Below are positions 1-64,000 of a DNA stretch of 64,000 nucleotides, piece after piece. Made by a program: the position numbers and the translations under genes. The stretch comes from Mycobacterium sherrisii (GTDB lineage Bacteria > Actinomycetota > Actinomycetes > Mycobacteriales > Mycobacteriaceae), in assembly GCF_002102355.1 (NCBI RefSeq), contig NZ_LQPT01000072.1, forward strand, positions 62,001 to 126,000, given 5' to 3'. Below the pieces are notes generated by a model. It was not told the DNA's origin. It saw only the letters and a program-made list of their open reading frames with translations, and ran no database searches. The number at the start of each line of letters is the position of its first letter. Within the stretch, counting starts at the first letter, position 1.

Positions 1-420
1 GTCGTGCTCGGTCTCGGTGACGGCGGGGCGCACTACGGAATGATCTGTGACGCCAGCTATTCGACGTTCTTTCTGTCACACTGGGCCCGCGATCGGGCGT
101 CCGGCCGCTTCTCGGTGCCCGAGGCCATCCGCGAGCTGACGTCGGTCCCGGCCCAGATCGCCGGGTTGGCCGACCGTGGCCGCGTCGCCGTCGGGTACAA
201 GGCCGACCTCAACGTGATTGACCACGGCCGATTGCGGGTGCACAAGCCGGTGATCACCTACGACCTGCCCGCCGGCGGGCGCCGGCTGGACCAGACCGCC
301 GACGGGTATGTGGCCACGATCGTGTCCGGTGAAGTCATCGCCGAGGACGGGAAACCCACCGACGCCCGTCCCGGGAAGCTGGTGCGCGGCCGGCGAAGTG
401 CGCCCGCGCCCACCCCATAA
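1..420 (+). CDS. Amidohydrolase, C-terminal part (D-aminoacylase-like)
   Basis: This is the 3' end of a gene that enters from the left edge; about 139 codons are visible and the true start lies outside the window. The visible part begins with the GDGGAH motif, the late metal/catalytic Asp segment of the amidohydrolase superfamily, branch of N-acyl-D-amino-acid deacylases. It then shows the usual closing beta-sandwich signature, in which a Gly-rich segment (VGYKADLNVID) precedes a VSGEVI turn. The enzyme would hydrolyse an amide or cyclic C-N bond, but the substrate cannot be read from this fragment. It ends 38 bp before the PPE gene on the same strand. I do not recognise it as part of the M. 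tuberculosis order here, so it marks a boundary of the conserved block. Confidence 0.75.
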   Translation, partial: VVLGLGDGGAHYGMICDASYSTFFLSHWARDRASGRFSVPEAIRELTSVPAQIAGLADRGRVAVGYKADLNVIDHGRLRVHKPVITYDLPAGGRRLDQTADGYVATIVSGEVIAEDGKPTDARPGKLVRGRRSAPAPTP

Positions 421-458
421 CGCCACGAAGACAGGACCGTCCCGGTTAAGTTATTGCA

Positions 459-1406
459 GTGACGAGCCCGCATTATGCGTGTTTGCCGCCAGAGATCAAT
501 TCGGCTCTCCTCTACGCCGGTCCTGGATCGGCGCCGCTGCATGCTGCGGCGGAGGCGTGGGACGGGCTCGCCGAGAACCTGTCCTCGTCCGCGTCGTCGT
601 TTCTCTCTGTGGCCACGGACTTGGCCAACGGCGCCTGGCATGGCCCGTCGGCGGCGGCGATGCTGGCCGTCGCGACCCAGTACGTGAGCTGGCTCAGGGC
701 GGCAGCGGCTCAGGCCGAGGCGACGTCCAGCCAGGCGTCGGCCATCGCGGGCGCCTTCGAGACGGCGCTGTCGGCGACGGTGCAGCCGGCGGTGGTATCG
801 GCAAATCGGGCCTTGGTGCGCGCGTTGGCCTCGACGAACCATCTGGGCCAAAACGCGCCGACGATCATGGACATCGAGTCGGCCTACGAGCAGATGTGGG
901 CGACCGATGTGGCCGCGATGTCCGGGTATCACGCCGACGCGTCGGCGGCCGCCGAACAGCTGGCACCTTGGCAGAACGTGCTGCAGAACCTCGGTGTGCA
1001 GTTCCACAACGGCGACCTCAGCTTCGCGCCGCACGCCGGAACCGGCAATCTGGCGCAGCACCTGAGCGCGGGGGCCGGCCTGGACCACACCGGCGGCCAT
1101 GCCGGGTCGTGGCTGGCGGACGGTCAGACGGGAGGACTCCTGCACTGGGACAGTTCCGGCACCGGTCTCGCGGAGGTCGGCAACGCGGTGAGCCACGGCG
1201 GTCCCGACGCGGCCATGCTGGGCTCCGGCCACTACGTCACGGGCGGGGTGAGCGCGACCAATCTGCAGGCGGGCCTGCTCAACTCGGCCACCGCGGGCAC
1301 CGGCTTCAACCCGGGCGCCACCCAGCCGGGCCTGCTCAACCCGGCGCTGGCCAACGCCGCCTTCGGCGTCGCGCCGGTCGACGGCGAGGCGGGTTTGCCC
1401 ACCTGA
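459..1406 (+). CDS. PPE10: PPE family protein, PPE10-like N-terminus, short C-terminus
   Basis: The protein has 315 residues from a GTG start. It opens with the PPE motif (LPPEIN at residues 9-14) and continues through the helical PPE domain to about residue 175, with the WxG-type turn GAWHGPSA near residue 67. PPE proteins are exported by ESX type VII systems, normally paired with a PE or EspG partner; no PE gene lies beside it. The N-terminal domain and its place next to the Rv0441c homologue and groEL2 match PPE10. M. tuberculosis PPE10 is about 487 residues with a long run of NxGxGN pentapeptide repeats. Here that region is replaced by about 140 residues rich in Gly, Ala and Leu with only a few short repeats (GLLN twice). 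The domain call is secure; one-to-one orthology is inferred. Confidence 0.85.
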
Positions 1407-1437
1407 TGCCGCCCGGCGACGGCCTATCCTCGACAGC

Positions 1438-1833
1438 ATGCGCACGAAGAAGAGGGTGGACCTCGAGCGGCTGGCCGCCGCCTTACCGGATTTCCGGTTC
1501 GCGTACTTGATTACCGCTGACGACGACTACCGCGTGCACACCGTGACGGTGGAACCGCAGCTGCACGGGTCGTCGCTCGACATCGGACTGATCGGCGGCC
1601 GCACCCGCGAAAACCTGGCTCGCCGTGGTGAAGTCACCCTGCTGTGGCCGCCGGCCGAACCGGACGGCTACTCGCTGATCGTGGACGGCCAGGCCGAAGT
1701 CGGTGAAGCCGACGGCGAGACGGTCCGGCTGCAGGTGGTGCCGACCCGGGCCCTGTTGCATCGCAATGCCGACTCGCCGTCCGCGGCCAAGGGATGTCTG
1801 CACGACTGCGTGGTGTTCAGTCTCCCGACCTGA
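1438..1833 (+). CDS. Conserved hypothetical protein, Rv0441c-like
   Basis: A 131-residue soluble protein with an ATG start 31 bp after the PPE gene, so probably co-transcribed with it. The sequence has a Val/Thr-rich central part (VTVEPQLHG) and a segment LIVDGQAEV that resemble the split-barrel fold of pyridoxamine-5'-phosphate-oxidase-like flavin proteins, but I see no decisive cofactor motif. A single Cys near the end (CLHDC) has a neighbouring Cys and could be redox-active; that is inference. Its place between a PPE gene and groEL2, in this orientation, is the reason for calling it the Rv0441c homologue. It probably ends before the terminator hairpin at about 2060. Confidence 0.75.
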
Positions 1834-1943
1834 ATCACCGGAGTGCGGTACGCGTCGCCAAACACCGACCGGTACCGCGTGCGCGGTTGACCTCGGGTGA
1901 CGACGCCAGGCCGCAGCGCCTCGCTGCCGAGAAGCGGCTTCAT
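1831..1943 (-). pseudogene. Decayed 5' fragment of a DUF559/AbiEi-like gene
   Basis: On the minus strand, an ATG at 1943 opens a frame reading MKPLLGSEALRPG and then RTRYRSVFGDAYRTP. The intact DUF559 protein at 52987-53850 begins PFIGSEALAAG, RTRYRAVFPNVYLPR. The spacing between the GSEAL and RTRYR blocks is the same in both, so this is the first 35 or so codons of the same family. After that the frame runs into the end of the 1438-1833 gene and shows no further similarity. It therefore looks like a remnant and not a working small gene. No upstream ribosome binding site is obvious. Confidence 0.6.
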
Positions 1944-2041
1944 GGCGGCATATTCGCGGGGCGTACGCGCCGACCGTGTGGCCTGTGCACTTAACGGGGT
2001 ATGGACGTACCTATTCCCGCACACTCGGCGTGGCGTCGACA

Positions 2042-2081
2042 CGAAAAAGCCCGGCCTGCATGACGCAGGCCGGGCTTTTCG
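2042..2081. terminator. Strong hairpin terminator after groEL2, possibly two-way
   Basis: A near-perfect inverted repeat: the arms 2042-2059 and 2065-2081 pair over 17 bases with one extra A in the left arm. The core is a GC-rich stem (GCCCGGCCTGC/GCAGGCCGGGC) with a 5-base loop. The stem is flanked by A-tracts and T-tracts on both sides, so each strand ends in a U-run. It lies 10 bp past the groEL2 stop codon and can also stop transcripts arriving from the 1438-1833 gene. Confidence 0.9.
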
Positions 2082-2090
2082 CTAAAGGAC

Positions 2091-3767
<1,677 letters not shown>

Positions 3768-3830
3768 TTACTTACGCTGGCCGGGCGCAGTGCCCGCGAC
3801 GGACGACCGGACTGGTCTCACCGTCCCGAC

Positions 3831-3857
3831 CTAGCACTCGCCCATCGCGAGTGCCAA
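3831..3857 (-). promoter_or_regulatory. CIRCE operator 1 (HrcA site)
   Basis: Sequence CTAGCACTC, nine bases, GAGTGCCAA. This is a 9-9-9 inverted repeat that differs from the consensus TTAGCACTC-N9-GAGTGCTAA at two bases. It lies 115 bp upstream of the groEL2 start. HrcA binds CIRCE and releases it on heat shock in the known families. Confidence 0.92.
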
Positions 3858-3865
3858 CGTCATTC

Positions 3866-3892
3866 TTAGCACTCGCCTATGCCGAGTGCAAG
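3866..3892 (-). promoter_or_regulatory. CIRCE operator 2 (HrcA site)
   Basis: Sequence TTAGCACTC, nine bases, GAGTGCAAG. The left half is a perfect consensus half-site; the right half differs at two positions. Its centre lies 35 bp from the centre of the first CIRCE, about three and a third helical turns. Confidence 0.92.
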
Positions 3893-3926
3893 AACGGGGC
3901 GGTCCGTACCGGGGCGCCCGCCGCCC

Positions 3927-3993
3927 ACGTTCGGCGACGAGCGTGAAGCTGGCCGCACGTTCGGCGACGAGCGTGAAGCTAGCCGCACGTTCG
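3927..3993. repeat. Tandem 30-bp direct repeat upstream of groEL2
   Basis: Two 30-bp units (3927-3956 and 3957-3986), beginning ACGTTCGGCGACGAGCGTGA, differ at one base (GCTGGCC against GCTAGCC). A third copy starts (ACGTTCG, 3987-3993) and breaks off. The block sits between the CIRCE pair and the 3' end of the TetR gene, in a 290-bp stretch with no gene. It has no inverted symmetry that would make it an obvious operator. It resembles a dispersed mycobacterial intergenic repeat, which cannot be tested from this window. Confidence 0.85.
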
Positions 3994-4006
3994 AGCGGGC
4001 CGGCCG

Positions 4007-4573
4007 CTATCGCCCGGCGCGTAGACCGTCGACGACGACGTCGGTGACCCGCTCGGCCAACGCAGAGTTATAGGCCTCCATTGCTTGGCAGCCGACCAGG
4101 ATCGTCTTCACCTCCCGCACGCCGACATCCGGGCGCGCGGTGCCCGTGCGCTGCGCCGCCCGCAGCAGCTCGTCAAGGACGGTCAAAAAGGCGTCCTCGA
4201 CTTCGGGCGCGGCGGTGGTGATGTCGATTCCGAAGCCCGCCAGCGCATCGACCAGGCCGCGGTCCGCCGCCCCCCACTGCAACACGAGCGAACGCAGGTA
4301 GGTGAACAGCGCCTCGCCGGGGCCTACGGACTGCAGCAGCGCGCGCCCGTCAGCGACCAGTCGCTGCATGCGGTCCTCGATCACCGCCTGAAACAGCGCC
4401 TCCTTGGTCGGGAAATGCCGATAGACGGTGCCGGCCCCGACCCCGGCGCGCCTTGCGATCTCGTCGATGGGCACCGACAACCCCTCGGCCGCGAAGGTGT
4501 CGTAGGCGACTTCCAATAGGCGCGCCCGGTTGCGCGCCGCGTCGGCCCGCAGCCGACGGTCGGGCTGCGCCAT
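4007..4573 (-). CDS. TetR family repressor
   Basis: A 188-residue protein. The N-terminal helix-turn-helix spans about residues 34-61 (IDEIARRAGV, GTVYRHFPTKEAL) with the usual YRHFP recognition helix. The C-terminal half is the variable helical ligand-binding and dimer domain. It is divergent from the SDR gene at 4677 with a 103-bp gap, so it most likely controls that gene and itself. The gene pair sits where Rv0439c (SDR) follows groEL2 in M. tuberculosis, where I do not recall a TetR gene. The ligand is unknown. Confidence 0.9.
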   Translation of the reverse strand: MAQPDRRLRADAARNRARLLEVAYDTFAAEGLSVPIDEIARRAGVGAGTVYRHFPTKEALFQAVIEDRMQRLVADGRALLQSVGPGEALFTYLRSLVLQWGAADRGLVDALAGFGIDITTAAPEVEDAFLTVLDELLRAAQRTGTARPDVGVREVKTILVGCQAMEAYNSALAERVTDVVVDGLRAGR

Positions 4574-4591
4574 CTATTCACTCCTCCGTGG

Positions 4592-4670
4592 TTGACAAAC
4601 CGGGGCGCGCGTTCCGTATAGTGAGGGCAACCGGAGCGATCGCCCCGTTTACTCTACTAGTTCAAGGAGG
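4592..4670 (+). promoter_or_regulatory. Promoter and possible TetR operator of the SDR gene
   Basis: A TTGACA -35 box (4592-4597) and a TATAGT -10-like box (4617-4622), spaced 19 bp. An imperfect inverted repeat (AAACCGGGGCG at 4597-4607, CGCCCCGTTT at 4641-4650) brackets the -10 box and is a candidate TetR site. A strong AAGGAGG ribosome site (4664-4670) lies six bases before the ATG at 4677. Confidence 0.6.
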
Positions 4671-4676
4671 CCGTTC

Positions 4677-5588
4677 ATGGCCAAATGGACCACCGCGGAC
4701 ATTCCCGACCTGTCCGGCCGCGTCGCCGTCGTCACCGGAGCCAACACGGGCCTGGGTTACGAGACCGCCTTGGCGCTGGCCGAGCGGGGCGCCCACGTGG
4801 TGCTCGCGGTCCGCAACCTCGAGAAAGGCAAGGATGCCGTCGCACGGATCAGCCGCCAGAGCCCCGGCGCCGACGTCGCGCTGCAAGAGCTCGACCTGAC
4901 GTCGCTCGCGTCGGTCCGGGCGGCCGCCGAGGCGTTGCGCGCCGCGCACGACCGGATCGACCTGCTGATCAACAACGCGGGCGTGATGTGGACGCCGAAA
5001 GCGACCACCAAAGACGGCTTCGAGCTGCAATTCGGCACCAACCATTTGGGTCACTTCGCCCTCACCGGGCTACTGCTGGACCGACTGCTGCCGGTCGCGG
5101 GGTCGCGCGTCGTGACCGTCAGCAGCGTCGGTCACCGCCTTCAGGCCGACATTCACTTCGACGACCTGCAATGGGAACGCAGCTACAGCCGTGTCGGCGC
5201 CTACGGGCAGGCCAAGCTGGCCAACCTGATGTTCACCTACGAGTTGCAACGACGGCTGGCGCCGCAGGGGACGACGATCGCGGTGGCGGCCCATCCTGGC
5301 GGCTCGCGCAGCGAGTTGACCCGCAACCTGCCGCCACTGTTGAGGCTCGTTTCCTCGGTACTCGAACCGTTGTTCCAGAGCCCGGACATGGGCGCGTTGC
5401 CGACGCTGCGGGCCGCGACCGATCCCGGCGTGCTGGGCGCGCAGTACTACGGCCCCGACGGTTTCGCCGAGCAACGCGGCTACCCCAAAGTTGTTGCGTC
5501 CAGCGAGAAGTCACACGACGTCGACGCGCAGCGTCGGTTGTGGGCGGTCTCCGAGGAGCTCACCGGGGTGACGTACCCGTTCGACTAG
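4677..5588 (+). CDS. Short-chain dehydrogenase, Rv0439c-like
   Basis: A 303-residue SDR of the retinol-dehydrogenase/protochlorophyllide-reductase type. Visible motifs are the NAD(P) turn TGANTGLG (20-27), NNAG (99-102), the catalytic Ser at about 150 and YGQAK (Tyr176, Lys180). It should reduce or oxidise an alcohol or carbonyl with NAD(P)H; Arg47 after the second strand favours NADPH. The substrate is unknown. The length and place next to groEL2 match Rv0439c (about 311 residues). It is closely related in layout to the second SDR in this window (21248-22180), which shares the FDGFELQ-GTNH-GHF signature region. Confidence 0.92.
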   Translation: MAKWTTADIPDLSGRVAVVTGANTGLGYETALALAERGAHVVLAVRNLEKGKDAVARISRQSPGADVALQELDLTSLASVRAAAEALRAAHDRIDLLINNAGVMWTPKATTKDGFELQFGTNHLGHFALTGLLLDRLLPVAGSRVVTVSSVGHRLQADIHFDDLQWERSYSRVGAYGQAKLANLMFTYELQRRLAPQGTTIAVAAHPGGSRSELTRNLPPLLRLVSSVLEPLFQSPDMGALPTLRAATDPGVLGAQYYGPDGFAEQRGYPKVVASSEKSHDVDAQRRLWAVSEELTGVTYPFD

Positions 5589-5637
5589 CGCCGGGCTTGC
5601 GGTCGACGCTCGACCAGATGGCGCCGACCCGCCGCAC

Positions 5638-5655
5638 CCGCCGCAAGCGGCGGGC
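5638..5655. terminator. Hairpin between convergent genes
   Basis: CCCGCCGC-AA-GCGGCGGG is a perfect 8-bp inverted repeat just before CTT, in the 79-bp gap between the converging SDR and M24 genes. A 20-base imperfect direct repeat (GGGCTTGCGGTCGACGCT near 5594, GGGCTTGCGATCGACGCT near 5654) surrounds it. It lacks a long T-run, so its terminator role is inferred from position. Confidence 0.5.
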
Positions 5656-5667
5656 TTGCGATCGACG

Positions 5668-6372
5668 CTAAGCCAGATCGAGCAGTTGCTCGTAGAACCC
5701 ACCGAAGCCGCGCGGGCGGTCGACCAGGTGGATCTCCAAGATCCAGTGGCATGGCCGCCCGGCGCCGTCGTCACGCCGCAGCGGCCGGTTCGAGCCGGGC
5801 GCGATGTACCAGCCGACGCCGTCGCCGACGATCTTCCGGTGCGGGAATTCACCGACCAGATGGCCGGCGATGGGGCTAGCCCACTCGAAGCCCTCGGCTT
5901 GGGCCGCGCCGACCACGTGGTCGTACAGTTCGGCGCCGGTGACGTCCGGGTGCTCGTCGAAGTAATCCCGCCCGGCCTGCCACACCCGCGGAAGTGCTTC
6001 GCGCACCGCGTGTTTGGCCGGGTCGGCGCCCAGCACGAAGGTGCGGCCGAAGTCGGCCTCCCACTCCTCGAAGATCGGTCCGAGATCGAGGAACGCGATG
6101 TCGTCGGCGGCAATCACCCGGTCCGGCGGATGTTCTTTGAACGGCTGCAGGGTGTTCTCGCCGGCGCGCACGATGCGCCGATGCCAGTGCCGAGTCACGC
6201 CGAACATCGCCGCGGCCAGGTCGCGAATCTCGTCGGAGAGCTGCTTTTCCCCGACGCCGGGGCGAATCATGGCGCGCCGCTCGATCTCGTCGAACAGTTG
6301 CGCCGCCTTCTCCTGGGCATCGAGCAGCCGCTGCACGCGCACGCCTTCGCGCACCTCGTGTGGGGCTTCCAT
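5668..6372 (-). CDS. M24 (creatinase/aminopeptidase P-fold) protein
   Basis: A 234-residue pita-bread-fold protein. All five expected metal ligands can be placed: Asp96 and Asp107 (FLDLGP, 11 residues apart), His171 (GHLVG), Glu213 (LEIHLVD) and Glu228 near the end. The protein has the catalytic domain only, without the N-terminal domain of full aminopeptidase P. Known relatives are methionine or Xaa-Pro aminopeptidases and creatinases; which substrate is used here cannot be said. It belongs to the accessory block between the Rv0439c homologue and moeA. Confidence 0.85.
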   Translation of the reverse strand: MEAPHEVREGVRVQRLLDAQEKAAQLFDEIERRAMIRPGVGEKQLSDEIRDLAAAMFGVTRHWHRRIVRAGENTLQPFKEHPPDRVIAADDIAFLDLGPIFEEWEADFGRTFVLGADPAKHAVREALPRVWQAGRDYFDEHPDVTGAELYDHVVGAAQAEGFEWASPIAGHLVGEFPHRKIVGDGVGWYIAPGSNRPLRRDDGAGRPCHWILEIHLVDRPRGFGGFYEQLLDLA

Positions 6373-6443
6373 CTACGTGATGCTAACCGGTGTCCCGCAA
6401 AACGAGCGACTTCCTCGTGATGACCCTTGCGCCGCAAGCGGTT

Positions 6444-7133
6444 TCACGGCGTCCCGCCGTCGATGACCGCCTCCTCGATGAGGTCGCTCAATTGGTGTGG
6501 CACAGAGAAGAACGGCGAATGCCCAGATGGCACTCGCCGAATGCGGGTCGCGCGCCCGGCCAGGAATTCCTGCCCGGTCGAGAACGCCACGTCGTTGTCG
6601 CACACGATGTAGGTCGAGGGGATGGTGTGCCACGCGGCCGCGGTCAGGGGTTCCGTGACGGCCTTGTAGCTGAACGGCCGAAGCCGGGCGATCGCCCGCT
6701 GGGCTTGCTCGGGACAAAGGTCGTTGAAGAACTGCAGCCCCGGGTCGTCGACGGTCATCACATCGCCGTCGATCACCCACCACGGCGGTGGCCGTCCGCC
6801 GGCCGCCGCGATCAGCGATTCACCGGCATCGAGCTGGAATGCGCAGACGTACACCAGGTGTCGCACATTGGGCAGGTCGGCACCTTGCGAGACGACGGCA
6901 CCCGCATAGGAATGCGCGACCACGACAACCGGGCCGCCGATGTCCAAGATGCATCGGCGGACGACCTCGGCGTCGTCGTAGAGACCGAACGCGCCCGGAC
7001 GTTCCCCGGTGGTGGGGAGGTCGACGGTGCGGACCGGCCAGCGCTTCGCCAATCGGGGGGCCACGATCTCCCACGCCCAGCTTCCGTGCCACGCACCGTG
7101 CACGAGCACGATGGTGAGCTGACCGTAGGACAT
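6444..7133 (-). CDS. Alpha/beta hydrolase
   Basis: A 229-residue alpha/beta-hydrolase fold enzyme. The oxyanion region VHGAWHGSW (11-19) and the nucleophile elbow AHSYAG with Ser75 are clear, and a late His occurs in GHSPFF. The overall pattern is like the salicylate esterase/methylesterase group (HGAWHG-W-W). I chose the ATG at 7133 over an upstream start at 7172, because AGGGGAG lies five to six bases before it. The substrate is unknown. It faces away from the cupin gene across a 390-bp gap. Confidence 0.85.
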   Translation of the reverse strand: MSYGQLTIVLVHGAWHGSWAWEIVAPRLAKRWPVRTVDLPTTGERPGAFGLYDDAEVVRRCILDIGGPVVVVAHSYAGAVVSQGADLPNVRHLVYVCAFQLDAGESLIAAAGGRPPPWWVIDGDVMTVDDPGLQFFNDLCPEQAQRAIARLRPFSYKAVTEPLTAAAWHTIPSTYIVCDNDVAFSTGQEFLAGRATRIRRVPSGHSPFFSVPHQLSDLIEEAVIDGGTP

Positions 7134-7524
7134 CTCGGCTCCCCTAACCCCGTGTAGGGGCCGCAGCTGCACAGGCCAGGGAGCCCAGTCCCCCGCGCCA
7201 GCCCGCGGGATCGGTCCCGCAGTCCGTCGCGTCTTTCAGTTCGCTGAGTCCGAACGCCGACGGGAGTCGATCGACAGAAATCTGCCCGTCAACCGGGGCC
7301 GCAGCGCGCCGACACCGCAGTGTATGCCGCCGCCAAATGCCAAAAGGCCACTGCTTTTGCGAAAAGTCGCGAAATTGTCTGCGTTGTCAAATCGAGGTCA
7401 AATCGAGCACGCGCCGACAAAGCAGCGGAGGGCTCGCGGCGTGCACCGGGCGATCATCGACCGGCCGGACGCGGGCGGTCGGCACGGACGCGTAACGGTC
7501 GGCGCGGCGGGGCACACTGCACTC
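7134..7524. other. Divergent intergenic region with repeats
   Basis: No convincing gene. It holds a perfect 6-bp-arm hairpin GCGGGA-TCGG-TCCCGC (7205-7220) and a 10-bp direct repeat TCAAATCGAG at 7387-7396 and 7398-7407. The repeat has an 11-bp period, about one helical turn, as in a protein-binding site. An open frame runs into the cupin gene from 7324, but its first 67 codons look like non-coding Arg/Ala-rich sequence. Confidence 0.5.
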
Positions 7525-8016
7525 ATGTCGCTCGTCGTGCCGCCGTATCCGCCGCCCCGCTACACCGCCGACGTACCGGAGATCAGCGCCTGGCTCAAAC
7601 GGGCCGACTCCCCGCCGGACTACCAGACCGCCGGAGTCAAATACCACTACCTGGCCAACCAGCAGGCCACCGACGGCGACTACGGCCTGTACCGGGTCGA
7701 CATCGTCCCGGCCGGCGGCGGGCCCCCGGCGCATTTCCACCGGGCCATGTCGGAGGCCTTCTTCGTGCTGTCCGGGACGATCAAGCTCTACGACGGCACC
7801 GAGTGGGCGGACGGACACCAGGGCGACTTCCTCTACGTCCCGCCGGGCGGCATCCACGGGTTCCGCAACGAGGCCGACGAGCCCACGTCGATCCTGATGC
7901 TGTTCGCGCCCGGCGCACCGCGCGAGGCCTACTTCGAGGGCCTCGGCGCGCTGGCGGACATGACCGACGACGAACGGCGCGAGTGGTTCATCCGGCACGA
8001 CAATTACTGGATCTGA
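7525..8016 (+). CDS. Cupin-domain protein
   Basis: A 163-residue single-domain cupin. The metal-binding motif is complete: His70 and His72 (PPAHFHRAMSEAFF), Glu77, and His111 (PPGGIHGF). Cupins of this shape are dioxygenases, isomerases or small-molecule binders; nothing here fixes the reaction. I chose the ATG at 7525, where the conserved-looking sequence MSLVVPPYPPPRY begins, and rejected a longer frame from 7324. Its 3' end overlaps the convergent TetR gene by 13 bp. Confidence 0.85.
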   Translation: MSLVVPPYPPPRYTADVPEISAWLKRADSPPDYQTAGVKYHYLANQQATDGDYGLYRVDIVPAGGGPPAHFHRAMSEAFFVLSGTIKLYDGTEWADGHQGDFLYVPPGGIHGFRNEADEPTSILMLFAPGAPREAYFEGLGALADMTDDERREWFIRHDNYWI

Positions 8017-8615
8017 CCGCTGACGTAGCGCTGCAGGTTGGGCGCGATCGCGGCGATCACCTCGTCGTCGGTCATCGAGGCGACCGGCTCGATCTTCCAT
8101 ACGTAGCGCATCAGCGCGAAGCCCATCATCTGCGACGAGATCAGCCCGCTGCGGATCAGCCGGTCGCGTTCGTCGTTGCCGAGCTCCGCGACGCCCATCA
8201 GGCTGCCCTCGACGACGCGGCGCAACTTCTCGCGGGTGGCCGGTTCGTGCGCGGCGGTCTGCAGGATCGCCCGCAGTGTCGGCCCTACCTCGTCGTCGGC
8301 CCAGCTGGCCAACAGCAGCGTGATCAGCGCGGCGCCGAGCTGATCGGTCGGCGTGGTCCACGTCGTGGCGACGTTATCCAGAAACTTTTTCGGCGGATTG
8401 GTCGCGGCGTCCAGCAACCCTTCCTTTGAGCCGAAATAGTGGTAGACCAGCGCGGGGTCGACGTCGGCCGCCCGCGCGACGGCGCGGATGGTGGTTCCGG
8501 CCCACCCGTGACGGGCGAACTCGTCGCGGGCCGCGGCAACGATCCGGGCCGCCAGCACCCCGCGTTCATCCCGTGGGCCGGGGGTCAAGGATTTCTTGGG
8601 CACGAGTTTCATCAT
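8004..8615 (-). CDS. TetR family repressor
   Basis: About 203 residues from an ATGATG pair at 8612-8615, which follows a GAGGAAA ribosome site; a frame open to 8672 would run through the operator. The HTH region (IRAVARAADVDPALVYHYFGSKEGLL) is typical of TetR proteins. The C-terminal half resembles the common mycobacterial TetR type with a short 'DUF1956/TetR_C' style helical domain. It is divergent from the CocE-like hydrolase gene at 8699, with a perfect small palindrome between, so control of that gene is likely. Confidence 0.9.
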   Translation of the reverse strand: MMKLVPKKSLTPGPRDERGVLAARIVAAARDEFARHGWAGTTIRAVARAADVDPALVYHYFGSKEGLLDAATNPPKKFLDNVATTWTTPTDQLGAALITLLLASWADDEVGPTLRAILQTAAHEPATREKLRRVVEGSLMGVAELGNDERDRLIRSGLISSQMMGFALMRYVWKIEPVASMTDDEVIAAIAPNLQRYVSGQIQ

Positions 8616-8644
8616 AACGTGAATTTCCTCTTGCGTTGAAACTT

Positions 8645-8664
8645 GTCTCAACGTACCGTGAGAC
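8645..8664. promoter_or_regulatory. Palindromic operator between TetR and CocE-like genes
   Basis: GTCTCA-N8-TGAGAC is a perfect inverted repeat of 6+6 bp. A further half site (ATCTCAACG, 8666-8674) repeats the left half (GTCTCAACG, 8645-8653). It lies between the divergent start codons at 8615 and 8699, the usual place for a TetR site. Confidence 0.65.
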
Positions 8665-8698
8665 CATCTCAACGCAGTATGAAACTTTTGGAGAGCCC

Positions 8699-10471
8699 AT
8701 GAGCACCACTTCGAAGCGTGTCGCCGGACTCGAGCCGGGCCAGCGTCGGCTGAACGGGCCGCAGACGTCGGGCCGCGATTTCCGCAACCTGAGCCAGCCC
8801 CGGTACCGCATTCGCAAGGACGTCAACATCAAAATTCCGATGCGCGACGGGATCGAGTTGGTCGCCGACATCTACCGACCGGATGCCGACGGCGCGTTCC
8901 CGGCACTGGTGGCCGCCTCGCCCTACGCCCGGCAGATACAAGACCTCGGCGCGCCTGCCGGCTTCATCGAGGCGGGGGCCACCGACTTCTGGGTGCCACG
9001 CGGTTACGTCCACCTCATCGTGAACCTGCGTGGCACCGGCGGCTCCGGCGGGACTTTCGCTTTCTTCGACGGCCAAGAACGCCGCGACATGCACGACCTC
9101 ATCGAGTGGGTCGCCGAACAGCCTTGGTGCGACGGCAATCTCGGCATGCTCGGCATCAGCTACTTCGCCATGACTCAGCTCGAGGCCGCCGTCGAACGGC
9201 CCCCACATTTGAAGGCCATCTTCCCGTTCGCCGTCACCAGTGATCTCTACGAAGCCGCGACGCACCACGGCCTGCCCAGTACGAAATTCGTCAGTTCGTT
9301 TCTGTCGATGCTCGGCCTGACGGCACCGAAGAGCGACCGGTTCTACCTCAGCGCACCGTTCGCCATCGCGCGGCGGTTGCTGAACCTGCCCCCCATCCAC
9401 CGCAGGTTCGCCACGATGAACGGCGAATCGGCCAAGGGGGTGCTCGACCTGCTGATGAAACTTCCCCATCCGCCGCGTCCGTGGGACGAGCTCTGGCAGA
9501 ACGGCGTGGTCAAACATCCGGTACGGGATGCCTGGTGGGACGAACGCGACCTGACGCCGCTGCTCGAAAACATCGACATACCAGTCTATGTGGGCTGCGA
9601 TTGGGAGAACGCCCCACTTCATCTACCGTCGACGTTTTCGACGCTGCGCAACCTGACCAAGAGTCCATGTGTGCGGGTCGCAATGCTGGGCAAGTACGGC
9701 CTGACCTGGCCATGGGAAAGCATGCACGTCGAGGCGCTGGCCTGGTACGACCATTGGCTCAAGGGGCACGACACGGGAATCCTCGAAGGTCCAGCGTTTC
9801 GCTACTTCTTGCCCGAAGCCGACGAGTGGCAGGCGGTGGACTCGTGGCCGCCGCCGAACAGCTCACATGTGGAGTTCGCCCTGCGCGCCGACGGAGGCCT
9901 CGCGACCGCCGAGGGCGAGCCCGGCAGCCGCGAATACTGGGCCCTGGGAGTAGGACTCAACCGCGCGCGGCCCAGCGAGATCGATCCCCCTTCGCTGCTG
10001 ACCTGGACCACCACACCGCTGGACGACGACTTGGACGTGGCCGGCGACATCGAACTCCGATTGGCCGCCGCGACGACGGCGCTGGACACCGGGTGGCTCG
10101 TGACCGTGTCCGATATCGCCGAAGACGGCTCGCTGGTCGAGCACCTCACCAGTGGGTGGCTGCGGGCCACCCTGCGCGAGGTCGACGAGAACGCCAGCCG
10201 TCCAGGCGCCCCGGTGCTGCCGTGCCGGACTGCGGTCGGCGTTCCGATCGGCGAAGACGTCGTGTACCGAATCCCGTTGATCCCCAACGCACGCCGGTTC
10301 CGCCGCGGACACCGCATCCGGGTGACGCTGAGCAGCGACGACCAAAATCCCGAAGTCCCGGCGATCATGGACTTCCGTCACGCGCCCGTCGGCACCAGCA
10401 CAGTCAACACCGTGCGATCCTCATCGCGGCTGCTGCTGCCAGTGCTGTCCGAGATCTCGCCGCCCAGCTAG
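8699..10471 (+). CDS. CocE/NonD-type hydrolase (X-Pro dipeptidyl-peptidase S15 family)
   Basis: A 590-residue serine hydrolase. The N-terminal alpha/beta-hydrolase domain contains the nucleophile motif GISYFA with Ser154, preceded by the oxyanion region NLRGTGGSGG (109-118). The C-terminal part from about residue 390 is the jelly-roll domain of this family. Known members are cocaine esterase, glutaryl-7-ACA acylase and X-Pro peptidases, so it probably cleaves an ester or amide; the natural substrate is unknown. I chose ATG 8699 (GGAG five to six bases upstream) over an in-frame ATG at 8636 that lies inside the operator region. Regulation by the divergent TetR is likely. Confidence 0.9.
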   Translation: MSTTSKRVAGLEPGQRRLNGPQTSGRDFRNLSQPRYRIRKDVNIKIPMRDGIELVADIYRPDADGAFPALVAASPYARQIQDLGAPAGFIEAGATDFWVPRGYVHLIVNLRGTGGSGGTFAFFDGQERRDMHDLIEWVAEQPWCDGNLGMLGISYFAMTQLEAAVERPPHLKAIFPFAVTSDLYEAATHHGLPSTKFVSSFLSMLGLTAPKSDRFYLSAPFAIARRLLNLPPIHRRFATMNGESAKGVLDLLMKLPHPPRPWDELWQNGVVKHPVRDAWWDERDLTPLLENIDIPVYVGCDWENAPLHLPSTFSTLRNLTKSPCVRVAMLGKYGLTWPWESMHVEALAWYDHWLKGHDTGILEGPAFRYFLPEADEWQAVDSWPPPNSSHVEFALRADGGLATAEGEPGSREYWALGVGLNRARPSEIDPPSLLTWTTTPLDDDLDVAGDIELRLAAATTALDTGWLVTVSDIAEDGSLVEHLTSGWLRATLREVDENASRPGAPVLPCRTAVGVPIGEDVVYRIPLIPNARRFRRGHRIRVTLSSDDQNPEVPAIMDFRHAPVGTSTVNTVRSSSRLLLPVLSEISPPS

Positions 10472-10518
10472 AACTCACCGGTGTCAGCGTCGAATCCGAC
10501 AGGGCAGATAATGGCCCG

Positions 10519-11733
10519 GTGCGGTCAGTCGAGGAGCATCAGCACGTCGTAGCGGCAATGATCACGGCCCGTGCGGCCACCACGGCGCCGCTGGCGGCGG
10601 CGCAGGGGCTGGTGCTGGCCGCCGATGTGGTGGCCCCGATGTCGCTGCCGGTCTTCGACAACTCCGCCATGGACGGTTATGCGGTGCGCGCCGAGGACAC
10701 CGCGGACGCCACACCGCAGCACCCGGTGGTGCTGCCGGTGGCCGAAGACATTCCGGCCGGACGCACCGATCAATTGACACTGCAGCCCGCGACCGCGCAC
10801 CGCATCATGACGGGCGCGCCGGTGCCGGCCGGTGCGACGGGGATCGTGCCCGTGGAGAACACCGACGGCGGCCTGCATTCGGTGACGATCCAGCAAAGCG
10901 CACCGCCCGGCAAGCACATCCGGCGGGCCGGCGAAGACGTGGCCGCCGGGACTACAGTGCTGCGCCGCGGCCAGGTCGTGACGCCGGCGGTGCTGGGCCT
11001 GGCCGCGGCCCTGGGATTGGCTGAGCTGCCGGTGATTCCGCGGCAGCGGGTGCTGGTGATCTCGACCGGCAGCGAGCTGGTGACACCCGGCACGCCGCTG
11101 CAGCCCGGTCAGATTTACGAATCCAACTCGGTGATGCTGGCGGGGGCCGTGCGAGAGGCGGGCGCGGAGGTGATCGCCGTCGCCACCGCCGAGGACGACG
11201 TCACGCAGTTCGGTTCGATCCTGGATCGGCATGCGGCGGATGCCGACCTGATCATCACCAGCGGCGGCGTCAGCGCCGGGGCCTACGAGGTCGTCAAGGA
11301 CGCGTTCGGGCCGGACGGCGTGCAGGGCGGTGAAGGGGTCGAGTTCGTCAAGGTGGCAATGCAACCGGGCATGCCGCAGGGGGTCGGGCGGGTGGCCGGC
11401 ACGACCATCGTGACCCTGCCCGGTAACCCGGTCAGCGCGCTGGTGTCCTTCGAGGTGTTCATCCGTCCGGCGCTGCGCACGGCGATGGGTCTGCCGGACC
11501 CGTACCGCCCGCACCGGCCCGCCGTGCTGGCCGAATCGCTCACCTCGCCGCGCGGCAAGCGCCAGTTCCGCCGCGCGATCCTCGACGCCGAGACCGGCAG
11601 TGTGGTCAGCTACGGCCCCCCGGCCTCCCATCACCTGCGGTGGTTGGCGTCGGCGAACGGATTGCTGGACATCCCCGAGGACGTGGTGGAAGTGCAGGCC
11701 GGGACCGAACTGCAGGTCTGGGACCTGACTTAA
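10519..11733 (+). CDS. moeA2: Molybdopterin molybdenumtransferase MoeA (MoeA2-like)
   Basis: A 404-residue enzyme that inserts molybdate into adenylylated molybdopterin in the cytosol. Motifs are PVFDNSAMDGYAVR near residue 45, the TGA(P)VP loop, STGSEL and the GGVSAG motif, followed by LPGNPVSALVSFEVF. The GTG at 10519 gives RSVEEHQHVV, which matches the M. tuberculosis MoeA2 start (RSVQEHQRVV) and gives nearly the same length (405). It starts 47 bp after the CocE-like gene. The open frame continues far upstream, but that part is a shadow of the hydrolase gene. Confidence 0.97.
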   Translation: MRSVEEHQHVVAAMITARAATTAPLAAAQGLVLAADVVAPMSLPVFDNSAMDGYAVRAEDTADATPQHPVVLPVAEDIPAGRTDQLTLQPATAHRIMTGAPVPAGATGIVPVENTDGGLHSVTIQQSAPPGKHIRRAGEDVAAGTTVLRRGQVVTPAVLGLAAALGLAELPVIPRQRVLVISTGSELVTPGTPLQPGQIYESNSVMLAGAVREAGAEVIAVATAEDDVTQFGSILDRHAADADLIITSGGVSAGAYEVVKDAFGPDGVQGGEGVEFVKVAMQPGMPQGVGRVAGTTIVTLPGNPVSALVSFEVFIRPALRTAMGLPDPYRPHRPAVLAESLTSPRGKRQFRRAILDAETGSVVSYGPPASHHLRWLASANGLLDIPEDVVEVQAGTELQVWDLT

Positions 11734-12998
11734 GCCCGGTGAAATTCGTCCGCGGCATCGAACGCGTTGCTGCGGCGGATCGCGACCGCGGCGACGGTGA
11801 CCATGACCGGGATCGTCACCAAGGCGCCGGACAGCCCGAACCATTCGGCCAGGTGACCGATCAGCGGCGGCCCCAGCAGGTAACCCAGCCAGCCGCTGGC
11901 GGCGACGACGGCGATCGCCGGGCCGCCGTTGCCGACCGAGTAGGCGGCGCTGAACGCGGTGGGCACCAGCAGCGCCACGCCCGCGCCCAGGCAGGCGAAG
12001 CCGATCACCGTGACGGCCGGGGTGGCCAGCGGCAGCGTGGCGCTCATCGCGATCGCCGCGCCCACGGCCAACGCGGGCAGCAGACGGCGGGCGGCAACGC
12101 GGGCCTGCAGCCGGGTCGCCCCCAGCCGGGTGACCACCATCAGCAGGCTGTATCCGGCGTAGCTCAGTGCGGCGGTGCCCGCGCCGGTGCCGACGACATT
12201 GCGGGAGAAGTTCGCCGACCAATCGGCCGCGGCACCTTCGGTCAAGAACGACGCGAACGCCACCGCGGCCGGCACGGCCACGCCCGTCGACCACACCGAA
12301 CGCGGGGCGGTGTGCTCTGCGGGGGCGGTGTCGTCCGCCCGGTCGGCGACCAGGTGGCGGATGAACGGTGCCACCGCGAGGAGCACGACCACCGCCGCGG
12401 CGACGAGCAGCGGGGTAAGGCCGACGCCGACGGTGACGCAGGCCGCCCCCGCGCCGGCTCCCAGCAACCCGCCGACGCTCCACATGCCGTGGAAGCGCGC
12501 CATGATCGGCGCCGCGGCCAGCCGTTCGACGGTCGCGGCCTGTGTATTCATCGCGACGTCGAGCGCACCCTGGAAAGCGCCCCACACCGCGAGCGCCACG
12601 AACAGTGACAGTCCGGAGGTGGCCAACCCGATCGTCGTGCCGGCAGCGGCGTAACCGACCAGAGTGACGGGCACGCAGCGCCGGCTGCCCCACCGCGCTA
12701 ACGCCCACCGACAGCAGATCATCGCCGCGACCGACCCGAACGGTGTGCCGAACAGCGCCGAACCCAGCGCCGCGTCGGACAAGTCGAGCTTGGCCTTGAC
12801 GAGCGGGATGTAAGCGACCCAGGACGCGGCGAGCACCGCATGCGCCGCGAACACGACGGTGACGGTGATTTTCGCGCGCCGCAGCCGCGCCGCCGAGCTG
12901 GCGCGGGTTTGCGAGTGCGTCGAAATCGATGGCCCCCTAGGTCGTGTGAGTAAATCTTTCCCGCAGTGGCCCGGGACGAACCAGCACGCCCCCGACAC
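11730..12998 (-). CDS. Major facilitator superfamily transporter
   Basis: About 422 residues with around 12 hydrophobic segments, Ala/Val/Leu-rich, starting at about residue 30 with [15 protein letters not shown]. The fold is that of MFS exporters of the YbjJ/fucose-permease-like group. The start is uncertain: I use a GTG at 12998, just 8 bp from the divergent psd start. Longer open sequence upstream would overlap psd, and a GTG further in would remove the first membrane segment. Its 3' end overlaps moeA by 4 bp, tail to tail. I recall no gene here in M. tuberculosis, so it is an insertion between moeA2 and psd. The cargo is unknown. Confidence 0.85.
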
Positions 12999-13006
12999 TC
13001 CGTAAG

Positions 13007-13759
13007 ATGACGCGGGTGGCACGACGCCCCCGTCCTTCCGCTGACGACGGCCAGTCCTACGGCCAGTCCTATCAGGGCCCGACTGTAAGTCCGCGGCACA
13101 TTCTCGAGTTGCTGCGCGAGACCGTTCCGCCGGTGCATCCGGCGGGTTTGCCGTTCGTCTCGGCCGGACTGGTGCTGGCCGTGCTGGGTCGCCACCATCG
13201 GTGGCCGCGGCGCGCCGGGCTGCTGGCTGCGGGCGCGTGTGCCGCGTTTTTCCGGCACCCGCCGCGGGTCCCGCCCGCCCGGCCCGATGTCGTGGTCGCA
13301 CCCGCCGACGGCCTGGTCTGCCTCGTCGACTCGGCAGCTCCGCCGGCGGAGCTGGGCATGGGTGACGCGCCGCTGCCCCGGGTCAGCATCTTCCTGTCGA
13401 TCTTCGACGCCCACGTGCAGCGCGCCCCGGTGAGCGGCGAGGTGGTCGCCGTACAGCACCGGGCGGGCCGTTTCGGGTCGGCCGACCTGCCCTCGGCCAG
13501 CGACGAGAACGAGCGCACCAGCGTGCGAATCCGCACCGAAAGCGGCGCCGAGGTGGTCGCCGTCCAAATCGCCGGGCTGGTCGCGCGCCGGATCGTGTGC
13601 AACGCGCGGGCCGGGGACAAGCTGTCGATCGGCGACACCTACGGCCTGATCCGGTTCGGCTCCCGGCTCGATACCTACCTGCCGGCGGGGGCCAGCCCGG
13701 CCGTCAGCGCCGGCCAGCGTGCGGTGGCGGGCGAGACCGTATTGGCGGAGCTGCGGTGA
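13007..13759 (+). CDS. psd: Phosphatidylserine decarboxylase
   Basis: A 250-residue proenzyme that makes phosphatidylethanolamine from phosphatidylserine at the membrane. The self-cleavage site is the GS pair in RFGSRLD (Gly218-Ser219), which yields a pyruvoyl group on the small subunit. The conserved [11 protein letters not shown] and [10 protein letters not shown] segments are present. The start is either ATG 13007 or GTG 13016 (VARRPRP), the second matching the M. tuberculosis start. It leads a tight operon: the next start codon overlaps its stop. Confidence 0.97.
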
Positions 13760-14649
13760 CCAACAGAATCCGCGGCCGCGCGGTCAATCTGCAGATCCTG
13801 CCCAGCGCGATGACCGTGCTGTCGATCTGCGCGGGTTTGACCTCGATCAAGTTCGCGCTCGAGCACCAACCCAAGGCGGCGATGGCATTGATCGCCGCCG
13901 CGGCCATCCTGGACGGGCTGGACGGCCGGGTCGCCCGCATCTTGGATGCGCAGTCGCGGCTGGGCGAGGAGATCGACTCGCTGGCCGACGCGGTGAACTT
14001 CGGGGTGACGCCGGCGATCGTGCTCTACGTGACGCTGCTGTCGACCTCGCCGGTGGGGTGGGTCGCGGTGCTGCTGTATGCCGTGTGCGTGGTGTTGCGG
14101 CTGGCGCGGTTCAACGCGCTGCAGGACGACGGCACGCAGCCCGCCTACGCACGCGAGTTCTTCGTCGGGATGCCGGCGCCGGCCGGGGCGGTGTCGATGA
14201 TCGGGCTGATCGGGCTCAAGCTGCAGTTCGGCGACGGCTGGTGGTCCAGGCCGCTGTTCCTGTGCATCTGGATCGCGGGGACCTCGATCCTGATGATCAG
14301 CAAGATCCCGATGCGCAAGATGCACGCGGCCGCGGTGCCGCCCAACTGGGCTGCCCCGCTGCTGGCGCTGCTCGCGATTTGCGCGGCGGCGGCGGTGCTG
14401 GCCCCCTACGTCTTAATCTGGGTGATCATCATCGCCTACCTGTGCCACGTCCCCTTTGCGGTGCGCAACCAGCGCTGGCTGGCCGCACATCCCGAGGTGT
14501 GGGACGAAAAACCCGAACAGCGCCGCGCCGTGCGGCGTGCCAATCGGCGGGCGCAGCCGAACCGCCGGCCGATCGTTCGCCTCGGCCGACCCGGCGGGCG
14601 GTCGGTGGCGCGGCTGGGACTGCGTAAGCCGGGTGGGCGATTGCCATGA
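13756..14649 (+). CDS. pssA: CDP-diacylglycerol-serine O-phosphatidyltransferase
   Basis: A 297-residue membrane enzyme that makes phosphatidylserine from CDP-diacylglycerol and serine, supplying the Psd step encoded just upstream. The full CDP-alcohol phosphotransferase motif D-x2-DG-x2-AR-x8-G-x3-D-x3-D is present at residues 53-78, with Asp53, Asp56, Asp74 and Asp78. Several membrane helices follow, then a basic Arg/Pro-rich tail of about 45 residues. The GTG start at 13756 overlaps the psd stop (GTGA), and its stop overlaps the next ATG (ATGA). Confidence 0.97.
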
Positions 14650-16817
14650 CCGCCGCGCGGCCCGGACAGCTGACGCTGACCGCCCGGCTGAACACCTCGG
14701 CCGTCGACTCGCGCCGCGGTGTCATCAGGATGCATCCGAACGCCCTTGCGGCTCTTGGCATTCGGGAGTGGGATGCGGTATCCCTGACGGGTTCGCGCAG
14801 CACGGCCGCGGTCGCCGGGCTGGCCGACCGGGACATTCCGGTCACTACCGTGCTACTCGACGACGTGACGCTGTCCAACGCGGGGCTGCGCGAGGGCACG
14901 GCGGTGATTGTCGGCGCGGTCACCGTGTACGGCGCGCGATCGGTGACGCTGAGCGGCTCCACGCTTGCCACGCAGTCGATCAGCCCGGCGACACTGCGGC
15001 ACGCGCTACTCGGCAAGGTGATGACGGTGGGTGACGCGGTGTCGCTGCTGCCCCGCGACCTGGGCCCGGGCACGTCGACGTCGTCCGCCGCCCGGGTGCT
15101 GGCCGCGTCGGTCGGGATTAGTTGGACCTCGGAACTGCTCACGGTCACCGGTGTCGATCCCGACGGACCGGTGAGCGTGCAACCCAACTCTTTGGTCACG
15201 TGGGGCGACGGGGTGGCGCCGGCCCGGGCGCAGCGGGTCGGCATCGCCAATCCGGCGATCCAGGTCGACGATCTGCGGGGCTCGCAGGTGCCAGCCGGCA
15301 AGCTCAGCGAATGGCTCAAGCTGGCCCTCGACGAACCGCATCTGCTGAAAACCCTTGGCGCGACCACGAATTTGGGTGTGTTGGTTTCGGGTCCGGCTGG
15401 GGTCGGCAAGACGACGATGGTGCGCGCGGTGTGCGCGGGACGCCGGCTGGTCGAGCTTGACGGCCCGGAGGTGGGTGCGCTGGCGGCCGAGGACCGACTC
15501 AAGGCGGTGACCGCCGCGGTGACCGCGGTGCGCGGTGTCGGATCGCAGGGCGGCGGCGTGCTGCTGATCACCGACGTCGACGCGCTCTTGCCGGACACCG
15601 CCGAGCCGGTGGCGGCGCTGATCCTCGCCGAGTTGCGCAATGCGGTGGCCACCGACGGCGTGGCGCTGATCGCCACGTCCGCGCGGCCCGACCACGTCGA
15701 TCCGCGACTGCGGTCCCCCGATCTGTGCGACCGAGAACTCGGCCTGACGCTGCCCGATGGCGCGACCCGCAAGGCGCTGCTCGAGACGCTGCTGCGATCC
15801 GTTCCGACAGGTGAGTTGGACATCGATGAAATCAGCAGTCGCACACCAGGTTTTGTGGCGGCCGATCTCGCTGCGCTGGTGCGTGAGGCGGCGTTGCGCG
15901 CGGCGTCGCGGGCCAGCGCCGACGGCCGGGCCCCCAGGCTGGAGCAGGACGATCTGGTCGGTGCGCTCAGCGTCATCCGGCCGCTGTCCCGTTCGGCCAG
16001 CGAGGAGCTGACCGTCGGCAACGTGACCCTCGAGGACGTCGGGGACATGGTGGCGGCCAAGCAGGCTCTCACCGAAGCGGTGCTGTGGCCGTTGCAGCAC
16101 CCCGACACCTTCGCGCGCCTGGGAGTCGATCCGCCGCGCGGCGTTCTGCTGTACGGCCCACCCGGCTGCGGCAAGACGTTCGTGGTCCGCGCACTGGCCA
16201 GCACCGGCCAGCTGAGCGTGCACGCGGTCAAGGGTTCGGAGCTGATGGACAAGTGGGTGGGCGCCTCGGAGAAGGCGGTGCGCGAGTTGTTTCGGCGTGC
16301 ACGGGATTCGGCGCCGTCGCTGGTGTTCCTCGACGAGGTCGATGCGTTGGCGCCGCGGCGTGGGCAGAGTTTCGACTCGGGCGTCACCGACCGGGTGGTG
16401 GCCGCGCTGCTGACCGAGCTCGACGGCATCGACCCGTTGCGCGATGTCGTCGTGTTGGGTGCCACCAACCGGCCCGACTTGATCGACCCCGCGCTGCTGC
16501 GTCCCGGCCGGTTGGAGCGCCGGGTGTTCGTCGAACCACCCGATGCTGCCGCCCGGCGCGAGATCCTGCGCACCGCAGCCAAATCCATACCGCTGAGCGC
16601 CGATGTCGATCTCGATGACATCGCAGCCGAACTCGACGGTTTCAGCGCGGCCGACTGCGTGGCCCTGCTGCGCGAGGCGGCGTTGACCGCGATGCGCCGG
16701 TCGATCGACGCCGCCGACGTGACCGCGGCCGACCTCGAGACGGCCCGTACGGCGGTGCGGCCGTCGCTGGACCCCGTTCAGGTGGACTCGCTACGGGCGT
16801 TCGCCGAAGCTCTCTAG
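14646..16817 (+). CDS. Double-domain AAA ATPase, CDC48-like (Rv0435c homologue)
   Basis: A 723-residue ATPase. The N-terminal 200 residues form a CDC48-type substrate domain. The first AAA domain has Walker A GPAGVGKT (249-256), but a changed Walker B (LLITDVDAL, 306-314) with Thr-Asp where the second domain has Asp-Glu. The second AAA domain is canonical, with GPPGCGKT (504-511) and LVFLDEVDAL (559-568), and it also has the GATNRPDLID sensor. It should unfold or remodel protein complexes. Its fixed position behind psd-pssA hints at membrane-enzyme quality control, but that is inference. The start ATG overlaps the pssA stop. Confidence 0.95.
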   Translation: MTAARPGQLTLTARLNTSAVDSRRGVIRMHPNALAALGIREWDAVSLTGSRSTAAVAGLADRDIPVTTVLLDDVTLSNAGLREGTAVIVGAVTVYGARSVTLSGSTLATQSISPATLRHALLGKVMTVGDAVSLLPRDLGPGTSTSSAARVLAASVGISWTSELLTVTGVDPDGPVSVQPNSLVTWGDGVAPARAQRVGIANPAIQVDDLRGSQVPAGKLSEWLKLALDEPHLLKTLGATTNLGVLVSGPAGVGKTTMVRAVCAGRRLVELDGPEVGALAAEDRLKAVTAAVTAVRGVGSQGGGVLLITDVDALLPDTAEPVAALILAELRNAVATDGVALIATSARPDHVDPRLRSPDLCDRELGLTLPDGATRKALLETLLRSVPTGELDIDEISSRTPGFVAADLAALVREAALRAASRASADGRAPRLEQDDLVGALSVIRPLSRSASEELTVGNVTLEDVGDMVAAKQALTEAVLWPLQHPDTFARLGVDPPRGVLLYGPPGCGKTFVVRALASTGQLSVHAVKGSELMDKWVGASEKAVRELFRRARDSAPSLVFLDEVDALAPRRGQSFDSGVTDRVVAALLTELDGIDPLRDVVVLGATNRPDLIDPALLRPGRLERRVFVEPPDAAARREILRTAAKSIPLSADVDLDDIAAELDGFSAADCVALLREAALTAMRRSIDAADVTAADLETARTAVRPSLDPVQVDSLRAFAEAL

Positions 16818-17399
16818 CATCGCCCGCACCGTCGCCGCGACGTCGTCCTCCAGCCACGACGGCATCGCGTCGTCGTGGGCGTGGCGCCGCACGACGGCAT
16901 AGGGCAGGTCGGAGACCGCACGCAGGACCGCATCGACATTGCGGGAACTTTTACGGCCGTAGAGCTTTCGGGCCAAGTCACCGACCCGCTCGAGTAGCGG
17001 CGCGTTCATCGTCGCCACCGTCTCCTGAAATCTCGCGTCGGGCTCCTCGTCGAGCAGGTCGGCCGGGCGGATGGTCAACAGCAGCCGGGCGTCCTGCGGA
17101 AGTTCCCGCGCGAAGCTGATCGCGGCGACTGCCATCGCGATCGCGGCGTCGGCCGGGGTATCGGCCGTGCTGGCCGCCGAAGCCGCCATGGCCCGGGACT
17201 GGAAACGTTCCAGCGCGCGCAGCCACGCCGCCTTCAGAATGCCGTCGCGGTTGCCGAAGCGGTGATAGAGCGTGCCGGCGGGCGCCCCGCTGGATTTCGC
17301 GATCGCCGCGACACTGGCCGCGCGCGGTCCGCCCTCGAGCACCAGCGCTCGAGCCGCGTCGAGGATCACATCCGTTTCATGCTTCCGCGGAGGTGCCAT
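16791..17399 (-). CDS. TetR family repressor
   Basis: A 202-residue regulator. The HTH is near the N-terminus (VAAIAKSSGAPAGTLYHRFGNRDGIL, ending about residue 55), followed by a helical ligand domain. Its last 27 bp overlap the end of the AAA ATPase gene tail to tail, and its start lies only 21 bp from the divergent SRPBCC gene. With so little room, one bound dimer would cover both promoters. The ligand is unknown. It marks the left edge of the accessory island inserted between the Rv0435c and Rv0434 homologues. Confidence 0.9.
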   Translation of the reverse strand: MAPPRKHETDVILDAARALVLEGGPRAASVAAIAKSSGAPAGTLYHRFGNRDGILKAAWLRALERFQSRAMAASAASTADTPADAAIAMAVAAISFARELPQDARLLLTIRPADLLDEEPDARFQETVATMNAPLLERVGDLARKLYGRKSSRNVDAVLRAVSDLPYAVVRRHAHDDAMPSWLEDDVAATVRAMLESFGERP

Positions 17400-17426
17400 G
17401 ATCTAGTACATTCCTTCTATATGGAA
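17400..17426. promoter_or_regulatory. Very short divergent control region
   Basis: Only 21 bp separate the two ATG codons. TTCC-N8-GGAA (17411-17426) is a short inverted repeat that overlaps the ATG at 17421. There is no Shine-Dalgarno site for that ATG, so its mRNA may be leaderless, which is common in mycobacteria. Confidence 0.4.
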
Positions 17427-18242
17427 CGATTACCCTATATTGATGAGTATGCCATAACAATCCACGCGACTCGGGCCGACACGTGGTCGGCGCTGCTGCA
17501 GGTGATGTGCCGCGACCCGCGCGACCCGGCAAGCGTGCCAACCGGTTTCGTGCTCGACGAGGTACGCCAACCGGAGCGATTCGCAATGCAGGGCCGCCAC
17601 CCGTTCGCGATCTACCGGTGGGTCTTCGAGTTGGATGCCGATGCACCGGGCCGCACCCGGGTGCGCTCGGCCACCTGGGCCGCATTCCCAGGAATCCACG
17701 GCAAGATCTATCGCGCGCTGGTCATCGGCACCGGAGGACACCGAGTCGCCGTGCAATGGACGCTGAAACGCATTGCGGCAGCCGCACTGGACGAGTGGCA
17801 GGACAGCGGTAAAGCCGCATCCGACTACACCGACGTGTTCGAGGTCCCCATCCGGTATGGCGACGTCCGCCCCGCCGACCAGATGTTCCGCGACGCGCTG
17901 CAGGGTCAGCCGGGCGGCGGCATCGTGCTCTGGATTCACCGGCACATCCTGAGGTTCCGTCCGGCACCGCAGTCCTGCCCCGAACAACTCATCGGTTGGC
18001 CGATCGTGCGTTCGGATCACGACGAGATCGTGCTCGCGACCAGCGGGCCGTTGATGCGCGGTGAGCTGACGTTGCGCCGCGAGGACGACCGGCGCGCCAC
18101 CCTGACCACTCGCGTGCATTACCGCCGCGGCGGCGCACGCGCGGTGTGGGCCGTCGTCGGTCCGCTGCATCGAGCCATTGCAGCACGGCTGGTCGAGCGT
18201 GCCGCCGCTAGCGGTCGGCGCGAGGCAGCAGCGCGACGGTGA
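17421..18242 (+). CDS. Two-domain SRPBCC/DUF2867-like protein
   Basis: A 273-residue protein that appears to contain two helix-grip (SRPBCC-type) units in a row. The first (about 1-135) has the pattern ATRADTW, a GRHPFAIYRWVFEL strand pair and AAFPGIHGKIYRALVIGTGGH at its C-terminal helix. The second (about 150-270) has DVFEVPI, the DUF2867 features LIGWPIVRSDHDEIVL and LMRGELTLR, and ends with VVGPLHRAIAARLVERA. Single-domain members bind lipids or polyketide-like ligands, or are of unknown function. The start ATG at 17421 has almost no leader. The divergent TetR probably controls it. The family call is from pattern memory and is less sure for the first half. Confidence 0.7.
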   Translation: MERLPYIDEYAITIHATRADTWSALLQVMCRDPRDPASVPTGFVLDEVRQPERFAMQGRHPFAIYRWVFELDADAPGRTRVRSATWAAFPGIHGKIYRALVIGTGGHRVAVQWTLKRIAAAALDEWQDSGKAASDYTDVFEVPIRYGDVRPADQMFRDALQGQPGGGIVLWIHRHILRFRPAPQSCPEQLIGWPIVRSDHDEIVLATSGPLMRGELTLRREDDRRATLTTRVHYRRGGARAVWAVVGPLHRAIAARLVERAAASGRREAAARR

Positions 18243-18314
18243 GACCGACGCCGACGCGGGCCCTACGTGCAAAGGATCAGTCCGCAGGTCACCAGATGGC
18301 CGCCGTCGTTTATT

Positions 18315-18346
18315 GCAGTAGACTGCATTCTTGCGTTCTACTGCAC
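18315..18346 (+). promoter_or_regulatory. Inverted repeat upstream of the Lux-like operon
   Basis: TGCAGTAGA (18315-18323) and TCTACTGCA (18338-18346) form a perfect 9-bp inverted repeat with a 14-bp spacer. A further TCTACT lies at 18355-18360, just before the start codon at 18367. The same 8-mer AGTAGACT found in the left arm (18318-18325) recurs at the start of the operon's own TetR gene (22180-22187). This is a good candidate operator for that TetR. Confidence 0.6.
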
Positions 18347-18366
18347 TGAATGTCTACTATGGCCCG

Positions 18367-19797
18367 ATGGCGAGTACGGCGGCGCGGCCGGTGACCGAGT
18401 TCATGAATGACCCGATCGGCTTCTTCGGCCAGTCCTACACCCGGATGCACAGCATCGGTCGTGACGAACTCGAAGAGCTGCAACGCGAGGCGATGGGCAT
18501 CCGGTTTCGCGAGCACTACGAACGCATCGAGATGCTGCGAAACCTGGCCGACCGGCTCGGCATCCGAGAGCTCTGCGAATTCAATGATGTCGTCCCGCTG
18601 CTGTTCTCACATACCGCATTCAAGTCGTATCCGGCCGCACTGGTGGACAAGAAGCGCTTCGACCTGATGACGCGGTGGCTGGACAAACTCACCAGCTACG
18701 ACCTGTCGGGCGTGGATGCCGCAGGCTGCACCGGGATCGACGACTGGATCGAACGACTCGACGCCCAGACACCGCTGGAGGTGATCACCTCGAGCGGCAC
18801 CACCGGAACGCTCTCGATTCTGCCCAAGGACAAGCGCGGCGCCGCAGAAGGCATGACACTGTGGAAGATCTGTCTTTTCCAGACCTTCGGCCACGAGCCA
18901 ACCGACCAAGAACTCAATCCGTCGGTCGATGTGGTCTGGCCGAACTTCGCCAACGGCAAGCTCGGTCATCTGCGCATTGCCAACATGATCAAGCGCGGCT
19001 TCACCGGGGGCGACGAAACCCGGTTTCACGCGCTCTATCCCTTCGCAGTCGATACCGACCTGATGTTTCTGGCCGCCAAGATGCGCGCCGCGGCGTCGCG
19101 CGGGGAACTGGACCGCTTGGAGATCGACCCGGCGCTGGCCGCCCGCAAGGACGAGTTCATCGCCATGCAGGCCCGCCAAGCCCAGGACATGGATGCGTTC
19201 TTCACCCGCATCACCGAGCAGTTACGCGGCAAGCGCGTATTCATGCTGGGCACCTACCACTTGATGTACGACATCGCCAAGGCCGGACTGGAGCGCGGCG
19301 TGCGAAACGTCTTCTCGCCCGACTCCGCGATTCTCACCGGAGGCGGTATGAAAGGTGTTGCGCTGCCTGGCGATTTCATGGATGTGATCCAGGACTTCCT
19401 CGGCGTGGACCGCATTCAGGTCGGCTACGGCTTTTCCGAGTCGAGCACCTTCCACTGGGGTTGCAGCGAGGGCCGCTACCACGTCGCACCGTGGGTCGTT
19501 CCGTTCGTGCTCGACCCGCAGACCAGCGAGCCACTTCCCCGTACCGGTGTGCAGACCGGACGCGCGGCCGTCTACGACATCCTGCTGCGCGCGCACTGGG
19601 GCGGCGTCATCTCCGGCGACGAGGTCACCATCGACTGGGACCTGCAATGCCCTTGCGGCCAGGCCAGCCTGGCATTCGAGCGCGACATCATGCGCTACAG
19701 CGAGAAGCAGGGTGTCCCAGACGACCGGATCACCTGCGCCGCAACACATGAGGTGCACAACGAGGCGGTCAACTTCATGAAGGGTGTCGACCTGTGA
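18367..19797 (+). CDS. LuxE/PaaK-like acyl-activating enzyme
   Basis: A 476-residue member of the adenylate-forming (ANL) superfamily, LuxE acyl-protein synthetase branch. Seen motifs are the phosphate loop SSGTTGT (142-148), the adenine motif YGFSES (354-359) and the late SGDEV (416-420). Cys-rich CPCGQ (428-431) and TCAATHEVHNEAVNF follow. The usual C-terminal lid domain of long ANL enzymes is short or missing, as in LuxE. The expected reaction is fatty acid plus ATP to acyl-AMP, then acyl transfer to an enzyme Cys or to the LuxC-like partner. It is the first gene of four linked by overlapping stop/start codons. An in-frame upstream start at 18331 falls in the operator; the ATG at 18367 is preferred. 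Confidence 0.8.
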   Translation: MASTAARPVTEFMNDPIGFFGQSYTRMHSIGRDELEELQREAMGIRFREHYERIEMLRNLADRLGIRELCEFNDVVPLLFSHTAFKSYPAALVDKKRFDLMTRWLDKLTSYDLSGVDAAGCTGIDDWIERLDAQTPLEVITSSGTTGTLSILPKDKRGAAEGMTLWKICLFQTFGHEPTDQELNPSVDVVWPNFANGKLGHLRIANMIKRGFTGGDETRFHALYPFAVDTDLMFLAAKMRAAASRGELDRLEIDPALAARKDEFIAMQARQAQDMDAFFTRITEQLRGKRVFMLGTYHLMYDIAKAGLERGVRNVFSPDSAILTGGGMKGVALPGDFMDVIQDFLGVDRIQVGYGFSESSTFHWGCSEGRYHVAPWVVPFVLDPQTSEPLPRTGVQTGRAAVYDILLRAHWGGVISGDEVTIDWDLQCPCGQASLAFERDIMRYSEKQGVPDDRITCAATHEVHNEAVNFMKGVDL

Positions 19798-21251
19798 TCG
19801 CCTACACCGTCCCGCTGTTCCTGCGGGGGCAGCTCATCACCGACGATCTCGTGCCGTTCGATACCCGCATCGGCGCCGCGCAGTTCCAGGCGCCGGACAT
19901 GAGCAAGTACGTCGAGCGGCTGCCGCTGAAGAGTCCCGGCGAGATGAGCGACCTCTACGAGTTGGGCTTCGACGAGATCCTCGACGTGCTGGGCGCTCTG
20001 GGCGATGCCTTGGACTTCGAGACGAATACCCACCTGCAGGAAGCCTACGAGGCCTCGCTGGTAGCCAACGTGCTGCCGGCGGAGATGATGAAGAACAGCT
20101 ATCTCGTGCTGCGCCCGCTGTTTTCGCGGGAGAACGTCACCGAGATCGCCGACAGCCAGGTCGGGCTGGACTACCTCAATGGGTGGGTCCCGCATACCTT
20201 GCACGACGGGCGCGAACTCCGGGTGCGCGCCTTCGGCTCCCGGGTGCTGCACATCCCGGCCGGCAACGGCGGGTTGGTGTCGGCAGTGACGATCCTGCGC
20301 TCGGTGATCACCCGATCCGACGTCATCATCAAGGCCCCGTCCAACGATCCGCTCACGGCGATCGCGATCGCCCGCACCCTTGCCGATATCGCGCCCGACC
20401 ACCCGATCACTCGACACCTGGCGGTCGGGTACTGGAAGGGCGGCGACCTCGCGGTCGAGGAAAAGCTCTACCAGCCCCAGCACGTCGAAAAAATTGTGGC
20501 GTGGGGCGGTATGGCGTCCGTCAAGCACGTAACCCGGTACATCCAACCGGGTTTGGAACTCATCGCGCTGGATCCGAAACGCAGCGCGACCATCATCGGC
20601 GCCGAAGCGTTCGCCGACGACGACACCCTGCGGGAAGTGGCTCGCCGGGCGGCGACCGATATCGGCGTGGCCAATCAGGAAGGGTGTGCCAACGCTCGTG
20701 TCATCTATGTGCTGAGCGGAACCGACACCGGGGGCCTGGCCAACGCGAACCGGCTCGGCGAGTTGATCTATCAAGAACTCGTCTCGCTGCCCGACCTCGT
20801 CAGCACGCCGCCGCGCTATCCCAACCGTGAGTTACTCGATCATGTCGAGGCATCGCGCATGACGGACGACTTCTATCGCGTCATCGGTGGCGAGCGACGC
20901 GAGGGCGCGATCGTCGTCTCCCAGATCGACGAGCCGGTCGACTATTCGCCGATGCTGTCGGGCCGGGTCGCCAACATCGTGCCGGTCGACAGCATCGACC
21001 GGGTGACCGCCGCGGTCAACGCCTACACTCAGACGATCGGCATCTATCCCGAATCGCTCAAGCGGCGGCTGCGAAACACGCTGCCGCTGTTCGGCGCCCA
21101 GCGGCTGACCAGCCTGGGCTACGCGTGCAGTGTCGCGCTCGCGATGCCCCAGGACGCCATCGAACCGATCCGGCGGATGTGCAAGTGGATCGTCGACGAA
21201 GAATGCGACCCTGCCACGGTCGTCCCGCTCTGGGAGCTGGCCGGTCGATGA
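19794..21251 (+). CDS. LuxC-like acyl-CoA/acyl-enzyme reductase
   Basis: A 485-residue protein of the acyl-CoA reductase (LuxC) family, a branch of the aldehyde dehydrogenase fold. The expected catalytic Cys is Cys298 in VANQEGCANARVIYV. The cofactor-binding part shows FGSRVLHIPAGNGG and a Lys/Asn segment VIIKAPSNDPLT (178-189). LuxC enzymes reduce an activated acyl group to an aldehyde with NADPH. A direct neighbour of a LuxE-like activator, it should form a fatty-acid reductase with it. The GTG start overlaps the upstream stop by four bases. No luciferase luxAB pair is present, so light emission is not implied. Confidence 0.85.
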   Translation: MIAYTVPLFLRGQLITDDLVPFDTRIGAAQFQAPDMSKYVERLPLKSPGEMSDLYELGFDEILDVLGALGDALDFETNTHLQEAYEASLVANVLPAEMMKNSYLVLRPLFSRENVTEIADSQVGLDYLNGWVPHTLHDGRELRVRAFGSRVLHIPAGNGGLVSAVTILRSVITRSDVIIKAPSNDPLTAIAIARTLADIAPDHPITRHLAVGYWKGGDLAVEEKLYQPQHVEKIVAWGGMASVKHVTRYIQPGLELIALDPKRSATIIGAEAFADDDTLREVARRAATDIGVANQEGCANARVIYVLSGTDTGGLANANRLGELIYQELVSLPDLVSTPPRYPNRELLDHVEASRMTDDFYRVIGGERREGAIVVSQIDEPVDYSPMLSGRVANIVPVDSIDRVTAAVNAYTQTIGIYPESLKRRLRNTLPLFGAQRLTSLGYACSVALAMPQDAIEPIRRMCKWIVDEECDPATVVPLWELAGR

Positions 21252-22180
21252 ACGAACGCCGGACCGCGTTGCAGGTCGTCGAGGGAATCGACCTCTCCGG
21301 CAAGACATGTGTGATCACCGGAGCCTCGTCCGGCCTGGGCCGCGAGGCGGCGCGCGCACTGGCCACCGCGGGCGCCCACGTAATCCTGGCCGCCCGCAAC
21401 CAGGAAGCACTGTCCGACGCCGCGCAGTGGGTCCGGGGCGAAGTGCCAGACGCGAGAGCGTCGACGGTCGAACTTGATCTGACCGCGCTGTCGAGCGTTC
21501 GCGCGGCGGCGGCCGCGATACGCGAGATCACACCGACCGTGCATGTGTTGATGAACAACGCCGGCGTCATGTTCACCCCGTTCGGCCGCACCCGAGACGG
21601 GTTCGAATTGCAGATCGGGACAAATCATTTCGGGCACTTCGAGCTGACCAGACTGCTGGTTCCGCAGCTGGCCGCCGCCGAGGGCGCCCGGCTGGTGATC
21701 CTGTCCTCGGCGGGTCACGTGATGGGCGACGTGAACTTCGACGACCCGAACTGGGAGCACCGCAACTACGACAAGTTCGAGGCATACGGCGCCGCCAAGA
21801 CGGCGAACATCCTGCACGCAATCGAAGCCGATCGGCGACTGTGCGAGTTGGGAATTCGCGCCTACGCCGTCCATCCGGGTGCCGTCGCGACCTCGTTGGC
21901 CCGGTATATGTCGCGCGAGGACTTCTCCGACCTTCGCAAGCTCGTCGTAAACAACAGCGCGCTACGGGGTGAGACGAGCAACGGCCGCCTCGATTTCGCC
22001 ACACCCGAAGAGGGCGCGGCCACGCAGGTATGGGCCGCGGTGAGCCCGGAGCTGACCGGTCGGGGTGCGCTGTATCTGCAAGACTGCAGCGTCGGCGAGA
22101 CGGGTGCAGCGTATGCGCGCGACGAGCAACGGGCCGCCGAGTGGTGGGCGCTGTCCGAAAAGCTGTGTGCCAGCGCATGA
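21248..22180 (+). CDS. Short-chain dehydrogenase of the Lux-like operon
   Basis: A 310-residue classical SDR. Motifs are TGASSGLG (24-31), NNAG (103-106), the catalytic Ser154 and YGAAK (Tyr180, Lys184). Arg50 after the second strand favours NADPH. It starts at ATG 21248, overlapping the LuxC-like stop (ATGA), and its own stop overlaps the TetR start (ATGA). In this context the simplest role is reduction of the aldehyde from the LuxC step to an alcohol, or the reverse oxidation; this is inference from context. It resembles the Rv0439c-type SDR at 4677. Confidence 0.88.
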   Translation: MNERRTALQVVEGIDLSGKTCVITGASSGLGREAARALATAGAHVILAARNQEALSDAAQWVRGEVPDARASTVELDLTALSSVRAAAAAIREITPTVHVLMNNAGVMFTPFGRTRDGFELQIGTNHFGHFELTRLLVPQLAAAEGARLVILSSAGHVMGDVNFDDPNWEHRNYDKFEAYGAAKTANILHAIEADRRLCELGIRAYAVHPGAVATSLARYMSREDFSDLRKLVVNNSALRGETSNGRLDFATPEEGAATQVWAAVSPELTGRGALYLQDCSVGETGAAYARDEQRAAEWWALSEKLCASA

Positions 22181-22749
22181 GTAGACTAGAACGGCGCAAA
22201 CAAGAGATGCGCGAGAAGATCCTCACCGCGGCGTTCGACCTGTTTTTGGCACAAGGGGTCGCGGCCACCACCATCGAGGAAATCTGCGAACGCGCTGATG
22301 TGGCCAACCGGACGTTCTTCAACCACTTCGCCACCCGCCAGGACATGATCCGCGCGTTAGCCGAGCGACGCCTAATCAACCTGCACGAAGTGGTTTTCGA
22401 CCGCGCCGACCAACCGATCCCGGCGCGGCTGATCGGGGTGTTCGACGACATCGGTACGACGCTGGTCAAATCCGGCGACACGTACCGCGAACTTATCGGC
22501 GAGATGCTCGCCACCTCCGGCTACGGCATTCAGCGCGGGTTCAACCTACACGCCACGTTCGGCGAACTCATCAAGGAAGGCGTCTCGCGCGGCGAGGTCA
22601 GTACGCGCCACGACGCAGAAACCTTGGCCGACATCATCGTTGGTGCGCTGTCGGGCGGTATCGTCAACTGGACGCTCGATCGCACCTACTCGCTGGCAAC
22701 CAACCTGCACAACCTGGGTGTCGCGCTGGCCGACCTGCTGCAGAGCTGA
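22177..22749 (+). CDS. TetR regulator closing the Lux-like operon
   Basis: A 190-residue TetR protein with the HTH at about residues 33-60 (IEEICERADVANRTFFNHFATRQDMI). The FFNHF recognition helix differs from the common YYHF form. It is translationally coupled to the SDR gene through ATGA, so the operon encodes its own regulator. The inverted repeat ahead of the first gene is a likely target. A fatty acid, acyl-CoA or aldehyde as ligand would fit but is unproven. Confidence 0.9.
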   Translation: MSRLERRKQEMREKILTAAFDLFLAQGVAATTIEEICERADVANRTFFNHFATRQDMIRALAERRLINLHEVVFDRADQPIPARLIGVFDDIGTTLVKSGDTYRELIGEMLATSGYGIQRGFNLHATFGELIKEGVSRGEVSTRHDAETLADIIVGALSGGIVNWTLDRTYSLATNLHNLGVALADLLQS

Positions 22750-22807
22750 GTAATTGCGTCGAGCCGCTAAACGGCAGACAGCCTGCGCGTGAGGGCCTAT
22801 AAATCAC

Positions 22808-22827
22808 GGGCTCGGCGAAGCCGGCCC
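22808..22827. terminator. Hairpin between converging operons
   Basis: GGGCT-CGGC-GAA-GCCG-GCCC forms an 8-bp stem with one bulged T, in the 84-bp gap between the TetR stop and the enoyl-CoA hydratase stop. There is no T-run; a terminator role is inferred from position. Confidence 0.4.
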
Positions 22828-22833
22828 ACCTAC

Positions 22834-23676
22834 TCACGGCTCGGGCAGGGCGTTCCAGTCCGCCGCAACGCTGCCACTGAAACGCGGGGACCGCCGATCG
22901 ACGAACGCGGCGACACCTTCACTCGCGTCGGGCGTGCCCATCACACGGTGGTGCAACTGCGTTTCCAGCGAGGCGACCTGACGCGGCGTGTAGCCATGAA
23001 TCGCGCTGTCCCACAACAACCGCTTGCTCAATGCCGCCGACATCGGCGCGACGTTGACCGCAATGTCGCGGGCCATCTCCAGCGCGGCGTCGAGCACCTG
23101 AGCGGCCGGAACCGCGCGATTCGCGATGCCATACGCCACGGCCTCCTGCCCGCCGAAGGTGCGCCCGGTCAGCAGCACCTCGGCGGCCACGCCGAGATTC
23201 GTCAGGTGCGCCAGCGTCCAGTGCGCCATGCAATCGGGTATCACGCCACGACGCACCTGCACCACACCGTATTTGGCGTCCCCGGCGAGAATGCGAATAT
23301 CGGCCTGCAGCGCGATGGTCAGCCCGATGCCGATGGCGTGCCCGTTGAGCGCGGCGATCACCGGTTTGCGTAGTTCGAACGCCGGCGGGTCGATCGGCGA
23401 CGCAGAGAACGTGGCATCGTGTTGCCGGCTATCGAATGGAGTTGCCCCGCCGGAGAAATCGGCACCGGCGCAAAAGGCCCGGCCCGCTCCGGTGACCACG
23501 ATGGCTCGGACGTCGTCGTCCTCGTCGCACGTACGGTACGCCGTGCTCAACAACGCGCCCATCTCGGCCGTGTACGCGTTGAGGTGCTCGGGCCGATTGA
23601 GCGTGAGCAGCGCCACACCCCTTTCGACGTCGACGAGTACCGGGCTGGCTTCCGCGCTGTTCATCGCAGGGTTCAT
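22834..23676 (-). CDS. Enoyl-CoA hydratase/isomerase family protein
   Basis: A 280-residue crotonase-fold protein. It has the NRPEHLNAYT opening, the oxyanion segment GAGRAFCAGADFSGG near residue 70, and a second segment ALNGHAIGIGLTIAL. In the next block RRGVIPD carries an Arg-Gly-Val-Ile-Pro stretch where classic hydratases have the second catalytic Glu (usually GxxPE or similar), so the exact reaction is open. The ATG at 23676 overlaps the stop of the upstream F420-LLM gene (ATGA), so the two are coupled. It converges on the Lux-like operon. A role in acyl-CoA turnover is likely but the substrate is unknown. Confidence 0.88.
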   Translation of the reverse strand: MNPAMNSAEASPVLVDVERGVALLTLNRPEHLNAYTAEMGALLSTAYRTCDEDDDVRAIVVTGAGRAFCAGADFSGGATPFDSRQHDATFSASPIDPPAFELRKPVIAALNGHAIGIGLTIALQADIRILAGDAKYGVVQVRRGVIPDCMAHWTLAHLTNLGVAAEVLLTGRTFGGQEAVAYGIANRAVPAAQVLDAALEMARDIAVNVAPMSAALSKRLLWDSAIHGYTPRQVASLETQLHHRVMGTPDASEGVAAFVDRRSPRFSGSVAADWNALPEP

Positions 23677-24695
23677 CGTCGTATGGCGCTTTGGTGCAAG
23701 GCATCGATCAGGGCGGCGACGTCGGCACTCGGTGGCGTGTATCCGGGGAAATAACAACAGATTTCGTCGACGTGGTCGCCGAATCGTGCGGCGATCTGCT
23801 TGGCGCAGTCATCGGGTGAGCCGACGATCCCGATCCGGGCGACCATCTCGTCGGTGATCAGGGCGCGCATCTCGGCGAAGCGGCCTTGTTTGGACAGCGC
23901 GTTGAGCTTCGGCTGCAGTTGCGCCCACCCCTCGACCTCGAGCACCGGCCGGTAGGCCGGGGTCGAGCCGTAGAACGCGATCAACGACGCGACCCCGTTG
24001 ATGGCCGCGGTCAGGTCGGCTTCACTGCTGGCGACCGCCACCATGGCCTGGGCGATCACGTCCAGGTCGGTGGCACGCCGCCCCGCACGGCGCAGTCCTT
24101 CGTCGACGGCGGGCAGGGTACGTTCGGCGAAATGGCGGGCGCTGTTGAACGGCATGACGAGCAGGCCGTCGGCGACCTCGGCCGCGGTGCGGGTCATGAT
24201 CGGTCCCAGCGCTCCCATCAGCACCGGCGGCGGCCCGAAGGGGTTGGGACCCGGATTGAAGTTGGGCGCCATCAGCGTGTGGGTAACGAACTCACCGCGA
24301 AAGTTCAACGGCGACTGGCCTTCCCACGCCGCGAATATCGCCTTGATCGCCGCGATCGTCTCGGCCATGCGTGCGGCCGGCCGGTGCCATGTGCTGCCGT
24401 AACGCTTTTCAATGTGAACCTTGATTTGTGACCCGAGCCCGAGCCGGAACCGGCCACCGCTGAAGACCTGCAGATCGTAGGCCGCGTGGGCCAGGTGCAG
24501 CGGGCTGCGCGGCGCGGCGATCGCCACGTTGGTCATCAGCGCGAGGCTGGTCTCCCGGGCGGCGACGAGCAGCGGGAAGAAGACGTCGTGTTGACCTTCG
24601 AAGGTGAACAGGCCGTCGGCACCCGTCGCGGCGATCTCGGCCGCGCTGGTCGAGGCGCCCGTCGGCGATCCGTTGACCTGCAGATGTACTTTCAT
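23673..24695 (-). CDS. LLM-class F420-dependent oxidoreductase
   Basis: A 340-residue luciferase-like monooxygenase-fold protein. The sequence FEGQHDVFFPLLVAA, the SGGRFRLGLGSQIK block near residue 80 and the late IGIVGSPDDCAKQI are characteristic of the F420-dependent TIGR03617-like group. The reaction is unknown; such enzymes move hydride between F420 and a substrate. Genes of this type often sit with acyl-CoA enzymes, as here with the coupled enoyl-CoA hydratase. Its start at 24695 is an ATG 44 bp from the stop of the LON-domain gene upstream on the same strand. Confidence 0.88.
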   Translation of the reverse strand: MKVHLQVNGSPTGASTSAAEIAATGADGLFTFEGQHDVFFPLLVAARETSLALMTNVAIAAPRSPLHLAHAAYDLQVFSGGRFRLGLGSQIKVHIEKRYGSTWHRPAARMAETIAAIKAIFAAWEGQSPLNFRGEFVTHTLMAPNFNPGPNPFGPPPVLMGALGPIMTRTAAEVADGLLVMPFNSARHFAERTLPAVDEGLRRAGRRATDLDVIAQAMVAVASSEADLTAAINGVASLIAFYGSTPAYRPVLEVEGWAQLQPKLNALSKQGRFAEMRALITDEMVARIGIVGSPDDCAKQIAARFGDHVDEICCYFPGYTPPSADVAALIDALHQSAIRR

Positions 24696-24739
24696 TCAAC
24701 CGTCCAGTCGCCCAATCGATGCCTTATAAAAGCACACCG

Positions 24740-25381
24740 CTATTCCGATAGCTGGAACTTCACCATCTCCGCGACCGTGTCGACGGCCTCGCACAGTGCA
24801 GTGACCCGGTCGGCCGCCGACGGCGCCGAGAGCACCGCGTAACGGTCGGCCGCACCGATCGGGATACGTGCGGCCAAGGCGAACAGCCGCTGTCCGGCGT
24901 CGGGGTGGCCCGGGCCCAGCAGCATGTCGCGGTCCGGCAGCGCGGTGTCGCGGGCCTCGGCGATGCGCTCGAACAACGCCACGATCTTGTCTTCGAGCTC
25001 GGCGAGCTGGGCCTGGGTGACCGGTGCACCGTCCTCATCGGGCCAGCGGCGCACCGATGCCCGCGGGTAGGGATCGTCCGGCAGCCACTCGCGCACCCGG
25101 ATTCGTTCGCCGGTCCGGCAGCGCAGCGCGTAGCGCTCGGCGCCCGCATCGATGCATTCGTCGATGCGGCACAGCACTCCGACATCGCAGCGCTCGTCAC
25201 CGCCGCCGACCTCGCGGCCACGGGAGATCAGGACGACACCGAACGGTTCGCCGGTGTCGACGCAGTGCCGCACCAACGCGACATAGCGCGGCTCGAAAAC
25301 CCGCAACGGCAGGTCCTGGTTGGGCAGCAGCGCCGCCTCCAGCGGAAACATCGCCAGCTCAATCGTTTCCGGGTCCGCCAT
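24740..25381 (-). CDS. LON substrate-binding-domain protein (Rv0434 homologue)
   Basis: A 213-residue protein composed of the N-terminal domain of Lon protease only: MFPLEAALLPNQDLPLRVFEPRY is the hallmark, with no ATPase or protease domain. Stand-alone LON-domain proteins are of unknown function and may select substrates. The length is close to Rv0434 (217). The start is taken as ATG 25381; a GTG codon lies immediately before it. It is the last gene of a five-gene same-strand group that begins at 28058. Confidence 0.88.
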   Translation of the reverse strand: MADPETIELAMFPLEAALLPNQDLPLRVFEPRYVALVRHCVDTGEPFGVVLISRGREVGGGDERCDVGVLCRIDECIDAGAERYALRCRTGERIRVREWLPDDPYPRASVRRWPDEDGAPVTQAQLAELEDKIVALFERIAEARDTALPDRDMLLGPGHPDAGQRLFALAARIPIGAADRYAVLSAPSAADRVTALCEAVDTVAEMVKFQLSE

Positions 25382-25390
25382 CACGCCAGC

Positions 25391-26521
25391 CTAGACGTCC
25401 AACTCGCTCACCAACGCGTCGACGACCGCGCGCAGATCGCCGTCGTGCTCTTCGGCTACCCGCCGCTGTCGCTGATAGGAGGCGCCTTCGCGCCAGATGC
25501 TTTCGACCGCGGCCAGTTCCTCGCTGCAGTGCAGCGACCTGGCCACCGGCTCGAGCCGGGTCAGCACGTCGGCGAGATCCTCGGTGACCAAGCGTTCGTT
25601 GCTGTCGGCGTCCAGAATGATCACCGCGTCCAGACCGTAGCGCGCCGCGCGCCACTTGTTCTCCTGGTTGTGCCACGGCGGCATGGTCGGCAACGACTCG
25701 TCGGCTTCCATCCGGCGGTCCAAATCGACCACCAGACAATGCGTCAACGCGACCAGCGCGCTCAGCTCGCGCAGGTTGGAAACCCCGTCGCAGACCCGCA
25801 CCTCGAGGGTGCCCAGCCGTGGCGAAGGCCTGATGTCCCAACGGACTTCGTCGACGTGGTCAATGATGCCGGTCTTTTTCTGGTCGTAGACGAACCCTTC
25901 GAATTCGGCCCAGGTCTGAAACTGGAACGGCAATCCGGCGGTGGGCAATTGCTGAAACATCATGGCCCGGTTGCTGGCGTAGCCGGTGTCCACTCCGGTC
26001 CACCATGGCGAGGACGCGGACAGTGCCAGCAGGTGCGGGTAGTACCGCAGCAGTGACGTCATGATCGGCATCACCTTGTGCGCGGAGGAGATTCCCACGT
26101 GCACATGCACACCCCAGATCAGCATCTGCCGGCCCCACCATTGGGTGCGCTTGATCAGCTCGGCGTACCGGGGCGCGTCGGTGAGCTTCTGGGTGCTCCA
26201 TTGCGCGAACGGGTGTGCGCCGGCGCAGAACAACTCCATACCGCGGTCGCGGACGATTTGGCGCGCCGGCCCCAGCGTGTCGCGCAGATCCTCCATCGCT
26301 TGGCCCGTGCTGTCACAGATCCCGCTGACCACCTCGACCGTGTTGCGCAGTAATTCCTTGTGTACGCGCGGGTTTTCGCCGATCTCGGCGATCACGGCGG
26401 TGGCCTCGTTGCTCAGGTCACGGGTCTGCGCGTCGACGAGCGCGAACTCCCATTCAACACCGAGGGTCGGCCGCGGCGAGCGGGTGAAGCCGATGTGTGA
26501 GCCGGCCCTGCTACCCGGCAC
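25391..26521 (-). CDS. Carboxylate-amine ligase of the glutamate-cysteine ligase type (Rv0433 homologue, YbdK family)
   Basis: A 376-residue member of the GCS2/YbdK family. The key blocks are [12 protein letters not shown] near residue 20, [23 protein letters not shown] (the His-rich metal/ATP site) and the late [12 protein letters not shown]. It joins an amine to a carboxylate with ATP. Mycobacteria make mycothiol and not glutathione, so the true product is open. I chose GTG 26521: it gives [12 protein letters not shown], in register with the M. tuberculosis start MPARRSAARIDF, and the same length (376). It overlaps the sodC end by 11 bp. Confidence 0.9.
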
Positions 26522-27218
26522 CAATGACACCGCACGCAACTCGCTTGCCGGAGTCTCCGGTGCTCATCGTCATCGAGTCGGGACCCGGTGTGCCGCCGAG
26601 GGTCTGGTTGTAGCGTTCCGCCGGGATGTTCCCGAAGTTGTCGGCGCCGGCGTGAATGATGATTGCGGTCTTTTCACCACTCAACAGGTCTTCCATCGTG
26701 AAAGCGTCCGTGGTGGTCACCAGCTGCCCGGTTCCGTCCTTACGCACCTGCAGCGAGGTGAGGTCGCCGCTTTCGGGTTCGGTGGTGTGGCCAGGCGCTT
26801 GGTAATGACCGCCGGCGGACAAGAAGTCGCCGGGCGCGCCGCCGGTGGGGGCAACCGAATTGGGCTCGCACTTGCCGACTTTGTGAATGTGCACGCCGTG
26901 GAAGCCCGGCGTGATGCCGCTGGCCCCGGTCGTCGCGATGGTGATGGTGGCATAGCCGTTGCTGAAGTCGAACGTTGCGGTGGCGACCTGGGTGCCGTTC
27001 GGAGCGCGCAGCTGGGTGGTGATGCTCGGCTTACCGGCGCTGGCCCCCTCGGCCGCCGCGGAGCCCGACGGCGCGGGCGATCCCGTCCAGACGGACGGCG
27101 TGGTGCCCGGCACCGAGGACGCGTGTTGGGGCGACGAGCACGCACTCAAGGCGGCGACGACAGTGGCGGCGGAGAGGGTGGCGACAGTGGCCTTGCGGTG
27201 ACCGGCGGGCTGAGGCAT
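26511..27218 (-). CDS. sodC: Cu/Zn superoxide dismutase lipoprotein
   Basis: A 235-residue enzyme that turns superoxide into peroxide and oxygen at the cell surface. It starts with a signal peptide ending in a lipobox (LSAC, Cys about 27), followed by a low-complexity linker. The SOD domain shows the [14 protein letters not shown] copper-ligand block, the [10 protein letters not shown] zinc loop and the closing [12 protein letters not shown]. The last segment, [12 protein letters not shown], carries the disulfide Cys. It lies in the Rv0430-Rv0434-like group, between virR and the YbdK-family ligase gene. Confidence 0.97.
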
Positions 27219-27250
27219 AGCGGAAGCCTAACCCGGCGCGTGACTCCGAG

Positions 27251-27730
27251 TCAGCCCGTCACCACGACGATGACGCCGGGTGGCTCACCGGAAAGGGCGG
27301 GGATGCGCGGTTCGACGGCGGCCCCCAGGTTCTTACCCACCGCGTCGGCGGTGGCGTGCTCACCCTCGGCGTCGGTGAAATACACCGTCGTCACCGTCAC
27401 GTCGGGCAACGACATGTTCCCCACGTCGACGACCTTGAAGCCGGCGGCCTTGAGTTGATCCGCCGCGCGCCCGGCGACGCCGTCCTTGCCAGAGATGTTG
27501 TAGACGTGCACGTCGGCCTGGTTGGCGGGCTTGGGACTCGTCGAGGTCGCCGGCGCGGCGCTGGCGGAGCTGGTCACGCTCGAGCCCGCCGAGACGGAGT
27601 CGTCGTCGGACTTACCCGACGAGCTCAGCGCCTGCCAACCGAGCAGTAAGAAGATGACGCCGAGGAACAACAGCACCATCACCATGGCCCGCAGTGGGAG
27701 CCCCGTCGAGTCGGGCACGCGCTCTTTCAT
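27251..27730 (-). CDS. virR: VirR-like membrane protein, LytR C-terminal domain (Rv0431 homologue)
   Basis: A 159-residue envelope protein. One membrane helix (about residues 15-33, MVMVLLFLGVIFLLLGW) is followed by a Ser/Ala-rich linker and a C-terminal LytR_C-type domain (VHVYNISGKDGVAGRAADQLKAAGFKV). In M. tuberculosis the homologue VirR (164 residues) limits release of membrane vesicles and is linked to cell-wall integrity. The topology puts the LytR_C domain outside the membrane. It sits 19 bp after the DUF3263 gene and 32 bp before sodC. Confidence 0.9.
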   Translation of the reverse strand: MKERVPDSTGLPLRAMVMVLLFLGVIFLLLGWQALSSSGKSDDDSVSAGSSVTSSASAAPATSTSPKPANQADVHVYNISGKDGVAGRAADQLKAAGFKVVDVGNMSLPDVTVTTVYFTDAEGEHATADAVGKNLGAAVEPRIPALSGEPPGVIVVVTG

Positions 27731-27749
27731 CGAGCCCTACTGTAGCTAC

Positions 27750-28058
27750 TCAGGTCACCTCGAAGCCGAGACGCCGGGCGGCGCGCGCCTTCTGCCGGCT
27801 GGCCCGCAGCCGCCGTAGCCGTTTCACCAGCATCGGGTCGGCGGCCAGCGCCTCGGGCCGATCCACCAACGCGTTGAGGACTTGGTAGTACCGCGTCGCC
27901 GACATCGAAAACAGCTCTTTGATCGCGTCTTCCTTGACACCGGCGAACTTCCACCATTGCCGTTCGAACGCCAAGATGTCGTGTTCGCGTCGGGTCAGCC
28001 CATCGGCGATCTCAGCATCGTCCCCCGATCGATTTGCCCGCGCCATGGCGCTGTCCAT
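27750..28058 (-). CDS. DUF3263 protein (Rv0430 homologue)
   Basis: A 102-residue basic protein, the same length as Rv0430. DGLTRREHDILAFERQWWKFAG followed by YYQVLNALVDRPEAL is the DUF3263 signature and looks like a winged-helix or HTH DNA-binding fold; the C-terminus is Arg-rich. I chose ATG 28058 (AGGGGAAG upstream) over a longer frame to 28103. It leads the group virR-sodC-Rv0433-Rv0434. A DNA-binding role is inferred from the YYQVL helix and basic charge. Confidence 0.85.
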   Translation of the reverse strand: MDSAMARANRSGDDAEIADGLTRREHDILAFERQWWKFAGVKEDAIKELFSMSATRYYQVLNALVDRPEALAADPMLVKRLRRLRASRQKARAARRLGFEVT

Positions 28059-28224
28059 ATCGCTTCCCCTGGACCCTTCCGCCGAATTCCCTGTTGCTCG
28101 CATGACTTGACTTACCTAGGGGCATGTTTCGGCGAATATTGAATCACGCCGCGAACCCTCAAGTCGTCATCCAGACCCGCGAGTCGGCCGATTGGCTTCA
28201 TAGCTTGTCTCGCGGCTGGGAGAT

Positions 28225-28322
28225 CCTCCTCCGCCGCCGCGTTGCGGCCGCCATCGTCGGCGGGCTAAACCCAACGGCCCCCTCCTCCGCCGCCGCGTTG
28301 CGGCCGCCATCGTCGGCGGGCT
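28225..28322. repeat. Perfect 42-bp direct repeat upstream of def
   Basis: The units 28225-28266 and 28281-28322 are identical over 42 bp, starting CCTCCTCCGCCGCCGCGTTG, separated by 14 bp (period 56). Each unit has internal partial dyad symmetry around GCCGCGTTGCGGC. The second unit ends 14 bp before the def start codon. The whole 278-bp gap between the divergent DUF3263 and def genes otherwise shows no gene. Confidence 0.9.
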
Positions 28323-28336
28323 TAAGCTAGCCGACC

Positions 28337-28930
28337 ATGGCAGTCGTACCCATTCGCATCGTGGGCGATCCGGTCTTGCACACCGCGACGACACCCGTGC
28401 ACGTCGATGCCGACGGTTCGCTGCCGGCAGATCTGGCCGGACTGATCACCGACATGTACGACACGATGGACGCTGCCCACGGCGTCGGTCTGGCCGCCAA
28501 TCAAATCGGACACGGGCTGCGACTGTTCGTCTACGACTGCCCCGACGATCGCGGCACGACCGAACGCCGCCGCGGCGTGGTCATCAACCCGATCCTGGAA
28601 ACCTCCGAGATCCCCGAGACCATGCCGGACCCCGGCGATGACGACGAGGGTTGTCTGTCCGTTCCGGGCGAGTCGTTCCCGACCGGGCGCGCCACCTGGG
28701 CCCGGGTCACCGGCCTCGACGCCGACGGCAAGCCGATCACCATCGAGGGCACCGGTTTGTTCGCGCGGATGTTGCAGCACGAGACCGGCCACTTGGATGG
28801 CTTCCTCTACCTGGACCGTCTCATCGGTCGCCACGCGCGCGCCGCCAAGCGCGCCGTCAAATCGCACGGCTGGGGTGTGCCCGGCCTGTCCTGGAAACCG
28901 GGCGACGGGCCGGATCCGTTCGGTCACTGA
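28337..28930 (+). CDS. def: Peptide deformylase
   Basis: A 197-residue enzyme that removes the formyl group from new proteins; same length as the M. tuberculosis enzyme. All three signature motifs are present: [18 protein letters not shown] (metal Cys) and QHETGHLDG (two metal His and catalytic Glu). The long tail [12 protein letters not shown] is typical of the mycobacterial form. Its stop overlaps the ATG of the next gene (ATGATGG context), forming the def-acetyltransferase-xthA operon. Confidence 0.98.
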
Positions 28931-29721
28931 TGGTCTCGTGGCCGGACCTCGGCACCCGGGTGGCGGTTCGCTACCGGCGTCCCGCCGGATCGGTCCCGCC
29001 GTTGACGGACGCCGTCGGCCACCTGGTGGCGGTCGGTCCGACGGTGCGGGTGCAGACCAAGACCGGCGCCGTCGTCGAGTTCGCCGCCGACGACGTCGTG
29101 GCGCTGCGGGTGCTGACCGATACACCGATCCGCACCTCGGCGATCCGCGCGCTCGAGCACGCCGCCGCGACCGCACGGGCCGGCGGCCAACGGGTCTGGC
29201 TCGACGGGTGGCTGCTGCGGGCCGCCGACGAAACCGGCCCGACTCGCAATTCCGCTGTGCCCCTGGATATTTCCGCGCGGATCAGCTCGGTTCCGGCGAT
29301 CGTGACGTGGTACGAGCAGCGGGGTCGCGATCCGTGGCTGGCCATCCCCGACCGCTTGCTGGTGTTGCCGCCGGGGGTAGTGGGCGTCGCGGCCGAACAA
29401 GTGTTGGTGCGCGACCTGACCGCCACGCCACCGAACCTCGGTGACACTGCACCGGACGACGCCGACCGTGCGACGGTAACCGACGCGCCGGACGGCACCC
29501 GATGGGTCGGGCTTTCCGTATCGGGGCTCCCCGACGACGAGTCGGCGGTGCGGCGGTGTGAGGCGGCGTTGGCCGGCGCGGTTCGGCGGGGCGCTACCCG
29601 CGGCTACGCCGAAGTCGCCGAGAACGACACCGCGGCAGCGGGCTTGGCGCATCGACTGGGGTTCCGGCCGCACCACGGCCGCCGCTACGTCGACGCCCGC
29701 GGCGGCTGGGATACCGTCTAA
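28930..29721 (+). CDS. GNAT acetyltransferase (Rv0428c homologue)
   Basis: A 263-residue protein with an N-terminal SH3-like part (about 1-75; GTRVAVRYRRPAG, LVAVGPTVRV) and a C-terminal GNAT domain. The latter has a WLDGWLLRAADE opening and ends AENDTAAAGLAHRLGFRPHHGRRYV, the typical GNAT terminal motif. M. tuberculosis Rv0428c is about 302 residues, so this copy is shorter or starts differently. The ATG at 28930 overlaps the def stop. Substrate unknown; co-transcription with peptide deformylase hints at N-terminal protein processing, which is speculation. Confidence 0.85.
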   Translation: MVSWPDLGTRVAVRYRRPAGSVPPLTDAVGHLVAVGPTVRVQTKTGAVVEFAADDVVALRVLTDTPIRTSAIRALEHAAATARAGGQRVWLDGWLLRAADETGPTRNSAVPLDISARISSVPAIVTWYEQRGRDPWLAIPDRLLVLPPGVVGVAAEQVLVRDLTATPPNLGDTAPDDADRATVTDAPDGTRWVGLSVSGLPDDESAVRRCEAALAGAVRRGATRGYAEVAENDTAAAGLAHRLGFRPHHGRRYVDARGGWDTV

Positions 29722-29723
29722 TC

Positions 29724-30584
29724 ATGCCCGACGGCACGGTTAACGGCGAGGACTCCCAGCATCCGACTCCGCCGCGGGTGCGCCTGGCGACCTGGAACGT
29801 CAACTCCATTCGCAGTCGCGTCGACCGCGTCATCGACTGGCTCGGTCGCGCCGACGTCGACGTGCTCGCCATGCAGGAGACGAAATGCTCCGACGGTCAA
29901 TTCCCCGCGCTGCCATTCCTGGAAGTGGGTTACGAAGTCGCACACGTCGGCTTCAACCAATGGAACGGCGTGGCGATCGCATCGCGCGTCGGCCTGGACA
30001 ACGTGGAGATCGGTTTCGACGGCCAGCCGACCTGGAGCAGCAAGCCAGAGGTGGAGGCCATCGCCGAGGCCCGGGCCCTGGGGGCCACCTGCGGCGGGGT
30101 CCGGGTATGGAGCCTGTACGTGCCCAATGGCCGCACCCTGGCCGATCCACATTACACGTACAAGCTGAATTGGCTTGCTGCCCTTCGTGATACCGCGGCC
30201 GGTTGGTTGCGCGACGATCCGTCCGCCCAGATCGCGTTGGTCGGCGATTGGAACATCGCCCCAACCGATGAAGACGTGTGGAGCACCGAATTCTTCGTCG
30301 GTGCTACGCACGTTTCCGAACCCGAACGTCGGGCGTTCAACGCCATTGTCGACGCGCAATTCGCCGATGTGGTACGGCCTTTCACTCCCGGCCCGGGCGT
30401 CTACACCTATTGGGACTACACCCAGCTTCGGTTCCCGAAAAAGCAGGGTATGCGCATCGACTTCATTCTCGCCTCACCGGCGTTGGCCGGTCGCGTGGTG
30501 GACGCGGAGATCGTGCGCGAAGAGCGCAAAGGTAAGGCGCCCAGCGATCACGCCCCGGTTTTGATCGACTTGAGTCCCGAATAA
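29724..30584 (+). CDS. xthA: Exodeoxyribonuclease III
   Basis: A 286-residue AP endonuclease/3'-5' exonuclease for base excision repair. Motifs are TWNVNSIRSR near the N-terminus, ETKCSD (metal Glu), VGDWNIAPTDEDVW (catalytic Asp/Asn), MRIDFILAS and the closing SDHAPV. It starts 2 bp after the stop of the acetyltransferase gene. It matches Rv0427c in order and size. The 159 bp that follow, up to 30743, contain no gene. Confidence 0.97.
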   Translation: MPDGTVNGEDSQHPTPPRVRLATWNVNSIRSRVDRVIDWLGRADVDVLAMQETKCSDGQFPALPFLEVGYEVAHVGFNQWNGVAIASRVGLDNVEIGFDGQPTWSSKPEVEAIAEARALGATCGGVRVWSLYVPNGRTLADPHYTYKLNWLAALRDTAAGWLRDDPSAQIALVGDWNIAPTDEDVWSTEFFVGATHVSEPERRAFNAIVDAQFADVVRPFTPGPGVYTYWDYTQLRFPKKQGMRIDFILASPALAGRVVDAEIVREERKGKAPSDHAPVLIDLSPE

Positions 30585-30743
30585 AGCACCTGCTGCGCAT
30601 TGTCTGCGCGTTTCGAACGTGGCAGCATTTCGCGTGTTAGAAGCGTGAACAATTTGTTGTCACCGCCTTAACTTCCCGTTTGGCGGGTATACATGTTGCT
30701 ACGCGTTCCGCAACGAATGCGACCGAAGAACCAGGGAGTCATC

Positions 30744-31181
30744 ATGGGTGTCGTTGGCGGGGCAGTCCGCGGCGTGGGGAAAACGATCAATCGCGCGGCG
30801 GAAGCCACCACCGCAGCCGCCGGCGCCGTCGGGGGCGCGGCAGTCAATGGAGTCGTTGGTGGCGTCACCGGAGCCGCGGAGGGCATCAAGCGCGGCATCA
30901 ACTCGGGAAGTCACTCGACGCCGGCGGCCGCATTGGCAATCGGTGCGCTCGGAGTGACCGGCCTGATCGAGTGGCCGGTGCTATTGGCGGTCGGCGGCGG
31001 CGCACTGGTGTTGCACCGGTTGAACCGCAGCAACGGGGCGCCGCCGAAAGCGAGTCTCACACCGGTGCCCAGCGAGCCCGCGCCGCAAAAGGTCAGTCCG
31101 CGCAAATCCGCCGCCAAATCGCCGGCCAAGAAGGCGACCGGCCGCCGCGCCGGCGCCGCCGACTTGCGCAGCACCAACTGA
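30744..31181 (+). CDS. Small membrane-associated protein (Rv0426c-like)
   Basis: A 145-residue protein: a Gly/Ala-rich amphipathic N-terminal half (VGGAVRGVGKTINRAAEA, VNGVVGGVTGAAEGIKRG), one hydrophobic segment with GLIEWPVLLAVGGGALVL (about 73-92), and a basic Lys/Ala/Pro tail. The ATG at 30744 follows AGGGAG at six bases. The hydrophobic core is similar in pattern to that of the small protein at 31516 (ELIDWPVALVIATGHLL). The function is unknown. The position after xthA is that of Rv0426c. Confidence 0.7.
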   Translation: MGVVGGAVRGVGKTINRAAEATTAAAGAVGGAAVNGVVGGVTGAAEGIKRGINSGSHSTPAAALAIGALGVTGLIEWPVLLAVGGGALVLHRLNRSNGAPPKASLTPVPSEPAPQKVSPRKSAAKSPAKKATGRRAGAADLRSTN

Positions 31182-31191
31182 TTGGACGCGG

Positions 31192-31452
31192 CTACGCCGA
31201 CGCGGGTTGCGCCCGCCGAGGCCGCTTCACACCGTGTGCCGATGGGTCGGGGCACAACCGCCCGTGCGGTCGCGAACCCGACCGGGCCGAAAACCGCGGA
31301 GGTCTGCGATGCCGACGATCGGGCTCCACGATCTGCACGATCCCGGCCCGCCACAGCAACGCATAGAGTTCGAACAACGGCACGCTCAGCACCGAAGCAA
31401 GTGACGCAACGATCGGATCGGCCAGGGCGTCGGTCGTCGACTTGGGCGTCAT
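31192..31452 (-). CDS. Possible small antisense-strand protein
   Basis: An 86-codon frame on the minus strand starting ATG 31452. Its first half looks protein-like: LADPIVASLASVLSVPLFELYALLWRAG could form a membrane or amphipathic helix. The second half (RRHRRPPRFSARSG) looks like non-coding Arg-rich sequence. No ribosome site is clear. It fills the 334-bp gap between the two small membrane proteins, the place of ctpH in M. tuberculosis. It may equally be a chance frame. Confidence 0.3.
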   Translation of the reverse strand: MTPKSTTDALADPIVASLASVLSVPLFELYALLWRAGIVQIVEPDRRHRRPPRFSARSGSRPHGRLCPDPSAHGVKRPRRAQPASA

Positions 31453-31515
31453 AGGTCCGACGGTGACGAAGTCACCCGGCGGGTTGGCAAACCCTTCGTT
31501 ACTGAAAGGCAAATG

Positions 31516-31791
31516 ATGGCGGAAAAGAAAACTCGCCGCACGACGTCTCAGCGCGACGCGGTACAGAAAATCCGCGAAGGCGAAACCTTCGTCGTGAACC
31601 TGCCGCTGGTCGGCCAGACCGAGATCCCACGCCCCGAACAGTTGGCGTACTACGGCGGTTTGGCGGCGCTGGCCGCGCTCGAGTTGATCGACTGGCCGGT
31701 CGCGCTGGTCATCGCGACCGGGCACCTGCTGGCCAGCAACCACCACAACCGACTCATCGAGGAATTCGGCGAGGCGATGGAAGAGGCTTGA
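31516..31791 (+). CDS. Small conserved protein (Rv0424c-like)
   Basis: A 91-residue protein, the same length as Rv0424c. A basic N-terminus (MAEKKTRRTTSQRD) is followed by a hydrophobic stretch (YYGGLAALAALELIDWPVALVIATGHLL, about 45-73) and an acidic end. I chose the second ATG of ATGATG because of spacing from AAAGG. The EL-IDWPV motif echoes the EWPV motif of the 30744 protein. The function is unknown; membrane association is inferred. Confidence 0.75.
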   Translation: MAEKKTRRTTSQRDAVQKIREGETFVVNLPLVGQTEIPRPEQLAYYGGLAALAALELIDWPVALVIATGHLLASNHHNRLIEEFGEAMEEA

Positions 31792-31995
31792 CCGTTCTCC
31801 TCGGCTGCCGCACCTGTCCCGGCATCCCGCCGCGACCACTCCAGCGACCGGCGATGCTTTATTCAGCAACCTTTTGTGCTCCCGACGGCCGGGCATCTTT
31901 TCGTAATTTGGATCGCTCCGGCATCCCCGTGCGGGGCGTTCCGCCCGCGGTGGGGGTAACGTCAGTGCGGGCTATCCAGCCACACCAAAAGTAAA

Positions 31996-34582
<2,587 letters not shown>

Positions 34583-34586
<4 letters not shown>

Positions 34587-35203
34587 ACCTCGAGCCGATC
34601 GCGGGCGTCGCGCACCCACCCGACGACGTGGCGCGGGGCGTCGTCGCGCTCACCCACGGCGCCGGGGGTGATCGGGAATCGGCGCTGCTGCAGCAGGTTT
34701 GCGACGAATGGGCTCGTCGGGGCTGGCTGGCGATCCGGTACAACCTGCCCTACCGGCGGCGCCGCCCCAAAGGTCCCCCGTCGGGTTCGGCGGCCGCCGA
34801 CCGCGCGGGGATTGTCGAGGCGATCACCGTGTGCCGCGGCCTGGCGGACGGCCCGTTGATCGTCGGCGGGCACTCCTACGGGGGTCGGCAGACCTCGATG
34901 GTGGTCGCCGAGGCGGACTCGCCACTCGTCAACGTGTTGACGCTGTTCTCCTATCCGGTTCATCCGCCCGGAAAGCCGGAGCGCCCGCGCACCGAGCACC
35001 TACCCGACATCCGGGTGCCTACCGTGTTCACCCACGGCACCTCCGATCCGTTCGGCACGCCCGCCGAGGTGCGTGACGCTGCGGCGCTGATCGCGGCACC
35101 GACCGAGGTCGTCGAAATCGCCGGTGCGCGACACGATTTGCGGTCCAAGGTCCTCGATGTGCCCGCGCTGTCAGTCGATGCGGCGCTGCGGTTGTTGCCG
35201 TAG
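34583..35203 (+). CDS. Alpha/beta hydrolase (Rv0421c homologue)
   Basis: A 206-residue alpha/beta-hydrolase of the dienelactone-hydrolase-like/KANL3 type. THGAGGDRES supplies the oxyanion region, GGHSYGGRQTSM the nucleophile elbow and ARHDLRS the late His. The final Asp is probably in THGTSDPFG. It is translationally coupled to thiD through ATGA, so its expression follows the TPP riboswitch. A link to thiamine or to a precursor ester is possible but not shown. Confidence 0.85.
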
Positions 35204-35270
35204 CGGTCAGAACCCCCGGCAACTGCTGCTGCCCCGCGTCGGCCAGCACGCCCGGGCGATTTAGACAGTC

Positions 35271-35286
35271 AAAACTGGACAGTTTT
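35271..35286. promoter_or_regulatory. MarR operator
   Basis: AAAACTG-GA-CAGTTTT is a perfect 7+7 bp inverted repeat 24 bp before the marR-like start codon. A -10-like TAATCT follows at 35294-35299. The site sits where a MarR dimer would block its own promoter. Confidence 0.7.
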
Positions 35287-35310
35287 AGCTGCCTAATCTA
35301 GGCTGGCGGC

Positions 35311-35748
35311 ATGGATGACATCACCGAGTCCGCCGCGACGGCCGCTCGAGATATCCGGGTGGTGTTCAGCCGACTACGACGCCGGCTCACAGACGTGCAG
35401 GTCCGTAACGACTTGACCCCGTCGCAGACGTCGGTGCTCACCCGGCTGTGGAAGGACGGGGCGTCGTCGGCCAGCGCACTGGCCGGTGCCGAACGAGTCC
35501 GGCCGCAATCGATGGCAACCATCCTGACCGCCCTGGACCAACGCGGATTCATCGAGCGCAAAGCTGATCCGGAAGACGGTCGGCGCCAAGTGGTTTCGCT
35601 AACCAAGGCAGGTCGTCAGCGCGCCGAGAGCGACCGCCAAGTGCGCGAGGAATGGTTGGCCCGCGCCCTGCAGGACCGTTACTCCGAGCCCGAACGTCGC
35701 ACGATCATCGCCGCACTGACACTCCTTGAACGACTGACAGAGCAATGA
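35311..35748 (+). CDS. MarR family regulator
   Basis: A 145-residue winged-helix protein. The recognition helix region (SASALAGAERVRPQSMATILTALDQRGFIERK) and the wing (DPEDGRRQVVSLTKAGR) are standard for MarR. It begins at ATG 35311 just after a palindromic operator, so self-repression is likely. It is followed 16 bp later by an F420/LLM oxidoreductase, which would be controlled with it. The pair is inserted between the Rv0421c and Rv0420c homologues. Confidence 0.92.
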   Translation: MDDITESAATAARDIRVVFSRLRRRLTDVQVRNDLTPSQTSVLTRLWKDGASSASALAGAERVRPQSMATILTALDQRGFIERKADPEDGRRQVVSLTKAGRQRAESDRQVREEWLARALQDRYSEPERRTIIAALTLLERLTEQ

Positions 35749-35764
35749 AAGGGCATACACCCCA

Positions 35765-36637
35765 ATGAAAGTAGGCGTGCACTTTATCGATTTTCTGCCC
35801 GGCGACCCGACAGCATTGGGGCCGACCCTGGCCGACGCCGCCACAGCCGCCGAGCAGGCGGGCGCGACACTGTTCACGCTGGCCGACCATTTTCTCCAGA
35901 TGGAGAACACCGGTCTGCCCGCCGAGGATCCGTTCCTCGAGGGTTATGCATCCTTGGGTTTCCTTGCCGGACACACGAATACGATCGGCCTGGGCCTTTT
36001 GGTCACCGGCGTGACCTACCGTCACCCGGGTGTGCTGGCCAAGACGGTCACCACGCTCGACGTGCTCTCCCAGGGCCGTTCGCTGCTGGGCGTCGGCGCC
36101 GCCTGGTACGGCCGCGAGCACGCGGCGCTGGGCATCCCCTACCCCCCACTTGCTGAGCGGTTCGAAATGCTCGAGGAGACGCTGCAGATCTGCGGACAGA
36201 TGTGGAGCGACGACAACGGCCCGTACCACGGCAAGCACTACCGGCTGGCCGAGACGATCTGCGAACCGCAGCCCATTCGGCGCCCGCCCATCCTGATCGG
36301 TGGCGACGGCGAAAAGAAGACGCTGCGGCTGGTCGCACAGTATGCCGACATCTGGAACAGCACCGTTTCCGGGCTTGACGGGCTGCGGCACAAGATCGAC
36401 GTGCTGAATCGGCACTGCGATGCGGTGGGCCGTGACAGCGGCGAAATACGCAGGACCGTCGGTGCTTTTGCCGACCCGTTCGAAGACGTGGACGGCTACC
36501 TGAAAACGGTCGAAGGTTACGCCGAGCTGGGCATCGAGATGATCAACGTCGGCCCCGTGCCGGGCGATCCCGATCCAGTCGGCTTCATCCGCCGCTTCGG
36601 TGACGAGTTACTGCCGCGCCTCAACGAGATCGGCTAA
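35765..36637 (+). CDS. LLM-class F420-dependent oxidoreductase
   Basis: A 290-residue luciferase-like-fold oxidoreductase of the TIGR03560 type. Seen are LADHFLQME near residue 39, the LLVTGVTYRHPGVLAKTVTTLDVLSQGR block and GVGAAWYGREH, which bind the deazaflavin or flavin. The substrate is unknown. It is probably induced when the upstream MarR releases its operator, which points to a small-molecule stress or detoxification role. Its stop lies 11 bp from the stop of the converging DUF4190 gene. Confidence 0.9.
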   Translation: MKVGVHFIDFLPGDPTALGPTLADAATAAEQAGATLFTLADHFLQMENTGLPAEDPFLEGYASLGFLAGHTNTIGLGLLVTGVTYRHPGVLAKTVTTLDVLSQGRSLLGVGAAWYGREHAALGIPYPPLAERFEMLEETLQICGQMWSDDNGPYHGKHYRLAETICEPQPIRRPPILIGGDGEKKTLRLVAQYADIWNSTVSGLDGLRHKIDVLNRHCDAVGRDSGEIRRTVGAFADPFEDVDGYLKTVEGYAELGIEMINVGPVPGDPDPVGFIRRFGDELLPRLNEIG

Positions 36638-36648
36638 GCGCCAATCCG

Positions 36649-37104
36649 TCAGGCCGCCGGAACCGGAAGGGCGGTGGGCCCGCCCACGTCGACGGCGAGC
36701 ACCGCGGGCGCGGGTGCACCGAGGTCGTGATGCTCGAATTCGCCTACCGCACGGAGGATCCCACCGATGGTGACCAACACGATCAGCACCGAACCGATGG
36801 CGATGCCGGCAATGGCCAATCCCCGGCCGCCCTGCCCGGTCTCTTTGATTTTGCCGAGGGCGAGAACGCCGAAGATGATGCCCAAGATGGGACCGACACC
36901 GCAGATCCAGCCCAACAACGAGCAGACCAGGGAGGCGATCGCCATGCCGTTGGTGCCCGCGGCCGCCGGGTAGATCGACCCCTGCGGGGGTGGGTAGCCC
37001 GGCGACGGCGGGTAGCCGGGCCCCGGCGGGGGCGGATAGCCCTGATTCGGTGGGGGATAGCCCGGATCGTGCGGTGGCGGATAGTTAGGCGGGTCTTCCG
37101 TCAC
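36649..37104 (-). CDS. Pro-rich DUF4190 membrane protein (Rv0420c homologue)
   Basis: A 151-residue protein. The N-terminal 50 residues are a Pro/Tyr/Gly repeat (YPPP units); two membrane helices follow (GMAIASLVCSLLGWICGVGPILGIIFGVLALG and GLAIAGIAIGSVLIVLVTIGGIL) with the DUF4190 motif between. I chose GTG 37104 because GAGGAGG precedes it; a longer frame goes to 37167. The function is unknown. It is the last gene before lpqM on the minus strand, 38 bp away. Confidence 0.88.
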   Translation of the reverse strand: MTEDPPNYPPPHDPGYPPPNQGYPPPPGPGYPPSPGYPPPQGSIYPAAAGTNGMAIASLVCSLLGWICGVGPILGIIFGVLALGKIKETGQGGRGLAIAGIAIGSVLIVLVTIGGILRAVGEFEHHDLGAPAPAVLAVDVGGPTALPVPAA

Positions 37105-37142
37105 GGACGCCTCCTCGGCTCGAGTGGCCCATACTTTACGCC

Positions 37143-38639
37143 TCAGCCCGGATAACGGGAGTAGCACGCATCCATGTTGCCCGTCACGCCACCGCGGAAG
37201 GCCGCGATGCGCGTGAAACCGGCCGGCACACTGGTCCCGTCGGCGTCGCTGGCGACCATATGGTTGGTGAGCAAACCGGCGACGGCCTCGTCGAGATCAC
37301 CGGCGGTCAACAAAAGTTCGTTGTGCGAGGGAGTCTCGATCGGCTCGGCCATCTTGCGGTGCACGACCCCGGTCAGACAGGCGGTGCGTAGCGCGGTCCA
37401 GGGACTTTGCATCGGTAGGCCCCGTTCATGCTGTACCGCAAGGGCGTATCTCGACATCACGATCGACAGCGCCGTGTCGTCCCCTTGCGGCAGGGTGTGC
37501 TCATTCTCGTCCGAGACTTTCCCGACCGCGGTCAGTCCGGGCAGGTCGACCATGATCGTGTTGCTGGCGGGGCAATACGAGGCCGGCGGGCTGGCCTTGG
37601 CATCCGGGCAGCCCTCCGTCTTGAAGGACAGCGTTGGTGGGTTCTTGGGCGAGAACACTTTTCCCAGCAACTCCATCAGCGTCGAAAGGGTGTCTTGGCT
37701 GAGCGGGACCTCGCCGGTCTCCGGATCGCCGCTGGGGTCGGTTTGCAACGCCTTCGGCAGATCACCGCGACGCTGATCGATCTCCCGCTTGTTGATCCCG
37801 GCGCAACCCGAAGCGCCCGTGATGAAACCCATTTGGAAGGCGCTGACGCGATCCAGTGCCGAGCCGTGCTCGTCATCGTTTTCGGTATCGGCGTCCATCA
37901 CCGGGTCCCGGGTGGTGATGATGCCGGCCAGCACGTGATCGAGTCCGTCGGCGGTGCTCAGCGTGAACCGGGGCGACTTGCCGGAGGCCACCCAATACAG
38001 GTAGACGCCCGCGAAGCAGTCGGCCTGCTGTTCCCGAACGATGGTGAGGTCTTTTTTCGTCACCAGTCTGGCCATCTGCTGTAAGGCATGTCCGAACTCG
38101 TGCGCCAACACACCGGTGACGGACATGTCGCCGAAATAGCGTTGGGCGACCGGCATGAACACGCCGCGGTCCCACGCAATCAGGTTGCAGCGGGACGTGA
38201 AGAATGCGTTGACGAGCTTGTAGGTGTCGTTGTGACAGACGATGGGGCTGTCCGGATCGTTGGAATCGTAGGAGACCAGTTTTCCGACGGGCAGGAAGGT
38301 CCCGTTGAGCGACTGGCTGTAAGCCGATTTCCAGTAATCCTCGATGTCGTTGATCGACAGCAACGACAACTTGTCGATCGCACCGTTGTCGGTGTTGACC
38401 ACGGTGCCGCTCGTCGGGGGACCGTTCGGACGAGGCCCGCTGGGGCCGTTGGTGGCGGGCAGATCCCCCACGCGGAACGGGTCGTTGAGCATCGACAGCG
38501 CCCGGCCTTCGAGGACCGTCGTACATCCGGCAACCACGAGCGCCGCGGCGGCACAGGCAATTGCCGACCGCAGCGAACGCCGGGTGGTGCGTCCGAGGCC
38601 GCCGCGGGGCCGACGTCGATTCTGTCCGCAGCTCATCAT
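37143..38639 (-). CDS. lpqM: Lipoprotein metalloprotease LpqM
   Basis: A 498-residue surface lipoprotein with a lipobox VVAGC (Cys39). The zinc protease motif HEFGH is at residues 180-184, and the EQQADCFAG segment downstream should give the third ligand, as in neutral zinc metallopeptidases of the YpfJ type. The start is one of two ATG codons at 38639/38636 after GAGGTGG. M. tuberculosis LpqM has about the same length. The gene is in the usual lpqM-lpqL order, but with an extra M28 gene between them. Confidence 0.95.
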   Translation of the reverse strand: MMSCGQNRRRPRGGLGRTTRRSLRSAIACAAAALVVAGCTTVLEGRALSMLNDPFRVGDLPATNGPSGPRPNGPPTSGTVVNTDNGAIDKLSLLSINDIEDYWKSAYSQSLNGTFLPVGKLVSYDSNDPDSPIVCHNDTYKLVNAFFTSRCNLIAWDRGVFMPVAQRYFGDMSVTGVLAHEFGHALQQMARLVTKKDLTIVREQQADCFAGVYLYWVASGKSPRFTLSTADGLDHVLAGIITTRDPVMDADTENDDEHGSALDRVSAFQMGFITGASGCAGINKREIDQRRGDLPKALQTDPSGDPETGEVPLSQDTLSTLMELLGKVFSPKNPPTLSFKTEGCPDAKASPPASYCPASNTIMVDLPGLTAVGKVSDENEHTLPQGDDTALSIVMSRYALAVQHERGLPMQSPWTALRTACLTGVVHRKMAEPIETPSHNELLLTAGDLDEAVAGLLTNHMVASDADGTSVPAGFTRIAAFRGGVTGNMDACYSRYPG

Positions 38640-38742
38640 GACCACCTCATCCCGACCGGCTGCGCGGCAGCACCAAAGGGTTATCATTCTAGATCCGCCG
38701 GATGACGGTCGGAGCAGAAATTTCAAGACCCAGCAAACGCCG

Positions 38743-40212
38743 CTACGGCACCCGCGTCCGGTGGCGTTTGTCGCGGGGCGGAACGCCGTTGACGCCGGCG
38801 ATCGACTCGGCGTAATGGCCCACCGCGAACGCCACCCCAGAACCCATGATGGCCAACGCTTCCCGGTTGATGTTGTCGATCGTGTCCCGCGGGCTCTGGA
38901 AGTTGGGATCGAACCCCACTCCGACCTGGCCACCCCACAAGCGGGCCTGCACAGTGGTTTTCGGCTGTGACGCGCCGGTGCTCATGCCGCCGATCGGTAT
39001 GCCCGCGATCATGAACGGGTGGTAGTCGGTCCGGATGCCCAACGGCATATCGGCGGGCCGCTTCCCGGCCAGGTTCAGATAGCCGGACAAGGTGCGCTCG
39101 ATGCCGGCCGACCCGTCGGGCACATCACCAAAGGAGATTCCCGGTCCGGGCGGACCGGACTGATCGCCGTCGTCGGTGAAGAAGCCGGCGTTGGGCGAAC
39201 CGAGCAGATTGAAGTCGAGGTACAGTGCGATGTCGTTGAGTTGCTGCTCGTTCAGGCCGAACACGTAGTCCAGCACCCCGTTGAGACCATCCTCGTCGGC
39301 CCCCCAGAACACGAAGCGCACCGCGTTGTTCACCGGTGCCAACGGGCCCAGCCGTAACGCGGTTTCCAGCACTGCGGCCACGCCGGATCCGTTGTCGTTG
39401 ATGCCCGGTCCGGTGCGCGGTCCGTCCAGATGGGCGCCGACCACGATGACGTCTTTCGTCGAACCGGTCTTGGTCTGCGCCAGCACGTTTCGCGAGGTGA
39501 CCTTGGCGTTCTCGGCGTCGAGCACCAGTCGTACCGGCGCGGTGCTCCGCGCTAGCGCACTGCCGCCGTAGCTGCCGACCACGGCGACGGGCATCGTCAA
39601 CTGCTTGAAGTAGCCGGGGTTGAACAGGGTCGGCGGGGCGCCCTGACCGTTGGGCGCGCTGACCACGATCAGCGCCGCCGCACCCTTGGCCTTCGCACTG
39701 TTCTGCTTGTCGACCACCGAGCAGTGGGCGTCGTCGACGACGGCGATCGCGCCGGCGGGCAGCGTCGCCGGATAGTCGCCCGCCGCGCAACCGGACGGTT
39801 GCCGGGGGCGCACCGGCTGGCCGGTCAGACCGCCCGGCGGTGTCCGGACCAACAACGAGGCCTGGTCGACCGAGTAGTTGCTGCCGGCGATCGTCAACAA
39901 CGGCTTGCCCGGTGACACCGCGTACAGCCGGTCGAACTGGGGCGTAGCCACGTCGAATCCGTTGTTCCGCAGGGCATTTGCCACATACTCGACGCTAGCG
40001 TCGTAGCCCGGTGTCCCCTCGGCGCGGTTCCCCTTGTTGGCGTTGGCGATCTCCTGCAGCGCGCGCAGGTGGGCGAACATGCCGTCCGCGGTGACCTTGG
40101 TCGCCAGGCCACGGCCCAGATCGGGTGCCGCCGCGGGCGGCGCCGGACGGGGCGAGGCGCATCCGGCCAGCAGCCCGATCAGTACTAGCGCCGAGCCCCA
40201 CCGTCGGATCAT
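38743..40212 (-). CDS. LpqL paralogue, M28 peptidase fold with lost catalytic residues
   Basis: A 489-residue lipoprotein (lipobox LLAGC, Cys18) with a PA insert domain and an M28 peptidase domain. Compared with LpqL next door it keeps the first metal ligands His261 (GAHLDG) and Asp273 (NDNGSG) and Glu307. The general base Glu is Asp306 (WGADEDG), the second-metal Asp is Asn335 (LDFNLLGSPN), and the last His is Gln439 (DPNFQSPRDT). It is therefore probably not a standard aminopeptidase. Its ATG overlaps the lpqL stop (ATGA), so the pair arose by tandem duplication and is co-translated. I do not recall this second copy in M. tuberculosis. Confidence 0.9.
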   Translation of the reverse strand: MIRRWGSALVLIGLLAGCASPRPAPPAAAPDLGRGLATKVTADGMFAHLRALQEIANANKGNRAEGTPGYDASVEYVANALRNNGFDVATPQFDRLYAVSPGKPLLTIAGSNYSVDQASLLVRTPPGGLTGQPVRPRQPSGCAAGDYPATLPAGAIAVVDDAHCSVVDKQNSAKAKGAAALIVVSAPNGQGAPPTLFNPGYFKQLTMPVAVVGSYGGSALARSTAPVRLVLDAENAKVTSRNVLAQTKTGSTKDVIVVGAHLDGPRTGPGINDNGSGVAAVLETALRLGPLAPVNNAVRFVFWGADEDGLNGVLDYVFGLNEQQLNDIALYLDFNLLGSPNAGFFTDDGDQSGPPGPGISFGDVPDGSAGIERTLSGYLNLAGKRPADMPLGIRTDYHPFMIAGIPIGGMSTGASQPKTTVQARLWGGQVGVGFDPNFQSPRDTIDNINREALAIMGSGVAFAVGHYAESIAGVNGVPPRDKRHRTRVP

Positions 40213-41705
40213 GGCTTCGCAAGCACGTGCCGGGTGCGGTCCGCGAGGACGGGAACCCCGTTTCGCCCGTTGAGGTCCTGGGCATACAGCGCCACCACAT
40301 ACGCGACGCCGGCGCCGTTGATGCCCAGTGCGGTGCGGTCGATGTGGTCGAGGGTGTCGGTCTTTTTGTGATAGTTGGGATCGAACGGTTCGTCCGCCGT
40401 CCCGCCCCACAACTTGGCCTGCTCGACCGACTTCTTGATCTCCGCGCCGGAGAACAATCCGCCCGCCGGAATGCCGGCCAGGGTGAATCCGTCGTAGTCC
40501 GAACGTCCATCGAAGGAGGTGTCCTGGGCTGACTTGCCCGCCGACTTCAGGTAGCTTACGAACGTTCGTTCGATGCCGGCCGAGCCTTCGGGCACCACCG
40601 GCTGGCCTCGGGCCTCGGCCGGCAGGGACTGGTCGCCGTCATAGGTGAAGTAGCCGGGGTTCGGGGAGGCGAGCATGTCGAAATTCAGGTACAGCGCAAT
40701 GTGTTTGAGGTCGTCGAGGTTCAGCGATTCGACGTAGTTGCGGGATCCGATCAGACCCAGTTCCTCGGCGCCCCAGAAGCCGAACCGCACCGCGTTGTGC
40801 ACCTGCGGTGAGTTTCCCAGCTGCACGGCGGTTTCCAGGACCGCGGCCACACCCGAGCCGTTATCGTTTATGCCCGGCCCCTCGGGCACGCTGTCCACAT
40901 GCGCACCCGCCATCACCACGTCGTCGGTCGATCCGGTCTTGGTCTGTGCGATGACGTTGCGGGCCTTGAAATCCTGACTGTGCGCGTCCAGCTTGATGGT
41001 GGTCGGACCCGGCCGGGCCTTCAGCTGGATGCCGACCGACTTGGTCACGCCCAGGACGGGGATCTTCACGTCGGTGTTCGCCCCGAGGGTTCCGCCCATG
41101 TGCTCCTCGTCGACGTTGTCGGCGACGATCATCGCGACGGCGCCGCGCTGTGCCGCGGCCGCTTCCTTCTGGGCGAACGGGCAGGTGCCGCGATCGACCA
41201 GGGCCACCGCGCCCTTGATGGCCGGGTTGTCGTAATCCGAGGCCGCACAGCCCAGGCCGTTGCCCCCGGATACCACCAGCAGTGGTCCGCCCACCCCGTC
41301 GGGGCCGGTGCCGAGGCTGTACTCGAGGGCTCGCGCCTCGATGGTGTTGCCGCCGACCGTGACCGTCGGCTTCTCGGCATGAAAGACGCGCGCCGAAAAC
41401 TCCGGAGTTTGCACGTCAAAACCACTGTTGCGCAACGTCGTTGCAATGTAGTCGATACTGGCTTCGTAACCGGGGGTGCCGACCGCCCGGGTGCCGTTAT
41501 TGGCGTTGGCGATGTCTTGCAGCTTCGTCAGGTGCACCATCATGGCGTCGGCGGTGACCTTGTTGTGCAGCGCGCCGGCGAACTCGGCCGCCGCGAGGTC
41601 GCCGGCCGGCTGCGAGGTCGCCGACCGATGGGAGCAGCCGCTGGACACCACGGCAACGCTGACCGCGGCAAGCAACGCCGCCAGCGCTCGGGATTTGTTC
41701 ACCAT
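40209..41705 (-). CDS. lpqL: Lipoprotein aminopeptidase LpqL
   Basis: A 498-residue M28 metallo-aminopeptidase anchored to the cell surface (lipobox VSSGC, Cys24). The PA domain (about 120-245) is inserted before the catalytic core. All di-zinc ligands are present: His269, Asp281, Glu315, Asp343 and His446, with general base Glu314 (WGAEELG), in the Streptomyces griseus aminopeptidase pattern. It cleaves N-terminal residues from peptides. The start MVNKSRALAA matches the M. tuberculosis protein. It is coupled to the degenerate paralogue downstream. Confidence 0.96.
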   Translation of the reverse strand: MVNKSRALAALLAAVSVAVVSSGCSHRSATSQPAGDLAAAEFAGALHNKVTADAMMVHLTKLQDIANANNGTRAVGTPGYEASIDYIATTLRNSGFDVQTPEFSARVFHAEKPTVTVGGNTIEARALEYSLGTGPDGVGGPLLVVSGGNGLGCAASDYDNPAIKGAVALVDRGTCPFAQKEAAAAQRGAVAMIVADNVDEEHMGGTLGANTDVKIPVLGVTKSVGIQLKARPGPTTIKLDAHSQDFKARNVIAQTKTGSTDDVVMAGAHVDSVPEGPGINDNGSGVAAVLETAVQLGNSPQVHNAVRFGFWGAEELGLIGSRNYVESLNLDDLKHIALYLNFDMLASPNPGYFTYDGDQSLPAEARGQPVVPEGSAGIERTFVSYLKSAGKSAQDTSFDGRSDYDGFTLAGIPAGGLFSGAEIKKSVEQAKLWGGTADEPFDPNYHKKTDTLDHIDRTALGINGAGVAYVVALYAQDLNGRNGVPVLADRTRHVLAKP

Positions 41706-41725
41706 TGCGCCTAAGGTTAGACGCT

Positions 41726-42145
41726 TCACACATACAGGCCGCTGAATGGGGCAAACGGAATGTTGCGCACCACAAACCAAACCGCGACCAACGTCAGCAC
41801 CACCGCGGCTGACCAGCGCTGGTGCTGCCAGCTGCGGATGCGCCGGCCCGTCACACGACCGTAGGCCCACACCACATACGCCCAGACCAGCAGCGCGACC
41901 GCGGCCAAGCCCAACGCGTTGAACCTGGCGGCGGCCAGCAGATCGCCGTGCAGCAGCGAATACAGCATGCGCATGCTGCCGCAGCCGGGACAGTCGATAC
42001 CGAGCAGCGCTTTGGTGGGACACACCGGCAGGGGCCCGCCCGGTGTGGTCGGATCACCCAGCCAGATCGCGGCACACACCACCGTGGCAACCCCGGCGAC
42101 CAGCAGCGGCGCGCCGAGTCCAACCGAAACCTGCCCCTGGCGCAT
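41726..42145 (-). CDS. DUF2752 membrane protein
   Basis: A 139-residue protein with four hydrophobic segments. The DUF2752 signature CPTKALLGIDCPGCGSMRMLYSLLHGD is complete, with three Cys (CP, CPGCG) that might bind a metal or heme. The function is not known. It is 20 bp upstream of lpqL on the same strand and 22 bp downstream of the CD225-like gene, suggesting one transcript. Confidence 0.88.
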   Translation of the reverse strand: MRQGQVSVGLGAPLLVAGVATVVCAAIWLGDPTTPGGPLPVCPTKALLGIDCPGCGSMRMLYSLLHGDLLAAARFNALGLAAVALLVWAYVVWAYGRVTGRRIRSWQHQRWSAAVVLTLVAVWFVVRNIPFAPFSGLYV

Positions 42146-42167
42146 GACCGCGAGCGTAGCCCGGTTT

Positions 42168-42500
42168 TCAGCGCATCGCGGCCAGCGCAGCCGATGTCGA
42201 GTTATCGGCGGTCAGCGCGATGATTCCCAGCACGATCGCGTAGAGGACGGCGCCGACGACCGCGGCGATGACCGACCACTTCACCCACTTCTTGGCGGCG
42301 TCAGCGGCCGCCTGCGCCTCGGCGTACTGGCCCTGCGCCCACAACCCGCTCACCTGAGAGGATTTGACGATGGCAACGATGCCCAATGGCAGGCAGCAAA
42401 ACAGCGTCGCCAAAATCGACCACACCAAGTAGTTATCCGGCGGCTGGCCGGCGGGCGGCTGCTGCGGCGGATAACCGGGAGACGGCGGTTGAGCAGTCAT
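42168..42500 (-). CDS. CD225/dispanin-like membrane protein
   Basis: A 110-residue protein. After a Pro-rich N-terminus comes DNYLVWSILATLFCCLPLGIVAIVKSSQV, the CD225/dispanin signature with its double Cys, then an amphipathic segment (AAADAAKKWVKWS) and a second membrane helix. Bacterial members are of unknown function, but the eukaryotic relatives (IFITM) change membrane curvature. The start ATG is at 42500. The 280 bp upstream to 42781 are divergent promoter space with no visible gene. Confidence 0.92.
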   Translation of the reverse strand: MTAQPPSPGYPPQQPPAGQPPDNYLVWSILATLFCCLPLGIVAIVKSSQVSGLWAQGQYAEAQAAADAAKKWVKWSVIAAVVGAVLYAIVLGIIALTADNSTSAALAAMR

Positions 42501-42780
42501 GGAAACTCCAGTCCCGAGAAGTTAGCTGGCGCGAAACGGTGCTTACCATACCTGAGCTCGACGCGGCGGGCGACAAGTCGGGAAAATCCTTTTTTTGTGT
42601 GGCTTCGGGCTTGATCGCATGGCCGGGCCCGCCGTGGCCAGAGTCCGAGATTCGGAACGAACTCTGATGTCCACACACGGTTTTCAACGCGGTACCGCAA
42701 CAAACACCGGCCCACCAAAAAAGATGCTTATAACGACAATTTCCAACGGATTGTTTTGGCCGACGCCCTACAGTCGAGGA

Positions 42781-43293
42781 ATGGGTTACCTAGCGAAGAC
42801 GGCACGGGCGGGGGCCGCGCTGGTGGCCGGCTTCGCGATGGCGACGGCCGGACCGGCGGCGGCGGATCCCAGCACCGGCAACGCGGCGGACATCAACACG
42901 CTGGCCGGGGCGCTGTCGAAGGGGTACGGGCTGAACAACTGCACCGCCCAGCCGGTTCCGCGCGGTGCGCTGGCGTACCTGCAGTGTGGGCGGAGCCCCG
43001 ACCCGAGCGGGCCGATGCTGGCCAAGTATTTCCTGTTCGGCGGCGACGATCTGGCCAGCTCGTTCAATGCCCTGATCGGCGGCGATGCCCTGGGCAATTG
43101 CGCAGACAAAGCTTCGCCCGCGCCCTGGCATCAGGGCAGCTCGACCGCCAGCGCGGGGCTCGTGGCGTGCGGAACATTTCAAAATCATGCCGAGATCATC
43201 TGGACCAACACCGCCAAGAACATGCTGGGCGTGATCCGCGCCGCCGGGCCCGACGTCCCCTCGCTTTACCAATGGTGGCGGAATAACGGTTGA
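42781..43293 (+). CDS. Secreted cysteine-containing protein, paralogue 1
   Basis: A 170-residue exported protein. The signal peptide ends at GPAAAD (about 30). The mature part has four Cys in the order NNC, LQCG, GNCAD and VACGTF, likely two disulfides, and closes with PSLYQWWRNNG. I recall similar proteins in other mycobacteria loosely named 'serine/threonine protein kinase', but no kinase motif is present. It is followed by a clear paralogue, so this is a tandem duplication. The ATG at 42781 lies close to a likely promoter; no strong ribosome site is seen. The function is unknown. Confidence 0.85.
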   Translation: MGYLAKTARAGAALVAGFAMATAGPAAADPSTGNAADINTLAGALSKGYGLNNCTAQPVPRGALAYLQCGRSPDPSGPMLAKYFLFGGDDLASSFNALIGGDALGNCADKASPAPWHQGSSTASAGLVACGTFQNHAEIIWTNTAKNMLGVIRAAGPDVPSLYQWWRNNG

Positions 43294-43433
43294 CCAACCC
43301 GAATTGATGCCGATGCAAATGGTATTCGACGGAATGGGTTGCGTCCGGGGGGTTTATCCCTACGATCATTCTCACCGCACGAATATCGCCAGCGCGGTCC
43401 GCCGAGCGGTTCAACTATTTTCAGGAGTTGACG

Positions 43434-43955
43434 ATGCCTTACTTCCCCAACACGCTGCGGGTCGCGACCATCGCCGCATTCGCCGCCGGCTTTTGCTGCC
43501 TTGGCACCGCAACCGCGACAGCGGATACCACCGGTAGTTCATCCGACGTCAATACATTGGCCAGTTCGCTCGCCAAGGGTTACGGACTCAACAATTGCGA
43601 GTCGGCAGAATTGACGGGCGCGGAAATTGTGGAGCTGCATTGCGGGCAAAATCCCGACCCGAACGGACCGGCCTCCGCGGTCTATCAGCTCTTCAAGAGC
43701 GGTAACGACCTGAGTGGCGCGTACGCCAGCAACCTCAAGGACGTGACGCTCGCGTCGTGCAGCGGCAGCGGCAGCTCGGCACCGGGCCCGTGGCATCAAG
43801 GTAGCGCCGAGCAGGCCGGCGGCCAGATGGCATGCGGGACGTACCAGGGTGTCAGTCTGGTGCTGTGGACCGTCGACGGCAAGAACGTGTTGGGGTCCAT
43901 CTTCTCCAAGGCGGGCGTCCCCTCGCTGTACAAGTGGTGGCAGGCCAGCGCCTGA
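43434..43955 (+). CDS. Secreted cysteine-containing protein, paralogue 2
   Basis: A 173-residue paralogue of the previous gene. The signal peptide ends at TATAD (about 32). The shared pattern is DVNTLASSLAKGYGLNNC, LHCGQNPDPNGP, PWHQGS, ACGTYQG and PSLYKWWQ, with the same four Cys positions. The ATG at 43434 follows AGGAG by six bases; a TTG two codons before is rejected. The 140-bp gap between the two genes shows no terminator. The function is unknown. Confidence 0.87.
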   Translation: MPYFPNTLRVATIAAFAAGFCCLGTATATADTTGSSSDVNTLASSLAKGYGLNNCESAELTGAEIVELHCGQNPDPNGPASAVYQLFKSGNDLSGAYASNLKDVTLASCSGSGSSAPGPWHQGSAEQAGGQMACGTYQGVSLVLWTVDGKNVLGSIFSKAGVPSLYKWWQASA

Positions 43956-43974
43956 CCGGGACCCTGCCGGGTAG

Positions 43975-44790
43975 TTAAACGCCGAGCTTCTCCAATTGCG
44001 CGACAACCAGATCGGCAACCGCGCGCATCCCTGCGGCGTTGGGATGTAGCGGCGCGGGCTTACCCGGCAGCGGCACAACGAATTTCGCCGGTGTGGTCGT
44101 CCACGGCTCGGCCGACCAGGCGTGGTGATCTCGGCTCGCGGCGGCCGCCCCGACGACCTCGCAACCGGTTGCCGCAGCCGCCCGGGCGGTGAGGTTCGCC
44201 AGTTCGCCGGCGACGTGGCGGCCGACGTCGGCATCGGCGTCCGATAGCGGCGGTGCGGCCATCCCCGCGGGCGGCAACATCGTGAGGTAATCGACGAAGA
44301 ACACCCGCGCGCGCGGAGCCCGGTCGCACACGGCTTTTCCTACGGCACACAGCGAATCGAACGCGTCCGCCAGTGCTTGGTCACGGGCCTCCCGGTCGAG
44401 CAGTTGCGCTATCCGTCCGCCCACCACGGGCAGCCACCGAGCCGGCCGCGGCAGCGCCGCCGCCATCAGCAGCGGGACATAGCCGACGTCGTTGCCGCCG
44501 ATCGTGACGGTGACCACCGCCTCCGAGCCGTCCAACGCGGTGATCTGCGGCGGCGCGTGGTGTTGAGGTTCGGTCAGGATGTGGGCGGTGGTGGCACCGG
44601 AGAACGTCACATCGACCAGCTCGAAGTTCATCCGGTCGGCGACCAGATGCGGGTAGTTGCGGGCCGAGCGGCCCGACCACCGTGGCGCGTCCTTTGCCTG
44701 GGGCCGGATGCCCGGACCGGCGGCCATCGAACTGCCAAGTGCTACATACCGTTTCGGCGTTTTCCCCGCAGGCCCCGTCGGTTCGCTCAT
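43975..44790 (-). CDS. SGNH-type hydrolase
   Basis: A 271-residue SGNH/GDSL lipase-esterase without a signal peptide. The block I motif ALGSSMAAGPGI holds the nucleophile Ser (in place of GDS). GGNDVGY is block III and LHPNAAGM supplies the His. It is separated from thiG upstream by 13 bp, so it probably belongs to the thiO-thiS-thiG transcript and is under the same riboswitch. The substrate is unknown. Confidence 0.88.
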   Translation of the reverse strand: MSEPTGPAGKTPKRYVALGSSMAAGPGIRPQAKDAPRWSGRSARNYPHLVADRMNFELVDVTFSGATTAHILTEPQHHAPPQITALDGSEAVVTVTIGGNDVGYVPLLMAAALPRPARWLPVVGGRIAQLLDREARDQALADAFDSLCAVGKAVCDRAPRARVFFVDYLTMLPPAGMAAPPLSDADADVGRHVAGELANLTARAAAATGCEVVGAAAASRDHHAWSAEPWTTTPAKFVVPLPGKPAPLHPNAAGMRAVADLVVAQLEKLGV

Positions 44791-44803
44791 CGTCGGCGTG
44801 TGA

Positions 44804-45748
<945 letters not shown>

Positions 45749-45752
<4 letters not shown>

Positions 45753-46765
45753 GAGGCCGCTCCGACCGGGGCGAGTTCGGCAAGGATCTGTTCGGCGGTC
45801 CACGGCGCCAGCAGGAAGCCCGACCGGCCGTGCCCGGCCGCCACCAGGGTGCGTTCGTCCAGGCGTCCTACGACGGGCAGATTATCCGGTGTCATGGGGC
45901 GCAGCCCGGCCGCGCACTCGGCCAACTCGTATTCACCCAGCGCCGGCACCACCGCACAGGCGTCGTCCAGCAGGTCGCGCACGCCGGACACCACCGGGGC
46001 GGTGTCGCGGCCGTGCTCATACTGCGTCGCACCGACCACCACCCCGTCCGGGCGCGGCACCACGTACACCTGGCGGCCGTGCACGCGGGCGCGAACGACT
46101 CTGCGCAGCAAAGGCATACACCCCTTGCGCCAGCGCAGCCGCAGCACCTCGCCCTTGACCGGATGCACGGCCAGCCCGGGCCACAGCGTCGGCGCGTCGA
46201 TGCCGTTGGCGATCACCACCGCGTCGCCGCGCACCCGCGACAGTTCGTCGGCCGGCGGCGCCCACCGCACGCCGAGACGCTCGCAGTCCGCCTCCAGCGC
46301 GTCCACCACTGCCCGGTTGTCCACGGCCATTTCGGTGGGTGCCCGAAAACCATGTCGGATGCCTTGCGCCAGCAACGGTTCGACGTCACAGGCCGCCGAC
46401 TCCCAGATCACCGGGTGGCCCTGGCCGTCCAGCCACTCCGCGACCGTGCGTAGGTCGGCCACGTCGGCCCGGTCGACAGCAACGACCAGCGACTCCCGCG
46501 CGGTGATCACCCCCGGCGGCAGCCCATCGAGGTAGCCGCCCTCGTGCCACAGCCGTAGCGACTCCAGGCCTAACCGCAACAAATGCTCTTCGCCCGGCCA
46601 GCCTTCGCTGTGCGGCGCCAGCATGCCGCCGGCCACCCAGGACGCGCCACGCACGCCGGTGCGATGCACTCGCACCGACCAGCCGGCCTGCGCCGCCCGG
46701 CGCGCCACGGACAGCCCGATGACACCGCCGCCGATGACGGCCAGCGTCTGTTCGCCTGAAATCAT
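45749..46765 (-). CDS. thiO: Glycine/D-amino-acid oxidase ThiO
   Basis: A 338-residue FAD enzyme that makes dehydroglycine for the thiazole step. The dinucleotide motif VIGGGVIGLSVARRAAQAG is at residues 10-28. Substrate-binding and FAD-contact blocks are VYVVPRPDGVVVGATQYEHG and AGLRPMTPDNLPVVG, followed by GHGRSGFLLAPW. Its start ATG at 46765 lies six bases from the GGGAG at the end of a TPP riboswitch, so it is the riboswitch-controlled lead gene. Confidence 0.96.
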
Positions 46766-46770
46766 CCTCA

Positions 46771-46874
46771 GCTCCCTTCGCCGGCATGATCCGGATCAGG
46801 TGTGACGGTAAGGGCAGGTCCGGCGGCTCCGGTTGTGCCCACTCTCAGCCCCGCATCACCCGGGACTCCCGTGT
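46771..46874 (-). promoter_or_regulatory. TPP riboswitch of thiO-thiS-thiG
   Basis: Read on the minus strand it shows GGGGCTGAGAG (about 46843-46833), then ACCTGATCCGGATCATGCCGGCGAAGGGAG (to about 46772), the two conserved halves of the thi-box, closed by an outer stem around CGGGAGTCCCG. Its terminal GGGAG is the thiO ribosome site. It is the second TPP riboswitch in this window. Confidence 0.95.
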
Positions 46875-46893
46875 CTCTAGTTGTTCGGGTACT

Positions 46894-46911
46894 ACGCTAG
46901 CGCGCTAGCGT
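46894..46911. promoter_or_regulatory. 18-bp perfect palindrome between thiO and thiE
   Basis: ACGCTAGCGCGCTAGCGT is fully self-complementary with no spacer and consists of two CGCTAGCG units. It lies 7 bp before the thiE start codon and 20 bp upstream of the riboswitch. It could bind a dimeric regulator of both divergent genes. Confidence 0.6.
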
Positions 46912-46917
46912 CACGGT

Positions 46918-47607
46918 GTGCATCCACGTGTTACCCGACTAACTTCCGCCAGACTGTATCTCTGTACCGATGCGCGGCGCGAACGCGGCGATTTGGCCGA
47001 GTTCGCCGATGCGGCGGTGGCCGGCGGAGTGGACATCATTCAGCTGCGCGACAAGGGGTCGATCGGTGAGCAGCGGTTCGGACCGCTCGAGGCCCGCGAC
47101 GAGTTGGCCGCCTGCGAGATCCTCGCCGACGCGGCCCGTCGGCACGGCGCCCTGTTCGCCGTCAACGACCGCGCCGACATCGCCCGCGCCGCCGGCGCCG
47201 ACGTGCTGCACCTGGGTCAGGGCGACCTGCCGCCGGCGGTGGCCCGCGACATCGCCGGACCCGACACACTGATCGGCCTGTCCACGCACGACGCCGACCA
47301 GGTCGCTGCGGCCCAAGTTGGCATGGACGGCGACGTCGACTATTTCTGCGTGGGGCCGTGCTGGCCGACCCCGACCAAACCGGGCCGGAGCGCCCCGGGT
47401 CTGGGATTGCTGCGCACCGCCGCGCAGCGGACCTCCGGCGACGGCGACAAGCCGTGGTTCGCGATCGGGGGCATCGACGCGCAGCGGCTCCCCGACGTGC
47501 TGCAGGCCGGCGCCCGGCGCATCGTGGTGGTGCGGGCCATCACCGCGGCCGAGGACCCGCGGGCGGCCGCCGCACAGCTCAGGTCAGCGCTTCTAGCAGC
47601 GAGCTGA
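46918..47607 (+). CDS. thiE: Thiamine-phosphate synthase
   Basis: A 229-residue TIM-barrel enzyme that joins HMP-PP with the thiazole phosphate to give thiamine phosphate, the step that unites the ThiC/ThiD and ThiG branches. Motifs are [26 protein letters not shown] and the pyrophosphate loop [12 protein letters not shown], then IGGI. The GTG start at 46918 has no ribosome site and lies just downstream of a palindrome, so it may be leaderless; no riboswitch precedes it. Its 3' end overlaps mutT3 tail to tail by 29 bp. Confidence 0.96.
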
Positions 47608-48211
47608 TCCGCGGGCTCAGCTGCGAAGGCGACTCATCGGCATCACCGAGCATGCACCAGACGAAGACACCGGCTTCGATCTCGAGGGTGCGGGGCAGCT
47701 GCTGCCGGCGTTCGTCGGCGTGGTCCAGCGGCACCCGCGCCTGCGCGGTGCGCAGCCGTTGCCAGCTCGCCGCGAAGCCGGGATGCAGCGGCAGCTCGGC
47801 GACGTCGTCCTCGGCGACCCAACGCATTTCGGCGCTCTCCCGGTTGGGCACCGTGCGCAGCAACTCGCCGGCATCGGCGACGACGGTGGTGTAGCTCCAG
47901 TGGCTGCCGCCGCGGCCGGCGACTTCGGCGGTGACGACCGTGGCCCGCACGGTCAACCGCTCCGCGGGCAGACCGGCCTCCTCGTGAGCCTCGCGAACCG
48001 CGGTCTCTTCCGGGGTCTCGTGACTGTCCCGGGCACCGCCCGGCAAACCCCAGGTGCCCCCTTGATGGCTCCACACCGCCCGGTGTTGCAGCAGCACCGC
48101 GGGGGTGCCGTCGGGTCGGGGCGCCCGCAACAGCAGACCGGCCGCGCCGTACCGACCCCAATAGTGCGCGCCGCTGTCGGAGATCACCCATCCGTCGCCG
48201 TCGCCTTGCAC
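47579..48211 (-). CDS. mutT3: Nudix hydrolase MutT3
   Basis: A 210-residue Nudix hydrolase. The Nudix box G-x5-E-x7-REAHEEAG is complete at residues 59-80 (with Glu65, Arg73, Glu74, Glu77 and Glu78). The homologue Rv0413 is about this size and is proposed to clean the nucleotide pool (8-oxo-dGTP or related). The GTG start at 48211 is uncertain. Its end overlaps the thiE end, so a long readthrough on one strand would be antisense to the other. Confidence 0.92.
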
Positions 48212-48343
48212 GCGTTCAGGATATGCAGGCGATCACCGAAATTGGGTCCGCCTCCCCCCATCTGTCCCTACATGCTCTTAGAATTCGCTTATACACGTGG
48301 AAACAGCACACTCCGGTGGCCGAAAGATGAGGTCTGAACAGAC

Positions 48344-49662
48344 GTGACGGTTGAGCTGGCGCATCCGTCGACCGAGCCGCTGGGGTCGCGGTCGCCGGGC
48401 GAACCGGCCCACCCCCGCTGGTGGTTCATCTCGACGACGCCCGGCCGCATCCTCACGATCGGCATCGTGCTGGCGGCGCTCGGTGTGTCGAGCGCCTTCG
48501 CCACGTCGACGACCATCAACCACCGCCAGCAGGTGCTGACCACCGTGCTCAACCACACCGAGCCGCTGGCGTTCGCAGCCGGCCGGCTCTACACCACGCT
48601 GTCGGTGGCGGACGCCGCGGCGGCCACCGCGTTCATCGCCCAGGCCGAGCCGTGGCCGGTGCGGCTGCGCTACGAGCAGGCCATCACCGACGCGGCGGTG
48701 GCCGTGACCCGCGCGTCGAGCGGGCTGACCGATGAACCCCTGGTGCAGTTGCTCGGCAAGATCAACGCCGAGCTGGCCGTCTATACCGGGTTGATCGAGA
48801 TCGCGCGGACCAACAACCGGGAGGGCAACCCGGTGGGGTCGTCGTACCTGTCGGAAGCCTCCGGCCTGATGCAGTCGACGATCCTGCCCGACGCCGCACA
48901 GTTGTACCGGGCGACCTCGGAGCGAGTGGATACCGAAACCACTGCGTCGACGAATTTCCCGGCCCCGGTGATTTTGGTCGTCGCCACCACGGTGGCCTTC
49001 GGGCTGTTCTCGCATCGCTGGCTGGCCCGGCGGACCCGGCGCCGGATCAACCCCGGTCTGGTGGTCGGCGCGCTCGGTATTCTCGTCATGGTGGTCTGGG
49101 TCGGAACCGCGCTGACGATCTCCACGACCGCCAGTCGAAGCGCAAAGGACACGGCGGCCGCGTCGCTGAAGACCGTGACCAACGTGGCGATCACCGCCCA
49201 GCAGGCGCGAGCCGACGAAACGTTGTCGCTGATCCGCCGCGGCGACGAGCAGATCCGCAAACAATCGTTCTATCAACGCATCGACTACATGCACGAGCAG
49301 ATCAACCAGTACATGGCCCGCAATGACGCCGTGGACAAAGCCGATCTGCAGGGCGCCGACGAGCTGCTGGTCCGGTGGCGCCAGGCCAACGACCGCATCA
49401 ACTCCTACATTTCGGTCGGTAACTATCGTGCCGCCACCCAGATCGCGCTCGGCAGCGCCGAAGACGACTCCACCCCGGCGTTCGACAAGCTCGAGGATCA
49501 GCTGGGCAAGGCCATGACCCAGAGCCGCACCCATCTGCGCAACGACGTGGTGAACGCGCGCAGCGGGCTGTCCGGCGCACAGGTCGGGGGTGTGGTGCTC
49601 AGTCTCGGCGCCGCCGTGGCGGTTGCCCTGGGCCTGTGGCCGCGGCTGAAAGAGTATCGATA

Positions 49663-49663
<1 letters not shown>
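48344..49663 (+). CDS. glnX: Integral membrane sensor protein (Rv0412c homologue, GlnX)
   Basis: A 439-residue protein, the same length as Rv0412c. Four membrane helices are visible at about 35-55, 206-225, 243-262 and 410-430, enclosing two helical extracytoplasmic segments, an arrangement like bacterial chemoreceptor sensor domains. In published M. tuberculosis work it acts with the lipoprotein GlnH to sense amino acids and control PknG. The GTG start at 48344 opens the glnX-glnH-pknG operon; its stop TAG overlaps the glnH GTG by one base. Confidence 0.93.
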
Positions 49664-52901
<3,238 letters not shown>

Positions 52902-52931
52902 CTTCGTGCGTCGGCGTGTGAATCGTCGGCG

Positions 52932-52990
52932 TTGAGTGTGCGCCTGCGGCGGCGACACGCAGGGCGGACCCGCCGCAGGTACACACTCAA
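52932..52990. repeat. Palindromic element A, 3' side of the DUF559 gene
   Basis: Arms TTGAGTGTG-cg-CCTGCGGCGG (52932-52952) and CCGCCGCAGG-ta-CACACTCAA (52970-52990) pair over 19 of 21 bases with a 17-base loop. The right arm supplies the TGA stop codon of the DUF559 gene (52987-52989). It lies 30 bp beyond the pknG stop and could end both transcripts. It shares GTTGAGTGTGCG-N11-GACACGC with element B. Confidence 0.85.
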
Positions 52991-53850
52991 AACCGTTGCT
53001 GCACAGTCGAAGCGGCCAGAGCATCGCGGACACGGCGCACGATCGCGGCGGGCCGGTCTTCGGCCACCACCCGCACGATCGTCCAACCCAACTGCTCGAG
53101 GGTTTCCAGCCGGCGAATGTCCTTGAGATATTGCCGACGATCCGTTTGATGGTGGTCGCCGTCGTATTCCACCGCGACCATGCAGTCCTCCCAGCCTAGG
53201 TCGAGATAGGCCACCGGCATGCCGTCGACCCCGACGACCGGTATCTGGGTCTGCGGCCGCGGCAGCCCCGCATCGATGAGCAGCAAACGCAGATAGCTCT
53301 CGCGCGGCGATTGAGCACCCGCGTCGACCAGCTCCAGCGCTGATTCGAGCCGACGCAACCCCGGCGAGCGCGGGTGATCTGTCGCGACGCGAAGTGCGTC
53401 GTCGACTTTGAAACCCGTTGCCTGCGCCAGGGCGTCCAACCGCACCACCGCCGAACGGATGGCCCCGCGACGACCGATGTCGAAGGCCGTTCGCTCCGGC
53501 GTCGTCACCCGAAGTCCTGCGATCACCTGAATCTCGTTGTCCAACAGCGTGTCCCGGCGGGTTACTATGCCACGCGGGGTACGCGTGCTGGCATGTAACA
53601 GCTCGACCGGGACGCCGTCGGGGATCCACTTGCTGCCGTGCCAGGCGGCCGCGGCGGCCCCGGCGACGATACCGCGCCGTTTCGACCACAGCCAGGCGGC
53701 GACGATGCGCACTTGCAGTGACGCCTCGACGTGCCTGGGCAGATATACGTTGGGAAACACCGCGCGGTAACGCGTGCGCAGTTGATGGCGGTTCAGCGCC
53801 CCGGCCGCCAATGCTTCACTGCCAATGAACGGTTGACTGAGCTCCCACAT
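52987..53850 (-). CDS. DUF559 (Vsr-like nuclease fold) protein with AbiEi-like N-terminus
   Basis: A 287-residue protein. The first part (GSEALAAGALNRHQLRTRYRAVF, with HGSKWIPDGVPVELLHAS and TPERTAFDIGRRG up to about 127) resembles the AbiEi-type antitoxin/transcription-factor fold. The last 110 residues are a DUF559, PD-(D/E)xK-like domain: Glu184 (SPRESYLRLLL), Asp217 (YLDLGW), Glu228 and Asp230 (VAVEYDGDHH) and a following YLKDIRR. This would be consistent with a DNA nuclease. Such genes are common in mycobacteria and of unknown function. It sits between pknG and ackA, where I recall no gene in M. tuberculosis, and is bracketed by two related palindromes. Confidence 0.85.
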   Translation of the reverse strand: MWELSQPFIGSEALAAGALNRHQLRTRYRAVFPNVYLPRHVEASLQVRIVAAWLWSKRRGIVAGAAAAAWHGSKWIPDGVPVELLHASTRTPRGIVTRRDTLLDNEIQVIAGLRVTTPERTAFDIGRRGAIRSAVVRLDALAQATGFKVDDALRVATDHPRSPGLRRLESALELVDAGAQSPRESYLRLLLIDAGLPRPQTQIPVVGVDGMPVAYLDLGWEDCMVAVEYDGDHHQTDRRQYLKDIRRLETLEQLGWTIVRVVAEDRPAAIVRRVRDALAASTVQQRF

Positions 53851-53901
53851 GACGGGAACTCTCGCACAGCGAGCCCGGCCGTGAATTCCGTTGTGCACAG
53901 G

Positions 53902-53968
53902 GGCGTTGAGTGTGCGTGTGTGGTGGGGACACGCCGGCACACCCCACCGTGGACGCGCACTCAACGCC
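53902..53968. repeat. Palindromic element B, 5' side of the DUF559 gene
   Basis: Arms GGCGTTGAGTG-t-GCGT-gtgt-GGTGGGG (53902-53928) and CCCCACC-gtgg-ACGC-g-CACTCAACGCC (53942-53968) pair over 22 bases around a 13-base loop. A further half copy TGCACACTCAAC lies at 53974-53985. It lies 51 bp upstream of the DUF559 start and 24 bp downstream of the ackA stop. Confidence 0.85.
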
Positions 53969-53992
53969 ACGAATGCACACTCAACAGGCGGG

Positions 53993-55153
53993 TCAGCCGG
54001 CCAGCAGGTTCGCGCAGTCGCGGGCAATGGCGAGTTCTTCGTTCGTCGGGACCATCAGCACGGCGATCGGCGAATCGTCGGCAGAGATCCGCTGCGCACG
54101 CTTGCCTGCCGACAGATTGCGCCCCTCGTCGAGCACGATGCCCAGCCGCTCCAGCCCCGCCATCGCGTCGCGCCGCACCGCCGCATCGTTTTCGCCGATG
54201 CCCCCGGTGAAGGTGATGACATCGGTGTTGCCCAGCACCGCCAGGTAGGCCCCGATATACTTGCGCAGCCGGTGAATGAACACGTCATAGGCCAATTGCG
54301 CTGCGCCGTCGCCGGATTCGATCATCGCTCGCAACTTGCGAAAATCACGCTCACCGGCCAGACCCCAGACCCCAGAGCGATTGTTGAGCATCGACTCGAT
54401 GGCATCGACGTCCATGTGCGCGGTGCGCCACAGGTAGCTGATCACCCCCGGGTCGATGTCGCCGCTGCGGGTGCCCATCACCAGCCCCTCCAACGGGGTC
54501 AGCCCCATCGAGGTATCCACCGGTCGGCCGCCGGCGATCGCGGAGGCCGAAGCGCCGTTGCCCAGGTGCAGCACGATCTGGTTCAGCTCGTCCAACGGTT
54601 GATGCAGGAACGCAGCGGCTTGCGCGCTCACGTATTCGTGCGACGTGCCGTGAAACCCGTAGCGGCGGATGTGGTACCGCTCGGCCAGGTCCCGGTCCAT
54701 CGCATAGGTCGCGGCAGCGGGCGGCAGGCGGTGAAAGTACGCGGTGTCGAACACCGCGATGTGGGCCACGGCCGGCAGCAGTTTGCGCGCCACCTTGATG
54801 CCCTGAATCGCCGGGGGGTTGTGCAGCGGGGCGAGCTGCGACAGCTTCTCGAGGTCGGCAATCCGCGCATCGTCGATGAGCGTCGGTCGATAGAACTCGT
54901 TGCCGCCGTGCACCACCCGGTGCCCGACGGCCAGCAGCGCGCCCGGCTTCAGGTCAACTCCGGATTCGGCCATCTGCTCGAACGCCAAGCGCAACGCCTC
55001 CTCGTGGGAGGCCACCCGTGATGACGGCTCACCGATCTGCTGGATGCCGCCGCCCGCCTGCGCCACGCCGGATTTCGGCTCGACCAGCTGGTACTTCAGC
55101 GACGATGATCCCGAATTGATCACCAGCACAGGACGATTGGCGTGATCAGTCAT
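53993..55153 (-). CDS. ackA: Acetate kinase
   Basis: A 386-residue ASKHA-fold kinase: acetate plus ATP to acetyl phosphate, or the reverse. Motifs are [13 protein letters not shown] near the N-terminus, HRVVHGG, the [13 protein letters not shown] block, [13 protein letters not shown] and TFTGGIGEN. With Pta it forms the acetyl-CoA/acetate route. The ATG at 55153 overlaps the end of pta by 8 bp. Confidence 0.98.
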
Positions 55154-57251
55154 CGCCGTCGCCCTGCGACTGAATCGCGGTGATGGCAATCGTGTTGACG
55201 ATGTCCTCGACCAGCGCACCGCGGGACAAATCGTTCACCGGTTTGCGCAGCCCTTGCAGCACCGGTCCGATCGCGATGGCCCCGGCACTGCGCTGCACCG
55301 CCTTGTAGGTGTTGTTGCCGGTGTTGAGATCGGGAAAAATCAGCACCGTGGCATGACCGGCCACCGGCGAGCCGCGCAGTTTGGTGGCGGCCACCGACGG
55401 CTCGATCGCGGCGTCATACTGGATCGGCCCCTCCACCAGCAGATCCGGCTGCCGCGAACGAACCAATTCCGTTGCCGTTCTGACCTTGTCGACGTCGGCG
55501 CCACTGCCCGAATCCCCAGTGGAATAGGACAGCATCGCCACCTTCGGCTCGATCCCAAACCGCGCGGCGGTGCGCGCCGAGCTGATCGCGATATCGGCGA
55601 GCTGTTCGGGTGTCGGATCCGGGACGATCGCACAGTCGCCGTAGGCGAGCACCCGGTCGGGCAAACACATCAGGAAGATGCTGGAGACCGTCGAGACATC
55701 CGGGACGGTCCTGATGATCTCCAGAGCCGGGCGCACCGTGTGCGCGGTGGTGTGGGCGGCACCGGAAACCATTCCGTCGACCATGCCGTTGTAGACCAGC
55801 ATGGTGCCGAAATACGAGACATCGTGCATGATCTCGTGGGCCTGCTCGATGGTGACGCCTTTGGCCTTGCGCAACTCGGCGTATTGGCCGGCGAACTGCT
55901 TGCACAGGTCCTCGTCGTACGGGTCGATGATCGTGGCGTCGTGCAGGTCGACGCCGAGTTCGCCGGCGCGCAACCGGATTCGACCTTCGTCGCCCAGAAT
56001 CGTCAGGTCGGCGATGCGCCGCTTCAGCACCCGTCCAGCCGCCTTGAGGATCCGGTCGTCGTCCCCCTCGGGCAGCACGATGTGTCTGCGGTCGGCGCGG
56101 GCCTGCTGGGTCAACCGATGGGTGAACATCTGGGGTGTGGTCACCGTCGGGATCGGAATCGCAAGCTGGGCAAGCAGATCGGCGATGTCGACGTGACGCT
56201 CCATCAACTCCACCGCGGTATCGATCTTGCGCTGCGAGTCGGCCGTGACCCGCCCCCGCGCCACGAAGGCGGCGCTGGCCGTGTCGTAGGTGCCCAACTC
56301 GTTTCCGATGATCGGCAGCCGCAGCCGCAGCCCGGCGACCAGCGCCGCAATCGAGGGATGCAGCTCGAATCCGCCGTTGAGCACGATGCAGGACAACGAT
56401 GGAAACCCTTCGGCCGCATGGGCACTCGCGGCGGCGAGCACGACGTCGGAGCGATCTCCCGGGGTGATCACCGCCATGCCGTCGCGCAACCGCTCCAGCA
56501 CGTGGTCGGCTGTCATCCCGGCCACCAGCACGCCCATCACCTCACGCGCGACCAGTTCGGCGTCACCGCTGATCAGCGTCCCGCGGACGGCTTGACGCAG
56601 CTCCTCCACGGTCGGCGCCGCGAGCAGCGGTTCGTCGGGCAGCACATAGCTGGGCGGATCGAATCTGCCCAGCGCCTCCGCGACCACCCCCATCTCGGCG
56701 GGCTCACACCGGCTGGCCACCACCGCCGCGGTGTGCGCACGCTGCGCGGCCAGTTCGGCCAGTGACACCTCGACGACCGTCGCGATCTGCTCGGCCGAAC
56801 GCCCCTTCGCGCGCACCGCCAGCAAGACGGGGGCGCCGAGATTGACCGCGATGCGGGCATTGACCGAAAGTTCGGCGGGCGCGGTGACGTCGGTGTAGTC
56901 GCTGCCGACGATCACCACCGCGTCGCAGGACTGCGCCATGGCGTGATACGCGTCGACGATGTTGGCGATCGCGGTGTCGAGGTCGGCGTGGATGTCCTGG
57001 TAGGTGACGCCCACGCACTGTTCGTAGGACAGCTCCGCGGTGGTGCGCGTGAGCAGCAGCTCCAGGATGTAGTCACGCTCCTCTGGCGAGGCGCTGCCGC
57101 CGGAAACGCGCGTAATCGGCCGGAACACACCGACTTTGGCGACCGTCGCGGTCAATCGATTCAGTAATCCCAACGCGATCGTCGATTTGCCGGTCTCCGG
57201 CTCGGGCGCCGCGATATAGATCGCCGAAGCGGTCGGCGCGGTGTCAGGCAA
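55146..57251 (-). CDS. pta: Phosphate acetyltransferase
   Basis: A 701-residue three-part Pta: an N-terminal BioD-like P-loop domain ([16 protein letters not shown] near 15-29), a DRTGG regulatory domain (about 210-330) and the C-terminal catalytic PTA domain with [15 protein letters not shown] and the [25 protein letters not shown] block. It moves acetyl between CoA and phosphate. A TTG start at 57251 is used: it gives [16 protein letters not shown] and overlaps the fgd1 stop by 8 bp, the same overlap style as pta-ackA. Confidence 0.96.
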
Positions 57252-58254
57252 GTCGCCGCAACCTGGGCGCCAGATCCTTTTCAAAGAGTTCGAGGAACCG
57301 GCGCTGATCGTGTCCGGGTGCGTGGAAGACCAAGTGGTTAAGCCCCCACTGCACGTACTGCCCGACCTTTTCGACGGCCTCGTCGGGGTCCGAAGCGACG
57401 ATCCACCGCTTGGCGACCTGCTCGATCGGCAGCTCGTCGGCGGCCTTCTCCATCTCCAGCGGGTCGTGGATGCTGGTCTTCTGTTCGGCCGTCAACGACA
57501 GCGGCGCCCAGAACCGGGTGTTCTCCAGTGCGAGGTCGGGATCGGTGTCGTAGGAGATCTTGATCTCGATCATCCGGTCGATGTCGTCGGGATTCTTGCC
57601 CGCGGCCTCGGCGCCCTCCCTCATCGCGGGAATGAGCTTGTCTTTGTACAGTTCCTCGCCCTTGCCGGAGGTGCAGATGAAGCCGTCGCCGGCCCGTCCG
57701 GCGTACTTGGCGACCTGCGGCCCGCCGGCCGCAATGTAGATGGGGATGCCGCCCTCGGGCACGTCGTAGATCGACGCGCCCTTGGTGTGGTAGTACTCGC
57801 CTTCGAAGTCGACCCGGTCACCCAGCCACAGCTCACGCATCAGCCGCACCGATTCGCGGAGCCGCGCGTAACGCTCCTTGAATTCCGGCCATTCGCCCTC
57901 GTATCCGGTGGCGATCTCGTTGAGCGATTCGCCGGTGCCGACACCCAGGAAGATCCGGCCCGGGTAGAGACAGCCCATCGTGGCAAACGCCTGCGCGATC
58001 ACGGCGGGGTTGTAACGGAACGTCGGGGTGAGCACCGACGTCCCCAGCAGCAGTCTTTCGGTGCGCTCGCCGACAGCGGTCATCCAGGCGAGCGAGAACG
58101 GGGCGTGCCCGCCCTCGTGCCGCCACGGCTGGAAATGATCACTGACGGTGGCGCTGTCCATGCCGTGTGCTTCGGCGGCCACGGCTAGTTCGACGAGCTC
58201 ACGCGGAGCAAATTGTTCGGCGGACGCCTTGTATCCAAGCTTCAGTTCGGCCAC
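57244..58254 (-). CDS. fgd1: F420-dependent glucose-6-phosphate dehydrogenase
   Basis: A 336-residue enzyme that oxidises glucose-6-phosphate and reduces F420; it provides the main F420H2 supply in mycobacteria and also activates nitroimidazole drugs. It is nearly identical in its N-terminus to M. tuberculosis Fgd1 ([15 protein letters not shown]) with the [13 protein letters not shown] active-site block (His40, Trp44), and [14 protein letters not shown]. It leads fgd1-pta-ackA. The F420H2 it makes would serve the F420-type LLM enzymes elsewhere in the window. Confidence 0.98.
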
Positions 58255-58360
58255 TCGTTCTTTCTACTCCATATGTTGTCACCGGCGACCCGCGACGTCC
58301 AAGGCCGCGACGCAGCACGCCCGGCTTTGCCGCGATCGCGATCGCCTTAGACTCGCGCGC

Positions 58361-59113
58361 ATGGGACCGGCTCCGGAACTCGTCCAAGTAACCGACACCG
58401 TGCATCTTGCCCGGGGTGAAGCCGTCAACTGGACGCTGGTGACCGACAACACCGGCGTGCTGCTGATCGACGCCGGCTATCCCGGCGACCGCGGGGCCGT
58501 GCTGTCCTCGTTGAATCGGCTCGGCTACGGCCCCGGCGACGTGCGCGCCATCCTGTTGACGCACGCCCACATCGACCACCTGGGCACCGCCATCTGGTTT
58601 GCCGCCCAGCACGGCACGCCGGTCTACTGCCACGCCGACGAAGTCGGGCACGCCAAGCGCGAATACCTCGAGCAGGTGGCGGTCACCGATCTGGCGCTAC
58701 GGATTTGGCGGCCGCGATGGGCCGTCTGGATCGCGCACGTGGTCCGTAGCGGCGGCCTGGTTCGCGACGGAATCCCGACGGCCAAGCCGCTGACGCCCGA
58801 GGTCGCCGCGGCGCTGCCCGGGCACCCGCGAGCCGTCTTCAGCCCCGGCCACACCCACGGTCATTGCTCGTATCTGGTCGACGGCGTGCTGGTCAGTGGG
58901 GACGCGTTGATCACCGGGCACCCGCTGATCCGGCACGACGGCCCGCAGCTGCTGCCGGCGATCTTCAGTTACAGCCAGCAGGACTGCATTCGCACCCTGT
59001 CGGCGCTGGCGCTGTTGGAGACCGAGGTGCTGGCACCCGGACATGGCCCGCTGTGGCGCGGCCCGATCCGCGAAGCCACGCATGCGGCGCTGACGAAGGC
59101 GGGCGTGCGGTGA
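58361..59113 (+). CDS. Metallo-beta-lactamase-fold hydrolase (Rv0406c homologue)
   Basis: A 250-residue MBL-fold protein. The metal motif is THAHIDHLG (HxHxDH), with further ligands in FSPGHTHGH and the SGDAL segment, then LAPGHGP near the end. The ATG at 58361 is used; the M. tuberculosis homologue is annotated slightly longer (about 272). The substrate is unknown; relatives are glyoxalase II-like or lactonase-like. It is divergent from fgd1 and its stop overlaps the GTG of the YnfA-like gene. Confidence 0.9.
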
Positions 59114-59445
59114 CGGTCGCCAAATCGATCGCGCTGTTCGTGTTGGCGGCGCTGTTCGAGATCGGCGGCGCCTGGCTGGTGTGGCAGGGCGTCCGCGAAC
59201 ACCGCGGCTGGTTGTGGGCGGGCTGGGGCATGATCGCCCTCGGCGGCTATGGCTTCGTCGCCACCTTGCAGCCCGATCCGCACTTCGGCCGGGTGTTGGC
59301 CGCGTACGGGGGCGTATTCGTGGCGGGCTCGCTGTTGTGGGGCATGGGGTTTGACGGGTTCCGTCCCGACCGCTGGGACGTCGCCGGCGCGTTGATCTGC
59401 CTGCTAGGCGTGGCGGTGATCATGTACGCTCCGCGAACTCGTTGA
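59110..59445 (+). CDS. YnfA/UPF0060 small membrane protein
   Basis: A 111-residue protein with four membrane helices. The [23 protein letters not shown] and [29 protein letters not shown] blocks are typical of UPF0060/YnfA, a small multidrug-resistance-like family. The GTG start overlaps the stop of the MBL-fold gene. The 3' end overlaps the converging LLM gene by 26 bp. The cargo is unknown. Confidence 0.93.
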
Positions 59446-60790
59446 GCCCCAGGTGATCTCGCAGCGTCTCACCGCCGTATTCGCTGCGGTAGGCCCCGCG
59501 TTCCTGCAGTAGCGGAACCACACGATCGACGAACTCGTCGAGGCCGTGCGGTGTCAGATGCGGCACCAGGATGAACCCGTCGCAGGCGTCGGCCTGGATG
59601 TATTCGTCGATCTCGGTGGCGATCCGGCTGGCCGTGCCGACGAACTGCTCCCGGGTGGTGACGGCGATGATGAGCTCGCGGATCGAGAGGTTTTCCGCCT
59701 CGGCGCGTTGGCGCCAGCGGCCGGCGACTGCGACGGGGTCGACGTGGCGCACCCGGCCCTGGGTGATGTCGCTGTCGACGACGGGATCGAACTCGGGCAG
59801 CGGGCCGTCCGGGTCGAGATCGCCGAGCTCACGCCCCCACACCTGTTCGAGCATCGCGATCGCGGTGGCGCCGCTGACCTGCTGGTGGCGAATGTGGCGC
59901 GCCTTGTCCTGCGCCTCGCCGTCGGAATCGCCCAAGACGAAGGTCGCCGCCGGAAAAACCTTGAGCTGGTTGGGGTCTCGGCCAGCAGCCGCGGCCCGGC
60001 CCTTGACGTCGGCGTAATAGCGCTGGCCGTCGGACAGCGACCCGTGCAACGTGAACAACGCGTCGGCATACCGCGCGCCGAACGCCCGGCCCTCGTCGGA
60101 ATCGCCGGCCTGCAACAGGATTGGGTGCCCCTGCGGGCCCGCCGGCAGGGTCGCGAAACCGCGCACGTCGAACTGCGGCCCCCGATGCTCGACCGGGCGA
60201 ATGCCGGACGGGTCAACGTAGGTTCCGCCCGCGACGTCGGCCAGCACCGCGCCGGGCTGCCAGCTGTCCCAAAATTCGCGCGCGAGGGTGACGAACTCCT
60301 CGGCCCGCCGGTACCGGTCGGCGTGACTCAGAAAACCCCCGCGACGGAAGTTCGCGCCGGTAAAGGCGTCCGAGGAAGTGACGATGTTCCAGCCGGCGCG
60401 GCCACCGGACAGATGGTCCAGGGTGGCGAATTGCCTTGCTACTTCAAACGGTTCGTTGAATGTGGTGTTGATCGTTCCGGTCAGCCCGATCCGGTCGGTG
60501 ACCCCGGCCAGAGCCGACAGGACGGTGAAGGTGTCCGGCCGGCCGACGACGTCGAGATCGTAGATGCGCCCGCGATGCTCGCGCAGCCGCAGCCCCTCGG
60601 CCAGGAAGAAGAAATCGAACAAGCCACGCTCGGCGGTGCGGGCAAGGTGGACGAAGGAGTCGAATTCGATCTGGCTGCCGGCACTGGGATCGGTCCACAC
60701 CGTAGTGTTGTTGACGCCGGGAAAGTGGGCAGCCAGATGAATCGGCTTGCGCCGCTGCCCTTCTCGGATGCTCACGCGGTCAACCCCCAT
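59420..60790 (-). CDS. FMN-dependent luciferase-like monooxygenase (NtaA/SnaA/DszA family)
   Basis: A 456-residue enzyme of the nitrilotriacetate/pristinamycin/dibenzothiophene monooxygenase type. Seen are [19 protein letters not shown] near residue 55, [36 protein letters not shown] at about 105-139 and [13 protein letters not shown]. Such enzymes use reduced FMN and oxygen to cut C-N or C-S bonds. It is the last of three LLM genes in one operon; no flavin reductase gene is in view. Its start overlaps the preceding LLM gene by 19 bp. Confidence 0.93.
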
Positions 60791-61890
60791 TCCCGCGCGA
60801 TCAGCTGGTGCGAGCGCAGCCGGTCCTCGTGGCGATGGGTCACCGAAGTTATGACCAGCTCATCGGCACCGGTGACCCGCTGCAGCGCCGCCAACCGCTC
60901 TGCGACATCGCCCGCCGTGCCCACGAATTGCGTTGCCACCCGGTCCTTTACCAGGTCCAGTTGGTCCTCGGTCAGCGGCGGGCATTCTCCGGGCTTCGGG
61001 TAGGGCATGGCGCCGACCCCGGTGCGGATCGAATAGACCCAGTGACCGTACCCGGCGGCCAACCCTTTGGCGGTGGCGGTGTCGTCGGCGACGACGATGT
61101 CGGCCGACACCACCACGTAGGGCCGCTGCAGCGCTGCCGACGGCACGAACGTGTCGCGATAGGCCTCGATCGCTTCCAGGGCGGTGGCCGGCGTGATGTG
61201 ATAGCTCGCCACAAACGGCAACCCCCGCGCCCCGGCAACGCGTGCGCTTTGCCCTCGGGTGCTGCCAAAGACCCAGGGCCGCAAGCTACTTCCTTCCCCC
61301 GGCACCGCGTGTACGTCGAATTTGCCGGAGCGGTAGGTGCCGTCGAGCAGGGCCAGGATGTCGTCGACCTGCTCGGCAAAGTCCGGTGAGACCGCCTCCG
61401 GTTGCTGCAACAGCCCCATGGTGGCCTGTAGCTGCTCGAGGTCGAGCATCCCGCGCAGGTCGAACGGGGTCGGGATGACGACGCCGTCCACCTCGTGCCA
61501 GACCCGCGGCGGGCGCGGTTCGCGCGGCGTCTTCGGCTTGTGTTGTTCGGCGCGGCGCTGCCCGGATCGGCCCACTCCCAGATCGATGCGCCCCGGGTAG
61601 AAAGCCTCGAGCATGCCGAAACTTTCGACCACCGCGATGGCGGTGGTATAGCCGAGCTGGACGGCCGCGGCACCGACCCGAATCGTGTTGGTAGCAGCGG
61701 CGATCTGTCCGATCAACACCGCCGGCGCGGCGCTGGCGACGGCCACGAAGTGGTGTTCGGCCACCCAGTAACGCCGAAAGCCCCAGGCCTCGGCGCGTTG
61801 GGCCAACTCGATCGTGTTGCGCAGCGCCGTCGCGGCGTCGCTTCCCGCGCTGATCGGCGCGAGGTCCAGGACCGACAGCGGCACGTTCAT
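60772..61890 (-). CDS. Luciferase-like monooxygenase, MsnO8 type
   Basis: A 372-residue LLM of the TIGR03558 (MsnO8) group: LSVLDLAPISAGSDAATALRNT at the start, WVAEHHF near residue 43, the GAAAVQLGYTTAIAVVESFGMLEAFYPGRIDLGVGRS block and PWVFGSTRGQSARVAGARGLPFV. The reaction is unknown. The ATG start overlaps the upstream LLM stop (ATGA). Confidence 0.93.
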   Translation of the reverse strand: MNVPLSVLDLAPISAGSDAATALRNTIELAQRAEAWGFRRYWVAEHHFVAVASAAPAVLIGQIAAATNTIRVGAAAVQLGYTTAIAVVESFGMLEAFYPGRIDLGVGRSGQRRAEQHKPKTPREPRPPRVWHEVDGVVIPTPFDLRGMLDLEQLQATMGLLQQPEAVSPDFAEQVDDILALLDGTYRSGKFDVHAVPGEGSSLRPWVFGSTRGQSARVAGARGLPFVASYHITPATALEAIEAYRDTFVPSAALQRPYVVVSADIVVADDTATAKGLAAGYGHWVYSIRTGVGAMPYPKPGECPPLTEDQLDLVKDRVATQFVGTAGDVAERLAALQRVTGADELVITSVTHRHEDRLRSHQLIAREWGLTA

Positions 61891-62984
61891 CGGTCCACCG
61901 CCGCATACCGGTTGGGTGCCACCGGCAGGCCGAGCCGGGAACGCAGCGTCTCGCCCTCCCGGTAAGTGGTTCGGAAGCGGCCCGCCCGCTGCAACAGCGG
62001 CACCACCTGGTCAACGATGGCCGGCAGATCGGTGGCGTTGACGGCCGGACGCAGCCGAGCACCGTGGATGCCGAGGCGCTGCCAACCCAACAGCAGATCC
62101 ACCAGATCCGCGGGTGTCCCGGTGAAATTCAGCGCGTCGGAACGGGGATCACCGTCGCCGCCGAACGACACGAGCACGTCGGCGAACACTTTCAACTTGG
62201 AGCCGCCTGCGGCCGCCACCTCCTTGAGAATGCTGCGCAGTGAGCCGTCATCCTTCGGCGTGATGAACACGAGATCGGCGCTGGCCGCGGCGAATTCGTA
62301 GACCGGACCGAGATGGGCCAGGACCGCCACCACCGGCTGGCCTTGCGGCGGGCGGGGCGTGATGGACGGGCCCTTCACCGAGAAGAACTTGCCGGCAAAG
62401 TCGATGTAATGCAGTTTGTCGACGTCGACATAGCGGCCGGTGGCCACGTCGCGGACGACCGCGTCGTCCTCCCAGCTGTCCCACAACCGGCGCACCACCT
62501 CGACGTAGTCGGCGGCCTCCGCGAACAGATCGGCCCCGGCGACATCGCGCCGGCCGAACAGTGCCGCCTCGTGCGCGGTCGAGCTGACTCTCGGCTGCCA
62601 GCCCGCCCGACCGTGCGAGACATAGTCCAGTGTCGCAATGGATTTGGAGATGTGGAATGGCTCGGTATGGGTCACCGTGGCCACCGGGATCAGGCCGATG
62701 TGGCGGGTCGCGGGGGCGATGCGGGCCGCGACCATGGCGGCGTCGCCGCGGCCGGCCAACCGCCGGGGGTCGATTTGCTCGCGACGCCCCGGTTGCGGCA
62801 TCAGGCTGTCGTCGACGGTGAGGAAGTCGAACAGGCCGCGCTCGGCGGTAGCCGCGAGGCCGGCCCAATATCTGCCGCTGAGCACCGGTGGCGCGTCCGG
62901 CTGGGCCGCCAGGGTCGCCCGCCAGGCCTGGGGATCCCAGCCGTACCCGTCCAGCGCGACGGCCAGATGCACCGCAGTGCTCAT
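61887..62984 (-). CDS. Luciferase-like monooxygenase, NtaA-related
   Basis: A 365-residue LLM-fold protein related to the NtaA/DszA branch but shorter: [15 protein letters not shown] (about 49-63), TVTHTEPFHISKSIATLDYVSHGRAGWQPRVSS and LWDSWEDDAVVRD are the aligned blocks. It ends with the same kind of tail (ETLRSRLGL) as the 59420 gene (ETLRDHLGL), so the two are paralogues. The ATG overlaps the stop of the acetyltransferase upstream. Confidence 0.92.
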   Translation of the reverse strand: MSTAVHLAVALDGYGWDPQAWRATLAAQPDAPPVLSGRYWAGLAATAERGLFDFLTVDDSLMPQPGRREQIDPRRLAGRGDAAMVAARIAPATRHIGLIPVATVTHTEPFHISKSIATLDYVSHGRAGWQPRVSSTAHEAALFGRRDVAGADLFAEAADYVEVVRRLWDSWEDDAVVRDVATGRYVDVDKLHYIDFAGKFFSVKGPSITPRPPQGQPVVAVLAHLGPVYEFAAASADLVFITPKDDGSLRSILKEVAAAGGSKLKVFADVLVSFGGDGDPRSDALNFTGTPADLVDLLLGWQRLGIHGARLRPAVNATDLPAIVDQVVPLLQRAGRFRTTYREGETLRSRLGLPVAPNRYAAVDR

Positions 62985-63466
62985 GCAAGCCGCTTTTCGA
63001 ATGCGATCGGGAAGACGGGGGCATCGGATTGCCGCGGCGCGTCCAACCGGGTGTAGCCGGTGGCCGCGTACAGCTCCTCGGCTTCGGGCTGCCGGTCGCC
63101 GGTCATCAGGTAAATCTTCTTGTAGCCGCGGGTGGCGATTTCGGCCTCGAGTTCGGTCAGCAACGCCATTGCGTAGCCGCGGCGGCGATGCTCACGGTCG
63201 GTCCAGATGCGTTTGAGTTCTGCCGTTTCGGCGTCGAGTCGGCGGAAACCGCCGCCGGTGACGGGCCGTCCGTCCAGCAGTCCTATCAGCATTCCCCCGT
63301 CCGGTGGCGAGAATTCGTCGGCAGGGTTGTCCTTCAGCCATGCCAGCACTTCGGGCGCGGGGCGCTCGTATCGCTGCGCGTACTCCTGCGCCAACTCCGT
63401 GAGCAGCGGCTGGGCCAGCGCGTCCTCCAATGTCGCGGGCACGAACTCAAGCGAACTCACCTTCAC
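62981..63466 (-). CDS. GNAT acetyltransferase of the LLM operon
   Basis: A 161-residue GNAT domain. The acetyl-CoA motif is RIWTDREHRRRGYAMALLTELE, and the closing motif is AEELYAATGYTRLD. I chose GTG 63466 (VKVSSLEF) after an AGAGGTGA site; GTG 63460 is the alternative. It leads the three-LLM operon, each gene overlapping the next. In related operons elsewhere, N-acetylation and LLM oxidation act together on amino-acid-derived sulfur compounds; this is only an analogy. Confidence 0.85.
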   Translation of the reverse strand: MKVSSLEFVPATLEDALAQPLLTELAQEYAQRYERPAPEVLAWLKDNPADEFSPPDGGMLIGLLDGRPVTGGGFRRLDAETAELKRIWTDREHRRRGYAMALLTELEAEIATRGYKKIYLMTGDRQPEAEELYAATGYTRLDAPRQSDAPVFPIAFEKRLA

Positions 63467-63473
63467 TTCACCT

Positions 63474-64000
63474 CTAACACTTATCCCGCGAATGCATTCC
63501 GGGCCCGTGCGGATCGCCGGATCGCGTCGCCGTGAGGTATCGGGGCGAAAACCCGTCGTCGACAGAAAAGCCCGACCAGTGCGCACCCATCCCGAGCATG
63601 GCGAACACATCGGCGACGGCCTGGTCGGCGGTCTCCCAACCCCGTTCGCCCAGATACTGCGGAACAGGCCGGAATTCTCCCCGATACGTCAGCCCGGCCA
63701 GGTCCGCATCCAGACCGAACCGTTCCCACGGGGCCCAGCCGGGCAGATGATCACCGGCGAACCGACTCCCCGTCGGACTGGCCGCGCTGACCTCGTCCAG
63801 GAATCGGTTCTGCGCGTCGGGCCGCAGGAATCCGCCGAGCAACGTTTCCGCGATCCACACCGTGGGTTGCGCCGCGTCGTATCCGACCCGGCGCAGGGCG
63901 GTCAACCAATCGGCCCGCAGATCGACTCCGACCGCGCGGCGGTGGGCGTTGAGGTCGGCGCGCAGGTGCTGCAGCACGGCGGTCTTGAAGTCGATGATGT
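63474..64000 (-). CDS. SAM-dependent methyltransferase, 5' end outside the window
   Basis: The C-terminal 175 or so residues of a class I methyltransferase of the mycobacterial TIGR00027/LCM family. Seen are IDFKTAVLQHL at the edge, RAVGVDLRADWLTALRRVGYD, PTVWIAETLLGGF and the closing WETADQAVADVFAMLGM with a short tail. The frame is open to the right edge, so the gene is partial. Family members are predicted SAM methyltransferases, mostly of unknown substrate. Its stop lies 7 bp before the GNAT start, so it probably heads the LLM operon. Confidence 0.85.
   Translation of the reverse strand, partial: IIDFKTAVLQHLRADLNAHRRAVGVDLRADWLTALRRVGYDAAQPTVWIAETLLGGFLRPDAQNRFLDEVSAASPTGSRFAGDHLPGWAPWERFGLDADLAGLTYRGEFRPVPQYLGERGWETADQAVADVFAMLGMGAHWSGFSVDDGFSPRYLTATRSGDPHGPGMHSRDKC

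Follow-up and report, generated by a model that had tools for sequence, protein, structure and literature searches.

The locus and its regulatory region

The window analysed here, a stretch of 64,000 nucleotides from Mycobacterium sherrisii, contains a cassette of four genes coding for a LuxE-like adenylating enzyme, a LuxC-family acyl reductase, a short-chain dehydrogenase (SDR) and a TetR-family regulator (Table 1). A preliminary description had reported that these genes overlap stop-to-start, and this layout is confirmed, with joints of GTGA, ATGA and ATGA and all four genes on the forward strand; the SSGTTGT and YGFSES motifs that it noted are both found in the LuxE-like protein, and its SDR and TetR assignments are borne out by matches to the Pfam short-chain dehydrogenase and TetR_N models. 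The cassette is confirmed as placed, and the interpretation then given to it as a whole is partly supported. The SDR reaches 315 bits against the PRK06196 model, under that model's cutoff of 414, and the LuxE-like reading frame could have a longer form with a TTG start at 18331, inside the operator. Comparison with Mycobacterium triplex gave dN/dS values of 0.087 for the LuxE-like gene, 0.090 for the LuxC-like gene, 0.095 for the TetR gene and 0.184 for the SDR gene. A Pfam scan of the M. triplex locus places an MFS transporter between the DUF2867 gene and the LuxE-like/LuxC-like pair; a lipid gene considered for this place was rejected, the gene being this transporter.

Table 1. Genes and putative regulatory elements of the locus, in window coordinates
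Feature	Position	Strand	Remarks
Second TetR regulator	16791..17399	-	Divergent from DUF2867 gene; Pfam
DUF2867-containing protein	17262..18242	+	Upstream neighbour; Pfam
Candidate tandem operator	18314..18345	+	TGCAN5CTGCA-N3-TTGCN6CTGCA; putative site of the TetR at 22177-22749
Promoter-like element	18331-18336, 18355-18360	+	TTGCGT, 18 bases, TACTAT; overlaps operator
LuxE-like adenylating enzyme	18367..19797	+	476 aa; ATG start; tail cysteine Cys457
LuxC-family acyl reductase	19794..21251	+	485 aa; GTG start; Cys298
SDR oxidoreductase	21248..22180	+	310 aa; ATG start; PRK06196-like; Pfam short-chain dehydrogenase
TetR-family regulator	22177..22749	+	190 aa; ATG start; Pfam TetR_N
Enoyl-CoA hydratase/isomerase	22834..23757	-	Neighbour; start codon uncertain; Pfam
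Luciferase-fold (LLM) oxidoreductase	23673..24695	-	TIGR03617 (454 bits, cutoff 278); predicted F420-dependent

The tandem element ahead of the first gene is a candidate, and probable, binding site for the TetR of the cassette. The inner dyad, TGCAGTNNACTGCA, is found in exact form at a single site of the 5.56 Mb genome, on which ground a wide regulon was rejected; allowing one mismatch gives 8 sites per strand, with 7 in a backward control, and such sites hence represent background. The full tandem pattern is found once in the window and once each in 16 of 49 other sequences scanned, and the operator core is invariant in all 11 aligned upstream regions. Since the pattern had been tuned on the aligned upstream regions and on a narrower pattern matching only the locus L036, the evidence lies in its specificity and not in its discovery. 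We infer that the overlapping TTGCGT/TACTAT element is a promoter: a scan allowing spacings of 16-19 bases recovered TTGC (CTGC in L047), 17 or 18 bases and TAnnnT in 17 of the 17 upstream regions examined. The ATG lies only 6 bases past TACTAT, so the message may be leaderless. A palindromic operator specific to the operon, as in TetR-regulated operons, thus appears to overlie the putative promoter, and the TetR probably autoregulates the operon, which upholds the earlier statement that the cassette has its own regulator.

The LuxE-like and LuxC-like proteins

The second protein falls within the LuxC family by the curated cutoff of Pfam PF05893 (117.2 bits, cutoff 21), with the match extending over positions 6-401 of 401. 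It stays below the cutoff of NF052251, the equivalog model for LuxC of bioluminescence (124.7 bits, cutoff 750), and is 27% identical to a LuxC across 74% of the length. Cys298, named earlier as the residue that marks it as a LuxC-like reductase, aligns with a cysteine of the LuxC chain 7xc6_A that we take to be the catalytic one, and is invariant in all 38 aligned pairs; this assignment therefore stands.

The first protein is more divergent. No Pfam-A model, PF04443 (LuxE) included, matches it at E<=1, and its matches to NCBIfam NF052244 (LuxE; E=1.4e-4, 21 bits, cutoff 550) and to the LuxE chain 7xc6_E (PDB; E=0.003) are both sub-threshold. PF04443 is matched by 15 of 25 family members at E<=10, the best at 8.8e-8, and the curated cutoffs of PF04443 and NF052244 are not reached by the protein itself. 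Among the solved proteins listed as fold matches, PaaK-type CoA ligases come nearest; 7xc6_E does not appear in this list, which excludes nothing. In the predicted structure, residues 21-449 align with residues 4-334 of a 424-residue PaaK-type chain, leaving 27 residues, and the C-terminal ~90 residues of PaaK have no counterpart. The model thus has the adenylating N-terminal fold of LuxE without a CoA-transfer domain, and lacks the C-terminal domain by which PaaK forms CoA thioesters; the missing part presumably serves this CoA chemistry.

LuxE carries an acyl-accepting cysteine near its C-terminus. Cys457 of the LuxE-like protein occupies a comparable place, in a flexible C-terminal loop predicted with low confidence, and is invariant in 38 of 38 aligned pairs, a set without L064 and L052, without near copies like L048 or copies that are broken or partial, and without true LuxE. 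By position it would be equivalent to the LuxE cysteine, the automatic alignment being one column off. Cys366, Cys428 and Cys430 are likewise invariant in the same 38, so that invariance by itself is not enough to single out Cys457; these three are absent from LuxE and align with cysteines of the PaaK-type protein 9s3l. At L064, outside the set, Cys457 is present and the other three are missing. On profile, predicted fold and constant position, we regard the first protein as LuxE-like, namely a PaaK-type adenylating fold lacking the PaaK C-terminal domain and bearing a cysteine in a flexible tail. Its earlier description as a LuxE-like activator is therefore favoured by fold, sub-threshold profile similarity, tail cysteine and constant adjacency to a LuxC-like gene, but not by its scores against the Pfam and NCBIfam LuxE models.

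Distribution of the pair and its proposed function

Genome scans recovered both genes side by side in 33 of 36 loci, the remaining three being contig-end fragments, which answers the question of whether the pair recurs in other genomes. Within the phylum it is rare, being present in at least 4 of 396 genomes, the source genome included; few candidates were scored per genome (4 in the phylum scan), so these counts are lower bounds. The LuxE-like gene usually lies 5' of its partner. L064 codes for two LuxE-like proteins and one LuxC-like protein, so pairing is not strictly 1:1, and at least three genomes of the phylum show a weak match to the LuxE-like protein but none to the LuxC-like one. Mycobacterial versions are split among several clades. 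The four LLM-bearing loci without a window-type pair that were examined (L085, L087, L088 and L089) all keep the SDR, the hydratase and the LLM gene, and show no LuxE, LuxC or operon-type TetR. The suggestion that all four genes travel as one block is accordingly rejected; the travelling unit is LuxE plus LuxC, joined in the mycobacterial clade by operator and TetR. The pair forms a module that passes horizontally between distant bacteria and sits mostly in loci that look catabolic. Because the SDR persists in these four loci, its proposed role in converting aldehyde to alcohol is weaker than had been implied.

The LLM oxidoreductase, whose best solved matches are F420-dependent enzymes, is often found beside the pair in other contexts too. 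Of 198 relatives, at least 23 have a close LLM (E<=1e-120), and at least 7 of those 23 also have a window-type LuxC (>=88% identity); one of the seven copies is a remnant (G031) and another is broken at the same points as L047 (G076). Conversely, the LLM is present in 7 of the 8 genomes that carry a window-type LuxC. All of these genomes belong to close relatives, however, so the test is not an independent one. The LLM is thus a frequent companion of the pair, and an obligate partnership is rejected. The LLM, luxE-like and luxC-like genes stand in direct succession, the first two overlapping, at L041 and on plasmid L060 of M. avium. One could imagine that the actinobacterial genes form a recurring lux-like trio in which a dedicated cysteine-to-cysteine relay reduces the acid and passes the aldehyde to a luciferase-fold F420 enzyme, a dark counterpart of lux from which, or in parallel to which, bioluminescence arose; we consider this quite improbable.

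As a whole, we propose that the pair is likely a two-protein carboxylic acid reductase, TetR-controlled and mobile, acting on an acid that is probably terpenoid- or steroid-like. In this scheme, of which we infer every chemical step, the repressor ligand and the substrate class, the LuxE-like protein would convert free acid and ATP to acyl-AMP and load the acyl group onto Cys457 in its flexible arm, which would hand it directly to Cys298 of the partner; NAD(P)H would then reduce the thioester and set the aldehyde free, with both LuxD and CoA dispensable. The aldehyde might pass to oxidoreductases encoded nearby: to the SDR and, perhaps, to the LLM enzyme. Through the tandem operator, the TetR would repress the operon until released, probably, by substrate or product. 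Pfam scans of 30 picked neighbour proteins from other loci identified P450, Rieske oxygenase, enoyl-CoA hydratase, acyl-CoA dehydrogenase and SMP-30/gluconolactonase-like proteins, which suggest that cyclic or terpenoid/steroid-like compounds are broken down. A cyclic or branched acid of this kind is hence more likely than the long-chain fatty acid first suggested, for which we find no support; the open-access literature yielded nothing linking steroids and LuxC.

Other readings of the pair can be weighed against this evidence. The LuxE-like protein might be a PaaK-type acyl-CoA ligase whose product diffuses to an ordinary acyl-CoA reductase, as could be argued from its nearest folds among the matches listed, from the public annotation of its partner as acyl-CoA reductase and from FadD-type ligases or acyl-CoA enzymes near the pair in some loci. 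We think this unlikely given the ~90 C-terminal PaaK residues without counterpart and the invariant tail Cys457 (38/38); moreover, constant pairing suggests that the acyl group is transferred directly, a step unnecessary for a CoA ester that can diffuse. The catabolic look of many neighbours (the P450, Rieske oxygenase, hydratases and acyl-CoA dehydrogenase) would also suit the reverse direction, in which the LuxC-like protein oxidises a catabolic aldehyde to an enzyme-bound thioester that the LuxE-like protein releases, saving the energy as ATP or yielding free acid. LuxC/LuxE chemistry is, however, known to run reductively, and its use to form ATP would be a novel reaction; we consider this reading very improbable.

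A biosynthetic role, in which the pair would provide the aldehyde or alcohol needed to make a lipid or polyketide such as a wax ester or an off-loaded chain, is suggested by Caballeronia, where genes for a phasin and an alcohol dehydrogenase accompany the pair together with a wax ester synthase-type gene, and by a polyketide synthase gene adjoining a Pseudonocardia pair. Pfam scans of the genes around the window pair and of the 30 picked proteins detected neither a wax ester synthase nor a polyketide synthase, and we regard such a role as doubtful.

The two-protein reductase would give a function, tied to a testable CoA-free acid reduction, to a family annotated as 'hypothetical protein' in all six plasmid records examined and not mentioned, among the matches listed, in titles and abstract openings of open-access literature on LuxE/LuxC operons outside light production. 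One operator and one regulator provide a ready reporter for finding the substrate, and if the proposal is true, biocatalysis would gain a carboxylic acid reductase of a new type. The occurrence of mycobacterial versions in separate clades and the lux-like neighbours also bear on the origin of the lux fatty acid reductase.

Comparison with known systems

The mel2 locus of Mycobacterium marinum was likened to lux by its authors and has a luciferase-like gene, but its resemblance to LuxC consists of a domain similarity of MelK; it was rejected as a precedent because the authors state that there is no clear LuxE homologue there (PMC1793995). Non-luminous LuxE and LuxC genes have already been published from flagellin glycosylation islands of Enterobacteriaceae and Aeromonas, where, as here, they occur together outside bioluminescence; unlike here, flagellar glycan and fatty acid genes surround them, and the relevant passages name no dedicated regulator (PMC4875605, PMC7874193).

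The cassette resembles the LuxC-LuxE fatty acid reductase of luminous bacteria, whose complex has a solved structure (7xc6), in having a LuxC-type reductase with an aligned cysteine and a LuxE-like partner with a C-terminal cysteine, as separate chains from adjacent genes. It differs in that neither luxA/luxB, as stated earlier, nor luxD is found among the eight genes scanned (16791 to 24695), the luciferase-fold neighbour being of the F420 type (TIGR03617), and in that the LuxE-like gene usually comes first. The LuxE-like protein is ~100 residues longer than LuxE (476 against 370 aa), lies under the curated cutoffs and has three extra invariant cysteines (366, 428 and 430). Unlike the PaaK phenylacetate-CoA ligases, it lacks the C-terminal domain, has a tail cysteine and is encoded beside a LuxC-like gene.

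Carboxylic acid reductases (CARs) are single polypeptides with an adenylation domain, a carrier domain and a thioester-reductase domain, and convert acid, ATP and NADPH to aldehyde. The pair is predicted to catalyze the same overall reaction, but with two chains in place of this single-chain architecture, a LuxC-type reductase and a proposed cysteine-to-cysteine transfer. The same genome also has three reading frames of 1187-1235 aa, presumably CAR-sized, with a thioester-reductase domain over cutoff. The earlier view of the pair as a two-chain alternative to the CARs is supported.

Family membership and pairing of the core proteins

The four overlapping genes reported in the preliminary description were found at the claimed position in the window, and their overlaps are as described there. 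Protein 2 belongs to the LuxC family (Pfam score of 117 bits against a cutoff of 21), and a profile of 24 relatives recovered LuxC from the solved LuxC/LuxE complex (7xc6_A; 8.7e-41) as its sole solved-protein match at E<=1e-5; it scores far under the NCBIfam model of luminous LuxC. A Pfam scan gave no match for protein 1. A profile of 25 relatives, in turn, matched LuxE of the same complex (7xc6_E; 1.6e-7) more strongly than PaaK-type proteins, the best of which reached 8.7e-4, and comparison of the family with a LuxE using hhalign gave 94.9%. Furthermore, 15 of the 25 family members matched Pfam LuxE at E<=10 (best 8.8e-8). By these profile matches, the protein 1 family belongs to the LuxE/PaaK group.

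In a locus scan using one genome per species, the LuxE-like gene adjoins the LuxC-like gene in 33 of 36 loci, counting Mycobacterium genavense (L047), in which both are broken. Of the others, L039 and L058 begin within LuxC, and L059 is a contig-end scrap with a 49-residue LuxC piece on the opposite strand. Hosts of the paired loci include Thauera and Sphingobium, as well as Myxococcota and Deltaproteobacteria bins and one bin each of Halieaceae (with two pairs, L050) and Hodarchaeota; gene order is reversed in L051 and L053. Strong LuxC-like matches occur in at least 4 of 396 phylum genomes, window genome included, and the same four have an adjacent strong LuxE-like match; a fifth LuxC-like match (G366, 6.9e-19) and weak LuxE-like matches in G029, G205 and G379 each stand alone. 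At least 18 of 198 relatives have any LuxC match, and in three of these (L019-L021, 24-30% identity) no LuxE-like gene was found within ~1.5 kb on either side. A LuxC match was obtained for 47 plasmid records; of the seven inspected, six contain the pair, with the LuxE-like gene invariably annotated 'hypothetical protein', and the seventh is the lux yardstick. L064 has one LuxC-like gene to two LuxE-like genes.

Coordinates of the features discussed
Feature	Sequence	Position	Strand
Second SDR	window	4677-5588	
DUF2867 gene	window	17262-18242	+
Operator (tandem dyad)	window	18314-18345	
LuxE-like gene (protein 1)	window	18367-19797	+
LuxC-like gene (protein 2)	window	19794-21251	+
Operon SDR	window	21248-22180	+
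Operon TetR	window	22177-22749	+
Enoyl-CoA hydratase	window	22834-23757	-
LLM (luciferase-fold)	window	23673-24695	-
Broken pair, M. genavense	L047	6578-9457	
LuxC remnant, G031	L086	9175-10460	
Pair region, M. avium plasmid pP7a	L060	7391-13361	
Pair region, Caballeronia plasmid	L061	8533-20932	
Pair region, Pseudonocardia plasmid pLS1-1	L063	1040-12737	

Operator and regulator

In front of the LuxE-like gene, the tandem dyad keeps an unchanged core in all 11 upstream regions aligned, and its exact inner dyad has a single site in the whole genome. Among 50 scanned sequences, the full operator pattern is present in one copy each in 17 and was not found in four pair-less loci, the remnant L086 or more distant clades. 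TTGC-17/18-TAnnnT overlaps the operator in 17 of 17 regions, a set in which L047 (with CTGC) replaces L059. A relative of the operon TetR (at least 67% identity) is encoded in 14 of the 17 operator-bearing sequences, window counted, and none was found in L034, L035 and the short L059. Given that L034 and L035 retain the operator without a close TetR relative, a different protein must read it there, and this may be another TetR. L038 has a TetR at 56% identity and lacks the operator. L040 and L042 have, in place of the operator, another dyad resembling TAAAACATC-n-GGTGTTTTA ahead of the LuxE-like gene.

Gene neighborhoods, probable transfer and loss

The LLM belongs to TIGR03617, with at least two copies over cutoff in the genome. 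A relative (66-86% identity) lies within the examined stretch in 14 of 43 loci scanned, six of which are different gene arrangements (L034, L035, L040, L041, L042, L048); all six exceed the TIGR03617 cutoff, with the first 67 model positions unmatched in L041 and L042 cut by the stretch end. The pair on the M. avium plasmid is directly preceded, with overlapping ends, by another F420-type LLM gene (TIGR03857). Counting against a link, the LLM is commonly present in relatives without the pair. Other neighbors, known from Pfam scans of 30 selected proteins or from annotated plasmid stretches, encode SMP-30/gluconolactonase, P450, KshA-like Rieske oxygenase, FadD, acyl-CoA dehydrogenase, enoyl-CoA hydratase and ecdysteroid-kinase-like proteins. 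By association only, these neighbors point to catabolism of cyclic or terpenoid/steroid-like compounds, whereas the gene content around the Caballeronia and Pseudonocardia pairs has a biosynthetic look.

On the Caballeronia plasmid, an alcohol dehydrogenase gene follows the pair, and a wax ester synthase-type gene and a phasin gene are in the vicinity. The pLS1-1 pair lies beside a polyketide synthase gene, with P450 and MFS transporter genes; here, the chain may be released as an aldehyde. Plasmid pP7a, typed mobilizable and from a sputum isolate, has a row of LLM, LuxE-like, LuxC, ecdysteroid-kinase-like and SDR genes.

In a tree built from side-by-side alignments of pairs, mycobacterial pairs split over several separate clades, one grouping with Caballeronia and another with Sphingobium (support 100 each); Myxococcota/Deltaproteobacteria bins adjoin the actinobacterial clade (support 99). 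The simplest reading of this topology is horizontal transfer. Loss of the pair occurs as well: in M. genavense neither of its genes is intact, although matches to the SDR, TetR, hydratase and LLM run almost end to end, and in G031 LuxE is gone and only LuxC residues 305-483 are left, fused directly to the first 251 residues of the DUF2867 gene, with the SDR and a shortened TetR still present.

The window locus looks like part of a conserved chromosomal stretch. To one side, the translations read as groEL-, moeA-, psd-, pss- and AAA-ATPase-like; to the other, they read as Lon-like, glutamate-cysteine ligase-like and sodC-like. A second SDR gene lies near a groEL-like gene, and its product shares 51% identity with residues 14-221 of the operon SDR. 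Four relatives without the window-type pair, one of which (G100) has another pair elsewhere (L090), have SDR, hydratase and LLM alone at the corresponding site; hence, the pair either entered or dropped out of a resident group of these three genes.

Comparison with known systems

Among the open-access papers listed, none concerned this actinobacterial LuxE-like/LuxC-like family, and its constant pairing, private operator and lux-like neighbors likewise have no description there. The M. marinum mel2 locus has been likened to lux but reportedly lacks a clear LuxE (PMC1793995). The chemistry of the pair is likely already familiar, and LuxE/LuxC genes outside bioluminescence are described for flagellin glycosylation islands (PMC4875605, PMC7874193).
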